From: Siphonodentalium dalli
Taxonomy: Eukaryota; Mollusca; Scaphopoda; Gadilida; Siphonodentaliidae
Reading direction: 5' to 3'
Assembly (NCBI GenBank): GCA_032622095.1
Contig: CP136063.1
Span: 77,415,980 to 77,479,979 of the forward strand
DNA length: 64,000 nucleotides
Below are positions 1 through 64,000 of this stretch, piece by piece (within the stretch, counting starts at the first letter, position 1; each line of letters opens with the position of its first letter). A program made the position numbers and the translations under genes. Under the pieces are notes generated by a model. It had not been told where the DNA came from, did no database searches, and worked only from the letters and a program-made list of their open reading frames with translations.

Positions 1-168
1 AAGTCTTTCTGACACACATCACACTCGTATGGTCGATAACCGGTGTGGGTCCTCTTATGCATTGTCAGATTCCAGATACATGTATGAATGATTCCGTCTT
101 ACACACGACACACTAGTGTGGGCGATCCCCGGTGTGGGTTCTCTTGTGCATGGTCAGACTCCAGATAT
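1..168 (-). pseudogene. Decayed C2H2 zinc-finger fragment
   Basis: Read on the minus strand, this edge segment holds two Kruppel-type repeats. Bases ~60 to 1 read NLTMHKRTHTGYRPYECDVC, a good finger C-terminal half, TGxxPY linker and next CxxC. The finger before it reads LTMHKRTHTGDRPH, then a TAG stop where the linker Tyr/Glu should be, then CVVCK. Between that CxxC and the next histidine there are 41 bases where 36 are expected, so there is also a +5 frameshift. Family knowledge: tandem C2H2 fingers bind DNA and come from large gene families. Inference: this is a pseudogene or the decayed end of a paralogue; the rest lies left of the window. It could alternatively be one bad exon of a live gene, but two independent lesions in ~100 bases argue against that. 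Confidence 0.8.
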
Positions 169-260
169 GGTACCTCAAACTTCGCAACTGTTGGACATTT
201 CCAACCTAACACCATCGCCTTTGTTGTTGGCAATTTCCAAATGAGTGTCAATTCAATTCA

Positions 261-708
261 AACATTTGACCGAAAGGATGAACATATTCGACTTTTGGTA
301 TCAAACAACACATTCATGCACACTAAATACTGGTGGCGCATGAAACTATCAGACCAAATTCAACCTAGTGTTTGTCTGAAATTTCCAACTATAATTTTGG
401 GCCAGGTGTGAAAATTCCAAAATTGAATTTTTTTTACTAAAGTGCTACATCCCTCCACCTTATTTCGTAACGTCTCTGTGTCAGTCATATTGTCGAATAA
501 ATAATTTGAATAATAGAGTATCCGTAGAATTATTCAACTAATTGGTATATATGACTCTTTTCCACAGCGGAACATAAATCTATATCGGATGTCAAACAAT
601 AAAATCTCAGTCAGGAATACACGCGCAAATATGCTATTCCTATTTCTTGTGATAATCCACTTCGATTTCCTGTCCATAGATTCCCCGAGGCCAGTTAAAC
701 TAACGAGA
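261..708. repeat. Tandem duplication, copy 1
   Basis: A ~440 bp unit starting AACATTTGACCGAAAGGATG and ending near CCAGTTAAACTAACGAGA. It recurs at 795-1234 with an offset of 526-534 bases, several small indels and scattered substitutions. It includes the phrase CCAGGTGTGAAAATTCCAA, also seen in more diverged form at 16.9-17.07 kb. No coding signal is conserved between copies. Confidence 0.85.
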
Positions 709-794
709 AATTCTGAAAAGATGCGAGAAATAAACGTATACACAATTTAATGATAATAATATATTAAGACACATGAGTTAATAGTATCAATCCA

Positions 795-1234
795 AACATT
801 TGACCGAAAGGATGAAAATATTCGACTTGTGGTATAAAACAACACTAAACTATCAGACCAAATTCAACCTATAGTGTTGGCCTGGTATTTCCAACTATAA
901 TGTTGTGCCAGGTGTGAAAATTCCAATTCCAAAAATTTGACTAAAGTGGGTAGTGATACACCCCTCCACCCTATGTCGCAAAGTCTCCGTGTCAGTCATA
1001 TTTGTCAAATAAATAATTTGAATAATACGCGCCGTAGAGACCCGTAGTATTATTCAACTAATTGATATATATGACTCCTTTCCACAGCCGAACATATTTC
1101 TATATCGGATGTCAAACAATAAAATCTCAGCCAGGAATACACGCGCAAATGTGATATTCCTTATACTATTTCTTATGATAATCCACTTCGATTTCCTGTC
1201 CACAGATTCCCCGAGGCCAGTTAAACTAACGAGA
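795..1234. repeat. Tandem duplication, copy 2
   Basis: Second copy of the unit at 261-708. The last ~200 bases are the best conserved part (TATATCGGATGTCAAACAAT, then CCCCGAGGCCAGTTAAAC). Short minus-strand open frames in both copies look alike only because the DNA is duplicated; indels break their frame, so I do not call a gene. Confidence 0.85.
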
Positions 1235-1680
1235 TACCAATAGCGAGAACGTCCACAATTGAATATGAATTCAGTCGTTGAAGGCTGAACAAATTTACAT
1301 TTTACGCTAAACACATTAAATGATAGAATATTTTATTGTGTTATTGTAGTTACATTCAATACATTTACTTGCGCTGTCATATTGTACAGTTGCATATCTG
1401 CGATATACATCTATAACATGTTTCCGCTTAGTTACTGTTAATCCCGGTCTTAAAGGGACGCAAGGCATTCGAAATGCGTTCGTGCGAATACAACTATGTA
1501 AAACAACTATCATCAACAAGTACTTGAAAATAAAAATAGATTGACTTTGTTATTATTTTCATTATTGGTCAAAACCATTGTGAAGTAAATATTACTGTGG
1601 AATCACCGATAAACGTTATATCATAATGGTCCAATTAGTCTTTTTAATCAAATATTGACGATAACACTGAAAAATAATTC
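1235..1680. other. AT-rich interval, nothing recognised
   Basis: A 67-codon minus-strand open frame (1316-1519) lies here but resembles nothing I know and has no supporting context. I see no RNA gene or repeat boundary. Confidence 0.4.
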
Positions 1681-1704
1681 AGAAAATTTGGAAATAAATG
1701 ATAG

Positions 1705-2090
1705 TCACCCTGAAGGTACATACAACGTTTGGTGACGATCGGGTGAGGTATATTGTCCGTATAGGGTATGCCAAAGGTTTTACTCATGCAAAGATGGTTG
1801 CAGGCGGCCATGTTTTTCAGCGAAACTCGTTCTAATTCATTAGCTGCCGTCTATAGACGTGATCCTAAACATGCCTATACAATTTTAAAGTCAATTCTCC
1901 AAAACTGTGAGCGGCATGGTGTGTCGACGAATTCAAATGTGAAATCAAGGATAGTTTCTCACGGCCTTGTGTTTTAACGAATTTCTGAAAAATCGGTGGA
2001 TCCCATCTAGATGTCACCAAGCAGATCAATATGAAGTTTTAAGGTGATCGAATGAGGGGCGTGATATGTGGTGTGTGCCAAAGGAAATTG
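1705..2090. repeat. Diverged dispersed repeat (GTTTGGTGACGATCGGGTGA type)
   Basis: Contains GTTTGGTGACGATCGGGTGA, then AAGATGGTTGCAGGCGGCCA, then a second, weaker AAGTTTTAAGGTGATCGAATGA. The same ordered phrases occur in more copies at 3868-4560. This sort of sequence is familiar to me from many invertebrate genomes as a short tandem, non-coding repeat; that link is from memory only. Confidence 0.6.
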
Positions 2091-2545
2091 TCGACAGATG
2101 CACGGACGCACGCACTGCTACACACCACATATGCATTTGTTATGTGAGTCGACCTATATACGTGGGAGCTGCATGCAGATAATTCCTTGTGGGCTGAAGC
2201 GCCCGTATCCAGGAAGTAGTGGGGTGCAGGCAAAATGAATGGGGTGCGTGATATTAAAAGTCAATAAATCAATAATTATTAACATATTTGTTGAAATATA
2301 TGGTATCAGTCTAATAATCATCAATTTGTAAGTTTTTTGCATGGTGATGTTGATCAATTCAATAAGTTTTTATTTGATATTATTATCCACAAGCATCTGA
2401 GTCAAAACTATGGTTAAACAAACTTCTGAAGTGTAATTGCCGAACATAGTGTACCCCCAAATCTACGTTCAGTGATTGGTTCAAAACGTGTCACATGGTA
2501 AAGATATCTAGCACACCTGTGGGATGCAGAAAATACAATGCATTG

Positions 2546-2800
2546 ATTGGATGATACCGTTCGTTCGAAAATAGCCAAGAATTTCCGTACATTTACTTGT
2601 GATGTATCTGACATTTTTTTTCTGCAGCTCAGAAATGAAACTTATAGTTGTTTCAACAAGGTCACTTATGAGGTTCAATTGGATGATGCCGTCCTTTCGA
2701 AATCAGCCAGAAAATGTCGTCCATTTACTTGTGGGGTGACTTCCAGAGATCTTTCTGCCGCTCAGAAATGAATTTAGACGTGTTTGATCATAACTCCTGT
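2546..2800. repeat. Two ~130 bp diverged tandem units
   Basis: GGATGATACCGTTCGTTCGA (2548) recurs as GGATGATGCCGTCCTTTCGA (2682). Each copy continues with CATTTACTTGTG and CTGC-GCTCAGAAATGAA. This is a diverged tandem duplication. The open frame crossing it reflects the repeat, not a known protein. Confidence 0.7.
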
Positions 2801-2949
2801 GATGTGACCATGTCATCAACTGAACTTCAGTGTTTTGAATTTTTACTTCATACGTGCATCTGAGAGGGAGCGGACCGACAACGTCATTAAGCCTACTTTT
2901 GTGTGGAACTTTGAACAGCTGATAACTTTTATATCACTTCGGTAACAAC

Positions 2950-3245
2950 TCCCAGTATATGAAGTCCATTTATTAGTATAGCAATGCGTAGGCCTATATT
3001 CTGGTCGTCGGAACGAGACAAAATCAATAAATTACTGTTTAACCTGAGGTCTGAACATTTTATCAGCCGCAAGCAAGACTTACAATTTAGTGAGAACATC
3101 CCTAATTTTATAAATATCGTCGAGAAACACTTCATTGTAAATCGTTTGTAGGCCGTTGTAGTGCATTGCGTCTCATGTGGAGTCTGCAGGCGCTTTTTCT
3201 ATGAAGGACGTTGGTGGGAATCAATTGACTCTCAATCAACCAGCT
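2950..3245. repeat. Segment duplicated at 6190-6598
   Basis: Shares ordered phrases with 6190-6598: GTAGGCCTATAT, GAGAACATCCCTAATT, CGAGAAACACTTCATTGTA, GAAGGACGTTGGTGGGAATC and TTGACTCTCAATC. Flanking motifs at 3355-3510 also recur around 4800 and 5240, so the whole 3-6.6 kb stretch was built by duplication and divergence. Confidence 0.7.
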
Positions 3246-3265
3246 ACGTGCATGGTCGCCGTGAT

Positions 3266-3337
3266 TTACATTACATTACATTACATTACATTACATTACA
3301 TTACATTACATTACATTACATTACATTACATTACATT
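3266..3337. repeat. (TTACA)14 microsatellite
   Basis: Fourteen uninterrupted TTACA copies (3266-3335), immediately after a short ordinary sequence. The lack of interruptions suggests it is young or length-variable. Confidence 0.97.
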
Positions 3338-3342
3338 ATCTT

Positions 3343-3640
3343 CCAATTTTCTTTACTAAAGTATATATATTCCACCACCATACAAAACATATTATGACAC
3401 CGAAATTTCCACCAAGCCATAGACTTAGCTTTGAACATACCCTCGTCGTAACCAGTACATATCGTTCCTTGTTAGTCTTACGCTATATGGTAACAATAAA
3501 TAGCGCTCATTTCTATATTTCCCCAAAATATTTACAAATATATACATTCCACTGAGATACAAAACATATAATGTGACATCGAAGTGTCAACTAGACCATA
3601 GAAAGTAGCTTTCTTAGCTTTGAACATACCCTCATTTTAA
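3343..3640. repeat. Short dispersed units with TATTCCACCACCATACAAAA
   Basis: The phrase TTTACTAAAGTATATATATT followed by CCACCACCATACAAAACATA occurs at 3351 and again at 4798; a weaker form lies at 3535-3610. Between them, 3461-3510 carries the GTTCCTTGTTAGTCTTACGC ... GGTAACAATAAATAGCGC motif that recurs at 5240, 6074 and 27580. Confidence 0.65.
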
Positions 3641-3867
3641 CCAATGAAAGTGTCAATGACACTGCAGCTCAATTCGGAGAGGATATAGTTTCTAATATGA
3701 CAGTTAATGGAGCGATAAGGAACGCGGAAAGTTTAAATGTCCAAGTAATGCCAGAGGTCAGCCATATATGGGTCACAAGAAGTTTGGGATCAATGAGATA
3801 ACTCTCATCTAGAAGTGGTCCCGAATATACCTGTACCTTTTCAAAACATTTATCCAATAAATGTCAA

Positions 3868-4560
3868 ATGCATGGTGTGCCGATGGATTCAAATTTGATA
3901 TTCAAGATGGCCGCTAGCGGTGCTTTTATTTGTATAAACATAAATTACGGCTCTCATCTAATGGTCATCCCGATGATCCTTATGAAGTTTAGTGAAGAAC
4001 GGGTGAGGGCTGTGATTATTAAAGCTGTGACGAAGGATTTAGTAATGCCAAGAGTAAAATCCAAGCAAAATTCGAAGAAAAAAATGTATGGCCCCCATCT
4101 GGTGCTCACACGGATGATCCATATGACGCTTGGTGACGATGGGGTGAGAAATGTGGATTGTAGAGTGTGTCAAAGGATTTAGTCACGCAAAGAGTAAAGT
4201 CCAATATAGCTGCCGGTGGCCATGTTTTTCATCGAAATCCGTTCAAATTCGATATATCTCACCCAGAGGTGATCCTATATACATGCCTGTAAATTATCGA
4301 AACAATTCTCCAATAACTGCGGGATGCAGGGCGTGCCCTTGGATTAAAATTTCATATCCAAGATGGCTGTTGGTGGCCATGTTTTTTTGAATTTCAGGAA
4401 AACAATCGATGGCTCTATCTAGCTCATCTAGAGGTCACCCCGAAGTTTCATATGAAGTTTGGTGACGATCGGATGAAAGTGTTTGCATGAGCAGAAGGAT
4501 TTAGTGATGCAAACAATAGACTCCAAGATTTGATGCTAGAAGGCAGATTTCTATCTAAAA
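3868..4560. repeat. Diverged tandem array (AAGATGGCC / TTTGGTGACGATC units)
   Basis: Repeated ordered phrases: AAGATGGCCGCTAGCGG (3904), ATAGCTGCCGGTGGCCATG (4206), AAGATGGCTGTTGGTGGCCA (4361); and TGAAGTTTAGTGAAGAACGG (3983), TGACGCTTGGTGACGATGGG (4123), TGAAGTTTGGTGACGATCGG (4454). Roughly three to four diverged units of 150-300 bp with CATCTAGAGGTCAC-type linkers. It is related to 1705-2090. Open frames here are incidental. Confidence 0.65.
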
Positions 4561-5558
4561 CATTATTTGAGGAAGTTTATGAAGTAAAATGTTAGCGCGT
4601 GACATCCGGGCCAGGAGCTTGTTGTGTGGTTTGTGTGGGCGCCTTTGTTGTAAAAAAAGCATTGCGATCTCTTTTGTTCTGTCGATAACACTACAAAGTA
4701 CATGTATACCCCCCAGGTGCTACGTTTGCGACCTATTGTCACAGAAATGTTAAACCTCTACATGGATGCTCATTGCTGTATCTCCCAATTTATTTTGTTT
4801 ACTAAAGTATATATATATATTCCACCACCATACAAAACATATTGTGACACGGAAATTTCCACCAGGCTTCGACTTAGCTTTGAGCATATAACCAACAAGA
4901 AAACCATAGTCAGAAATGGTAATGCGCTCAAGATAATATACTATATATCCATGATTGTAATTATAGAATCTTTTTCATTTCTGTTATTTGTAATTGGCAT
5001 AGCTTATCACAAACCAAAAAATCAACATTATTGACATATGTAAACGCCAATAAACGAAATTGAAATGATCAACTACACCTTTTACCGGGCTCGGCATCGG
5101 GGTCGCACTACAGCTCGGCCTCGTGTCGCACTACAACTATTAATGTGTCCCAATAATTAACATTATATAAATAGAACCCCAGGCCCAGGCGAAACAAGAA
5201 TTTGTACATTAGTATACACGCGGCGCGTAAAATAAAGATCGTTCCTTGTTATAGTCTTACACTGATATGGTAACAATAAAGAGCGATATATAACACTATA
5301 TCCCTCAGGTACTACGTTTGCGACCTATTGTCCCTCTACAGTTATACACAGAAACAAAACAAAACATACTCTGTACTAACTTTCTAATGCATCTATTGGC
5401 CAAGTTAGTAAAGAATGTATCGCACTAAAACAGCATAATACGATAGCCCACATCGAGCACGCCATGACACAGAAGACACTGATCCGAAATTCGTCACGAA
5501 ACGTCTTAATTCTTGCTTTGCAACACCTCGAGACATTTTTTCTACACAATGTACGATT
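4561..5558. other. AT-rich interval with scattered repeat fragments
   Basis: Holds the second TATTCCACCACCATACAAAA fragment (~4795-4880) and a GATATGGTAACAATAAAGAGCG motif near 5240-5292. A minus-strand open frame of 95 codons (5405-5692) runs into the palindromic element and is not credible as a gene. Confidence 0.5.
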
Positions 5559-6028
5559 GCATATATGTGACCCGCCATATCAAATCCAGTCGTAAGTCGG
5601 GATGTTTTTACCCTGTGCCAATGCATTCTCTTATATATGCGAGTCGACCATAGGTCGCCTCGCATATATAAGAGAATGCATTGGCCTAACAATTTTTTAC
5701 AATTTTAATAATTTGTTCTTGTATTTTTTAACAATTTTATAATTTCACCCATACAGAGCCCCAGACAAACATGAGCAGACGACACTCTTCTATATGCTTC
5801 TATATATGTGTGGGCTCCCTGCAGGATAATGGATGTTTTTTTTATGTCCTAAAAATTGTCAGAAACTTTTATTTAAAAAAAAATGATAAAAAATTGTTAG
5901 GCCAATGCATTCTCTTATATATGCGAGACGACCTATGGTCGACTCGCATATATAAGAGAATGCATTGGCACAGGGTAAACAAAATCCCGACTTCCGACTG
6001 GATTTGATATGGCGGGTCGCATATAAGC
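5559..6028. mobile_element. Foldback MITE whose ends are themselves palindromes, copy 1
   Basis: Outer inverted repeats of ~60 bp (GACCCGCCATATCAAATCC at 5569, its complement near 6017) end in CCCTGTGCCAATGCATT. Each end then carries a 69 bp near-perfect palindrome: 5617-5685 and 5901-5969. In the left palindrome the arm is ~27 bp (GCCAATGCATTCTCTTATAT...GAG), one mismatch, then GACC-ATA-GGTC. The right palindrome is the inverse of the left. The centre (5686-5900) is AT-rich and non-coding. No target duplication is clear. Related copies lie at 23611-23831 and 38468-38639. Confidence 0.85.
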
Positions 6029-6189
6029 TTACGACGAAGAGTTGTGCTAATAATCCTTTACACGTGGAACGATAAAGAGCGTTCCTTGTATAGGTCTTAC
6101 ACTAATAATGTAACAAATAAGAGCGCTTGATTTACTTGTGTGTGTAAGCACTGAAAGCTGGACAACATCTAATACTTCGCTATGGCTTT

Positions 6190-6598
6190 GGTAAGTCGTT
6201 CGCGGTAGGCCTATATCCTGTATAAAGTCAATATATATATATTGGTATATCAATTATTCTTCGGCATATTTGGGTCTTGGTAATTAGGAATTACTAGGTG
6301 TAACTTGAAACCTGCAACATTTGATCAGCCGCTCTATAAGCCACAACTCGCGAAGGAATTGCGGTGTGTGTATGTGTGTGAGAGGGTGTGAGGGTGTGTG
6401 TGTGTGCGTGGGAACAATCAGCAAAGAAAGCAATACTTCCAATTTATTGAGAACATTCCTAATTGTATAAAAGTCGTCGCGAAACACTTCATTGTACATT
6501 TTATGTGGGATAAGTGTATTGTGTCTATAATGTGAGATTGCGGATTCATTTTCATACGAAGGACGTTTGTGGGAATAAATTGACTCTCAATAGAACCC
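6190..6598. repeat. Segment duplicated from/with 2950-3245
   Basis: Diverged partner of 2950-3245, with a ~50 bp GT-rich stretch (6361-6412, TGTGTGTATGTGTGTG) in the middle. Ends in TTGACTCTCAATAGAACCCA. Confidence 0.7.
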
Positions 6599-7326
6599 AA
6601 GACATATTATGGAAGCTATTACTACGCCCGGCATGTGGCGATATTCTTGAGTCGATACAACGTTCTGTGTTGGTTTGAAGAATCGACCAGCGATTAAGGT
6701 GGCAATCGTGCTAAGAAATCGGACTCGCAATTGCTCGCGACTCGTGTTCTCCGCAGTCTTGAGCAATTCGGCTCAGCACTCTTTGATTCCAGGCCGCTAT
6801 CGCGTGATTGTCTAATACCAGAAACATAGAGAGTGATACATGCCCCTCCCATGTACCCACCCTCCGTGCCAAATTTATGTTCATTAATGGGGAGGTTTCA
6901 ATTTATCTATGCCTTCCTTCATTAACTGCTGTGCGGTGACAAAAAATACATATATTCAAAACAAAAAAAGTCATAAATATCAGTCACATTCCGAACCGAA
7001 TGATATATTCTTGGTTTATTCCAGATTGAGTTGTACATATATCACCATTGAACGAGAACAATTTTGTCAATACAAACTGGTTGTAGAAACAAACTTTTCC
7101 ATCCTGCTTTGCTGAGTAATATTGGTCGCGTACACCGCAGACCTGAACAATCGGGCTCACGACACGACACAATATCAAACATGTTTGATGTGTGAGGCTG
7201 ATTGCTCGCGAGACCGATTGCTCAGAAAAATCACTCCGCAGACTTGAGGAACACTTTATTAACTCAATCATGAATTAACATGAAATTAGAGATGAATGTG
7301 AACATATATACACTATTTACAACATA
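6599..7326. other. Interval with no recognised feature
   Basis: A plus-strand 68-codon and a minus-strand 95-codon open frame overlap here (6909-7271) on opposite strands. Neither resembles a family I know. Moderate CG content around 6690-6790 is the only compositional change. Confidence 0.4.
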
Positions 7327-7492
7327 GTCATCGTCATCATCTCGTCATCACTATAATCGTCATCTATATATATGCTAATCTTCATCACCATCACCACCAT
7401 CATCATCATCATCATAATCCACATCATCATCATAATCATCATCATCGTAATCATACTCACCATCTTCGTTGTCATCACCACCGTCACCACCT
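7327..7492. repeat. Imperfect (CAT/CAC) trinucleotide tract
   Basis: CATCATCATCATCATCATAA, CACCATCACCACCATC and similar, running ~165 bp with interruptions. This is simple sequence; it also gives a run of Asp/Glu or His codons in some frames, which should not be read as a gene. Confidence 0.95.
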
Positions 7493-7537
7493 CGCGAGTC
7501 CGGGTTGCTTAGCTCGACTTCTCAAGTTTGCGGGGCC

Positions 7538-8020
7538 TTAAAGATACGGGTGGCGTTGGCGGTGGGTATGCTGTTAAAATATTCAGCTCCGTCAAAAACC
7601 ACCACAAACAGAAATAATAGTAAAATATAGAATCAGAAATATATATGGTATAAACAGTATGTTATTGTCAAATGTTTTTCCTTTGTTGTGTAAACAAAAG
7701 ATCCGGATATGGTAAACATAAAGAGCGTTATTTGTTACTGTTTTCCTGATATGGAAATAATAAAGAGCGTTTATATCATTTGTGTGTGATTATAACCAAT
7801 AGAATTGCGCTGTGTTATGTAAACAGAAGCAAACCTTCTGTAACACGAGCAGGCTCTTGTTTGCGTACACCATCGCACGTCTTGACGACAATATACTATT
7901 TACGCGCTGATTATGTCTGGCATATGAGCAAAACTATATATATATTTTAATATTCCTTCTGTTGATGGCGATTTGAACAAATATGAATATTTCTGCAACG
8001 AACGCCACCCGTGCCTTTAA
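7538..8020 (+). mobile_element. TTAA-flanked MITE, family A, copy 1 (diverged)
   Basis: Left end TTAAAGATACGGGTGGCGTT, right end (reverse complement) TTAAAGGCACGGGTGGCGTT, so terminal inverted repeats follow a TTAA on each side. Internal landmarks are shared with the other copies: GGCGGTGGGTATGCTGT, AACAGTATGTTATTGTCA, AAACATAAAGAGCGTT, GATATGGAAATAATAAAGAG, TGTGTGTGATTA, GAACAAATATGAATATT. Length 483 bp, no coding capacity. TTAA flanks are known for piggyBac-, Kolobok- and some other elements; which enzyme moves this one is unknown. Confidence 0.85.
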
Positions 8021-8928
8021 GGCTGAAATACATGTAGTTTTTTCACTATATCGGTAACCTTCGTATTTTCTTTACTTTCGGTAGGATACAAAATTGGAAA
8101 AAAAATCCCTTAAAAATCCCTCCAATATCAATAGTTGAATTATAAAACGAAAATGGCTTGATTTTAACAAAATATATACAATGATACGTTTGCATCCATC
8201 CACACTGTAATTTGATGTGAGGTTGGAATCATTGGATGCGACAACTTCAGTTAGCTGAACAGAAATACACATTCATTAAAACGGATTGTTACATTTTTAC
8301 ATGCATTGGATCAAACCCATTCAATGCAGTCAGCCACATATTCCATCACAAAGGAAACTCCAGCTGTCGTCAGCTAATTTACGGAACTAATGAGAAGATA
8401 GATTAACCATCGGTCAAATTAAAGTTAAGTAGTCACGTGTTCCCATTGAAGACTAGTTACGGTCAAGGTGCGACATCGGTTGCAGTTAAAGAATTCAGTG
8501 AAAGGAAACCCGATTACCGCACACTGGGTGCCCAGATCAATGTGTGTGGAAGACTCGGAATAAAATACCAGCTCCATGTTACAAATCGATTCGTTGCTGA
8601 GTCGGAATGTTATCACTCACCGCTTCTCGTCATCGCTTATAACTACCCTCCCTCCTACAAGAAAACTTTGTCGAGATTTCCCGCGCGATCAAAAGGAGAA
8701 TGTTGTATGATCCGATGTTCGTGGAAATTTACGATTGTTTCGACGGCAAATTCAAGTGCGAACGCTTGTCGCCTTTGAAGACTGAGAAGTTCTGATAAAG
8801 AGTTCTGAATGCATGATTATCACGATAGACGCCCAAATTAATGAGTGAAATGTTTAGCACATAAACGTCGATACTACCCGTTAATTGTTCGAAATTGCGC
8901 GCCGATTAGGTGACTTTCAGACAGGAAG
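8021..8928. other. Interval upstream of candidate secreted-peptide gene
   Basis: A 113-codon plus-strand open frame (8437-8778) starting MFPLKTSYGQGATSVAV is the longest in the region, but I do not recognise it and its start lacks supporting context. It could be 5' untranslated or an older exon of the locus at 8929. The local GC content is higher than in the flanks, as in many exons or promoters. Confidence 0.35.
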
Positions 8929-9486
8929 ATGTGGACCGAACACTTTTCTGTTTTTGTGACCTTTGGGATATTATTATGCGGTAAGTTTTTCTATATTGTT
9001 AATAAATGTACATATAGTCTTCGCAATTCGCTTTAAACACAGAAACTGCTATATTCTCCTGTTACAGGACCTAATTAGACGGATAGATATAATTTACACT
9101 CATTGTGGGACTGCCTAATACACGTACCAAACATATAGTATAAGATTTATGGTCTCAAAGAGATTTCATTGGCCCCGCGAATTTCCTAATACGGAACGGC
9201 AAAGAGCTTTCTTGTTATTCCTATCACATTTCGTAAATCTTGTTTCGTTCGGAATTTTTTAATCAGATAAATCAGTATAGAGAGGGTTTGCAAAATCACA
9301 ATTACATTTAACAGTTATAATTGGATTTGCTTTCCTGCGCTTAACAATCATTTATCATCCAAATATATTGCTTCATCAGGAAAGAATAACACTTGCGTGA
9401 CACGTATCATTGTTTCCATAACTTCTGTCAGTTCAAAGAAGAATATATATACGTGGCTAATGCTGTCTGATATTGTACGTCTGTAA
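8929..9486 (+). CDS. Candidate two-exon small secreted protein
   Basis: ATG at 8929 follows GGAAG, so -3 is A, a good animal start context. Residues 1-18 read MWTEHFSVFVTFGILLCG, a convincing signal peptide: short polar start, hydrophobic core, small residues at the end. At 8981 the frame runs straight into GTAAGT, a consensus 5' splice site, in phase 1, the phase typical of introns after signal-peptide exons. A possible acceptor (GCTTCATCAG, ending 9379) opens a frame that continues KNNTCVTRIIVSITSV and stops at 9484-9486, giving ~52 residues and a 399 bp intron. Exon 1 is the solid part. The second exon is speculative: another acceptor further downstream could be the real one, and no family is recognised. 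Confidence 0.3.
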
Positions 9487-9504
9487 AGCGAACATTAGGC
9501 GATG

Positions 9505-9665
9505 TTTTTTTTTTTAAATTTGTTTTAAATTTGTTTTATTGATAAAGAAGAATAATAACAAAAGAAAGAGACAAAATACATTCACTCATTCATGCTCTCT
9601 GTCCAAAACATGGAAGAGTTTCACTCTTCCATGCCCTGGCCTACTTTCTTACCTGTGACATGCAA
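9505..9665 (-). mobile_element. Probable LINE 3' end remnant
   Basis: On the minus strand this reads a hairpin (CATGGAAGAGT-GAA-ACTCTTCCATG, 9609-9633, 11 bp perfect stem), then ~70 bp, then AATAAAACAAATTTAAAACA and an A-run at 9505-9520. A stem-loop followed by an AATAAA and simple A-rich tail is how many non-LTR retrotransposon 3' ends look. No coding part is attached, as expected for 5'-truncated copies. The call is inference from layout. Confidence 0.45.
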
Positions 9666-10139
9666 TTAGAAAATATTTAAAGCCACACTATGTGTTAGGA
9701 CAATTTTAACAGTCATTGTTCAACTTAAAAGCAAGACCAATAATCGATACTAGGTACTACCTTGATATATTTTTTGCATGAAAAGGACTTTCTTTAGCAA
9801 CAACAATGATAATAAAAAACAATAGATTATTTGTTTGTCTTCAGAATAACTTTAAATTTCCCTTATTAACCGGCTAAAGTGGTCGATGGTTTGCAATATT
9901 TAAGGTAGAACAAATTAGGCGAACATTTAGTTATTGAGCATTCAGCTCACATTCAAGAGCTAGGCAGTCTTCATAATTTTCAGATAAAGAAGTAGTAGCA
10001 TGTGATCCTCTTGATTGAGTGACTTTCTGAAATACCGGGAACAACGCGGAACTCAATATTTGTTCTGATCGTTTACCCTTTCTTTGCTAAGATGTTTCCC
10101 CAACCAGTTATAAAAGTATACATTAGAATGGTCTATCAT
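9666..10139. other. AT-rich interval, nothing recognised
   Basis: No open frame above background, no repeat boundary seen. Confidence 0.4.
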
Positions 10140-10340
10140 TCATCATGACGGGGTGCGTAGGAGAAATGGGCCGACGACAGACAGACGAACAGATAATACA
10201 AACGCACAAGGATTCTTATTCATCGATTGGAAAGTTCAGATAGTAAGTTCAACAAACGGCCTATCGTCGTTTGCTGAACTTATTATATGAAATTCCCCTA
10301 AGGGAACTACTCGTCAATGAGTATTTAGAATAGATTTTGC
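10140..10340 (-). repeat. Dispersed repeat with internal palindrome, copy 1
   Basis: Carries an imperfect palindrome at 10234-10291: GTTCAGATAGTAAGTTCAAC ... GCTGAACTTATTATATGAA. Next to it lies AGGGAACTACTCGTCAATGA on one side and a segment matching TTATCTGTCGTCTGCTT (as complement) on the other. The order of these blocks is the inverse of the copies at 11200, 36050 and 62615. Confidence 0.7.
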
Positions 10341-10544
10341 GAACCCCGTCTAGTGTGATACAAACCTGCGGTGTACATGTTCGTGGAAATATTGATTATG
10401 AAACATCAATATGTTGCTATTATATATTTTAATAATCACATCCACTAAATTTACTAAAGTATTTTTCCTTATTTTTTCATTTTTTCCCAAAGGCTAATGC
10501 ATTTAAATAAGATTAGGATACGTTCTTACGCTGGCAAGTTTTCA

Positions 10545-10760
10545 CGGTGTGTTTTGTGAGCATTTCGTCACAGAAAATCATTTGGTGCCATACTATGAAC
10601 GGCAACATGCTTACACAATGTATATTTACCAAAGCTAACGACATGATAAGCAGAATTTCTGTATAGTTCCACATGTATAACGGTGCTACTGGCATTTGCC
10701 TTCAAATACCTGCATGATTTATTCTTGCGATATAATGGCATGCAATTTACTGGCAATATT
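10545..10760 (-). repeat. Fragment matching 36185-36400 in inverse orientation
   Basis: The complement shares GTCGTTAGCTTTG, GCATGTTGCCGTT, TGGCACCA and GACGAAATGC with 36185-36400, in order. Open frames over the two copies overlap the shared blocks but are not the same length and carry no known domain. Confidence 0.6.
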
Positions 10761-11199
10761 CTGTGAATATACAGATATTTTACTTCTAATGTTGGTTTCT
10801 AGCACATGATAGCTTTCTGTATTGAAATACGTAAAAAAGACCGTGCAAACTTGCCAGTATGTGAACGATGATTTCGCGCGGCAAACGGGGAGCTAGCTCG
10901 GTCGAAAATAAAGGGCTCACGCGGCTCGATGCAGCCCTCTAGGTTTATGGCGGAAGCGAGCGTTAGGTATAGGACATTGGTCATCGAACCACGCGCCGCC
11001 GCGACATCTTCACTATAAAATTCCAAATATTAAACGATTTTTTAAAACTCAAAACGCATTTTCAAGTTGATTTGTTTTCACTGAGATGTAATTATAAGAA
11101 ATAATCTCGGGTTCCTAATGCAATTACACAGTTTAATTGCATCGTACAGAATCACAGATGATTTCAAAGTGGCAAAGTTTTTGATTCGACGATGCCTTC
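10761..11199. other. Interval with a CG-rich patch
   Basis: 10870-11005 is richer in CG than its surroundings (GCGGCTCGATGCAGCCCTCT, CCACGCGCCGCCGCGACAT). No gene or repeat identified. Confidence 0.35.
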
Positions 11200-11390
11200 A
11201 TTACCATTTCTATACTAAACACTTATTGATGAGTAGTTATCTAGTAGGACATGTTCAGATAATAAGTTCAACAAACGACCATAGTTGAACGTATTATCTT
11301 CAAGAACATTACCCTCCATAAATAGGACTCCTTCTGCGCTTTTATTATCTGTCGTCTGCTTAATGGTACCTATACATCCCTCCAAATCAA
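11200..11390 (+). repeat. Dispersed repeat with internal palindrome, copy 2
   Basis: Order: TTTCTATACTAAACACTTAT, then palindrome 11253-11307 (GTTCAGATAATAAGTTCAAC ... GTTGAACGTATTATCTTCAA), then TTATCTGTCGTCTGCTTAAT. The same order occurs at 36050 and 62615. Confidence 0.75.
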
Positions 11391-12680
11391 TAATAGACCA
11401 TTCCGATGTATACTTTTTAAAAACTTGATGGCACAATCCATTTAGTATAGACAGGGTTAATTACATTAAGAAACCGAGATTATTCATAAATTTTCTCCAT
11501 GTATGTTAACATATAACTTTGACATACCTTCACGTATGTTATGGAACTACCTTTGCGTATGCTGTTGTAAATGGAGGTCCATGACCATATGTTACCTGTA
11601 GCTTTGATTGAATTACTTCCAGGAACTTTTATTACTGGTACGTTACACAGAGATGATTATTTAGAAACTGCTTGCACAATAAACATTTTGTCTCGGTCTC
11701 GAATGAGATATTTATCAGTATTCACTCCAAAACACTCATTTCTTTTTATTATACGCGTATCTTTGTGATATATGACGATAAACTTACTGTGCCATTCAGT
11801 TGATGCAAGAAACCCAACAGCATGGTTGCTACTCATTAACCCAGTGTTATTTCACTATACACATGCATGTTAGGCTACTTTCACAAACACATTTGGCAAA
11901 TTTGCCTGCCTGGCAGAATGGCTGAATTTGTCATCCTCATCGTTTATTTATGATACAGTTACCAAGATTTGGGGGGGGGGGGGGTAAAGTTACCCAGGTG
12001 AATAGATTTCCATGTAAGGCAATCAAATATTAATTTTTAGCGATCAAAATGACCAGCTCCACCCAGTACTAACATTTCTGAATTTATACTCCAATAGGGT
12101 TGTCACTAGCCAAAAAAAAATGGCACTAGGAACGCGAAATTTCTTGGGAATGTAGGCACCAGAGAGCCACTTAAAATAAAGGTGTCCGGATTTCAACCTA
12201 ATGTTTCTTTACAGAGTTATCGCCCATTTATGTTTCTCCATTTTTCTCTATTATTATTATTATTATTCTTCTGCCCTTATATAAAAAATATACACTTTGC
12301 GCAACAAAACCAGATGAAACTTAAGCACAAAAACACGTCGTTAACTCATCAAAAACAACATATTCACAGTTTATTACACCGGGTAAGCTGATAATACAGT
12401 ATTAGAGAGCTTCCTATTTCAAATGGTATATATACTGGCATATATTTTATATATGTGATATGTGGGTTCGAAAATTAAGTGGGCCTTTAATGTTGACGAT
12501 AAACGATAAACTGATACTGTCTTCTTGTTATTAATAACCAACATCTCGGACAATTTGGGAATTAGAAGTGGGTATATAACTGTACTATATGTGAATACTA
12601 GCGTAATAGTATGTTTCATTCCTCTTGTGGTTTTTGTGGTGGGGTGCAAATTTTGATTAATTTATGGTTAAATACGCCCA
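11391..12680. other. Interval with poly-G and (TTA)n tracts only
   Basis: A 14-15 G run at ~11971-11984, an A-run near 12112, and TTATTATTATTATTATT at ~12250-12267. Several 60-75 codon open frames occur by chance in AT-rich DNA; none is recognisable. Confidence 0.5.
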
Positions 12681-12687
12681 GAATAGA

Positions 12688-12815
12688 AAACCTTCGGAAT
12701 AGCGAACCTTCGGAATAGCGAACCTTCGGAATAATGAACCTTCGGAATAGGGAACCTTCGGAATACTCAACCTTCGGAATACTGAACCGTCGGAATAATG
12801 AACCGTCGGAATAAT
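12688..12815. repeat. 16-bp minisatellite, 8 copies
   Basis: Eight consecutive 16-base units of the type GAACCTTCGGAATARY; two of the last units have CCGTCGG instead of CCTTCGG. There is no spacer between units, so it is not a CRISPR array. Its complement gives an open frame with repeated SEGSLFRRF-like strings, an artefact of the repeat. Confidence 0.96.
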
Positions 12816-13480
12816 GAACTCTACCCATAGAATCTATAATATAATCTATATAAGATGAACAATATCCTACTTACAAGGTGTACGTGCACCAACGAGCCCT
12901 TCAACAGCAACACGATATATGTAATCCCACAAGTTATTGCACAACTGGCATCTGTCTGAAAATGACCTTCAAATGTCTGTCAAAATATCTGGTGGTATGT
13001 AGTATAGCGTTAAGTTCACATGCAACACTGGATTGAATATTCTTCTTAATTCGTCTTAATTATTAAATATTTAACTACGCAATAGCCAGACATTAGCGAT
13101 GAATTGCACGAAATATTTGATTGATAACTTAGGGAGCGGACGCTGAATATAAACCCCATGTACCTTTTAATTCGCATACTGGTAAATTTGCCTGTCATGT
13201 TTCGGACTCAGGTCTAAATTTTGTAAAAAAAAAAATTAGTCCGATAATCTGCATATGGATGACACTGTAACATCACAGTAACGTGATCATGAATACATGG
13301 GTATACATACATGCAACGGTCGAGCTAGTAGACATAGCACATGGTATACTAACAAACAAAGATTTCACCTTTAACTAAAAATGTTACAAACAAGTTGTCG
13401 GAGCAGCACAAAGCATCCAATTTTCGCCCGATTGCTATCAGCAAGCACATATGCCAGCTGTTAGATAAATTTAAATACAA
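12816..13480. other. AT-rich interval, nothing recognised
   Basis: Contains ACTGGCATCTGTCTGAAAAT (12949) resembling phrases near 22481 (ACTGGGATTTGCC) and 10690, probably an old dispersed repeat. No gene. Confidence 0.35.
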
Positions 13481-13484
13481 ACAC

Positions 13485-14127
13485 AAAATCATCCTGCACA
13501 AAAGACAGAGATGACGGCCTAATATTTTTCGATGGCAATGAGGAAGAAATTATATAATTATTTACAATGGCAAACCAGGCGCAAGACCTAATTAAGTTTA
13601 CCTTTTATATACAAAACAAAATGAAGCCACATTCCTAGATCTAGATATCTTTAAAGGCCAAAAATTAAGTAAAACCTGAATTCTCGATGTCAAATGTCAC
13701 ATTAAACCAACAGACACATTCCAGTATCTGCATCGAGATTCGGCACACGAGAAAAACAACTTCAAATAATTTATCATTGGCGAGTGCACACGCTATATGC
13801 GCAGTTGCAGCAATGACTCAGACTTATGACTTTTTTGCCAACAAACTGAGAATACGTGGCTACAAAACAAAGGAAATAGCCAAATATCGAAACGCAGTCT
13901 CACATGTGAACAGAACCGGTTCAATAGACAACAAATCTCTCAAAATAAGGAAAAATAACAAGGTGACAATGATTACCACCATTCTCAACAAATGTGACAC
14001 CATAAATAGAATGCTTAAAGAAAATTGGGACAAGATCCCAAACTCATCACATATAATGGAGATATTTAAAGAACAACCGAGAGACGATTTCCGGCGAACA
14101 AAAAAACCCAGCGGCGAAATACAGTAA
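13485..14127 (+). pseudogene. Degenerate Penelope-like / GIY-YIG-type reverse transcriptase, C-terminal part
   Basis: One frame (about 13590-13825) reads ATFLDLDIFKGQK, then ILDVKCHIKPTDTFQYLHRD, SAHEKNNFK-stop-FIIGE and TRYMRSCSNDSDL. From ~13820 the reading continues in a second frame: FANKLRIRGYKTKEI and later ILNKCDTINRMLKENWDKI and FRRTKKPSGEIQ. Family knowledge: the block KPTDT-x-QYLH, an arginine-Cys-Ser block, LxxRGY, and a K-x-W-x-I ... FRR segment close the reverse transcriptase region of Penelope-like elements, before a GIY-YIG nuclease. Here at least two in-frame stops and one frameshift are present, and no GIY-YIG domain follows. A dead retroelement copy; exact clade is uncertain. 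Confidence 0.75.
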
Positions 14128-14307
14128 CTGTCAAGAGATTGAATTAACCGAAAACAACGGTAGTAATAAGCCACACAACGCTCAGCAATGTGGTGTCATG
14201 GGGAAATTCCATGGCCTCCCACGATAGAGCAAAAACTACATTATTTATAAATGGGGCTATCTCCAAAATGGTAGATACGAAATACGAAAACAAAATAAAA
14301 CAGAAGG

Positions 14308-14810
14308 TTAAAGGTACGGTTGGCCTTGGCGGTGGGTATCCTGTGAAAATATTTCCACCCGTCAAAAAACCGCCACAAACAGAAAGAACAACAAAATGTA
14401 GACAGACTTTGTCCGTATACAAATAAGAAATATCGCATAAACAGTATGTTATTGTCATATCTTTGACCATTGTTATGTAAACGAAAGCATAAAAAGTTAC
14501 TTTTCTGGTGTTTGTTTATATTATGATGGTAAACATAAAGAGCGTTCTTTGTTGGTGAATTCCTGATATGGAACGAATAAAGAGCGTTTATGCCATTTGT
14601 GTGTGATTAGCCAGCAGCATTGTGCTGTCTTCTGTAACACAATCAGGCTCTTGCTTAGGTAAAATATTGTAAATCTTTATTATAAAATGCTGTGTACGCG
14701 ATGGTCATGGTATATATGAACGAAACTGTATGCGTTTTAATGTTTTTCTGTTTACAGTGATTGGAACAAATATGAATATTTTCGACAACTAAGGCCTCAC
14801 GTCCCTTTAA
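14308..14810 (+). mobile_element. TTAA-flanked MITE, family A, copy 2
   Basis: 503 bp, TTAAAGGTACGGTTGGCCTT to AAGGCCTCACGTCCCTTTAA. It is almost identical to the copies at 25369 and 37692 and to the inverse of 41675. The first ~25 bases of each end form an imperfect inverted repeat; TTAA is present on both sides. It contains the two AAAGAGCGTT motifs 60 bp apart. No coding capacity. Confidence 0.92.
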
Positions 14811-16254
14811 AAAATAACCAAAACAATAAAATAAAAAGCAAATTAGCCACAAAAAAAAAAAGAAGGGAAAAAATAATTTGAATAAATACAGAGAAATTAT
14901 AACAAGAGCTTTGGCACGATTTCTTGGGTCTTGATTCCTTTGAATCTGTTGTTCAAACAAGATTATAACCTACTCGGATTCCACAATCGCCTGATAAGTA
15001 TTGGCGAACATGGCATATTGATTGATTAGAATTGTAGACCTCTGACTTCAATAGTCACACACCGATAGCACTCAATTGAGATGACTGTCTAATTAAATTT
15101 CATGTAACGAAATAGCCCGGACTTCATGCCTGGCACCAATTCAAAGAAAGTGAATAAAGTGACATATTGCTCCTGGACGTTTTAGACCACTGCCCCCCCC
15201 CCCCCAAAGGGAAACACCGGCAATGTGAACAAACCATGCCATGCAGAGAACGAAATACGAGGTAAATCTAGATTAATACTGTTGCACAGGCACTGGATAC
15301 ATGCTCATTGTGATATTAAATCGCGTTGGTGCAAATGATATCTACAAAACGCACGCACATGCAAAAATTGGGACAGTGCAAATATCCCGCAAACCCTCTT
15401 CTAATAAGAAAGAGATACATTACCGAAAAAATGAGTACATACACATATAATGCAAATACCCATTCAATATAAGGTCGTGTCTCTGATGAAGATTCAACCT
15501 TCATAGATCTACATGCTAGTTATGTGTAAATAGAGTCGAAACATTGCGATACATTATACGTGCAACGTGTTATCGCGCTTGCTAGAAGTTTGAAGTTGCC
15601 GTGTGGAATCTGAATGATCTGAACCAGTTTATTTTAAAAAACTGGAGCTAACAGTCGGTAGCATACCCGGGGAACATGTGTTGTCCAAAACATTACCATG
15701 CATTCTTGTGCATCACATTTCATTCATCGCATCACAAAAACAACAATCGAATGTATATTTCACCACAATTCTCAAAGAGATAACTATGACACAACAATGT
15801 GAATGTGACGATCATCACAAATTTTAAACAACTATTAGTTTACAAATACATGTAAATGGTCTTCTATGTCACTGACATAAGTCTCTGATGTAGCGACCTG
15901 AATTCGACCCTGTCCTGAATCATGATACATGTATCACGGGTTTTCCAGAAACATATGTGAAACGATATTCTACGAATGTACACTCATGTAATAATATAAA
16001 GTTTTAGGCGCTAACAAAACAATGGTATCACATATATATTTATTGGTAACCCCCATCACTGGAGAGCACATATACAACATTCATATATATACAACAATAA
16101 ATAGTATTTACACATTTATGGGGGGGGACATATTATAAGTACACATCGCATGCGTATGGATATGACTGCAAATAGCTATAATCCTGATCATTATGTATAA
16201 GTCAGATTCACATGTTAACCGCTGGTCTTGTAGCAGGCACCGCCTCAGATCCAT
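14811..16254. other. Interval without recognised genes
   Basis: A-rich at 14820-14880, an 11-C run near 15193, otherwise plain AT-rich DNA. Open frames of 60-100 codons on the minus strand (14655-14960, 15316-15504) lie in T-rich sequence and look like chance. Confidence 0.4.
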
Positions 16255-16774
16255 GTCGATGTTTTCCCCTTCATCTCCAGGCTTGAAAGAGGAATGAAGC
16301 AGCGTGCATTATTATCTCATGCAAACGGTCTGTGGGCATTCCAATGTCAGTTCACCCAAGAAGCAAAGAGAGTAAATGGCGTTGGTTCAATGAGTCCAAG
16401 AACAGATACGTCTCCACTCCATGTCTATTTATAATTGACTCCCAGAAGTTATGCCTCAGCAAATATATAACGGGGCTGTCACAGTGGAACAATGCATGCA
16501 AGACTTCATTGTCATATTTTGAGGAACACATACAGCAAGGATAGTTATTAACATATGTTGTCTTATTCTGAAGAAGCTCTAGATGGCGCATATCCACCTT
16601 ATAGTGTGTGTATGTTTTTCGGAGAATATCCCAGATCTTCCATGTTGATAGTGGGTGTTTGTGAACATCAGAAAATGCTAACAGGTTTCTGTCCATGCTA
16701 ACTTCAAACAACCATTCGCGTGCGTAGTAACTTTCCACGTCGGTATATGATATCCATTGGGCGATGTCCAACTA
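16255..16774 (-). pseudogene. LINE C-terminal domain remnant (zinc-knuckle region)
   Basis: Minus strand, from WISYTDVESYYAREWL through STWKIWDILRKTY to LLQNKTTYVNNYPCCMCSSK and NEVLHALFHC. CxxC-x(n)-NE-x2-HALxxC is the Cys/His cluster that follows the reverse transcriptase in many non-LTR retrotransposons. After LDSLNQRHLLSLLLG the frame shifts (about 16352) and similarity to the copy at 33690-34045 resumes in another frame (AASFLFQAW). So the copy is broken and 5'-truncated. Clade not determined. Neighbouring DNA at 16830-17060 belongs to a different repeat. Confidence 0.75.
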
Positions 16775-16829
16775 CACCCCATTGAATTAGATATTTCCCA
16801 GTTCAGTAAATTCTCAGTATAGTTGCACC

Positions 16830-17060
16830 CCCACATTGGGTTGGAATTTGCAACTGGTACCCAAAGCTTTTCAAATATTCCAAATGTTGACAATTTCCAA
16901 CATAATATCCCCTATGTGTGGAAATTTATCAACAGATGTTGCCTTCAGTCCAAAACTTTGACCGAAATTAGGAAAGTATTCGACTTGGACGATCAAATTA
17001 TCAGAACAATTTAAACCTAGAGGATTGGCCTGAAATTTTCAACTAATGTCGTGTCAGGTA
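16830..17060. repeat. Diverged relative of the 261-430 repeat
   Basis: Shares TTTGACCGAAA-TAGGAAAGTATTCGACTTG, ATTATCAGA-CAATTTAAACCTA, TTGGCCTG and a TTTCAACTAATGT block, in order, with 261-410 and 795-925. Runs of TTTCCAAC also occur at 24430-24690. Confidence 0.6.
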
Positions 17061-17517
17061 AAACTTCAAATGGTATTGGCCAAAAGTGTATGGAGACACT
17101 TCCGACCACACCAGCAACAAGTCCCTGATGTGGTGGTATCGTCTCGAACAAGTTTATACACACCGGAAGGTTATTCCTCCTCACATTGAGTGGGGATCTA
17201 TTTATTTCTTACCACAGGTATTGTGCACTGATAATATTCCCGTGGCCTACAAAAGTTTAACCCCATAACACATGGCACACCCGGTGAAATTCACAAGACA
17301 CCACCAACGTGTTTCCAGACCCAAATCAGCATCTGATCTATATTATCAACACATCAATCAAGATATCGATCCCTTAAAAAAGCATGGTTAAAATTTACGA
17401 ATCATCACGTTGCATTTATCTCTTGTTGATTCGATCTATTTCTGGCCAAACATCTATCAATGCCAATTAGTGACCTGGCCAGTCGATAGCTCATACGTGA
17501 TCTTGTAGATGGGGGTC
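17061..17517. other. Interval, nothing recognised
   Basis: A 60-codon plus-strand open frame (17086-17268) has no known match. No repeat boundary seen. Confidence 0.35.
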
Positions 17518-17945
17518 TGGCAAGCCTGGAAATATGGTGTCTGTCATTTGCAGAATGAGGTCCCCAAAGTTGAATTTAGATATGCTACTCCGCACAACGG
17601 ACTAGCATCACCAAATTCTCCATTCGAGGACCTCATTCTACTTTGGCCTCATCTCCTGGTAGCAACTATAGTATCAAATTCATTGATTTAGTGACTTTTT
17701 CCCTTCTGCAAAGTTTCTACATCCCCTAATTTGCAGAAGATAAAATGCACAATCAATGTGACTAATGTATGAACATCACCAACTTCAACTGGGAAACAGT
17801 TGAGGCCCAAGGATAATGAGGTTACCAGATGGTGAATTTTGTGACGCTATATATATAGCCCACTATGAGGGATAGCGTCACTAAATTCACCCTCTGGGCA
17901 CCTCATTCTGCAAATGACAGACAACATATTTCCAGATTTGGCACA
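17518..17945. mobile_element. Foldback element with long imperfect inverted repeats
   Basis: Left arm GCCTGGAAATATGGTGTCTG then TCATTTGCAGAATGAGGT; right arm is its complement (ACCTCATTCTGCAAATGACA at 17900, ACATATTTCCAGATTTGGC). A second nested hairpin occurs inside the right half: GGTGAATTTTGTGACGCTAT ... ATAGCGTCACTAAATTCACC (17831-17890). No coding capacity. Probably a foldback MITE. Confidence 0.75.
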
Positions 17946-18536
17946 TGGTTGGTTGTTTGATATTGGACAGGCAGGGAAGCGTTTTTATCGGTGAGCTGTT
18001 AAATTATATGAATGATTAGAACCATAAGTGAGATCGAACGCTCTCTGACCTTTCGGCATAAAAATTTAATTAGTTGGTTCCTAAGATCACTGGGTAACCA
18101 TATATGGAATATGACTCTCGAGTTTGATATTTGATTACCAAACACGATATTTCTTCTACGTGTAAACATAGAACGACGGCAGGCAACTCTACATTAAACA
18201 ATATTTTATTTTCAAATAAACAGAACAAAACAACCGAACAATATACAGGTATGGGCATAAATGCAATGTTCAAACTGATGTTCGGTTAACACGCAAGTCA
18301 AACAAAAAATCAATTCCTCGGAAAACAAAATATTGTACATACAACTGTCATTATTGCATATCCCATAAATTAGCCTTCCAATATATATGTTAAGAATCAA
18401 TAGTATAATAATTTAAGACATTATTCTGTAATTAAAATATTGATCATGCACAATTTGCAATAGATGAGTGTCGGACTTGTAATAGTGTTAACGCACCGGC
18501 ATGAGTAATTCGCCCCGCCGGTGTACTATCGTCTCC
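17946..18536. other. AT-rich interval, nothing recognised
   Basis: Only short chance open frames on the minus strand. Confidence 0.35.
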
Positions 18537-18830
18537 GCAACAGTGGCTTGGCCGGATAAAGCGGTGTGTGCTATATTGAGCCACACACTGTTTCAAATCT
18601 CGAGCCAGATTGTGACCCTTGGGCAATGTCACTTGTAATCGCTCGCTTCGTCGTACCTAGACGAGAAATAGGGACCTGGTTGTTGGGTAAGTGTAATAAG
18701 CCGTTCTTGTGAAGCGCCTGTAAGATGGCAGCATGCTAAGACTCGGTATTACCCAACAGCTGGGGTAATAATGTTAAGCGCTTAGGGCCCTCGCATTGAT
18801 AGGCGCTATATAGGCACCAATATTATCTAT
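18537..18830 (+). mobile_element. tRNA-derived SINE
   Basis: The head has a box-A-like AGTGGCTTGGCCGGATAAAG (18540) and, ~40 bases on, a box-B-like GTTTCAAATCTC (18590), the internal RNA polymerase III promoter of tRNA-derived SINEs. The body (GGGACCTGGTTGTTGGGTAA, GTGTAATAAGCCG) resembles conserved SINE central domains. The tail is GGCGCTATATAGGCACCAAT then ATTAT. The tail resembles the 3' end of LINE copies at 23402 and 50086, so a LINE enzyme likely copied it. No clear target duplication. Confidence 0.72.
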
Positions 18831-19075
18831 GAAGATTTTCGTGAGACAATTACCAGTCAATTGTGTCAGATGTGCGAATATTAGCAAAGCGAGGATGGGT
18901 GGTTGGTTGACGTATTGCAACAGTATCTATCCCAAAAGGAGAGCAAGTCGCGGTCTGCAAAATGAGAACTGAGCATGATGTATAGTAGAAGGCGACTACA
19001 CAGGGCACTATTGTCAGTAATTGTTGTGGGAAACGTGGCAGCGTTAAAGTTCAAAATACAAACCAAGGAAATGCA
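18831..19075. other. Short interval, nothing recognised
   Basis: No gene or repeat seen between the SINE and the minisatellite. Confidence 0.35.
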
Positions 19076-19276
19076 CAGTCTGGAAACATTAGGTGAACTC
19101 AGGAAATACCCAGTCGGGAACCATTATGTGAACTCGGGAAATACCCAGTCGGGAACCATTAGGTGAACTCAGGAAATACCCAGTCGGGAACCATTAGGTG
19201 AACTCAGGAAATACCCAGTCGGGAACCATTATGTGAACTCGGGAAATACCCAGTCGGGAACCATTAGGTGAACTCA
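19076..19276. repeat. 35-bp minisatellite, 5 full copies and a partial
   Basis: Unit CAGTCGGGAACCATTAGGTG + AACTCAGGAAATACC. Units begin at 19076, 19111, 19146, 19181, 19216, 19251. Two alternating subtypes (TTAGG/TCAGG and TTATG/TCGGG) suggest duplication of a dimer. Units abut with no variable spacer. Confidence 0.96.
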
Positions 19277-19445
19277 TTTAACTAGTTTGAGGACTAGAGC
19301 AAGAGGGCCAACGGCTCATAGAGTTAGAAGCGAAGCTCGATCTAGACAAGTTGGAGTTCCCAGAACTTGACTCACCGACACACATATTTCCCGATAGTTC
19401 CATCTCCGGAGCCTAGATTAGAAGTAGATGCCAGAACCATGCAGA

Positions 19446-19535
19446 GGTACATGGAACAAAATGACCCCATTGCCAAAAGTACACAAGACCCTCTTATGTA
19501 CTTTTGAGAGTGGGGTCATTTTGTCCCATGTACCC
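19446..19535. repeat. 90-bp imperfect hairpin
   Basis: Left arm GGTACATGGAACAAAATGAC-CCCATTGCCAAAAGTACA, right arm the complement, ~43 bp each with a few mismatches, loop ~5 bases. Not part of a repeat seen elsewhere in the window. It could be a small foldback element or fold as RNA; I cannot tell which. Confidence 0.85.
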
Positions 19536-21720
19536 GTGGCAACAACTAGTGGGAGTTATATTGAACCAACCATGGACGAAAGTGAGGATATAAGTAGAGC
19601 CAGGCGATATATAGTCACGAACAACAATAATTATTACAAATGAAATTACCAGTAGAACAGTTCTAACTCAAATGAAAACAATATAATTTGGAGTATGGAT
19701 CTAAAACGATGCATTTGAATTCTGAAGTTATAGACGATCTAAAAAAGACCTACTTGTAACCCTGGTAACATATTTAAGAGGACTCAAGTGGGAGAATACA
19801 TATATTATTGAATCTGATTGGTCAGTATCTTTGTGAATAGCTAGGTGAAGCAAATTAAAAAATAGAAAATCACGTCTCTGCAATTTCCAGTACGCGAAAT
19901 AACCACTAGTGTATCGATTTTCATACCCATATCCGTCACAGATGTTCAGCTTCGCATTTTGTAAACGTCGTAATGCTGTGAAGTATCCTGATTACATTAG
20001 ACACTGAATTATCCTTGCATGTGGGGTGCTTATTTCTGTTGTGTGTAACTTGTTTCTATCTATCGACATGTATACATGTATCATGTCTGCAGTTATTATT
20101 TTCGACATGGGGTAATCAAGTGGCTGTTTATCATGAACTGAGTTGATTATATTCGTCTGGCAAAATGAAAATTCGGTATTTTGACTAAACTGGCGTCGAA
20201 TTGGATGGGTCAACCTTAAAATGCTCTGGCTCGTTTGAGATAAGATATGATGATACATACAAGAAATTCCGATATATAGGCTGTATATACTCTGATATAT
20301 TGCTAAATCATACCACTTTTTAAACTGTTTTAAATTTTTGACAAAATGTGCCAAACGTATCACATCAGGAATATACTAACAACGAACGCTCTTTAATGGT
20401 ACATGATGGCGAAAATAATGTTGGGCTTCAAACTACCAAGGCTTGTAAAGGGTGACTGGCATGGACCCCCAATTTATTATTTACAAAACATATACTTCGC
20501 AAAGTTATGAAATATCTCAGCCCACTTAGTGATTGAAACCCGTTCACTTTAGCTGTTCACATAATCGCTGGCTGGATTAGTCAGCTCCAGATTAAACCGG
20601 GGTTAAACCTATGTTGGCGGTCCAGCCAAACCAGGTCTCATTAGGCGTTTGTGATCGGTCAGTGGTTAGTGAATTGCCAACTCTATTCGGTGTGATGAGC
20701 GTGCAATCAAACGTCCCATTTACCAGCGGGATCAATGGAAATATGCTCCTTAATGTTGACTTTCGCTGTCTATAGATGGCGGCGTTCCACGGTAGGCAAA
20801 TGTGATTGTTTAGCTCGATGATGTAGAGGCAGTAGTGCTAAACCATCGCCTGGCTGGACCGGATTTAAATCAGAGTGACAAATGTACCACATTGACATGC
20901 GGTCTCGAGTTTATGAACTATGAGTTTAGCTGTCAAACGACAGTTTAAACTAGAAGTTCCCGTAAACCAGGTTTCAACGTGAGACGACGAATTCCCCAGC
21001 CTGTTCTTCCGAAAATCTACACGTTATGGGCTTATAATATGATTTGATTTAGGTTCATAATCGGCTGAGAATCGCCTCATTTTGAAAATGAGAGCGCGTA
21101 TTGTCATTTTCAACTCATAATGACTTATTGTAGGTTCATTATGGGCGGAAAATAACACGAATAAACCAACTCACGACTTACCATATGTAAACATTATTTA
21201 AAATGTGTTTTCACTGTGGCCCTCGCCCTAAAAAACGAAATAACTGATATAGGTCCACTACTTACTCAAATAATCCAAACTTGAACCTATATGAATGTCA
21301 TAGGTCGATTATGAACTCATTTTCTTGCGGATATGTTGAAATCCGAAACTCTGCATGTTTAAGCAAAATCCTTTGTTATCATGGCTATGGTAAGAGTAAA
21401 GAATAATAGTTTTTTTTGTAGGTGAAGAAAAGGATACAAATACCGCGTGCATATATTATAACTTCCCTAACGAAATTAAGTTCCGCATTGTTCTATCCAT
21501 CAACAAACCCAGTGTCACGAACGAAGAGGTTTTGCGTGTTTCTCGGTGTTCAGTGACCATGCATAGTCCGAATATAGAATTTTAATGCTATTGAATTTGT
21601 ACCATTTTATCAAATATACATATGAATTTGAATGATTTTTCAGTCATATCGTTCAAACTGCATGTGCTCTTGCTGTTTCTATTCATTATTTGCATATATC
21701 TACTATATATTTTGGGATTT
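19536..21720. other. Long interval without recognised genes
   Basis: A 123-codon minus-strand open frame (19992-20363) begins MIRLAHFVKNLKQFKKW; not recognised, and codon use is that of the AT-rich background. 20560-20990 has CTGGCTGGA and GGTTAAACC phrases in both orientations; 21078-21094 is a CTCATTTT/AAAATGAG palindrome. No convincing exon. Confidence 0.4.
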
Positions 21721-21722
21721 CA

Positions 21723-21756
<34 letters not shown>

Positions 21757-21757
21757 T
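21723..21757. repeat. (TCTG)n microsatellite
   Basis: About eight TCTG units with one interruption, directly next to the SINE tail. Confidence 0.93.
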
Positions 21758-21758
21758 A

Positions 21759-22068
21759 GTTGATTGATTGATTAGGGTTTTATGTCGCTTTAGCCACTAA
21801 GGCCATATCACGACATTGCCAGTTTTAATGGTGGAGGAAATCCGCACACTTACGGCTAATCTAACAGTGATTTCAATGGCTGATAAACTCGTCGACCATG
21901 TGCGGCAAACCACCGGCCATCGGCAAGTAACTGGCAACTTTCCCAGATAACGTTTTCGAGTTACAAAGTCCACGATGGAAACATGTGGATTTGAACCCTT
22001 ATCGCCAGCGCTGGAAGGCGAAACGGCTTGGAGTTGTACCCCTAACCGATTGAGCCACCGAGGCCGGG
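21759..22068 (-). mobile_element. tRNA-derived SINE with (ATCA)n-type tail
   Basis: On the minus strand it starts CCCGGCCTCGGTGGCTCAAT (box A, TGGCTCAATCGG), reaches box B GGTTCAAATCCAC ~60 bases later, and ends in GATATGGCCTTAGTGGCTAA, AGCGACATAAAACCC and CTAATCAATCAATCAA. Both pol III boxes are close to the tRNA consensus, better than in the 18537 element. The tail type recurs alone at 49342-49392. I recognise this tail as common in mollusc genomes. The element sits inside a (TCTG)n-associated repeat, whose other part continues at 22069. Confidence 0.88.
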
Positions 22069-22290
22069 AAAACTGCCGGACGGATTTTGACGAAATTTAA
22101 TACCTAGGGATACTTTTATCAGGGGAGTGTTTTGGACGGGTCAAATCGTTACCCCGACCTGACCTTGACCTTCAAAATGGTCAATTCAACGTCAAATCGC
22201 GACTTTCGACGGATTTCGATGTTAGATCCAGATGAAAGCAGAGGGGAAACAGCCCGGACGAAATTGGACCCATGGCACCAGCTAGTATAA
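22069..22290. repeat. (TCTG)n-associated dispersed repeat
   Basis: Reads GGACGGATTTTGACGAAATT then GACCTGACCTTGACCTTCAA and ends CACCAGCTAGTATAATATAT. Before the SINE (21700-21760) the sequence has TATATATTTTGGGATTTCAG and the TCTG run. I recognise this combination as a widespread invertebrate repeat, from memory; the SINE split it. Confidence 0.5.
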
Positions 22291-22835
22291 TATATTTTGT
22301 AATTCTTGAAACGCATGGTGTAAGAAAAACAATTCATCAATATAACTATATTTCCATGGTATATAACTGTTGACTCTAGTGTCATAGGATATGAACGACA
22401 AAGTCTTTATAAGATGCGCATGCTCACAGAATATATGCCCAGTGAGATATGTGTAAATTCTCTATAAGTTATTATACAACTGGGATTTGCCTTAAATATG
22501 TCTTCAACTATCTTGCAAAAAAATTATCCGGGCAACAACTCGTTGTATTTAATCGCTCTAACAAGCAACACAACATAAGAGAGTTTCCGCTTGTAACTTT
22601 TGGCGAGTAGCTTGTATGGTAAACGGCAGCATGTGCCAGCGACAATTAATACGAGGCAGATCAAGCATAACATTTTACAAGACTTTGGCAGTCTATTAAT
22701 AAATGTGGTTACAAAGGCATAACTTTGTAAAAGTTAATTCAAAAGAGCTTGTTGCAATCGGTTGAGTTTTAACGGGTTATACATTCGAAGGGTCATTACT
22801 ATAGTATATTATATTATGACTAACCCTGAACTATC
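22291..22835. other. AT-rich interval, nothing recognised
   Basis: No open frame of note; weak similarity of 22470-22510 to 12945-12985. Confidence 0.35.
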
Positions 22836-23436
22836 TTCCAATAAAAATTGGACTATTGCAATGCGCTTTTCGTGGGAAGTTCACAGGAACAATTAAGTCG
22901 TATGCAACGTCTGCATAACTCAGCCGCGAGGATTGTAGTGCGTGTTCCGAAATCCACCCATGTTTATCCAATATTGTTGAAAAACCTACATTGGCTCCGG
23001 GTACGCGCGCGAATTGATTTCAAGTTAGCAACTTTCTGCTGTCGTTACTTTCATTCCTCTGCTCCAGCATACATCTCGGACCTTCTTACTTGTATGTACC
23101 AGGCCGTGATAACCTTCTGGCTGTTCCCGTGGGTAAATATAAGAAAATTGAACGTCGTCTGTTCACACACGCCGCACCAAGTGTTTGGAACTCCATCCCT
23201 CTCGACATTCGTCGTTCACATTCTCTTGACATATTCAAGCAACGACTTAAGACGCACCTCTTCAAGATTTACCCGCACACAACTAGCCGTAGATAGTGTC
23301 ATTGCATCATGCTCCTTATCCATTAATTGTATATCTTCTAATGTCTGTACATGTATATAACCTGCATATAGAGTCCCAATCGATTCGAGTTACACCAGGG
23401 ATGAAGCGCTATATAAATGCTATATATTATTTTTAT
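22836..23436 (+). pseudogene. 5'-truncated CR1/L2-like LINE 3' end
   Basis: From ~22845 the frame reads KLDYCNALFVGSSQEQL, LQRLHNSAARIVVRV-type, ILLKNLHWLRVRARIDFK, then ISDLL. At about 23090 the frame shifts and continues PGRDNLLAVPVGKYKKIERR, FTHAAPSVWNSIPLDIRR and IFKQRLKTHLF. LDYCNxL, LHWLPVxxRIxFK, AAPxxWNSLP and SFKxxLKTxLF are the closing motifs of CR1/L2-type reverse transcriptase proteins. Stop at ~23296. The 3' end follows: AAGCGCTATATAAATGCTAT, then a T/A-rich tail. One frameshift and missing 5' part make it a dead copy. Confidence 0.88.
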
Positions 23437-23610
23437 AAAATAAACCATGTTTATAATTTGACATCTTCCTAAATTGGCAGTTTAATGCCTACATGTTACA
23501 CGCCATAACCTACACGTGGAATCTCTCTAATCTATGTAATTCCAACGTTGATCTTCAAACGTGTGCATCAACCAACTATGAAGAATTAACCCTTTACCCA
23601 ACAGAAGGGC
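23437..23610. other. Short spacer
   Basis: Plain AT-rich sequence between the LINE tail and the palindrome-ended element. Confidence 0.4.
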
Positions 23611-23831
23611 CCTGTGCCAATGCATTCTCTTATATATGCGAGTCGACCATAGGTCGCCTCGCACATATAAGAGAATGCATTGGCATTAAAAATTATAAAA
23701 TTGTTAAAGAATGTTAGAAAACATGGTAAAAAGTGTTAAATTTTTATTTTTTTAGGCCAATGCATTCTCTTATATATGCGAGGCGACCTATGGTCGACTC
23801 GCATATATAAGAGAATGCATTGGCACAGGGC
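23611..23831. mobile_element. Foldback MITE with palindromic ends, copy 2
   Basis: Short version of 5559-6028: CCCTGTGCCAATGCATTCTC opens a ~69 bp palindrome (23617-23685), a ~70 bp AT-rich centre follows, then the inverse palindrome (23757-23825) closing AATGCATTGGCACAGGG. The palindromes differ from copy 1 by single bases only, while the centre is unrelated in length, so the ends are what is conserved. Confidence 0.9.
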
Positions 23832-24142
23832 ATAACTGTAACTATCACAATGTGGTCAAGGAGCCGGTTCCAATGATATCCATATGTGTATGGTTCTATT
23901 GAGACAGACCGAAGATATTTTAGGCTGTTGAAGCTTTATTTGGCCGGTTTTGGCCGTTTTGTTGGGTAAAGAATTTAACGAACCTGTTCCTGGCAATTTT
24001 GCAGCTTGTTGTAAACGTACCCTTTAAAATGGTAATTATTTTTGGTTAGTAATACTCACGTAAAATTGTTTTATACTTAATTTAAATAAAAAATGACCGA
24101 TATTTTTTTCCTTAAGTAAAATAAAATATGGTTTTATTTCAC
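23832..24142. other. AT-rich interval, nothing recognised
   Basis: Ends in inverted TTAAGTAAAATAAAAT phrases that serve as the target of the next element. Confidence 0.35.
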
Positions 24143-25271
24143 TTAAGGTGCATTTACATTGCTATAGGACTGTACACAGATCTACACGCAGACTAGTGTA
24201 AACGGGTTGATATAGAAATGCACACAGAAAGTAAACGGTATTAGTTCGTGTGAGCAAAACCCATGTCCGCTATACGTCACGGTCAACGCCGAAGCATTGT
24301 GACAGGCAAATATGTTTTGATTAATTGTTGCTCGGGCTTGGCGACTGTGTTTTAGCGTTCGTTGTCATTTCAACCCGTGTATTTCGAATATTGAACACGG
24401 ACAGGGACGTGGCAACTTTGGTCAAAATTTTCAGCAGTTGGAAATTTCATACCTGACACAAAATTAGTTGTAATTTCCAAACCAACAATAGGTTGAAAAT
24501 GATCTTGTAGTTTGATTTTCAAACATTATATTGGGGGGGGGGGGTATTGTTTTCGGACCAATATTTGCATAATTTCCTACTTTTTATCAAATTTTTGGGC
24601 TGGAATGGCCATCAGTTGGAAGTTTTCCAACCTTATGGGGGCGGGTGTCAGGTTGGAAATTTCCAACACTTGGAAAGATTGTGTCCTGGTCCCTCCCCGT
24701 GGCCAGTCAAAAACTGTTAGTTAATTTAAGGAAAAAATATTGTCCTACATTGGGTCAACATTGCCATTGGAATTGTCATCAGTTGGAATTTTTACTACAT
24801 TTGGTCAAATAAAGGGTGTTGTAGGGTGGATACACATTCCACACATATCCAAAATGGCCACCGCCCAGATTGTGTCAAACAGGAGACCTATAAATATATA
24901 GATGATCACCTGAAATCCTAAATATTGGTGGAATCGCCATCTAAATCTATATGGGTGCTCTCTATTTGTGCACACGGTTGTTTGTTGTGTATTCCTATGC
25001 GATTTTCATTCTTTCTTCGAACCGTTATCAAGTGGTATAAGGATACACTTTAAATACATGCGGCACATACCAAATCGCTGTTGTCTGCTGATAGTTGATC
25101 CATTTTTATGTCTGGCCTAAACTGAAACGACTCGTAGTGAATTGTCAATTACCAGAGTACTGATCAGCGCGCGTTCACTATTAGTAATCATATTGTGATC
25201 ACAGTGATGCGCGACACGTGACTGCATACAGATATGTATACAGTTCTATATCAGTGTAAATGCACCCTTAA
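24143..25271. mobile_element. TIR element, Harbinger-like ends
   Basis: Left end TTAAGGTGCATTTACATTGC-TATAGGACTGT; right end (complement) TTAAGGGTGCATTTACACTG-ATATAGAACTGT. Terminal repeats of ~45 bp with few mismatches, flanked by TTA(A). GGGTGCATTTACAC and a TTA flank are typical of PIF/Harbinger elements, by family knowledge. 1.13 kb with no transposase; the inside holds TTGGAAATTTCCAAC-type phrases (24430-24690), a run of ~11 G at 24533, and a solitary GTAGGGTGGATACACATTCC (24822). Non-autonomous. Confidence 0.75.
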
Positions 25272-25368
25272 GTAAAATAAAGTTTATTTTATTTTACTTA
25301 AGTAAAATTAAAATTAAATAACGGTTTGGCTTGCCATACTAATGACCATCCTCTCTTCTCAAACTTTC

Positions 25369-25871
25369 TTAAAGGTACGGTTGGCCTTGGCGGTGGGTAT
25401 CCTGTGAAAATATTTCCACCCGTCACAAACCGCCACAAACAGAAAGAACAACAAAATGTAGACAGACTTTGTCCGTATATAAATAAGAAATATCGCATAA
25501 ACAGTATGTTATTGTCATATCTTTGGCCATTGTTATGTAAACAAAAGCATAAAAAGTTACTTTGCTGGTGTTTGTTTATATTATGATGGTAAACATAAAG
25601 AGCGTTCTTTGTTGGTGAATTCCCTATATGGAACGAATAAGGAGCGTTTATGCCATTCGTGTGTGATTAGCCAGCAGCATTGTGCTGTCTTCTGTAACAC
25701 AACCAGGCTCTTGCTTAGGTAAAATATAGTGAATCTTTATGATAACATGCTGTTTACGCGATGGTCATGGTATATATGAACGAAACTGTATGAGTTTTAA
25801 TGTTTTTTCTGTTTACGGTGATTGGAACAAATATGAATATTTTCGACAACTAAGGCCTCACCTGCCTTTAA
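25369..25871 (+). mobile_element. TTAA-flanked MITE, family A, copy 3
   Basis: 503 bp, TTAAAGGTACGGTTGGCCTT to GGCCTCACCTGCCTTTAA. Near-identical to 14308 and 37692. TTAA flanks on both sides; outer flanks differ from the other copies, so it is an independent insertion. Confidence 0.93.
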
Positions 25872-26417
25872 ATCTTACTGTCCTTTCATTTCATTGGTTA
25901 ATAAGGATATCCTTAATTCCCAAATCTCTCCCACTCCACTTCTTATCTTATCTCTTCCTATCCGTTGTTGAGTGCGATCTACTAAATTCATCACTGAGTT
26001 ATCTAAAATTACAAATCAGCAATTATTCCCGCCTGACTCGCCCCGAACGGCCTTATAGTCGTCCAGGACATTTGAGCGATCTTGTTGTCTCATCCCATTC
26101 CAATGACCCATCAACTAGCATTTTGTTAAAATATTAATCTTTTTGTATTCGGAATAAACCTTGTTTACACCAAAAAGGTTAATTTGCAATAAGCCCGCGA
26201 TCTGCCGGTCTAAAGACATTCGGCAATCGGCATAACACGCACATGAAATCCGGCGTAGACAAACATTAATGCGATTTTCGCGCTGAATATGCCCTGTGGT
26301 CGTCAACTGCTTTTCAAGATGACCAAGATCATGCCATGAATCTCTACTCTGACTTCCTTTTTGATCATACTCGACTTTATTACATCGATAAAACACCATA
26401 TGTAATATATTGCTTAG
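25872..26417. other. Interval, nothing recognised
   Basis: The plus strand is T/C rich to ~26000. A 94-codon minus-strand open frame (26115-26399) is not recognisable. Confidence 0.35.
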
Positions 26418-26788
26418 TTAAAGACATATTATGGATTTGTTCGGGTTCGAAACTGATAAGTTAGTACTCAGGCACTGTGCCAACTGGAGGAATGTAGAAT
26501 TATACTAACATCGCCGAAAATCGAAATCGACCACACCACTCCATAGAAAACATCGCCTGAACAACGCTCAATTGTAAGTACCTACATCTCGATTCGGGAC
26601 GCAACAAACAGCGATAAACCAACCCAAATGATTTCGCCATCGAGAGTCATTTAATTAAATTGATATATAAGACTGAGGGTGTGTGTTGTAAATTTGTATT
26701 TATATATTCGTAAAAAATAACTACTTTGAGCAAGAGTATTCCATATTTCTATTTGATCACCATACTGGAGTGTTTCACGTCACTTTAA
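26418..26788 (-). mobile_element. TTAA-flanked MITE, family B, copy 1
   Basis: TTAAAGACATATTATGGATT at the left, GTGTTTCACGTCACTTTAA at the right. It is the inverse of copies at 35652 and 46525. Shared blocks: GCCAACTGGAGGAATGTAG, ATCGCCGAAAAT, CTCGATTCGGGACGCAAC, GATTTCGCCATCGAGA. No coding capacity; only the outer ~6 bases (TTAAAG) are inverted, so terminal repeats are very short. Confidence 0.85.
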
Positions 26789-29244
26789 TACCTGTTCATA
26801 AAAGCCACATGGCGGTTTGCGCTCCAAAATACACATACTATTCGCTTTTGAATTTTTCTCAGTATCGAAATAGGTCGATAAATATCTCATCTACTTTTCT
26901 ACGAGCATTATGTAACCCCAAAAAAGACGTATTGAAGTAATGAAAAATACACCTGTGAGTACGGTGTTTGGGTCCCAAACACAAAACAGCCATTTATCAC
27001 ACAGGGTTAAAATGAAAGACAAACAATGGAATGCGTTTTTAGCTACCCGTTTAGAAAACATAATTAATAACAGGAAGCAGATACAATCGATAGTAATAAT
27101 AACAAAAACAAACATGTGATATACAATTTTTGAGTCGCAATAACCGCATATAAGCAAAAAGACAAAGACATCAATCATGTGTGGACTCCAACAACCCCAA
27201 CGAAAATGGGAGGTATAGGGAGGTCTTTCAAAAATCTTGACCGTCTTCACCGGTCAATTGGAAACAAAATTAACATTGTCCGAATTCTTGCTCGATAATG
27301 ATTCATAATATAAATTAAATTATTGCCAAAATTCTTGTACTTCAGGATTTTGTTGTAAATTCGTCTATGAGTACTTTGCCACGTCATTATATTGCTTACT
27401 TTTGTGGAATTCCATGTGATATATGGCGTAATGATATACGTCGGTGAAATATCTTGCTACCAAACATGTTTACGTTTCTACAAATTTCCTGGTTTAAATT
27501 CACGCATATGGTTAACCCTTTGGGATAAAATACGTCGCTTTTATACGACTATGTTTTGCGCGACATGGAACAGAAAAGAGCGTTCCGTTGTAGTCTATTA
27601 CTGATATGGTAGCAATAAAGAGCGTTTGTATGACTTTTGGCAAAAAGTTGAAAACGGCTGAGAAATGGCTGTGACTTTGGCAAGTGTTTTTTCAGAGCAT
27701 ATGAAGCCGGTAAATCAATAGTTCATCTATTTATCGACCTATCGTATCCGTCGCGCAAAATAACGTAGACAAAAATCGGAGGTTCGAATGAGCATTGTCC
27801 GTTTAATTGTATATTTCATGATATAGGTGGAGGTCCCAGCTGGAGACAAATCTATTGATTCAAGCTTACTGGACATACGTACACCAAAGTGAATAATTCC
27901 TACAAGTTGGCAGTTGTTATGTGCATTTATCGGAATATATTTATCGATACCAAACTCGATCGCGTTTTCAGAAGCATGATTTTTATTTATAGTTCTGGCT
28001 AATCGGTGTCAATCTCTACCAGAGCGCACCAGTCATGCTTCCTTTCTGACTCTGTAACCGGCTGGGTACCAGTCCGTGTTTCTATATTTAGCATGGGATT
28101 TTCCAGCAAAAATGGCGAAACCCGATCGCTTCAAAGTCAAATTATCTATGTGCTTTGAGAACAATTCCCACAATAAAACATAATGACAAAATGGAAAATC
28201 AGAGCGGTAGTTTTGTTGACGATTTTCACAAGCTACACGTCAAAATTGCAGCAAATTAGAACTCTTGTGTTTGACTTGCCGCTCGAGTTGTGACAAGGTC
28301 GTACACGTGAGTTTTTTGTGTTGACAAAATAATCGGAGAACCGAATCACACCGTTTCGAAATATAGTTCTTCGGTTTTAGTGCGACTCTTCAAACATAAG
28401 GTCCAAAATTTATACAAATGTTGTTCGATATTTTGTGTGCTTAACAAGGGCAGCATGTTGCTGTTCGCTTAGTATATATTTTAATATCGCGGAAGTCCAC
28501 AAAATGTGGGTGAAATGTCGCCGGTAGCAGCGGTCTTACCGAGTCATCAAGGGAGGTAAACCCTGCATGGAGTTTGAATCGGTGTATGAGTTGTGCGGCG
28601 GACTATTTTGTGCTTCTATATCGTGCAATTGTCGACTAATTTGATATGATCCGGTCAATTTCCAATTGAATATGAACAGTTTAAAGATGCATAATCCGAT
28701 TAAGCGCCCCCTCAATTACTATTTATTTGGATTCGGGGGTAAAACATATTTGATTCGAGTCCAGGAACACACCTACCAAAGCTCAGAGTTATTAGATATC
28801 GATTTTTTTTTTATCTATTATTTTTCACCATCGATAATTAATAGTGGCCCAGTAAACAGTCGACGAGCCGACGTTCTCGGACCAAATTGCGGATGAAGAT
28901 GGATAACTCTAAAATCAAGAGGCTTTATGTTGATAATAAGGCGAAATTTCGTCGAACAACATGTTGATAAATAACACGTTTCGGGCAATTTTATACTATA
29001 GTTAACAGTGGTTAGTATTATTTTTGGGCAATTAATCGATTCTGATAACTGAAGCGGCTTTTCTCAATATTGATCTGATAATATGGAATCTGATAATATG
29101 GGGGCCATCCAGTCGGATTGAGTACCTTTAATTGCTCAGAATATTGCAGAATGAATTGTGACAACAAAAGTCTTTAATAACAAAATATGAGAAAAGTATG
29201 ATGGCTGAAATAGGACATTGTCAATATTTTGTTTATCATGACAT
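26789..29244. other. Long interval without recognised genes
   Basis: A 119-codon minus-strand open frame (26891-27250) is hydrophobic over most of its length, but it lies on a T-rich strand where this is expected. 27569-27632 carries the GAGCGTTCCGTTGTAGTC ... GATATGGTAGCAATAAAGAG motif pair. The remainder shows nothing I can name. Confidence 0.45.
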
Positions 29245-29345
29245 TTGGAGATAAGTTCTCAATATTTCGAGATACTTTCTCGATATTTCCAAATAATTTC
29301 TCAGCATTTTGAAATAACGTCTAAATATTTTGAGATAACTTGGCA
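29245..29345. repeat. ~23-bp degenerate minisatellite
   Basis: About four to five diverged units of the type GAGATAACTTCTCAATATTT (GAGATAAGTTCTCAATATTT, CGAGATACTTTCTCGATATT, AAATAATTTCTCAGCATTTT, AAATAACGTCTAAATATTTT). The YLEISRKYLEILRTYL-like open frame on the complement is a by-product. Confidence 0.85.
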
Positions 29346-29440
29346 ATGTTGATGGATTCCACATCCGGTGACTTCGTCTACCTCCGCCACTGAATAACCG
29401 AAAACACTCGAGTAAACGCACTGATCGCATCACTCAATTA

Positions 29441-30184
29441 AGGTCAATCCACACCGGGCGCGAGCGCGCGATTATAACGGCCGTGTTCTGTCGTCCGTAG
29501 CAGTTCAAAGCGCGCGATTTTTATATTCACACAGCAAGCGACTGAATCGCTGACCACGAGGCGATCGCAGCAGTCATGTTATGCTTCGTCGATTTCTCGC
29601 TTTGTGGAAAACCAACGGGATAATTGGATCGCTGTCAAATAGGATATTTATACGCGAGTATCCCTCATATCTGAAGGCAACACATTCATTCGTCGTCGCG
29701 ATAACAAAGGTGGTGGAGGACTTTAAGCGACATGCTGATAACTAAAGTGCAATGATAACTGAGAAGAGAAAATGCCTGGCAAGAGCTCGACGTGATAAAA
29801 GGGTCGTCTGGTTAATTTTTGGTCCCAATCCGCTCCAAGCTTGTGAAGTCACTTTGCCCACAATTTGCCCCCCCCCCCCCCGATAAAAAAAATTCACAAA
29901 CTGGAATTATAGAATGAAATTCAATTAAACGCAATTGCTATGAGAATTAGGAAGCCAGTGTACCATTCCACTTGACATACTATATTTGACAATTAAATGA
30001 GTTTGTACATGTTTAGCAAATTCTGATTAAAATGTCCATATACATTGTATTTGTGACCTGCCTGTAAATGATGCACTCAAACTATTTTCTACCCAAACCA
30101 TCGCGTTCGGTGTGAATATAAAAATCGCGCGCTTTGAAACGGCCGTAAAAATCGGCCGCTCGCGCCCGGTGTGGATGGACCCTT
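29441..30184. mobile_element. TIR element, Harbinger-like ends, GC-rich termini
   Basis: Left end TTAAGGTCAATCCACACCGG then GCGCGAGCG; right end (complement) TAAGGGTCCATCCACACCGG then GCGCGAGCG. The repeats extend, with gaps, ~90 bp, including AAAGCGCGCGATTTTTATAT and TTCACAC in both arms. TTA flanks. ~745 bp, no coding capacity; a 10-11 C run at 29870. Confidence 0.8.
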
Positions 30185-30790
30185 AGAAATAATCATATTC
30201 TTGCGATTGACGCTTTGGGTGCGTCGTTCGTATCGCGTCGCTCGCAAAGCCGTGTGCATACCAAAGTGATATTATGTTTGTCCCAATTGAGCGTTGACGC
30301 TGAAGTCGCGACGCTCGGGTCGCCGTCTGAATTGCCCTTTAAACGGGCATGGCTAATTTGAACGTAATTTGGACGGCTCGATAAATCCACGATCCAAGGA
30401 GATGCATAACAAAGCCACAGAAATATTCTAGCTGCAGTTATCAACGTTATCGCTCACAAGAAGATAACCGCTCTTTATGTTACCATACGAGGAAAGACCA
30501 GACAAAAAACACTATTTACTGTTCTATGCATTGCATTATTTCCTAAAACTTGAAAAATTTACAATCTGTCGATATAAAAGCCAAGCGTTTGTATGTGTGT
30601 GTATCCGTGTGCTTATCTGTCACAATTTTGGCGCGTTTAAAAATATATCACGCCATGCAATGTCCGATTGTGCCCAAAGTTTGACCATCTCATGAGGCAC
30701 ATCTTAGAATACGACACGGCACATTTCAGGCCAATCATTACAAGACAACCTGAGATATAATGCGATTCCCAAACTTATCAAGGCGATATT
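30185..30790. other. Interval with a CG-rich start
   Basis: 30190-30380 is CG-rich (GCGTCGTTCGTATCGCGTCG) and may belong to another repeat. No gene seen. Confidence 0.35.
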
Positions 30791-30990
30791 TTTACTGGTT
30801 AGTGCATCTGTATACTGCGCTGATGTACTGTGACACGTCCACAGCGCAGGCGATTACTGCATCACTCAGACAGAAAGTAAGTCATCTCCGCGCATATCTA
30901 CATCACGGAAGTCTTACAGGCTCATTAGTTAATTATATTTTTATGGCCTCCATTCGGTCGTGTCTTGGAAGGTTCAAGAGTTCAAGTTTT
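30791..30990. repeat. Segment duplicated at 32020-32285
   Basis: Shares, in order, GCGCTGATGTACTGTG, CACAGCGCAGGCGA, TCATTAGTTAATTATATTTT and GGCCTCCATTCGGTCGTGTC with GCGTTGATGTATTGTG, CGCGGCGCAGATGA, TCGTTAATTAATTATTTTTA and AGCCTCGATTTGATCGGTGT at 32039-32266. Diverged; non-coding. Confidence 0.65.
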
Positions 30991-32019
30991 TTTCCCACGA
31001 GATATAATTGTATGTTCACATACATGCATGTACAGGTATATGTTATATAATATTCGCTCCATGTTGAAAACCGAAAACGTTCTAAAAGCAAACATATATA
31101 CATATACTATACACGTCCAATGTAGGTTTAATTCGAAGACCGTGTCATGCTAACTGACAAACTTAAAGCCACATAGGTGTTCATGTTCCATAGTACTCAT
31201 ACAACTAATCGCTTTCCACCCGACCTGTTAATCGATAACTGAATGAATACTTCGCAATTATGTGACCACCGAAATACATATTGCATATAATGGTTATGTT
31301 CTTAAATGTCAGCATTAAGAACATTCTGAGTCAGACCAATTCGTCAAATTGCTCATTGCTTAACTAGCTTATTTTGGGTACCCCCAACGCAAATCTCGCG
31401 CATATTAAATTACTATGTGACGCACGTGAGGTCGTACTTTAATCTCGACAATTAACACGTTCTGGTCATCGATCTGGATAGTATAGCTTATAAATATGTC
31501 ATTATCGGCGCGTCATATCTAGCAATTAACTTATATATCATCTCAACCAATTGGCTTGGACTATTCCTTACTGTTATATACTCCACACAAGTGGAAGAAA
31601 CCTTCATCGAAGTTGGACTATTTAATTCCTGACCTAGATCATGAATCCCGCTGAACGCACGTCCTTATCCCACGCACAATATTTCTGCCGAATTGGCGTC
31701 ACGACCATACAAATAACTGTATATGTACTTATTATATTGTATATAATTTGCACATGTAAATATCAAACACACTGTCATGCTCTATATGTACACTCTCTCC
31801 AACGAGGAGGCAATACAGATATATACGAAAAAATATAAGAAAATAACACGTTCACGTTGAGCGCGATATCAACGAATTTGTTCGGACGTTTGTCGCACAG
31901 GTTTGTTTTGATAAATATTGGGATGCCTTTTACCAAATTAGGTGTTCATACTTTTTAGGGTTCGAACGGGCCATGTCCGTTTTGCTGAATACCGATCAAT
32001 AATATCCGTAGGGAAAATG
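30991..32019. other. AT-rich interval, nothing recognised
   Basis: Short chance open frames only. Confidence 0.35.
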
Positions 32020-32285
32020 TCAGTACATTTGTACTGCATGCGTTGATGTATTGTGGTACTTCCGCGGCGCAGATGACACAATTAAAGAGAAAGAAATCCA
32101 GCCACGCGCAACTCGCTGGCTGCCATTTCCGGTAAATCTTAAACAGGATTATCTCGGCAAGTGAAAATCAACATTTTCTGAAGACGTCATGTTACTATAG
32201 GCACATCATCCAGGTCTTCCAGTCTCGTTAATTAATTATTTTTATAGCCTCGATTTGATCGGTGTCTCAGAAAGTTCATGCCGAC
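32020..32285. repeat. Partner of 30791-30990
   Basis: Second copy of the dispersed segment; the middle 32100-32190 differs. Confidence 0.65.
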
Positions 32286-32539
32286 CCCATGTAATCAAAT
32301 ACAGAACTCAGTGTTATCATTAACAGTCATGCAACTGCGTGAAGTTCAATTGGTGGAAAGTGAAATTGACGGAATACGCGGGCGTCGTATCTGTCTGATG
32401 TCAACAACCTGCCGTGTTCTCACTAAGCCGTCATCATATGATGCACGCCCGCGTGTCTGCGTCAGTTTGATATGATTATAGTCTGGGTTTAGCGCTTTCA
32501 CTGTCGAATTTGTCCGACATTTGTTACTGGCGAGGTCTG

Positions 32540-32860
32540 CCCGTTTTATGGTTCTTGTCGACTTATATGATGCCGAGGATCTTGGTTTCAAATTGTGTAT
32601 ATGTATTGCTCACATTAAAATGCAAGTCAAGTTCGAATTTGGGTTTGTTCCACACAATCCCATTTTAACTGAAGTTATGGCTTTGTCGAATATTTTGGTT
32701 TCCGGATGGCAACTTCAGTTTCAGCTGTATGTACCTGATGTTTTTCAGCTACCTGATTGTTTTCAAACTTGGTATATGGATTACTCACATGAAAATATAT
32801 AGGTCAAGTTTTAAATATAGGTTTGGTCCGCCCATTGGCGTGAGGGGCATGTATTCAGCT
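32540..32860 (+). repeat. Two diverged ~180 bp tandem units, locally open
   Basis: GGATCTTGGTTTCAAATTGT (32578) recurs as GATTGTTTTCAAACTTGGTA (32756); both are followed by TATTGCTCACATTAAAA / GATTACTCACATGAAAA, then CAAGTTCGAATTTGGGTTTG / CAAGTTTTAAATATAGGTTT and GTTCCACACAATCCCATT / GTCCGCCCATTGG. A plus-strand open frame covers the first unit (32521-32802). No family recognised; simple tandem duplication is the safe reading. Confidence 0.6.
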
Positions 32861-32935
32861 GAATCACAGCCATTGCGTACGCAATGTTGCATACTCTCAA
32901 GTTGAATACAAGCCGGAACTTGTTATATATAATAT

Positions 32936-33318
32936 TTAATGATACGGGCGGACTTCGCAGTGGGTATTGCTGTTAAAATAGTCACTTCAGTTAAAACTGC
33001 CAAAACAAAAACAGAAAGATTATAAACATATAGCCATATTTTGTTCTTATACCAATCATAACTATCGCGTAAATAGTATCTTATTGTCAACCGTACACTT
33101 TGTTATGTAAACAAAAGCCAAAAATGTTACAGAACCTGGCTTTTGTTTACTTAACAAAGCGTACAAACTTGACAATAACATACTATTTACACGATATTTG
33201 TGATTCGGTTTAAGAATACAACATGTCTATATTTTAATATTCTTTCTGTTTATGACAGTTTTAACAGGTGTGACTATTTTAACAGCATACACACCGCGAA
33301 GGCCACCAGTGCCTTTAA
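32936..33318. mobile_element. TTAA-flanked foldback MITE related to family A
   Basis: 383 bp. Nearly the whole element is one inverted repeat: CAAAAGCCAAAAATGTTACA - GAACC - TGGCTTTTGTTTACTTAACA in the middle, TATTGTCA...GTACA(C/A) on both sides, and TTAATGATACGGGCGGACTT versus TTAAAGGCACTGGTGGCCTT at the ends. It shares TTAA ends, the GGTATTGCTGTTAAAATA block and the TATGTAAACAAAAG block with family A. Confidence 0.85.
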
Positions 33319-33419
33319 TTTACCAGACATAATTTGCATCACAATCTCAAGTCTTCCATCGAGCTCACTGCGGACGGTTTTACTGGTGCACTCTGTTTGA
33401 TCGACTGACAACTGGATCC

Positions 33420-34045
33420 GTGTCCTATATAGTTCATATCCTCCAAGAGTATAAACTCTACGACTTCCTCGATACATTCACCAATACATGGTCAATTTCC
33501 ATCAGAAGCAGCACGGAAAAAGTATCTACAAGAAAGCTGTTTCGGATCATTACTCGGCTGCCTGGTCGTTATCTGTTGACAGCAACCAATCTCTTAATAC
33601 TTTCCGATTGGTCCACACAGACCCCCACTATTAACTGGATGATATGAAAACAAACCCCTGAAGCAATATCCCGACCGTTCAGCACAACTACGAAACCAAG
33701 GACTGTTACTCAAAAAGACAACATACGTGAATAATCTGAGATGTAATGCTTGTGACCGCCAGTATAACAACGAAATCATCCATGCTGTACGATATTGTCC
33801 ATCAGAAGTCATACTTTCTCTCAGAAATAGCTACTGGGAATTCATTATCTATCACTTTGGTATCGGAATATTCTTTTCATGCTCGACTCCTTGGACGATA
33901 AATCACTATCTGCATTTTCACTGGGAGGGAACGTTTCTGCACCTCCTCAGCATCTAACGGAGTGTGTCGACGACATATTACTCGACTCAGCAGCATTTCT
34001 TCTTGCAACTTGTTCTGTCATCAAAGGCCAAACTACACTCAACAC
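33420..34045 (+). pseudogene. LINE C-terminal domain remnant, same family as 16255-16774
   Basis: In one frame: LLLKKTTYVNNLRCNACDRQ (33703) then YNNEIIHAVRYC, LRNSYWEFIIYHFGI; this aligns with LLQNKTTYVNNYPCCMCSSK and NEVLHALFHC on the 16.5 kb copy. Further on, another frame has FMLDSLDDKSLSAFSLGG and AAFLLATCSVIKG, matching LDSLNQRHLLSLLLG and AASFLFQAW. Before it, 33430-33645 reads YKLYDFLDTFTNTWSIS in a different frame. At least two frameshifts; dead. Confidence 0.7.
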
Positions 34046-34615
34046 TAATGTTTGATGTGACACTCAAACATTTAACGTGGGTTCAACTCTCACAGCATAT
34101 ACTGGACCTATAGAAGATATTTGAATACGTGTTTTGATAACCATATCCATGTACATAACGCGGCAACATTGTAGATAACCTACAAATGCTCTTCTCCACA
34201 ATGCAGGTATTAGAATAAATATATAGTTAGTGTAAACAATATTTATTATTTTCATCAAATGCCATCACATATGCATGTACACATGGATGAATGAAGAGTG
34301 GATCGGACAACAAGCATAACTTGCTTTGATACGTCTTCTACCCTCTGGATGGTAACAGATAAAACAAGGAAAGAGTTGGTGATGGAAGAGATGCATCTGT
34401 GCATGGTTAGCATCCAGGTGAAATAAATGTAATAGTCCGAAGAAAATAATAGTGGACGAAGGCAGGGTAGTGGGAATAATAAAGATGGGAGGGAGATAGA
34501 ACAGAAAGAATAAGTGAGTTAAGTGTCAGACTGAAGAGAAGAAGTACCATATGTCTTTCACAGTCACTTTTATTTATTGATATATATATAAATGTCACCG
34601 TTCATTATTGTGTAT

Positions 34616-35175
34616 TCAATTAGTTTCGAATAGGTTTGTGGCAGTTATATATTTCTGCACTGCATTAATGATATCACAGTTGTCGTCCATGGTTATTGAG
34701 TCAGAGCCTTTCAATAATATATCGCAAGTGATTGGTGTCGGCAGTGGTAACTCTCTAAAACACTCCGTCCGCATAGTTTGGAAGAAGGGACAATAAAGAA
34801 GAAAATGTTCAGGTGTTTCGATCTTTCCACAGGGGCACTTGGGATCGTCTCCAATGTGACTTTTATTTTGGTGATAGTTCAGGTTACTACAGCCTGTCCG
34901 TAATCGTGTGTGATATATCTGACTTTCGCGGGGATACGATATGTACCAATAAAAAGGATCTTGAGGAAGGGCAGTACTCAATGTTATTTAAAAACTCTCG
35001 ACAGTGGGCGTGTTGCGTTGATTGTTGCTCAACCAATTCCACATGGCAGTTGTTGATGCCAAGAATGAATCACGGTATAAATTAGTGTCGTAATGGGGGA
35101 TTTGTAGCGATACATTTCTCATGGCATATCTGTTTGAAGAATGATTTGCTAAAATTGTGGCACAAGGAGAGAAAA
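34616..35175 (-). pseudogene. LINE reverse-transcriptase C-terminus, CPCGxxET type
   Basis: Minus strand. 34616-34981 is open: RLRTGCSNLN, then HIGDDPKCPCGKIETPEHFL and LYCPFFQTMR. R-x-G-x2-LN ... CxCGxxETxxHFLLxCPxF is the Cys/His signature after the reverse transcriptase of several LINE groups. Upstream, past one TAA (34983), the same frame continues: NHSSNRYAMRNVSLQIPHYD, FLASTTAMWNWLSNNQRN. That extends the remnant to ~35175 with one internal stop. Distinct from the KTTYVNN family above. 5'-truncated. Confidence 0.85.
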
Positions 35176-35651
35176 ATAAGAAGGTTTGGTCCTGTTAACT
35201 CTCGAGAAATATACCCTTGAGCCGTCCACAATTAATTCGATAAAAGATTCTCGATGGAGATGCGCTTTGTGTTCTGTCTGAATATATATATAGTGTAAAT
35301 ATTTATATGCGTGGACCTTATTCCGTAACCGTATTACATGTATCACGCGTTGATGGTATATATACCCTGCTCGATGTCATCAAGATCGATAGGCATTTAT
35401 CACATGTCAACTGGTAGACACATTCATTTGGCGACCGTGGAGAACTTGACACGCCATAAACTATAAACTGTGCTCTAACGTAAATCTCTAATAAGATTCA
35501 CACCGAGTTATCTAAACCTCGATATCCCAGAAGTCGTGACATACATACTGAACGGCCGTCACATTATATATCGATGTGCTACCGATCATACCATATATAT
35601 CTTACTCAAAAGACGCTACTCCAAACACCCGCGTGCGTTCTTGCATGAAAG
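35176..35651. other. Interval, nothing recognised
   Basis: No gene or repeat boundary seen. Confidence 0.35.
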
Positions 35652-36029
35652 TTAAAGTGATGTGAAACACTCTGGTGTGGTGATCAACTAGAAATGAATA
35701 AATACTCTTGCTCGAAGTAGTTATTCTTATAAATATGAAATCCAAATTGACAACACACACTGTCATTCTTAAATATTAATTACAAGCAGTGACTGTTCGA
35801 TGGCGAAATCCTTTCCGTTAGTTTATCGCCAATAATTGCGTCCCGAATCGAGAAGTAAATATTTAAAGTTGAGCATAGTTCAGACAATGTTTACTATAGA
35901 GTGATATGGTCGATGTGCTTGAGATTTTCGGCGATGTTAGTAGAATGCTACATTCCTTCAGTTGACATAGCGCCTGAATACTACTTTATCAGTTTCACGC
36001 ACCATAACAAGTCCATAATATGTCTTTAA
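35652..36029 (+). mobile_element. TTAA-flanked MITE, family B, copy 2
   Basis: TTAAAGTGATGTGAAACACT to CCATAATATGTCTTTAA, 378 bp. About 80% similar by eye to 46525-46901 and the inverse of 26418-26788. Non-coding. Confidence 0.88.
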
Positions 36030-36049
36030 TAATGATCTATATTCGATTT

Positions 36050-36342
36050 ATCCCTTTCTATACTAAATACTCATTTACTAGTATAGTTCCCTTAGGAAAT
36101 GTTCAGATAATAAGTTCAACAAACGTCGTTTCTTGAACCTATTATCTGAACAGTTCCCACCAATAAATATGATCATTCTGCATTCAACTATATCTCACAA
36201 GAATCAATTGTACCGGCATTTGAAGACAAATGTCAGTAGTAGCAGCGTTACATGTAAAATTTTACTTCTCGTGTCGTTAGCTTTGATAGATATGCGTTTT
36301 ATACGCATGTTGCCGTTGATATTCTGGCACCATATATGGAGA
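36050..36342 (+). repeat. Dispersed repeat with internal palindrome, copy 3
   Basis: TTTCTATACTAAATACTCAT, then palindrome 36101-36151 (GTTCAGATAATAAGTTCAAC ... GAACCTATTATCTGAAC, the best preserved copy), then a segment shared in inverse orientation with 10545-10760. The tandem array starts right at its end. Confidence 0.75.
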
Positions 36343-37222
36343 TACGACGAAATGCCTGCAAAACCCCCCAGATAAATATACCATTGTGTGAACGCGCCCT
36401 AACAGTTGCCTTCAGTAAATAAACACAACTTTAACTTAAAATTGCTTACATTATAGGTTCAAGACCCTCTATACTTAGGCAAAGGAACACCAAAAAAAAG
36501 CTATTTAGGGATCACCGGTCCCTCTCACTATATATCTAACTGACGTCAGAGGATTTATAATACGACACTTACAGAAGCTCCCGAATCCTCTTGATAAATG
36601 ATCCCCTGTCATTTAAAGGGCACGACAGTAAGTGTTGACTTACGACGAAATGCCTGCAAAAAACCCAGATAAATATACCATTGTGTGAACGCGCCCTAAC
36701 AGTTGCCTTCAGTAAATTAACACAACTTTAAATTAAAAATCCTTATATTATAGGTTCAAGACCCTCTATACTTAGGCAAAGGAACACAAAAAAAAGCTAT
36801 TTAGGGATCACCCGACCCTCTCACTAAATTTAGCTGACGTCAGAGGATATATAACACGACACTTACAGAAACTCCCGAATCCCTCTTGATAAATGATCCC
36901 CTGTCATTTAAATGGCACGACAGTAAGTGTTGACTTACGACGAAATGCCTGCAAAAAACCCAGATAAATATACCATTGTGTGAACGCGCCCTAACAGTTG
37001 CCTTCAGTAAATTAACACAACTTTAAATTAAAAATCCTTATATTATAGGTTCAAGACCCTCTTAGGCAAAGGAACAAAACAAAAAGCTATCTAGGGATCA
37101 CCCGACCCTCTCACTAAATTTAGCTGACGTCAGAGGATATATAACACGACACTTACAGAAACTCCCGAATCCCTCTTGATAAATGATCCCTGTCATTTAA
37201 AGGCGCGACAGTAAATGTTGAC
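36343..37222. repeat. Three ~297 bp tandem units
   Basis: Units begin TACGACGAAATGCCTGCAAA at 36343, 36641 and 36936 (periods 298 and 295). Units 2 and 3 are closer to each other than to unit 1. Each contains GAACGCGCCCTAACAGTTGC, GCTGACGTCAGAGGAT and TAAATGATCCC. The first ~60 bp of the unit continue the dispersed repeat to the left, so a piece of that repeat seeded the array. Confidence 0.95.
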
Positions 37223-37691
37223 GGTTTTAATTTCGTTTGAGATATGTGTTCCTTGGGCTCACGTCGTAACTCAAGGATCAATGCTCTCGATCGAGATATT
37301 GATTGAAATGACGTTTTCGTTTGAACTTAGTTTACCTCCCCGCATATAAGATGACTCTGAAACTCAATCACGCTTGAAATTGGGGAAGACTATATAATAT
37401 ACTGCGTAACACGGTTATCGATCTTGACTGAACAATAGCCACATTGTCAGGCCATTTCCTCATCAGACGGTAACTGATTATCATGAAATTTAGATGGCGT
37501 CAAGAGGTGACAGCAACGACGTGACTGTGTGTTTTCCGGCGTCGTAGACCACGATGCGTAATTCTGTTCGGGTTGCTAGGACAGACAGATGATGCTCATA
37601 CTATCTACGTCTTAGTTGACGCACTTCACGAATTTCACCCATGTTCTAACCACATAAGATAAGATAAATATTAAGATAAGATACATTTTAT
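37223..37691. other. Interval, nothing recognised
   Basis: No gene seen; ends in AAGATAAGATAAATATTAAG simple sequence before the MITE. Confidence 0.35.
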
Positions 37692-38194
37692 TTAAAGGTA
37701 CGGTTGGCCTTGGCGGTGGGTATCCTGTGAAAATATCTCCACCCGTCAAAAACCGCTACAAACAGAAAGAACATCAAAATGTAGATAGACTTTGTCCGTA
37801 TACAAATAAGAAATATCGCATAAACAGTATGTTATTTGTCATATGTTTGACCATTGTTATGTAAACAAAAGAATAAAAAGTTACTTTTCTGGCGTTTGTT
37901 TATATTATGATGGTAAACATAAAGAGCGTTCTTTGTTGGTGAATTCCTGATATGGAACTAATAAAGAGCGTTTATGCCATTTGTGTGTGATTAGCCAGTA
38001 GCATTGTGTGGTCTTCTGTAACACAATCAGGCTCTTGCTAGGGTAAAATATAGTAGGTCTTTACGATAACATGCTGTTTACGCGATGGTCATGGTATATA
38101 TGAACGAAACTGTATGCGTTTTAATGTTTTTCTGTTTACAGTGTTTGGAACAAATATGAATATTTTCGACAATTAAGGCCTCACGTGCCTTTAA
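37692..38194 (+). mobile_element. TTAA-flanked MITE, family A, copy 4
   Basis: 503 bp, TTAAAGGTACGGTTGGCCTT to GGCCTCACGTGCCTTTAA; near-identical to copies 2 and 3. Confidence 0.93.
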
Positions 38195-38236
38195 CAGTCG
38201 GAGGTAACACATACAAACACAAACTATGATCAGCTT

Positions 38237-38342
38237 TCGACCACATGGCCCCGATGCGACAACCCCACCTCGAGTGTCCAAGATATTAAGGTGGACACTC
38301 GTGGTGGGGTTGTCGCACCAGGGGACCTGTGATGTCGACCGT
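38237..38342. repeat. Long hairpin
   Basis: Core arms GCGACAACCCCACC-T-CGAGTGTCCA and complement: 25 bp with a single mismatch, loop ~12 bases (38256-38317). Weaker pairing extends outward (CGACCACATGGCCCC / GGGGACCTGTGATGTCG). Small foldback element or remnant; no second copy seen here. Confidence 0.85.
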
Positions 38343-38467
38343 TTTTAAAACAAATGACATACAATTTAAACACACCAGCGTGTCAATATTTTACAAGTTA
38401 AAAGTTTCCTGTAGTTAAAAACACTTTCATGATCAGAGTGCGCTGGTGCAGCATTAAATATAATGTG

Positions 38468-38639
38468 TCATGCATTCTCTTAAATATATATGCGAGTCTC
38501 CCATAGGGAGCCTCGCATATATAAGATAATGCACCGGCTTATATAATGTCGAGGTAAATATTGTTAGGCCAATGTATTTTCTTATATATGTGAGGCTCCC
38601 TGAGACTCGAGTATATAAAATAATGCATTGGCACAGGGT
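38468..38639. mobile_element. Foldback MITE with palindromic ends, copy 3 (diverged)
   Basis: Two palindromes again: CATGCATTCTCTTAAATATA ... ATATATAAGATAATGCAC (38469-38535) and GGCCAATGTATTTTCTTATA ... AAAATAATGCATTGGCACAG (38566-38637). The inner loops differ from copies 1 and 2 (CTCCCATAGGGAG instead of TCGACCATAGGTC), so pairing was kept while sequence changed. Confidence 0.85.
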
Positions 38640-39053
38640 TTTCGCAACATTTCAGGTAGCTCCAGTCATGGAAGGGTTAAATACAAATTGTTAAAAGTTA
38701 AATTTAGATAATCATGGAGTTAAAGTAGCTATTAACTATATATCCATTACAACACCAGGAACATCAGTATAATTTCTTTGTAGGAATTGAATTATGCTTG
38801 AATTCCATATTGATTTACCGGTATATGAAATAGAAATGCCTATAAAACGTTTAGACAAAATGATAATCTCCATTTAATATAATAATATTAAAGATGTATT
38901 CAGCGTTCCCGGCTAATTTTTATGAAACCTATTTTATTTAATTTTAGTTCTAGTGTATAAAATAACATGTTTGGAACAAGAAATGTTAGGAGAAAGACGC
39001 TGTTGTGTTTGATATATACTGTTCTATGCATTTATTTCATATAGTTTAGACGT
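38640..39053. other. AT-rich interval, nothing recognised
   Basis: No gene or repeat seen. Confidence 0.35.
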
Positions 39054-40728
39054 TTTAGGGTGGATACACACTTGTATGTAATTTATGTATGTAAAATCCA
39101 TGTATTCCATGTATTTTACATGGTCACACCAATCATTGATAGCATTAATCGTCTGCGCGCGATCGGTTCATTTGAACAGGCGAGACCAGTGAATAGGTAT
39201 AAGCCATTATCAAAGTAACTGCTATCAAGAAATTTCAGGCCAGTCATAAACATGTCTTCTTTCTGTCTGTTATATGTTGCTGTTTTTCAAGAGTTTTAAT
39301 TGAGTTCGAAAAGTGGATTTGAGTCCGTCGATTTTATACTTGATTTGTTTTTCGTCATTTCTTGGAAACAGTGTCATCCAAAACAAAAATAAAATACGCA
39401 GAATCTGAAGATCTTTTATGACGATTGTGATAAACGAGTGTTTGATGTCCCACACACTGACTCCCGATTTGATCTCGTCCAGCAAAACTGGAAGTGATAA
39501 CCAACTACTAAATCAATACACATGGAAATTGACTAACTCATACATGGTGAATCCCATGTTAAGAGAGCGTGCATGCATGCGATTTGTACGTCATTTCCAG
39601 AGATTCGCATGTAATGAACGTTATTTAACCTTATCGGACAACGCCGAGTAGAGTCAGGATAATGACATTTGTTTTTCGACTATGCATGGCCTGAGCTCCA
39701 ATTTCAACAATCGGATATGGTGCTCTCATGCCTTGAATAACATGCATTGGAAAAATTAAGATAAGACAGACAATACCGGTTTGTTGAGGTTGCTCGGATA
39801 GTCGAGAGCGAGCTCGTGTGATAACATTCAATTAATTGGGAGTTTCATGCAAATATCCATTACAGCGCCAAAAAAATGAATGCAGGTACAGCGTTGAAAT
39901 TAAAAAGAGTGACACCCCGTCGCCATTTTCACCCATAATTTACAGAAGAGTGTGTGTTTCTCAAGCCAAAGGTTGAACAACTTCATAACTGTCACAATGT
40001 TAGTCTGTACAGGCTTGAATTATAACAATTTCGACCATGCGTAATCCATTAATGGGGCTGGTTCTCGAAAGCTTCGAAAACTAAGGGATTTAGTTGAATG
40101 TATCAGCCGGAATAATCTGGGCAAGAATGTACAATATAATGTTTTACTTAAATATTCCATAGTTATACCTTTTGCGTATACATGTATAACACAAGAGAGG
40201 AAGGGTGACGTAGTTTGGAATTTATAGCTAGACAACCCTTTTCCCGAATGAAGACACACAGCAACACCACCTTCTGTACCTTCAAATTTAAAGCTGTAAT
40301 AATATGTTCATAATTATATGAATAGCATAAATTGCTGTATATTGGATTAATCACTCGTAGCAAACAGACACGACAGACATGACTGTCAACTTCCGGAATA
40401 CTATAGCCCCCATGTCGGGGATCATAGCCCCTGCGTTGGGGTAATTCTGAGGCCACCACTGGCATAAAAATAAAAAGAACACTGACAAACATTTGAACAG
40501 AACGTCCACCAGTTGGGTTATCGCGTGAACAAGTATTTTAAGCGGCCAGGCGACTTCGTCCGAGTCAACGGCTGTCTGCACGTTCAGAGCATGACTCACT
40601 GTGGTCAAACATAGACGCAATGATTGGGCTGTCAGCGGACACATATTACAGGGTCTGCATGAACCACATAAAGCGCCAAATTCACGATATTTACTGAGAT
40701 TACATGCATGTGTGTATCCACCCTTAGG
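39054..40728. mobile_element. PIF/Harbinger-like element with TTA flanks
   Basis: Left end TTTAGGGTGGATACACACTT-GTATGTAAT; right end (complement) TAAGGGTGGATACACACATG-CATGTAAT. TTA sits on both sides. About 1.67 kb. A MADF-like domain remnant lies at 39280-39482. Family knowledge: PIF/Harbinger elements carry a DDE transposase and a Myb/MADF-like DNA-binding protein. I see no transposase here, so it is internally deleted. Confidence 0.75.
39280..39482 (-). pseudogene. Degenerate MADF-like DNA-binding domain (Harbinger accessory protein)
   Basis: Minus strand, reading LLDEIKSGVSVWDIKHS, then in the next frame VYHNRHKRSSDSAYF, then back in the first frame QIKYKIDGLKSTFRTQLKLL. MADF domains have a Trp-Asp (LWD), a YHNR block, and a closing K-I-x-xLR-x-x(Y/F)-RxExxK helix; the order and spacing fit. 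Two frameshifts between blocks show it is dead. Its position inside TTA-flanked terminal repeats is what links it to Harbinger elements. Confidence 0.6.
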
Positions 40729-41596
40729 GGGTACCAAACATATTTTGGTATTTGGTATTTAGAATAGGTCTCGTTTATATGTCATATTTTGCAACATTTT
40801 CTAAACAGAACAAAGCAGAAAACAACATTAAATTATGTTTTATGTTGTTGTTGTAACTGAATGTCTGGAACCATGGATGCATCTTTAAAGTTAAATCAGA
40901 TCAGGCAGACATGTTCAATTCTCGGCCGAAATTTCACAAGCCAGAGCAAATTATTGAACGTTTGTACTGTGCATGCATGTGAGCACATAGCCACACATTA
41001 CGCGACCTACATGCATTCAAACGCTGGTAGACATTCCGACCAAACTAAAAAAGTAATAAACACAGGAACACAATTTTCTTTATAACATGTATTTACGAAT
41101 TAAACACGTGTTGTCAATCTGGACATAAACATCATGGGAATAACTACATTATGAAAGATGGTGCGTGAAACCACCAGCGGCGTGTTTCTCAATACTATAA
41201 TGGGGTATTCAAAACCCACAGACTGCCGGAAACTTATAGTAAATACTAATTAATAGGAAACATAATTATTGTTATAATGATGTGTTGATTAACATAAGAC
41301 CGAAAATGCAGACATAATCTAAATATATACGACATTTATGTAACCTATGTGAACACTAGTGCAAATGTAACGTGGCAGACAACCTACCACCATGTACAAT
41401 CTTGGACCGATATTTTAAAATTGAGAGCAACCTTTGACCGTTTTTAATGTATCAGTTATAGCCACATAGTACGCCATCTATACAGCTGGACTAAATCTGC
41501 CTTCAAATGCGGGTAAATTTAGGAATAATAACGCCCGGCCTAATTCATTCTTACGTTCAAACAAATAAATTTTTAGATTTTATACATATCAACATG
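40729..41596. other. Interval, nothing recognised
   Basis: No gene or repeat boundary seen. Confidence 0.35.
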
Positions 41597-41678
41597 TTAA
41601 TGCTGACTAACAGTCTAACATATTGACTAATACATTGAACAAGAAAGAACATGTTCTCAATGTACGCGTCAACTTTAA
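41597..41678. repeat. 82-bp TTAA-bounded direct repeat, left copy
   Basis: TTAATGCTGACTAACAGTCT to GCGTCAACTTTAA. The same sequence, two base changes apart (GAAC/GGAC and TACGCG/TATGCG), lies at 42174-42255. The MITE at 41675-42177 sits exactly between the two copies. Confidence 0.93.
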
Positions 41679-42177
41679 AGGCACGTGAGGCCTTTGTTGT
41701 CGAAAATATTCATATTTGTTCCAATCACCGTAAACAGAAAAACATTAAAACGCATACAGTTTCGTTCATATATACCATGACCATCGCGTAAACAGCATGT
41801 TATCATAAAGACCTACTATATTTTACCTAAGCAAGCGCCTGATTGTGTTCCAGAAGACAGCACAATGCTACTGGCTAATCACGCACAAATGGCATAAACG
41901 CTCTTTATTAGCTCCATATCAGGTATTCACCAACAAAGAACGCTCTTTATGTTTACCATCATAATATAAACAAACACCAGAAAAGTTACTTTTTATGCCT
42001 TTGTTTACATAATAATGGTCAAACATATGACCATAACATACTGTTTATGCGATTTTTTCTTATTTGTATACGGACAAAGTCTATCTACATTTTTATGTTC
42101 TTTCTGTTTGTGGCGGTTTTTGACGGGTGGAGATATTTTCACAGGATACCCACCGCCAAGGCCAACCGTGTCTTTAA
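41675..42177 (-). mobile_element. TTAA-flanked MITE, family A, copy 5 (inverse)
   Basis: Complement of the 503 bp consensus: TTAAAGGCACGTGAGGCCTT to AAGGCCAACCGTGTCTTTAA. It occupies the middle TTAA of a duplicated 82 bp segment. Confidence 0.93.
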
Positions 42178-42255
42178 TGCTGACTAACAGTCTAACATAT
42201 TGACTAATACATTGGACAAGAAAGAACATGTTCTCAATGTATGCGTCAACTTTAA
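42174..42255. repeat. 82-bp TTAA-bounded direct repeat, right copy
   Basis: Partner of 41597-41678. Confidence 0.93.
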
Positions 42256-42560
42256 CCTGGTGACATGTAAATTTGTTAGCACCAAAGGAGGCATTCGGCC
42301 GATTGTGCTGCATGAAGAAGCGTTATTCCGTATTATATGGATAATTCTGTTCCTATACATTGGATAACGGACACTGATTTCGAGTGTTTGTTATAACGAT
42401 ATACATGTACTACATCGGGTTGTGGAAATTTCATACTGATTCCTCCCATTAGCTTTGCCATCCTGGTGTACCAGATGCGTTCGATCCAATATGATCAAGT
42501 AACATAGGGAGAGATTGGCAATAGCGACACAAATATGAAATAGAAGCGCATACACATTGA
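42256..42560. other. Interval, nothing recognised
   Basis: No gene or repeat boundary seen. Confidence 0.35.
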
Positions 42561-43225
42561 AAATATTGTTGAGTAAAAGCTCTACTCAATACATTGAGTG
42601 ATAATTTGTTGAGCGGTTTGTATTCAGCGGTTGAGTAACAACTTCTCAAAGTATGACAAACCATGATCCGCGGATTTAATCAACACGTTGATTAAAAGTT
42701 ATAGGAACAATAACTCTATTTAAACAATGTGCATATATAATTGTAGCCATCTCGAGATTTTTAATCTACGTTTCAATGTTATTTTTGGATCTATAAATGT
42801 AACATTGAGATGGGAGGAGCTGGCCGATAGGTCGGTCGGAACTTCATAAGTTTATTAAAGAGTAAACATTTTGAGGCCGCGGTTCTAATTTCATGGTCAA
42901 CACAAACAATCCAGACATATGAACTATATGAATTAATTATATCCAGTTCAGTTTTGAGAACTATTCCTAGCCAACTCCTTTTCTTAACTGAGAAATCTAC
43001 ATAGAAACTGAGACGACATGAACATTTTGAGAAAAAATATCTACATGTTTCAGTTAACTGTCAAGTCAAAACAATCGGTTGTTGAGCTATTTCACTTTCA
43101 GTGTTGAGTAAACAGTTTACTCAACTCGTTGGGTAGACATGGTTTGCTCAACGTTTTACTCAACGTTGCTATGACAACTGCGCAGCTGTTGAGTACTTGT
43201 TGAGTAAAATCTTACTCAACGAGAT
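42561..43225. repeat. Clustered GTTGAGTAA palindromes, possible foldback element
   Basis: TTGAGTAAAAGCTCTACTCAA at 42567-42587 (one base longer than 20 only when the flanks are counted), GTTGAGTAAAC-AG-TTTACTC (43102) and GTTGAGTAA-AATC-TTACTCA (43199) are short palindromes sharing a half-site GTTGAGTAA. More half-sites lie at 42610-42640 and 43130-43190. The first and last might be the ends of one element; the middle 500 bp shows nothing. Confidence 0.5.
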
Positions 43226-44040
43226 TTAGAGAGCATCATAAATGTATACAAATATTTTTACATCCATACTTTGTTTAATGCCATCTTGATTCAGAAGACA
43301 TTCAGAAGAGAAGTATATAAATGACACTTACTTGTCCTCCAATGCAATTGTTATCTGTACTTTTAACATAATACGTCAAATAAAAGCCTGAACACTAATG
43401 ATGAGCCCCGGCCAAAAAACGAATTGGGCCCGATGTTCTTAATGTTTCCATCACATCGGTATTCATGACATAACGATCATTTCTATAAGTGAGTTCGTAG
43501 TTGATGCCACGCCAAAACAACTCAGATTAGGATCATTCCAACGAACAAACCAAATCTATAATAGTAAATATAACTCTTGAAGACTATCAGTCTAAACCAA
43601 TATGGCAGTATTTGGTATTGAAACATGTCCTTAAATCCCAGGGATTCAGATTTGGATTAGATCAAAACCAACAAAAAAACACGATTATTTTAAGTGTGTA
43701 AGACCCGTTTTTATACAAGGAAATACGACCGATAATATGGGTTTCACAAAGATGTCTTGAATATGCACGTGGACAGATTGTGTGGTGGGTACCATGATGG
43801 CGGGCAAAACAGTCCATCATATAGTGCTCATGCTATCCCTGACATCTCCACAAACGCAAGATCAACATTTGAATGTTTCTCTAACAAGCATTCTTATGTG
43901 ATTGATCGTGCCATTTTGCTATAATTCGATATTAATGGCCCTCAGCAAACGCAAGTGCATGCAATTCTCTTTGATGCATTCCGGCGCTATCTTATCAGAG
44001 GGCACTTTACAGCCCGGATCACAAAGGCTCAACTAAAGAA
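43226..44040. other. Interval, nothing recognised
   Basis: No open frame above background and no repeat seen. Confidence 0.35.
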
Positions 44041-44041
44041 A

Positions 44042-44190
44042 GAATATAAACTATATGAAGAGATGCAGACAAAAGCATCAAGAGTTAAGTTATCCCCATG
44101 ATTATGTCATAAACGAATATAAACTACACGAAGAGATGTAGAAAAAAACATCAGAGTTAAGATAACCCCCCTGAGTATGTCATAATTTTC
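44042..44190. repeat. Two ~74 bp tandem units
   Basis: GAATATAAACTATATGAAGA (44042) recurs as GAATATAAACTACACGAAGA (44117); both run on through GATG-AGA, CATCA-AGAGTTAAG and CCCC-TGA-TATGTCATAA. Confidence 0.85.
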
Positions 44191-44739
44191 ACATTTGTCA
44201 ATTTACCAACCAGTGTCTTTTAATGTGTATTCTTGTATACGATGGGCTGAAAAAATGGACGGTTTAATTCGTCATTTGATGTCCAAACAGTTAGGAAATG
44301 TATTTTAAGCACTTCTCAAGTTAGCGTCATTCCCGTGAAAACAGTTTTCACAGTAATTTTAATTTCAAATGGTACGCCTTAGTATATTGTCTAAGTACAC
44401 CGGTAAATATAGGAACTACGCAGTTTAGTAATCTACTGGCTCTCCACTTATTGACCTACTCCCCCACTCAATCACCAGTTCTCTATTACCTTTATCTACC
44501 GCATGTACTGTCTTCCAGGGTAGCTGACTAACACTTGACTAACATATATATATGAAGAAAATACCCCTTTGCACAAAACCTTGCTCCAACATTAGTTAAG
44601 ACGAACACAAATCAAACAAACCCCACCAAATGTTATAGCTACCAAACCAGCTATAACCCATATAGCAATATGCTCTGGAAGGCACTACATCAATCACAAT
44701 AAAATAACTCAATCATGCATGTAAATCTGTTCAGCTGTC

Positions 44740-44862
44740 ATTTTGTAAACATTTTGTATCTAAATCGATTGTATTGGGAGAGGGGCTTCATAAGTTGAAA
44801 AAAACTTGTGCCCCGATCCCTTTTGTATTATTTGCAAATAAAATACGTTTCAAGTCAAGTAT
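44740..44862 (+). mobile_element. Probable LINE 3' tail
   Basis: GGGGCTTCATAAGTTG then AAAAAAACTTGTGCCCC forms a stem-loop (44776-44815); it is followed by GATCCCTTTTGTATTATTTG, CAAATAAAATACGTTTCAAG. Stem-loop plus an AATAAA and short repeat is a LINE 3' end I recognise from marine invertebrates, by memory. No coding part attached. Confidence 0.5.
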
Positions 44863-45877
44863 ATTGGTCGACACATACGTGTATATGTATATCTGTTTTC
44901 GAGATTGTTGCTCTGCATGGTCACAGGTTTTTGCATGCTAGTTTGGTATATTAGTTTGCTAAATTTATCAGGATACTACACAATTTAGAACACAGCTCTC
45001 GACCAATCAAAGGGCACCATTTCTGGGTGAGGTGAAATATTACGCGTGAAGTAGGTGAGACTCAATAAGAAATAAAAGTAATACAGCCTATGTATGTAAT
45101 ATACATGTATAACGGAAGGTAGAAAGCATAACATATCGAGACTTATAGAATGCGTAAAAATCGAGCCAATACTATATATGCAAAATACGTCATATTTCTC
45201 TTCTGGATTTATTACATCATGTATCATAATATCGTTCTTGCATTTAACAAAGTTCATATTGGTACAGTTGTTTCAAAACAGTTCGCACAGTCATACACAT
45301 TCACAGTTGACTCAAATACTTAATCACGCGACCCGATTGAACGAGTGCAGATTATGCTTCGCCCATCAGTTTACAAGAGAAATAAATTGAATTTCTCTGC
45401 CAAAGAATTGTATCGCCAGCTTTATCATCACCGATTACGTTGATCCTGTTACGATGTTGACAGGTTAGAAAATAGCCAATATCCAGCCCCCAGTCTCTAT
45501 AGCCCCAAGTCAAGCTTGTTACGATTTTATTATTGACAGCACTTCTTTTGATGATTCTCAAGAATTTAGCGGGTCTCCGATTCCGGATGACACTCAGGAA
45601 TAAATTCTGTATTTAGCATAGTGTGTCGCTATCGCAGGCATCAACTGTTCAAAAGTAAGGCACAATCAATACTGCACTGCCCTCAATGAACGTGATTCAA
45701 TAAAAGAACAAAAAGAGGACAATGGAATGGTTTTCCCCAACAACACATTCTCAAATTCTTGCATTAATATTACCCCATTTCAATTTGGTTGAGACATAAA
45801 TGGATGTTATTCGAAGACGATCTGTGTCGAAGATTGGAAGATATAACACATTATGCTGAAACTATAGTACGAACTCT
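44863..45877. other. Interval, nothing recognised
   Basis: Short chance open frames; no repeat boundary until the minisatellite. Confidence 0.35.
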
Positions 45878-46425
45878 CAAGCGCGGGACAACACGACCCA
45901 GGACAACACGATCCGGGGAAAACCCGACCCAGGGACAACCCAACTCTGGGACAACACGACCCAGGAAAGTCATATCCGGGACAACCCAACCCGAGAAAAA
46001 CCCAACCCGGGGACATCCCGATCCGATGACAACCCAACCCGGGGACAACCCGACCCAGGAAAACCAACCCGGGGACAACCAAACCCGGTGACAACACGAC
46101 CCGGGACAGCTATATCCGGAAAAAACACGACCCAGGGACAACCCAAACCCGGGGACAACCAAACACGGGGACAACACGACCCGGGACAGCCATATCCGTG
46201 GCAACCCGACACAGGGACAACCCGACCCGGGGACAACCAAACCCAGTGAAAACCGACCCAGTGGCAACCCGATCCAGAGACAACGACAAAGGAACAACCC
46301 GACCCGTGACAGCCATATCCGGGGCAACCCGCCCCAGGGGCAACCCACAACCCGACCCAGGGGCAACCCGACCCAGGGAAACCCGACCCAGGGACAACCC
46401 GACCCAGGGGCAACAAGTACACCCA
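45878..46425. repeat. Degenerate ~15-16 bp minisatellite (CCCGACCCAGGGACAA type)
   Basis: About 35 irregular units such as CCCGACCCAGGGACAA, ACACGACCCGGGACAG, CCAAACCCGGGGACAA. Unit length varies 14-18 bases. Long open frames on both strands (up to 191 codons, Gly/Pro/Val-rich) result from the lack of stops in the unit and are not genes. Confidence 0.95.
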
Positions 46426-46524
46426 AACCTACCTTTCAAGTTCAGATATTGAACCAGAAAAATAAATCGGATATCTGCAACTAAAGAACTGAGGACAATT
46501 ATCGGCAACTCAGAAATGGAGTAT

Positions 46525-46901
46525 TTAAAGTGATGTGAAACACTCCGGTAGGGTGATCAGATAGAAATGGAGAATACTCTTTTTCAAAGTAGTCATTTTT
46601 ACAAATATATCCAAATTGGCGACACACATCGTCATTCTTATATATATTAATTAATTGCAGTGATTCTCGATGGTGAAATCGTGTTCGTTAGTTGATCGCA
46701 GATGGTTGCGTCCCGAATCGAGTAGTAAATATTTACATTTGAGGGCAGTTCAGACGACGGTTTCTATGGAGTGGTATACGGTCGATTTGCTAGAAATTTT
46801 CGGCGATGTTACTGAAATGCTACATTCCTCCAGTTGGCATAGCGCCTGAATGCTAACTTATCAGTTTCACGGACCCGAACAAGTCCATAATATGTCTTTA
46901 A
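46525..46901 (+). mobile_element. TTAA-flanked MITE, family B, copy 3
   Basis: TTAAAGTGATGTGAAACACT to CCATAATATGTCTTTAA, 377 bp. It starts ~100 bp after the minisatellite. Non-coding. Confidence 0.88.
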
Positions 46902-47076
46902 AGGCTTTGTTTTCGAACCCCCAGATAAGTTTATATAAAATATATGCCATTTTATAAACCATATGAAAGTGGAAGCTCCAAAACATTGTATTTTCAACTT
47001 AGTCGGTGTAATAAAATGTGAACATGTTTTTGTTTACATACCGACTTGGTGCTCTGTGCTCAAGTTTCATTATTTG

Positions 47077-47132
47077 CAATGGAAGGGGAATAACGCTAAA
47101 TATTAATATATGGAGTTATTCCCCTTCCATTG
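47077..47132. repeat. 56-bp hairpin with perfect 18-bp stem
   Basis: CAATGGAAGGGGAATAAC, a ~20-base AT-rich loop, GTTATTCCCCTTCCATTG. The stem is perfect. Could be a small foldback element; a structured RNA is possible but unsupported. Confidence 0.9.
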
Positions 47133-47477
47133 AAAATACATTTTAATTCGAATTCTATTGCATTCGGAGAGTCATAACGGGGAAAATCTGTCTATGATTT
47201 AAGCTGTTTTCTGTTTCTCTATGGGCATCTTCTGAGACACAGACGTTTCAAATGCTGATGAATTATAGTACTTTAACCATATGGTATGGCATAGATTGTT
47301 ATCAAAACCGCATATCAAGGCACGATAAAAGAAATACTCATTGACTCGAAAATTAAATGTTTCTTTAATTGGTGTTTTATAATAGAAATCTCACATTTCG
47401 AAGAAAATATGAAGAAAAATAGTGCAAATGCAATAACAAATATTTACAGAAAATATGGGCCAGCCCGCCATGAAAAT

Positions 47478-47556
47478 CGAGACTACCCGACCCAAAATAA
47501 CCCTGGGCCGGGTTGTCCCCGGGTCGGGTTATTTATAATTGTCCCTGTGTCGGGTG
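47478..47556. repeat. Inverted island of the CCCGACCCAGGG minisatellite
   Basis: GACTACCCGACCCAAAATAA then CCCTGGGCCGGGTTGTCCCC, GGGTCGGGTTATTTATAATT and GTCCCTGTGTCGGGT. The right half is in the opposite orientation to 45878-46425, the first few bases in the same orientation, so it is itself a small inverted arrangement. Confidence 0.7.
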
Positions 47557-49341
47557 TTCACACGTCCGTTTCAAGAAATCGGGAATAAAACATATCTGTC
47601 ATTTACTATCGCGGGTGCCGGTGGTTTCTTCTACGAACAATGTCGTAGTTTAGTATAGTACAACTAACCCTAACCATTGTCGAGGTCTATCATCGTCCAA
47701 CAATAATGGCATAATGTCGTTTTATAGCAAATAGCGACTTGAACAACACTACACCTAACCGACCAACCAATACACGCAAGGGTACATGCACATGCACTGT
47801 ACACATATAAGGAAACCTGCAAGATATACATCATGTATGGATAATTGATTTCGGGTTGAATCAGTCTCCGTCCTTTTCTCTACCTCTTCTGCGTAGGTCG
47901 CCATGTACACATGTGACCCAGTAAGAGAAAGGTGGTTTCAGAAGCTGAACCATTAATGGAATCTAAATCGCCAAACTGTATGAATAAATAATCTGATACA
48001 TATCCGTGTATTAGCTACCAAGGCGTGATATAAACCCAAATAGCGGTCGATAATACTGACCACAAAGTGGTGCTGAGATAATGTAATATTGTTCAGTATA
48101 ATCAGGTTACTTCCAGTCACTGTCTGTATATCACGCAACCTGTTAGCACGAAGTGTGGCATGATCGACGTTTTTATACCGATCACGATAACACATTAACG
48201 TGTCCTCCACCCCCCGGTTATATATAATGATATTACCCTTGGTTAAGTGGTCCTGCTAATGTGATATGATGCTGTTATGGCAAACTGACGATGTTTATAA
48301 TAAAAGGTACCTTTATATTTTTTTAATTTGTCTTTTTCACGGTGTTCCGATAATCAGAACATATCCAGGAAAAGCCATTATCCGTATCAATCATTCAAAA
48401 AATATTTATTGCGAAATATGTTTAGTACTGGTTATAGTAGTTGTTGAAATTCGACTATAATCAAGATGGTTATTCACGTCGTTAGCGCAGGCGTTATTAT
48501 ATTTTTCAAAAATATATATGTTCTTGAATGTTTCATACACACACTGTTTTTTTCTTAAATCGCTCGGATTAGCCAAACACGTCGAAAATGATAACTTAAA
48601 AATAAAACAACGGTATTGTTTCGTAACGGCATCAGTTTGGCCTACCCGCATCATAGCAATTCAGCAGTTCCACAAGCATCATAGCATATTAGCAGTACCA
48701 CTTGACCATGAGTCGATATAGAAGATGGACATAGGAAAATGTAAATAGCCGGGGCGACTAAATCAAACCGCGATTAATCAATCACCCAACGTTCATTATT
48801 GTTTATTATCGCCAGAAACCGGCAGTAAAATGTGTCAGAGGGGATCAAATCTGATTACGAAAGATGAATGGCGTGGGATGGGGGATGTCGGTGACGCGCT
48901 TGTATCGTAAAACAGGACTTATATTTGTTAAACGTGACGTTATGTCCGCGCCGTCATACTTCATGTCACTGGCAACCTAGATAAGATCGACGATTAAGTT
49001 GCTTAACGCTTACGCGTGGGTTGCTTATTCCTTACAGCTTGGACTAATATAACATCTATAATAATCCATATTAGTCCCAGCATGTCATACATGGATACGA
49101 GTGACCTTTCTATTGGCGGAAAGTAAAGCCGCTTTTACACTTTTCCGGTGGAGTTTTCCGGATGCGTTTAAGAATTGATAATATCTTTGGACCTTTCACA
49201 CATGTCAGGAAAACGCATCCGGCAATTTCATTTATTGCCTCGGCCTAAAAATGATCCGTTTCTCGATACATTAACGGATTGTGCGTGGTATCGCTATATT
49301 ACGTATGCTGTGTTTATCTTTTAGAGGTTCCTGTCTTGATA
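47557..49341. other. Long interval without recognised genes
   Basis: An 85-codon minus-strand open frame (47953-48210) begins MEDTLMCYRDRYKNVDHATL; balanced composition, but no family recognised and no splice context. The rest is plain AT-rich sequence. 49140-49215 has paired TTCCGG/CCGGA phrases (TTTTCCGGTGGAGTTTTCCG, AAAACGCATCCGG) that may be a small palindromic repeat. Confidence 0.4.
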
Positions 49342-49392
49342 TGCCTTGGCGGCTGAAACGACATTAAACCTTCAATCAATCAATCAATCAAC
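49342..49392 (+). mobile_element. SINE tail fragment
   Basis: TGCCTTGGCGGCTGAAACGA, CATTAAACC, then TTCAATCAATCAATCAATCA. This is the 3' part of a SINE like that at 21759-22068 (GGCTAAAGCGACATAAAACC, AATCAATC). Confidence 0.7.
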
Positions 49393-49756
49393 TTTTATAG
49401 GTTATTCTTAAAGTACCCAAAAAGAGGAAGAGAATGATATAAATCTGATCGAGGATCTTATCCGTATAGCGTCAGAAAATACGTTCACCTATACGACCCG
49501 ACGCATAACATTTATCACGATGCATGCACACAAATGCTTGAATTCTTGGGAGGAAGTAAAAACAAAAAAGTTAAACAATGATGACCACAGTACAGCGAGT
49601 ATTAAGTCAATGTTTATACAAATTTGTAAGAAATTTTACTGTCTCTCGCCTCTCCCTTATATATCGAATCTCTTCGTTCATGCCATATATGTATACCTGG
49701 TAAAGGTCTGCTGATAAAATAGTACTTGCTGCCCCCAAACGTGACCTGGTTAATTA

Positions 49757-50128
49757 TCGTCGTTAAATCTTTTAAATGCTACGACCCAGACATTTGGAAT
49801 TCACTCCCGCTTACACTTAGGAATTTTTCTCCTTATGAATCTTTCAAAACAACTCAAAACGTATATATTTAAACTTCATAATGGCAACGACGACGACCAA
49901 AAACTAACCACATTTTCCCAGCATTGTTTTATACAATATACTCAGCTTTCATCCTGATTTCCATATGAATTTTGATTTACTTCATTGTAGTTATACTGTT
50001 GGCGTGTATGTGCGCATGTGTTGGAATGTGTAGGAGCTCTGTCATTTGTTGTATCATTGAACGCTTTGGGCCTCTTGAGATAAGGCGCTTTAAAAATGCT
50101 ATACATTTATTTATTATTATTAAAAATC
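49757..50128 (+). pseudogene. 5'-truncated CR1/L2-like LINE 3' end, second copy
   Basis: DPDIWNSLPLTLRNFSPYES then FKTTQNVYI-stop, matching the closing APxLWNSLPLxLR...SFKxxLK motif of CR1/L2-type proteins. The 3' end is GGCGCTTTAAAAATGCTATA, CATTTATTTATTATTATT, equivalent to the tail at 23404. Only the last ~35 codons survive. Confidence 0.75.
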
Positions 50129-50571
50129 GTATACGATTGAATTCGGTCCTTAAAAAAATGGAGTATATTCCATTTTATTCGGACTGACAGGAGCATTGTA
50201 ATTGGAAATTTTAGAGTACACGAAGGTGTGACGTCACCAACGGAAAGCAATAGTTTTCATTCCAATCCGATGGCGTATACGACTGACGTATCACAAATAG
50301 GATGCTTGACGTACGATGGTGTGACCGTAGCCATTGGCTAGGCCCACATAGCTGCGTAAATGCATCCGATTTACGTATGCGTAAGTAGCATCCGTTTTCG
50401 TCGACTACCAACATATGATTTTCAATTGACCAGGACACATACATGCGACAACGATTATTTTATATGACAATCGGGTGGGAATAACGCATACTACCAAAAA
50501 TTGGGTCGTATGCGTCATCGGATACGATTTTCGTATCCGAATAATCAAGATATTTGTATTATGGTGTAATA

Positions 50572-50766
50572 TTGGGCATGCATCTCCATGCTCACCAGCA
50601 ACCACATATGCAACAGCAACCGCAGATGCAGTACGGTTTCGATTCACAATCAACACCACATTCGCCATATAATATGGGATCGCATGTGCACTCCATGTCA
50701 CAAAGCTCCAGTGAACCTATGACACAAGATTTGATTACCGATTCGATGCGTATAGCTAACGTGTAA
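50572..50766 (+). pseudogene. Gln/His/Ser-rich C-terminus, probable Harbinger second protein
   Basis: Reads HLHAHQQPHMQQQPQMQYGF, SQSTPHSPYNMGSHVHSMSQ, then TQDLITDSMRIANV and a stop. This biased, disordered style resembles the tails of Myb/MADF-like proteins encoded by Harbinger elements. There is no DNA-binding domain left in this copy. The identification rests mainly on position opposite the transposase fragment. Confidence 0.4.
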
Positions 50767-51019
50767 AAAAAACTGAGAATTCCTATTGCACTATATTATG
50801 GTAGTTTGAATAAGTTCCACATACAGGTATATTTTGTATTAGTTTAGATTGAAGCTTCAAATGAAAGATTTTTTTGGTAACATTTTAAAAGCTTTCACAC
50901 CTGTTCGTTGATAAATTTTTTGGAAATACAAATAATTAATTCTCAAAATATAAACTTATCCTATACATATGGCCAGCCTTTGTCGGGGACATAATACTTC
51001 TCTCACATTTGTAGGCTTC

Positions 51020-51255
51020 TCCTTATGGCTGGTTCAATGAGATGAAACACCTGGGAAAATTGCTCTCTTCAATCTGAAGTAATCTACAAATCATTCTTCA
51101 TCATCATACAGATCCCTGATAATCAGGTTCTGAATGGCCACTTGCTCTTTGTGTTTCTTAGCAATAGGATGTTCCCACATTATTCTGTTATTTCTCTTGC
51201 GAAGATGCTGGTAAACCAAGAGGAGGAAAAACTCTTCATCACTCGATGAAGTCAT
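51020..51255 (-). pseudogene. PIF/Harbinger transposase N-terminus, truncated
   Basis: Starts MTSSSDEEFFLLLVYQHLRK, continues WEHPIAKKHKEQ, LIIRDLYDDEE, then a TGA at ~51091, then FVDYFRLKRAIF in the same frame. Harbinger transposases open with an acidic/hydrophobic stretch, an Arg/Lys-rich segment, (F/W)xHP(I/L)xxKR..., LxxELRxDEExFxxYFRLS. The order matches; one stop and loss of the whole DDE domain make it non-functional. Confidence 0.75.
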
Positions 51256-51392
51256 CTTGGAGAAATGATTCGTCACGCTTGAGGCAGGTGCACATACCTG
51301 CGTTATTATCCTATCGGTTTCGTGCGTAAATTCGCATACGTTTTTCGCATACGTATAAACGCATACGATAATACGCAGGTATACGTGCCTAG

Positions 51393-51840
51393 CTTTAGAC
51401 ATGCAGTCCATCGCATTTCATTGTTCGACTTTGTGCTAAGAGAGTCATGATTGAGGCGTATTCGCTCTATTTGCACTGTGGATCGAATTCGTGTTATGTA
51501 AACGATGGAAATGTAGATAGTCCAATAAAAATCGCTGATCTGAAACCCCGTCCATTGATTATTTTCGGCTGACACTAAATTTCCTAACTTTACATGTTTT
51601 CCATCTAGACACCCCTGCAGGTATATGGTCGGTTTGCCATCTTCGGCCCTGTTGTGGCTTCAATTTGCAATTTGATCGAAATTATGACACTATTTATATA
51701 TGACATGTTTTAACCTGCATGTCTTAGAGCAATCTGAATTCGATTTTCCTAAGTTTTAGGAATGGAATTGTTAACTAGTGATTACTTCGTTTTCGTCCCA
51801 CCCTGTAGCCTAACGCCAGGTACGATGTTGTTTATTAGCA
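51393..51840. other. Interval, nothing recognised
   Basis: No gene or repeat boundary seen before the ~600 bp tandem repeat. Confidence 0.35.
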
Positions 51841-52345
51841 GCTGGCGTTACAGTTGACGTTATTCATGCACGATGGCGGCCCTACCACATATTTCACTCG
51901 CACAACTCGTGGCAGACCATTGCTGCCAAACTGATTCTGGTCTCTCATTTACCCATAAAAATGACGTGATTTAGAATCGCAGCTGAATCGACGATAAACA
52001 CAAATAAACCAACAGAAACCCTGAACGCAATAAAATGCGGACAATTACAATGTGATTATATTTAATATACAATACTCCCCTTTGATGCGCCATATCAATG
52101 TTTAAACCTCAAATGAAACCTAGTAGATGTGACTGCCCCTTTGTGTTTCGTCAGTGGGTTCAAATCGGTAAAAGTGCATGTAAATACAATAAATATACCT
52201 ATATAACGACTCCAGATTGTTAACAAAAACCTTCCAAAGGGGAAGAAATTTATTCGTTTGGACACAACGCTATCCATTTCGACTATATCAGGCAAATGCT
52301 AACAACACACGGTGGCAATTACGATTTTATTGTTGCATCATGTAG
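51841..52345. repeat. ~600 bp tandem repeat, copy 1
   Basis: GACGTTATTCATGCACGATG, GCGGCCCTACCAC ... TACTCCCCTTTGATGCG, AGTAGATGTGACTGCCCCTT, TTCCAAAGGGGAAGAAATTT ... CAATTACGATTTTATTGTTG. Same blocks in the same order at 52440-52895. Confidence 0.9.
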
Positions 52346-52439
52346 AAAAGGCTATAATGTCTATTTTGTCTTGTGCAGACATGTGTAGTCCACATATATA
52401 GGTACAATCCTACAATAATACCCCTTGAAATCGGAGTTC

Positions 52440-52895
52440 TCGAAGACTATACAGCTTACGATGTTTGTGCAATTACATGGCCATACCACAGTTTACACTC
52501 ACACAATTCGTGGCCGATAATTTCCAGATGAAACTACGATAAACCCAAATTAACTAACCCATGCAAACTCCGAACGCAATCAAATCCAGACAATTATAAT
52601 TACTAGTTATAAAGATATAATACTCCCCTTTCAGGCGTCACATAATTTTTGAAATATCAAACGAAAGCTAGTAGATGTGATTGCCCCTTGGTGTTGTGTC
52701 AATGGGTTCAAATGGGTACAAGTTCGTGTAAATACACTCAATATATGTACTTATATAAGAACTCCAGATAGATAACAAAAACTTTCCAAAGGGGCAGAAA
52801 TTCATTCTCTTAGGCACAACACTATTTATTTCAACCATATCAGGCAATTACTAACAACAATCCGTTCCAATTACGGTTTTATTATTACATTAGGA
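52440..52895. repeat. ~600 bp tandem repeat, copy 2
   Basis: TACTCCCCTTTCAGGCG, AGTAGATGTGATTGCCCCTT, TTTCCAAAGGGGCAGAAATT, CCAATTACGGTTTTATTATT. Offset from copy 1 is ~602 bases. Confidence 0.9.
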
Positions 52896-52989
52896 TAGCA
52901 TAATTTTATTTATTATATACACACATGGAAAGTACAATTACAAATAAATATAATAGACTATATATGCATATTTTTAGGGGTGATATAGT

Positions 52990-53130
52990 CATGACTGACT
53001 GTCTTCCCATCACCCAGACATTATGTAGAGAAGGCTTCAATTTATATCTAGTCGTGTACACGACGACTGTCTTCCTATCACCCCTGCATAATGTAGAGAA
53101 GCTTACACAATTTCTATCTAGTCTCGTGCA
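52990..53130. repeat. Two ~68 bp tandem units
   Basis: GACTGTCTTCCCATCACCCA ... TATGTAGAGAAGGCTTCAAT recurs as GACTGTCTTCCTATCACCCC ... AATGTAGAGAAGCTTACACA, each ending ATCTAGTC-CGTG. Confidence 0.8.
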
Positions 53131-53169
53131 TGTGCAGGCGTGCGCAGGTATACACATCTACAATGATAG

Positions 53170-53278
53170 CGCCCTTGAAATCACAGTTGTCGAAGGTTAT
53201 ACAACTGACGCTATTCATGCAAGATGACGGCCATACCACAGGTTACACCAACACAATTGGCGCCCGATCACTTCTACT
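53170..53278. repeat. ~600 bp tandem repeat, partial copy 3, cut by the giant element
   Basis: GACGCTATTCATGCAAGATG, ACGGCCATACCACAGGTTAC, ACACAATTGGCGCCCGATCA match copies 1 and 2, then similarity stops where the giant element begins. The right flank of the element (62230 on) shows no clear continuation. Confidence 0.8.
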
Positions 53279-53286
53279 GCCGTACG
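53279..53286 (+). repeat. Putative target-site duplication, left
   Basis: GCCGTACG, identical and in the same orientation as 62222-62229. The inner CGTACG is its own complement, so the 8-mer could partly belong to the inverted repeat, but aligning it that way needs a gap. Confidence 0.6.
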
Positions 53287-53302
53287 CGGTGTGACTAATT
53301 AC

Positions 53303-53370
53303 CGCCCGGGGACCGCCCGGGACCGCCCGGGGACCGCCCGGGGACCGCCCGGGACCGCCCGGGCGGCCCA
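53303..53370. repeat. (ACCGCCCGGG)n decamer tract, left end
   Basis: About six ACCGCCCGGG units, some with an extra G, open the left arm. The mirror tract GGGCGGTCCCGGGCGGTCCC closes the right arm at 62163-62208. Between monomers inside the arms the decamer occurs one to three times, which explains the 170/180 bp period change. Confidence 0.95.
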
Positions 53371-53391
53371 ACGAGCCCGTGGACACAATAT

Positions 53392-55255
53392 CTCGACGGT
53401 ATAACGTAGCGACATGCCACCTGAGGGCAACATAGAAAAATTTACTCGCTCGCTCGTCTCCGGCCGGTCATATTAACCCCACAAATGCCGATATTGGCTA
53501 AAAGAGCCTGGGTGATTACTGGTGTCTTCGTGTGTGTTCAGACAGATTATTTTGGTGATTCTCGGTAGTGCAATAAGTGCAATACACCTGAGTGTTAATT
53601 CCATGTATTGACTCGTTGACGCGTCCACGGCCGATGTTATTAACCCCTCAAATTCCGGTAAAATAGTGTATAAACAAAAGAACCTTGGAACCGCCCGGGA
53701 CCGCCCGGGCGGCCCCATGGGCCCGTGGACACTATATCTCGACGTTATAACATAGCGACATACCCCACGAGGTCAACATACAAAATGTTACTCCCTCGCT
53801 CGACCCCGGCCGGCGTTATTAACCCCTCAAAATCCGATAAAATGGTAAATAGACAAAAAGAACATTAGGACCGCCCGGGACCGCCCGGGTGGCCCCACGT
53901 GCCCGTGGACACAATATCTCGACGTTATAACGTAGCGACATACCCCATGAGGTCAACCTAGAAAATGTTACTCGCTCGCTCGACCCCGGCCGGTGTTATT
54001 AACCCCCCAAAATCCAACAAAATGGTTTATAAACAAAAATAACATTGGGACCGCCCGGGACCGCCCGGGAGGCCCCATGGGCCCGTGGACACTATATCTC
54101 GACGTTATAACGTAGCGACATACCCCACGAGGTCAACCTACAAAATGGTACTCGCTCGCTCGACTCCGGCCGGTGTTATTAACCCCTCAACATCCGATAA
54201 AATGGTATATAAACAAAAATAACATTGGGACCGCCCGGGAGGCCCCATGGGCTCGTGGATACTATATCTCGACGTTATAACGTAGCGACATACCCCATGA
54301 GGTCAACCTAGAAAATGGTACTCGCTCGCTCGACCCCGGCCGGTGTTATTAACCCCTCAAAATCCGATAAAATGGTAAATAGACAAAAAGAACATTAGGA
54401 CCGCCCGGGACCGCCCGGGTGGCCCCACGTGCCCGTGGACACAATATCTCGACGTTATAACGTAGCGACATACCCCACGAGGACAACCTATAAACTGTTA
54501 CTCGCTCGCTCGACTCCGGCCGGTGTTATTAACCCCTCAAAATCCGATAAAATGGTATATAAACAAAAAGAACATTGGGACCGCCCGGGACCGCCCGGGA
54601 GGCCCCATGGGCCCGTGGACACTATATCTCGACGTTATAACGTAGCGACATACCCCACGAGGTCAACCTACAAAATGGTACTCGCTCGCTCGACCCCGGC
54701 CGGTGTTATTAACCCCTCAACATCCGATAAAATGGTATATAAACAATAAGAACATTGGGACCCGCCCGGGAACGCCCGGGAGGCCCCATGGGCCGTGGAC
54801 ACTATATCTCGACGTTATAACGTAGCGACATACCCCACGAGGTCAACCTACAAAATGGTACTCGCTCGCTCGACCCCGGCCGGTGTTATTAACCCCTCAA
54901 CATCCGATAAAATGGTATATAAACAATAAGAACATTGGGACCGCCCGGGACCGCCCGGGAGGCCCCATGGGCCCGTGGACACTATATCTCGACGTTATAA
55001 CGTAGCGACATACCCCACGAGGTCAACCTACAAAATGGTACTCGCTCGCTCGACCCCGGCCGGTGTTATTAACCCCTCAACATCCGATAAAATGGTATAT
55101 AAACAAAAAGAACATTGGGACCCGCCCGGGACCGCCCGGGAGGCCCCATGGGCCCGTGGACACTATATCTCGACATTATAACGTAGCGACATACCCCACG
55201 AGGTCAACCTAGAAAATCTTACTCGCTCACTCGACTCCGGTCGGTATTATTAACC
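53392..55255 (+). repeat. Left array of ~180 bp monomers
   Basis: The landmark CTCGACGTTATAACGTAGCG (with variants) starts at 53392, 53738, 53918, 54098, 54268, 54448, 54628, 54808, 54988 and 55169, spacing 180 except one 170 and the first, 346, which holds the spacer module. Each monomer holds the decamer, GGCCCCATGGGCCCGTGG, the palindrome ACGTTATAACGT, CTCGCTCGCTCGA, GGCCGGTGTTATTAACCCC and ATGGTATATAAACAAAAAG (a TATA-like string). 180 is 60 codons without a stop, so long open frames run through it. Confidence 0.95.
53485..53655 (+). repeat. Spacer module M1
   Basis: ~165 bp inserted in the outermost left monomer: GCCGATATTGGCTAAAAGAG ... GTGTCTTCGTGTGTGTTCAG ... TATTGACTCGTTGACGCGTC. Inverse copies lie at 56945-57112 and 61885-62045; a diverged same-orientation copy at 55262-55395. 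On the minus strand it is open (VDASTSQYMELTLRCIALIA). Confidence 0.9.
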
Positions 55256-55256
55256 C

Positions 55257-55595
55257 CTAAAAATCCAATATTGGATAAGAGGGCACGGACAGCTCGGTGT
55301 CTTCTTTTGATTTCAAACAGCATATTTTGATGATGCATGGTAGTGCAATACCACCGATAGTGACTTCCAGATATTGACTCGCTGACGCGTCAACACAAAA
55401 TACCGTATCACCATAAATATTCGGCTCTACATGATCGTAAATATCGCAATTTTCTTGAATGTTTTCAATAAAAATTAATAACTTTACACCTATAATTTTT
55501 ATATTTTGACACGAGCGGGTGTAATTGTGTTGATTTCGACAGCAACTGCTTGTCTGAAGAGAGCCGCGGCAGCTGTTTGAATGTGTTGATATCAA
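55257..55595 (-). CDS. Open frame over module M2, unknown product
   Basis: 112 codons, MISTHSNSCRGSLQTSSCCR at the start, then a middle part without relatives, then VDASASQYLEVTIGGIALP, KICCLKSKEDT, stop. The C-terminal half aligns with the open frames over the outer modules (VDASTSQYMELTLRCIALIA, KIICLNTHEDT); the length difference is three whole codons. That the diverged inner copy keeps the frame hints that the segment was once coding, perhaps a captured exon. No family is recognised, and transcription is unknown. Confidence 0.25.
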   Translation of the reverse strand: MISTHSNSCRGSLQTSSCCRNQHNYTRSCQNIKIIGVKLLIFIENIQENCDIYDHVEPNIYGDTVFCVDASASQYLEVTIGGIALPCIIKICCLKSKEDTELSVPSYPILDF

Positions 55596-55829
55596 TTAGC
55601 AGTAAAACGGTATCGCAATTGTTATATTGTATACATTAACCACTTCACAATAATCAGAAGACATATTGGCGGATTTAAACCGAAACTGTGTTTTCATAAC
55701 ACTTGGGGAAGACGAACAGGTAATCTCGTGACAACAGCGGAGATTTGCGATGAGGTTTCCGTGTTTTTATTGCAATCGAAAATGGTCGTAATCCCAAAAT
55801 CTTCTTGGTGCTAGACAATAACGATCAAG

Positions 55830-56049
55830 ATGACGAAGAGAGTATTTGTGATATTGGAAACCCGTGTACTTAATTTGCTTACCGACCAATCACACGATAT
55901 TACGTTATGGGGTAGATTATATATAATCGTGTGTGAATTAAAAATAAAATATAATTTTAAATATCTTAAAATCATGCGACCACGTATTCGATTCACGCTT
56001 CCATCCATGGTGCTGTATCCGTGTTCCGTCTGCTCTACTGAAGCTGAAG
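55830..56049 (+). CDS. Possible exon in the core, unknown product
   Basis: Starts MTKRVFVILETRVLNLLTDQ, ends YPCSVCSTEAE at 56049 where GTGAGT follows (GAAG|GTGAGT), a good 5' splice site in phase 1. It has a CSVC pair near the end. No acceptor with a compatible phase is obvious before the next open segment. If not spliced, the frame stops 20 bases on. Confidence 0.2.
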
Positions 56050-56097
56050 GTGAGTCAATATATTTTATATGACCATATTACATATTATATATTTTCT

Positions 56098-56301
56098 TTA
56101 TTTGCTCCACATATGGAGAGTATGATGACCTCCATCACCGGGAATAATGTTTTCAGTCCTTGCCCAAAAGGTCGTGGGTTGGGTTGCAATATGGGGAGGT
56201 ACTTTGACCATGCAGGAAAATCATATTATACATGTCCAGTTGACATCAGATGTCTTAAAAGGGCACTAATTATTAATAAAATAAAAACATTAATTATATA
56301 A
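56098..56301 (+). CDS. Cys-containing open segment in the core
   Basis: Key part: NNVFSPCPKGRGLGCNMGRY then FDHAGKSYYTCPVDIRC. The four cysteines and NMGRYF...YYTCP spacing recall GRF-type zinc fingers (NxGRxFYxCP), which occur in some transposon and DNA-repair proteins. The likeness is partial, the segment is short, and its link to 55830-56049 is unproven. Confidence 0.25.
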   Translation, partial: LFAPHMESMMTSITGNNVFSPCPKGRGLGCNMGRYFDHAGKSYYTCPVDIRCLKRALIINKIKTLII

Positions 56302-56490
56302 CCAAAATAGTTGAAATCTAATCGGTGAAAATTGAAACATGTGGGTAAAATTGGCCCATGGCGTGTCAAGAGAAAAGGGCACTAAGTATTGGTAAAATAA
56401 AATAATTAAATTTATAACCAAAATTGTTGCAATCTGATCGGTGACAATTGAAACATGTGGGTAAAATTAGCCCACAGCGTGTCAAGAGTT
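56257..56490. repeat. ~118 bp tandem duplication in the core
   Basis: AAAAGGGCACTAATTATTAA ... ACATGTGGGTAAAATTGGCC, GTGTCAAGAG recurs as AAAAGGGCACTAAGTATTGG ... ACATGTGGGTAAAATTAGCC, GTGTCAAGAG. Confidence 0.9.
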
Positions 56491-56689
56491 ATAGATGCTG
56501 TTGACTTCAGACGACTTAAAGGGGCAAATACGATCAATAAACGCTCTGTATTGGTCATAATATGATAATATTCCAGGCATGTATAAATTGGTGCGTTAGA
56601 TTAGACTAGTCGAACCTTAAATAGTGACTTTTCAATTTCTATAAGTGGAGATAGACCTGCGAACAAATATATGCGATCTGATTTGGTTT

Positions 56690-56724
56690 GTGGGGGGGGG
56701 GGGGGTAACGTTTCCCCCCCCCCG
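56690..56724. repeat. G-run / C-run inverted repeat
   Basis: A run of ~14 G, TAACGTTT, then a run of ~10 C. Can form a hairpin or, on one strand, G-quadruplex-type structure. It lies between the core open segments and the right arm. Confidence 0.9.
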
Positions 56725-56904
56725 AACGCGGCCAGTGGCGGGCTAACCTGCTAGTCTATACTATATATTTTGAGACTTCGTATATATATGTGTCCTCGAT
56801 AGAATTGAAAACGGCTGACTCGATTGAGCTCAAACTTCCCATCTAATGGTAAAATCGCTAGGGAATCGTCGTCGCGGCGTTTTGGAGAAGCTCTCATTGA
56901 AAAA

Positions 56905-57215
56905 GGTTCCAAGGTTCTTTTGTTTATACACTATTTTACCGGAATTTGAGGGGTTAATAACATCGGCCGTGGACGCGTCAACGAGTCAATACATGGAAAT
57001 AACACTCAGGTGTATTGCACTTATTGCACTACCAAGAATCACCAAAATAATCTGTCTGAAAACACACGAAGACACCAGTAATCACCCAGGCTCTTTTAGC
57101 CAATATCGGCATTTGTGGGGTTAATATGACCGACCGGAGACGAGCGAGCGAGTAAATTTTTCTATGTTGCCCTCAGGTGGCATGTCGCGACGTTATACCG
57201 TCGAGATATTGTGTT
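56905..57215 (-). repeat. Spacer module M3 with flanking half-monomers
   Basis: Inverse copy of the outer-left block: GGTTCCAAGGTTCTTTTGTT ... GACGCGTCAACGAGTCAATA ... GTATTGCACTTATTGCACTA ... CAGTAATCACCCAGGCTC. Opens the right array on its inner side. Confidence 0.9.
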
Positions 57216-60200
57216 CACGGGCACGTGGGGCCACCCGGGCGGTCCCGGGCGGTCCCAATGTTCTTTTTGTCTATATACCATTTTATCGGATTTTGAGGGG
57301 TTAATAACGCCGGCCGGAGTCGAGCGAGCGAGTACAATTTTGTAGGTTGACCTCGTGGGGTATGTCGCTACGTTATAACGTCGCGATATAGTGTCCATGG
57401 GCCCATGGGGCCTCCCGGGCGGTCCCGGGCGGTCCCAATGTTCTTTTTGTTTATATACCATTTTGTCGGATTTTTAGGGGTTAATATCACCGGCCGGAGT
57501 CGAGCGAGCGAGTAACATTTTCTAGGTTGACCTCATGGGGTATGTCGCTACGTTATAACGTCGAGATATTGTGTCCACGGGCACGTGGGGCCACCCGGGC
57601 GGTCCCGGGCGGTCCCAATGTTCTTTTTGTCTATATACCATTTTGTCGGATTTTGAGGGGTTAATAACATCGGCCGGGGTCGAGCGAGCGAGTACCATTT
57701 TCTAGGTGGGGTATGTCGCTATGTTATAACGTCGAGATATTGTGTCCACGGGCACGTGGGGCCACCCGGGCGGTCCCGGGCGGTCCCGATGTTCTTTTTG
57801 TCTATATACCATTTTGTCGGATTTTGAGGGGTTAATAACGCCGGCCGGAGTCGAGCGAGCGAGTACAATTTTGTAGGTTGACCTCGTGGGGTATGTCGCT
57901 ACGTTATAACGTCGCGATATAGTGTCCATGGGCCCATGGGGCCTCCCGGGCGGTCCCGGGCGGTCCCAATGTTCTTTTTGTTTATATACCATTTTGTCGG
58001 ATTTTGAGGGGTTAATAGCGCCGGCCGGGGTCGAGCGAGGGAGTAACATTTTGTAGGTTGACCTCGTGGGGTATGTCGCTATGTTATAACGTCGAGATAT
58101 AGTGTCCACGGGCCCATGGTGCCTCCCGGGCGGTTTCGGGCGGTCCCAATGTTCTTTTTGTTTATATACCATTTTATCGGATTTTGAGGGGTTAATAACA
58201 CCGGCCGGAGTCGAGCGAGCGAGTAACATTTTGTAGGTTGACCTCGTGGGGTATGTCGCTACGTTATAACGTCGAGATATTGTGTCCACGGGCACGTGGG
58301 GCCACCCGGGCGGTCCCGGGCGGTCCCAGTGTTCTTTTTGTCTATATACCATTTTGCCGGTTTTTAGGGGTTAATAACACCGGCCGGGGTCGAGCGAGCG
58401 AGTACCATTTTCTAGGTTGACCTCATGGGGTATGTCGCTACGTTATAACGTCGAGATATAGTGTACACGAGCCCATAGGGCCTCCCGGGCGGTCCCAATG
58501 TTCTTTTTGTTTATATACCATTTTATCGGATGTTGAGGGGTTAATAACACCGGACGGAGTCGAGCGAGCGAGTACCATTTTTTAGGTTGACCTCGTGGGG
58601 TATTTGTCGCTACGTTATAACGTCGAGATATAGTGTCCACGGGCCCATGTGGCCTCCCGGGCGTTCCCGGGCGGTCCCAATGTTCTTTTTGTTTATATAC
58701 CATTTTGTCGGATTTTGAGGGGTTAATAACACCGGCCGGGTTCGAGCGAGCGAGTATCATTTTCTAGGTGGGGTATGTCGCTATGTTATAACGTCGAGAT
58801 ATAGTGTCCACGTGCCCATGGGGCCTCCCGGGCGGTCCCGGGGGTCCCAATGTTCTTATTGTTTATATACCATTTTATCGGATTGTGAGTGGTTAATAAC
58901 ACCGGCCGGAGTCGAGCGAGCAAGCAACATTTTGTATGTTGATCTCGTGGGGTATGTCGTTACGTTATAACGTCGAGATATAGTGTCCACGGGCCCATTG
59001 TGCCTCCCGGGCGGTTTCGGGCGGTCCCAATGTTCTTTTTGTTTATATACCATTTTATCGGATTTTGAGGGGTTAATAACACCGGCCGGAGTCGAGCGAG
59101 CGAGTAACATTTTGTAGGTTGACCTCGTGGGGTATGTCGCTACGTTATAACGTCGAGATATTGTGTCCACGGGCACGTGGGGCCACCCGGGCGGTCCCGG
59201 GCGGTCCCAATGTTCTTTTTGTCTATATACCATTTTGCCGGTTTTTAGGGGTTAATAACACCGGCCGGGGTCGAGCGAGCGAGTACCATTTTCTAGGTTG
59301 ACCTCATGGGGTATGTCGCTACGTTATAACGTCGAGATATAGTGTACACGAGCCCATAGGGCCTCCCGGGCGGTCCCAATGTTTTTTGATTATATACCAT
59401 TTTATCGGATGTTGAGGGGTTAATAACACCGGCCGGAGTCGAGCGAGCGAGTAACATTTTGTAGGTTGACCTCGTGGGGTATGTCGCTACGTTATAACGT
59501 CGAGATATTGTGTCCACGGGCACGTGGGGCCACCCGGGCGGTCCCGGGCGGTCCCGATGTTCTTTTTGTCTATATACCATTTTGCCGGTTTTTAGGGGTT
59601 AATAACACCGGCCGGGGTCGAGCGAGCGAGTACCATTTTCTAGGTTGACCTCATGGGGTATGTCGCTACGTTATAACGTCGAGATATAGTGTACACGAGC
59701 CCATAGGGCCTCCCGGGCGGTCCCAATGTTCTTTTTGTTTATATACCATTTTATCGGATGTTGAGGGGTTAATAACACCGGACGGAGTCGAGCGAGCGAG
59801 TACCATTTTTTAGGTTGACCTCGTGGGGTATTTGTCGCTACGTTATAACGTCGAGATATAGTGTCCACGGGCCCATGTGGCCTCCCGGGCGTTCCCGGGC
59901 GGTCCCAATGTTCTTTTTGTTTATATACCATTTTGTCGGATTTTGAGGGGTTAATAACACCGGCCGGGTTCGAGCGAGCGAGTATCATTTTCTAGGTGGG
60001 GTATGTCGCTATGTTATAACGTCGAGATATAGTGTCCACGTGCCCATGGGGCCTCCCGGGCGGTCCCGGGGGTCCCAATGTTCTTATTGTTTATATACCA
60101 TTTTATCGGATTGTGAGTGGTTAATAACACCGGCCGGAGTCGAGCGAGCAAGCAACATTTTGTATGTTGATCTCGTGGGGTATGTCGTTACGTTATAACG

Positions 60201-62200
60201 TCGAGATATAGTGTCCACGGGCCCATTGTGCCTCCCGGGCGGTTTCGGGCGGTCCCAATGTTCTTTTTGTTTATATACCATTTTATCGGATTTTGAGGGG
60301 TTAATAACACCGGCCGGAGTCGAGCGAGCGAGTAACATTTTGTAGGTTGACCTCGTGGGGTATGTCGCTACGTTATAACGTCGAGATATTGTGTCCACGG
60401 GCACGTGGGGCCACCCGGGCGGTCCCGGGCGGTCCCAATGTTCTTTTTGTCTATATACCATTTTGCCGGTTTTTAGGGGTTAATAACACCGGCCGGGGTC
60501 GAGCGAGCGAGTACCATTTTCTAGGTTGACCTCATGGGGTATGTCGCTACGTTATAACGTCGAGATATAGTGTACACGAGCCCATAGGGCCTCCCGGGCG
60601 GTCCCAATGTTTTTTGATTATATACCATTTTATCGGATGTTGAGGGGTTAATAACACCGGCCGGAGTCGAGCGAGCGAGTACCATTTTTTAGGTTGACCT
60701 CGTGGGGTATGTCGCTACGTTATAACGTCGAGATATAGTGTCCACGGGCCCATGTGACCTCCAGGGCGTTCCCGGGCGGTCCCAATGTTCTTTTTGTTTA
60801 TATACCATTTTGTCGGATTTTGAGGGGTTAATAACACCGGCCGGGGTCGAGCGAGCGAGAATCATTTTCTAGGTGGGGTATGTCGCTATGTTATAACGTC
60901 GAGATATAGTGTCCACGTGCCCATGGGGCCTCCCGGGCGGTCCCGGGGGGTCCCAATGTTCTTATTGTTTATATACCATTTTATCGGATTTTGAGGGGTT
61001 AATAACACCGGCCGGAGTCGAGCGAGCAAGCAACATTTTGTATGTTGATCTCGTGGGGTATGTCGCTACGTTATAACGTCGAGATATAGTGTCCACGGGC
61101 CCATTGTGCCTCCCGGGCGGTTTCGGGCGGTCCCAATGTTCTTTTTGTTTATATACCATTTTATCGGATTTTGAGGGGTTAATAACACCGGCCGGAGTCG
61201 AGCGAGCGAGTAACATTTTGTAGGTTAACCTCGTGGGGTATGTCGCTACGTTATAACGTCGAGATATTGTGTCCACGGGCACGTGGGGCCACCCGGGCGG
61301 TCCCGGGCGGTCCCAATGTTCTTTTTGTCTATATACCATTTTGCCGGTTTTTAGGGGTTAATAACACCGGCCGGGGTCGAGCGAGCGAGTACCATTTTCT
61401 AGGTTGACCTCATGGGGTATGTCGCTACGTTATAACGTCGAGATATAGTGTACACGAGCCCATAGGGCCTCCCGGGTGGTCCCAATGTTCTTTTTGTTTA
61501 TATACCATTTTGTTGGATTTTGAGGGGTTAATAACACCGGCCGGGGTCGAGCGAGCGAGTAACATTTTCTAGGTTGACCTCATGGGGTATGTCGCTACGT
61601 TATAACGTCGAGATATTGTGTCCACGGGCACGTGGGGCCACCCGGGCGGTCCCGGGCGGTCCCAATGTTCTTTTTGTCTATATACCATTTTGTCGGATTT
61701 TGAGGGGTTAATAACGCCGGCCGGGGTCGAGCGAGGGAGTAACATTTTGTAGGTTGACCTCGTGGGGTATGTCGCTATGTTATAAAGTCGAGATATAGTG
61801 TCCACGGGCCCATGGGGCCGCCCGGGCGGTCCCGGGCGGTTCCAAGGTTCTTTTGTTTATACACTATTTTACCGGAATTTGAGGGGTTAATAACATCGGC
61901 CGTGGACGCGTCAACGAGTCAATACATGGAATTTACACTCAGGTGTATTGCACTTATTGCACTACCGAGAATCACCAAAATAATCTGTCTGAACACACAC
62001 GAAGACACCAGTAATCACCCAGGCTATTTTAGCCAATATCGGCATTTGTGGGGTTAATATGACCGGCCGGAGACGAGCGAGCGAGTAAATTTGTCTATGT
62101 TGCCCTCAGGTGGCATGTCGCTACGTTATACCGTCGAGATATTGTGTCCACGGGCTCGTTGGGCCGCCCGGGCGGTCCCGGGCGGTCCCGGGCGGTCCCC
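57190..62200 (-). repeat. Right array of ~180 bp monomers
   Basis: About 28 monomers in the opposite orientation to the left array, counted from the CGTTATAACGTCGAGATAT landmark (57190 to 62125). Period ~170-180, set by the number of GGTCCCGGGC decamers. Two alternating subtypes (TGTGTCCACGGGCACGTGG and AGTGTCCACGGGCCCATGG). Some monomers lack the GTTGACCTC block (57707, 58767, 59994, 60871). A higher-order period is described separately. Confidence 0.95.
58185..60680. repeat. 1,228-bp higher-order repeat inside the right array
   Basis: Every rare variant recurs 1,228 bases later: GTATTTGTCGCTACG (58601, 59829), CGGTCCCGGGGGTCCC (58843, 60071), TTATCGGATTGTGAGTGG (58876, 60104), GTTTTTTGATTATATACC (59381, 60609). 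The two copies look near-identical over >1 kb. A third, partial copy starts at ~60880 with an 878-base offset. Confidence 0.9.
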
Positions 62201-62221
62201 GGGCGGTAATTAGTCACACCC
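61815..62221 (-). repeat. Right terminal inverted repeat with module M4
   Basis: Inverse of 53287-53716: GGCGGTTCCAAGGTTC, module M4 (61885-62045), GACCGGCCGGAGACGAGCGA, CTATGTTGCCCTCAGGTGGC, GGGCTCGTTGGGCCGCCCGG, then the decamer tract and GGTAATTAGTCACACCC. Similarity to the left end is higher by eye than between neighbouring monomers. Confidence 0.93.
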
Positions 62222-62229
62222 GCCGTACG
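62222..62229 (+). repeat. Putative target-site duplication, right
   Basis: GCCGTACG, same as 53279-53286. Confidence 0.6.
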
Positions 62230-62614
62230 TATTGATTCTTCGTTACGACGAGACTGAGAACACACGTTACAATTACCGTAATAACACCATTAATTTGCGA
62301 TTTATGATCGTCCAATGTGGGCACATTCTCACACACAACAATCTGCATACTAGCGTATACACCTCGTATAAATCCACGAGAAGCCTGCTGATTTACATCT
62401 CTTTGTATGACATGATTGATTTACTCAGAAAGCATGAGACAATCATCGCTGTCGGTAATTACGATATGGAACAGATCGCTGGGGATTTAACATGATCAAT
62501 CAGAACAGGTAACATGGCAATCACCACAGCGATAGTTGGTCACATGATGTATGTACTGTAGAGTGTTGACTCCGGTCAAGCTAACTCTACTAATATTAGG
62601 AAGTGACTTTTAGC
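62230..62614. other. Interval, nothing recognised
   Basis: An 87-codon plus-strand open frame (62232-62495) starts right after the giant element; no family recognised. Confidence 0.35.
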
Positions 62615-62850
62615 CATTTCTTTACTAAATTCTCATCGACGTGTAGTTCCCTATGGTGTGTTCAGATGATAAGTTCAATAAACGACCATGCATAGGTTGT
62701 TTGTTGTACTTATTACCTGAACATTTCCCTCGGCAAATTAGGACTTTTTCTGTTCTCGTGTTATCTGTCGTCTGCTTATTGTCCCGAAAACCCCTCAAGA
62801 TTTTATTTTTCTATTTGGCGAGAAAATGCTATCATATGTTTATGATACGA
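62615..62850 (+). repeat. Dispersed repeat with internal palindrome, copy 4
   Basis: TTTCTTTACTAAATTCTCAT, GTAGTTCCCTATGGTG, palindrome 62660-62722 (GTTCAGATGATAAGTTCAAT ... TGTACTTATTACCTGAAC), TTATCTGTCGTCTGCTTATT. Same order as 11200-11390. A 119-codon open frame overlaps it and is discounted. Confidence 0.75.
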
Positions 62851-64000
62851 TTACAAACAGAGGTAACGCAGTGTAGTATATCACCAGGGAATCTCGAGCA
62901 CAGTCTTCCTGATATCATTGGCGCAGATGTAGTGATCAAGGTCTGGTTATATAACACAGATATACACAACACATGTGAGTGGCTTAAAGTGGTATTTCTG
63001 GTCTACAGCTAAGCTTTTCCATTGAATTTGCAATTGGTAGGTACCCGAGGAGAGATGAATAATAAACCAATCCAATGTATTCTTAAATAACTAAATATGT
63101 GAATCAATTTAGTAAATAATGGATTAAGGATGATTTTTTCTTTGAGGGAACTAAAAACTAAAGAATTAACGACATAATTGACTGGGAATTCAATGTTATG
63201 TGCCTTGGTCGTAAATGACAGTATACAGCGACACAGCTTTGCATTTGCTTTGTCCTAAAACAGAATTTCAAACGATTGGCATAATGTTGCCATACATTTT
63301 TGGTCCGTCGGTCACCTTATCCTGGCAAATAATGTCTCTTCGTTTCAATGGCGGTGCCATATTTGATCTAATCGTAGCGATGTAAATGTGAATGTGCCAT
63401 AATCATTTCAAAAAACGGTCTTCTATAAAAAAAAAGTTTTACTATATTTCAGGCTAATTTACCATCTTTGAATTTAGTGTGTATCGAATGTGCATGCTTC
63501 TGGAGACAAAATCTCCAAATAAATGGCTAAGATAATTAAATGACATATCACTGAGGATCCACCGATATGGCCACAGACTGTTTCCTTTGTTTCTGCAGTA
63601 TATGCACATCGCCCTTGATATAAAATATGACTTCAGCGTGATGATATAGGTGTAGCACTATAATGATGATATCCCAGACGACTCGAATGTCTCCCTATAA
63701 GGTCGGCGGCACTTATTGTATTTCGTCCCCTTTGTTCCAGTCACTGCCTGAATATGTATATATACCTTTATTGTCCTCCAATTTCTGAAGAGCGATACAT
63801 ATGCATGTTAACGTATATACAACGTGTGACAAAACATAGTGAAATTTAATGAAAAAAAAAGTAAATGGGGAGAAAAAACATACACATATGTGAACCACGT
63901 CCTACAAATAGCATACATACACGCTTGTGGTAACCGTGTGGTAATACCCGACACATACGTCAGTTTAATTTTAAGGTTGATTATATGTTATTAATCTTTA
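62851..64000. other. AT-rich interval to the window edge, nothing recognised
   Basis: Short chance open frames only; an A-run at 63428. Confidence 0.35.

Follow-up and report, generated by a model that had tools for sequence, protein, structure and literature searches.

How do two opposed arrays of a satellite-like, ~180-bp monomer come to stand on either side of an AT-rich core, and what could such a structure become? The question is raised by an 8.9-kb locus in a 64,000-nucleotide stretch of the genome of the scaphopod mollusc Siphonodentalium dalli (the whole stretch analysed, hereafter the window), which the initial annotation read as one mobile foldback element whose arms could seed satellite DNA. 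Most foldback elements in the literature compared here, Tetris included, have been described without a coding element that moves them. The locus poses three linked questions: whether it is a single mobile unit, which transposase would move it, and whether its arms have given rise to chromosomal satellites.

The architecture of the element is given in Table 1. Reading of the sequence bears out the matching inverted ends and the identical octamer outside them in direct orientation. On the left, the target-site duplication (TSD) is followed by an unpaired C at 53287 and then by GGTGTGAC; on the right, GTCACACC is followed by a C at 62221 and then by the second TSD. Because the outermost base is an unpaired C on both sides of the same strand, the ends, read from the outside in, are CGGTGTGAC and GGGTGTGAC. 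The left and right terminal domains are 98.7% identical over 319 bp. TRF resolves the two 180-bp arrays as 9.2 and 27.2 copies, and HMM counts of 10 monomers on the left and 28 on the right (arm lengths as assembled) agree with the numbers first noticed, as does the ~1.5-kb AT-rich core, with a GC content of 0.38 against 0.53 in the left arm, 0.51 in the right arm and 0.40 in the whole window. Sequence comparison shows that the arm monomer is a tandem duplicate of subterminal end sequence; its source is the subterminal block of the terminal domain. A GRF zinc finger considered for the window core was not accepted, the likeness being one of motif alone (Pfam E 0.37). The left flank had been described as a tandem repeat interrupted exactly at the element; a diverged repeat (68-77% between copies) does end there, ~5 bp before the left TSD, but it does not resume on the other side, where it was looked for beyond the right end of the window element and not found. 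A genome search for another, empty copy of the window insertion site found none.

Table 1. Features of the foldback element and its borders (positions within the window)
Feature	Position	Strand	Remarks
Whole element	53287-62221		8935 bp, between two GCCGTACG copies
Left TSD, 8 bp, GCCGTACG	53279..53286	.	identical to 62222-62229
Right TSD, 8 bp, GCCGTACG	62222..62229	.	
Left terminal domain	53287..53640	+	unpaired terminal C, GGTGTGACTAATTACCGCCC, (ACCGCCCGGG)n run, subterminal block; C-type end
Left arm, tandem array of ~10 monomers (~180 bp)	53628..55270	+	TRF; nhmmer
Inner boundary block, like terminal-domain spacer	55271..55400	+	sequence; common to other copies
AT-rich core	55400..56890	+	equals first ~1.6 kb of long coding core; without PHD, OTU and transposase parts
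Inner terminal-domain copy, inner edge of right arm	56957..57256	-	97% over 300 bp
Right arm, ~28 tandem monomers, opposite orientation	57104..61902	-	TRF; nhmmer
Exact direct duplication, copy 1, 1124 bp, right arm	58330..59453	-	~7 monomers, shift 1228
Exact direct duplication, copy 2, 1124 bp, right arm	59558..60681	-	
Right terminal domain and end	61868..62221	-	G-type end, read inward

Far from being single-copy, the end sequence is widespread: its 20-mer has 3305 genome matches at <=2 mismatches and its reversed control none, which excludes chance. Exact C-type ends occur 172 times in forward and 183 times in reverse orientation, and exact G-type ends 152 and 159 times; the family is high-copy, with ~335 elements that have exact ends. 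Among the first 100 matches listed per search, from which the genome positions are taken, 64 of the 72 neighbouring ends less than 25 kb apart converge, and 62 of these 64 converging pairs consist of a C end and a G end; sizes run from 0.17 to 21 kb, with a median of 4.4 kb. The initial annotation had suggested comparing insertions for 8-bp duplications. Octamers taken just outside the extra terminal base match at >=7 of 8 bases in 17 of 23 complete copies, a set made up of 20 whole copies from contig C1, two long copies and the window copy, compared with 1 of 506 mismatched pairings; the copy L026 has an exact 8-mer duplication shifted by one base. The window core has 51 genome matches, the full-length ones 93-100% identical, and core identities of up to 99-100% among other copies point to recency. 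A sister insertion (L021) with the TSD GTCCAACC sits within a dispersed repeat, and the same site without the insertion, in which GTCCAACC is present once, has 871 genome matches at <=3 mismatches, 56 of them exact; these empty sites demonstrate that insertion was precise and duplicated 8 bp. The TSDs, the paired ends and the empty sites of the sister insertion establish that the window element is one mobile foldback unit, as first proposed. Its terminal inverted repeats (TIRs) are those of the foldback class, being built of tandem repeats, variable in length (0-28 monomers per arm across copies, nhmmer) and usually unequal between the two ends.

Which transposase would move this unit? The initial annotation had left the family unrecognised and proposed a search for an autonomous copy with the same ends, and long coding copies exist. 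Several core matches extend beyond the point at which the window core stops, and long copies of 16-19 kb, in which PHD finger, OTU and MULE transposase are predicted, have the ends, the arms and the first 1.6 kb of the core in common with the window copy. An 18.2-kb copy (C1:120936969-120955165) holds ORFs for an OTU protease and for a MULE transposase of 404 aa, and a further ORF of 361 aa; a 16.3-kb copy (C2:38309125-38325428) holds the OTU domain and a PHD finger without a transposase ORF; and an 18.85-kb complete copy (C4:99481104-99499953), whose TSD GTACCCAT matches at 8/8, has a 402-aa transposase ORF that is 98.8% identical. The OTU domain in the long copies matches PF02338 (2.5e-6), and the PHD finger of the 16.3-kb copy matches PF00628 above the cut-off (9.5e-7). 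The 404-aa ORF matches PF10551 at 5.7e-6 and 27.1 bits, just below the Pfam cut-off of 27.6, as well as PF00872 (1.1e-3) and an IS256-type transposase (3.7e-6). Its DDE residues, placed by alignment, lie in GVDRTF, GSDEE and TNNACES and have counterparts in relatives. Four predicted transposase copies have open frames and share 99-100% identity. The 18.2-kb copy is possibly damaged, since its TSD matches at only 6/8 and its PHD finger carries a Cys-to-Tyr change. Given that its ends are linked to a MULE-type DDE transposase and that it has an 8-bp TSD and long TIRs, the family belongs, as judged from its predicted domains, to the Mutator (MULE) superfamily. The common ends, arms and core start identify the window copy, at the sequence level, as a non-autonomous internal-deletion derivative of the long coding copies, and it would be moved in trans by their transposase.

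Several other readings of the locus have to be weighed against these data. Assembly of long inverted arrays is difficult, and there is an exact 1124-bp duplication in the right arm, so that two separate opposed satellite blocks might have been joined by misassembly or by an inverted duplication; yet hundreds of independent copies show ends paired at distances of 0.2-21 kb, flanks that differ and 8-bp TSDs that match, and the arms account for the monomers genome-wide. The paired ends and TSDs refute this origin, which we regard as extremely improbable. The copies might instead owe their spread mainly to being carried by another repeat or to segmental duplication, without transposition of their own. 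This did happen to the L021 insertion: its occupied GTCCAACC junction is present at 39 places, spread over all nine contigs, and at three of these the flanks align at 93-99.6%, which indicates that the insertion was afterwards spread by its host repeat. Elsewhere, however, TSDs and flanks differ from copy to copy, the 8-mers of the 23 examined copies being mostly distinct, and passenger spread holds for a minority (~35 of at least 335 sites). These data refute it as the main route, a reading that is very unlikely. Finally, the foldback architecture and the tandem repeats in the arms are also those of Galileo and FB of Drosophila, and a P-superfamily foldback resembling Galileo (PMC4079207) was considered. 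Galileo differs in its TSD and in its transposase, which is of P type with a THAP domain (PMC4079207, PMC3169594), whereas the coding copies here carry a MULE transposase, PHD and OTU, have an 8-bp TSD, and gave no THAP match in a Pfam search. The transposase linked to the ends refutes this assignment, to which we give almost no credence.

The explanation that very probably holds for the element as a whole is that of a non-autonomous, internally deleted, Rehavkus-like transposon of the Mutator superfamily whose TIRs have grown into satellite arrays. The transposase of the 16-19 kb copies would recognise the common ends, presumably acting in trans, and insertion would proceed by a MULE transposase with 8-bp staggered cuts; the TSDs are observed, and the action of the enzyme is suggested by what is known of the superfamily. 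The arm monomers probably multiply transposase-binding sites, by analogy with Galileo and Tetris, whose authors propose that arm repeats multiply transposase-binding regions (PMC4079207). Arm length then changes by tandem exchange after the birth of the element, as the exact 1124-bp duplication and the range of monomers per arm across copies show. Monomer likeness is barely higher within an element (0.88-0.90) than between elements (0.87), which points to weak homogenisation. Relative to the C and G ends, the core lies in one orientation in 10 copies and in the other in 7, and the ends keep their polarity; pairing and recombination between the inverted arms would be the simplest cause of this flipping of the core.

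Relatives in the same genome extend the picture. Behind a transposase of 85% identity at C4:85.61 Mb lies an array of 6.5 copies of 339 bp, adjoining the end GGTGTGACTAATTAGTGCCC, and this array has a 79-bp block in common with the terminal domain of the 180-bp family (77%). Matches to the sibling end variant number 271 in forward and 262 in reverse orientation and occur in convergent pairs, three of which enclose transposase fragments. In a 40% identical relative at C5:248.31 Mb, PHD, OTU and MULE domains are predicted in one 1076-aa ORF; the OTU match is weak (E 0.079), and PF00872 passes with 29.2 bits against a cut-off of 21. Its 457-bp TIRs have the ends CGG.../GGG... and its 8-bp TSD is CAGAAAAC, so that both the C/G end polarity and the 8-bp TSD recur in this relative. 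It sits inside a pre-existing 205-bp satellite, the uninterrupted units of which hold the empty site 54 times exactly; satellite arms were rejected for it, since the 205-bp arrays that flank it share one orientation. A 353-bp array (9 kb) lies beside a 77% relative (C1:113.96 Mb), and neither an end nor terminal-domain similarity was seen in it. Satellite arms have been demonstrated only for the 180-bp family and its 85% sibling.

Have the arms gone on to seed true chromosomal satellite arrays? Small composite tandem arrays do exist, on C2 (41.287 Mb, at least four ends) and C4 (163.18 Mb, at least two ends), made of 2.85-3.0 kb head-to-tail units that consist of the right half of an element and 1477 bp of downstream flank; the two arrays agree at 100% over 3154 bp. 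The initial suggestion of satellite seeding is to this extent partly supported, but the 180-bp unit itself forms no large free array. The monomer motif has 7208 strand-balanced matches in the genome (3493 forward, 3715 reverse), and since 46 sampled ends hold 339 of them, the total corresponds to the content of ~490 elements, leaving no large free array, and no megabase array was found. A further observation concerns the ends: at <=2 mismatches their matches are strongly biased between strands (1163 vs 2142), and the excess sits in variants changed at position 4, 7 or 16 (1028 vs 2006), none of it among the 1- and 2-mismatch matches listed on C1-C3. Exact ends, position-17 variants, the sibling end and the monomer were rejected as its source, all being balanced. 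The one-stranded variant ends probably stem from an array of ~980 units on C4-C9. The head-to-tail units and these ~980 same-strand copies speak for arms that have already become chromosomal satellites, and the monomer count speaks against it; on balance we regard such seeding as unlikely, though a serious possibility.

Comparison with known systems places the non-autonomous element and its coding partners more closely. In the portions of the published descriptions compared here, the 9.5-kb Rehavkus-1_TC of Tribolium has inverted termini of TCsat23 monomers of 164 bp, in arrays mostly of 5 and 8 (PMC10218199), and Rehavkus, from arthropods and annelids, is characterized by a PHD finger, a minisatellite and a 9-bp TSD within a superfamily with TSDs of 8-11 bp (PMC6446971). 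The PHD finger, the MULE-type DDE transposase and the satellite monomers in inverted termini are alike in the family described here (PMC10218199; PMC6446971). It differs in its TSD, which is 8 bp in both the family and the C5:248.31 Mb relative rather than 9 bp (PMC6446971), in its OTU domain, which those portions do not mention for Rehavkus, in its arms of up to 28 monomers, and in a transposase split over several frames in the 18-kb element. Compared by published description only, the family resembles Rehavkus, and is filed as a Rehavkus-like member of the MULE superfamily, not as proven Rehavkus. Tetris of Drosophila virilis is likewise a foldback element, with ~220-bp tandem repeats in its TIRs that come from the terminal domain, 8-10 bp TSDs, a suggested Mutator affiliation and ties to satellite DNA (PMC4079207); it is known from three structurally complete copies with no known autonomous partner, whereas here there are hundreds of copies with coding partners and, unlike in Tetris, no large free monomer array. 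Tm1 of root-knot nematodes is similar in being a Mutator/foldback element with composite tandem-repeat TIRs, asymmetric terminal motifs at its two ends, and both non-autonomous and transposase-encoding forms, but it has 14-bp repeats, a 9-bp TSD and a Phantom-type transposase with FLYWCH (PMC3169594).

Non-autonomous copies, coding copies, a sibling family, empty sites and early composite arrays coexist here and are young, so that the passage from transposon arm to satellite can be tested. For Rehavkus, a branch of the superfamily known from few elements, the family provides well-anchored copies. A broader and doubtful conjecture is that, in this Rehavkus-like MULE lineage, the subterminal binding region of each subfamily turns into a satellite of its own (of 180 bp in this family and 339 bp in its sibling), that arms grow in place and flip the core, and that old arms or ends pass into chromosomal tandem arrays, possibly including the ~980-copy cluster. 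If this were true, the lineage would constitute a continuous pipeline from transposon to satellite, in which near-identical predicted transposase copies are still present.

The composite macro-repeat on contigs C2 and C4 (loci L053 and L054) consists of units of 2.85-3.0 kb, each joining half a foldback element to 1477 bp of flank that itself contains 161-bp internal repeats, and it is 100% identical across 3154 bp between the two chromosomes compared. The same family includes a 209-bp element with both ends, a single monomer-like match and no arms, which is its MITE-like extreme.

A PHD-OTU-MULE transposon with a 1076-aa ORF, 457-bp TIRs and an 8-bp TSD is inserted in a 205-bp satellite array of ~58 units. 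After a 77% identical transposase comes a tandem array with a 353-bp unit (at least 25 units in the stretch read, 98% alike).

Coordinates of the minimal element, end clusters, relatives and window repeats
Feature	Location	Locus
Minimal element	C1:229080514-229080722	L010
End cluster	C2:216614145-216623224	
End cluster	C3:229435447-229449023	
PHD-OTU-MULE in satellite	C5:248.31 Mb	L065-L067
Transposase and 353-bp array	C1:113.965-113.976 Mb	L064, L068
Degenerate 16-bp minisatellite, GGGACAACCCGACCCA, ~33 units	window 45884-46414	
295-bp unit, three tandem copies 94% alike	window 36343-37222	

Genome-wide, matches to the 20-bp end at up to two mismatches include small clusters, and end variants changed at position 4, 7 or 16 show a reverse-strand excess of ~980 copies, which suggests a one-directional tandem array on C4-C9 carrying an old end.
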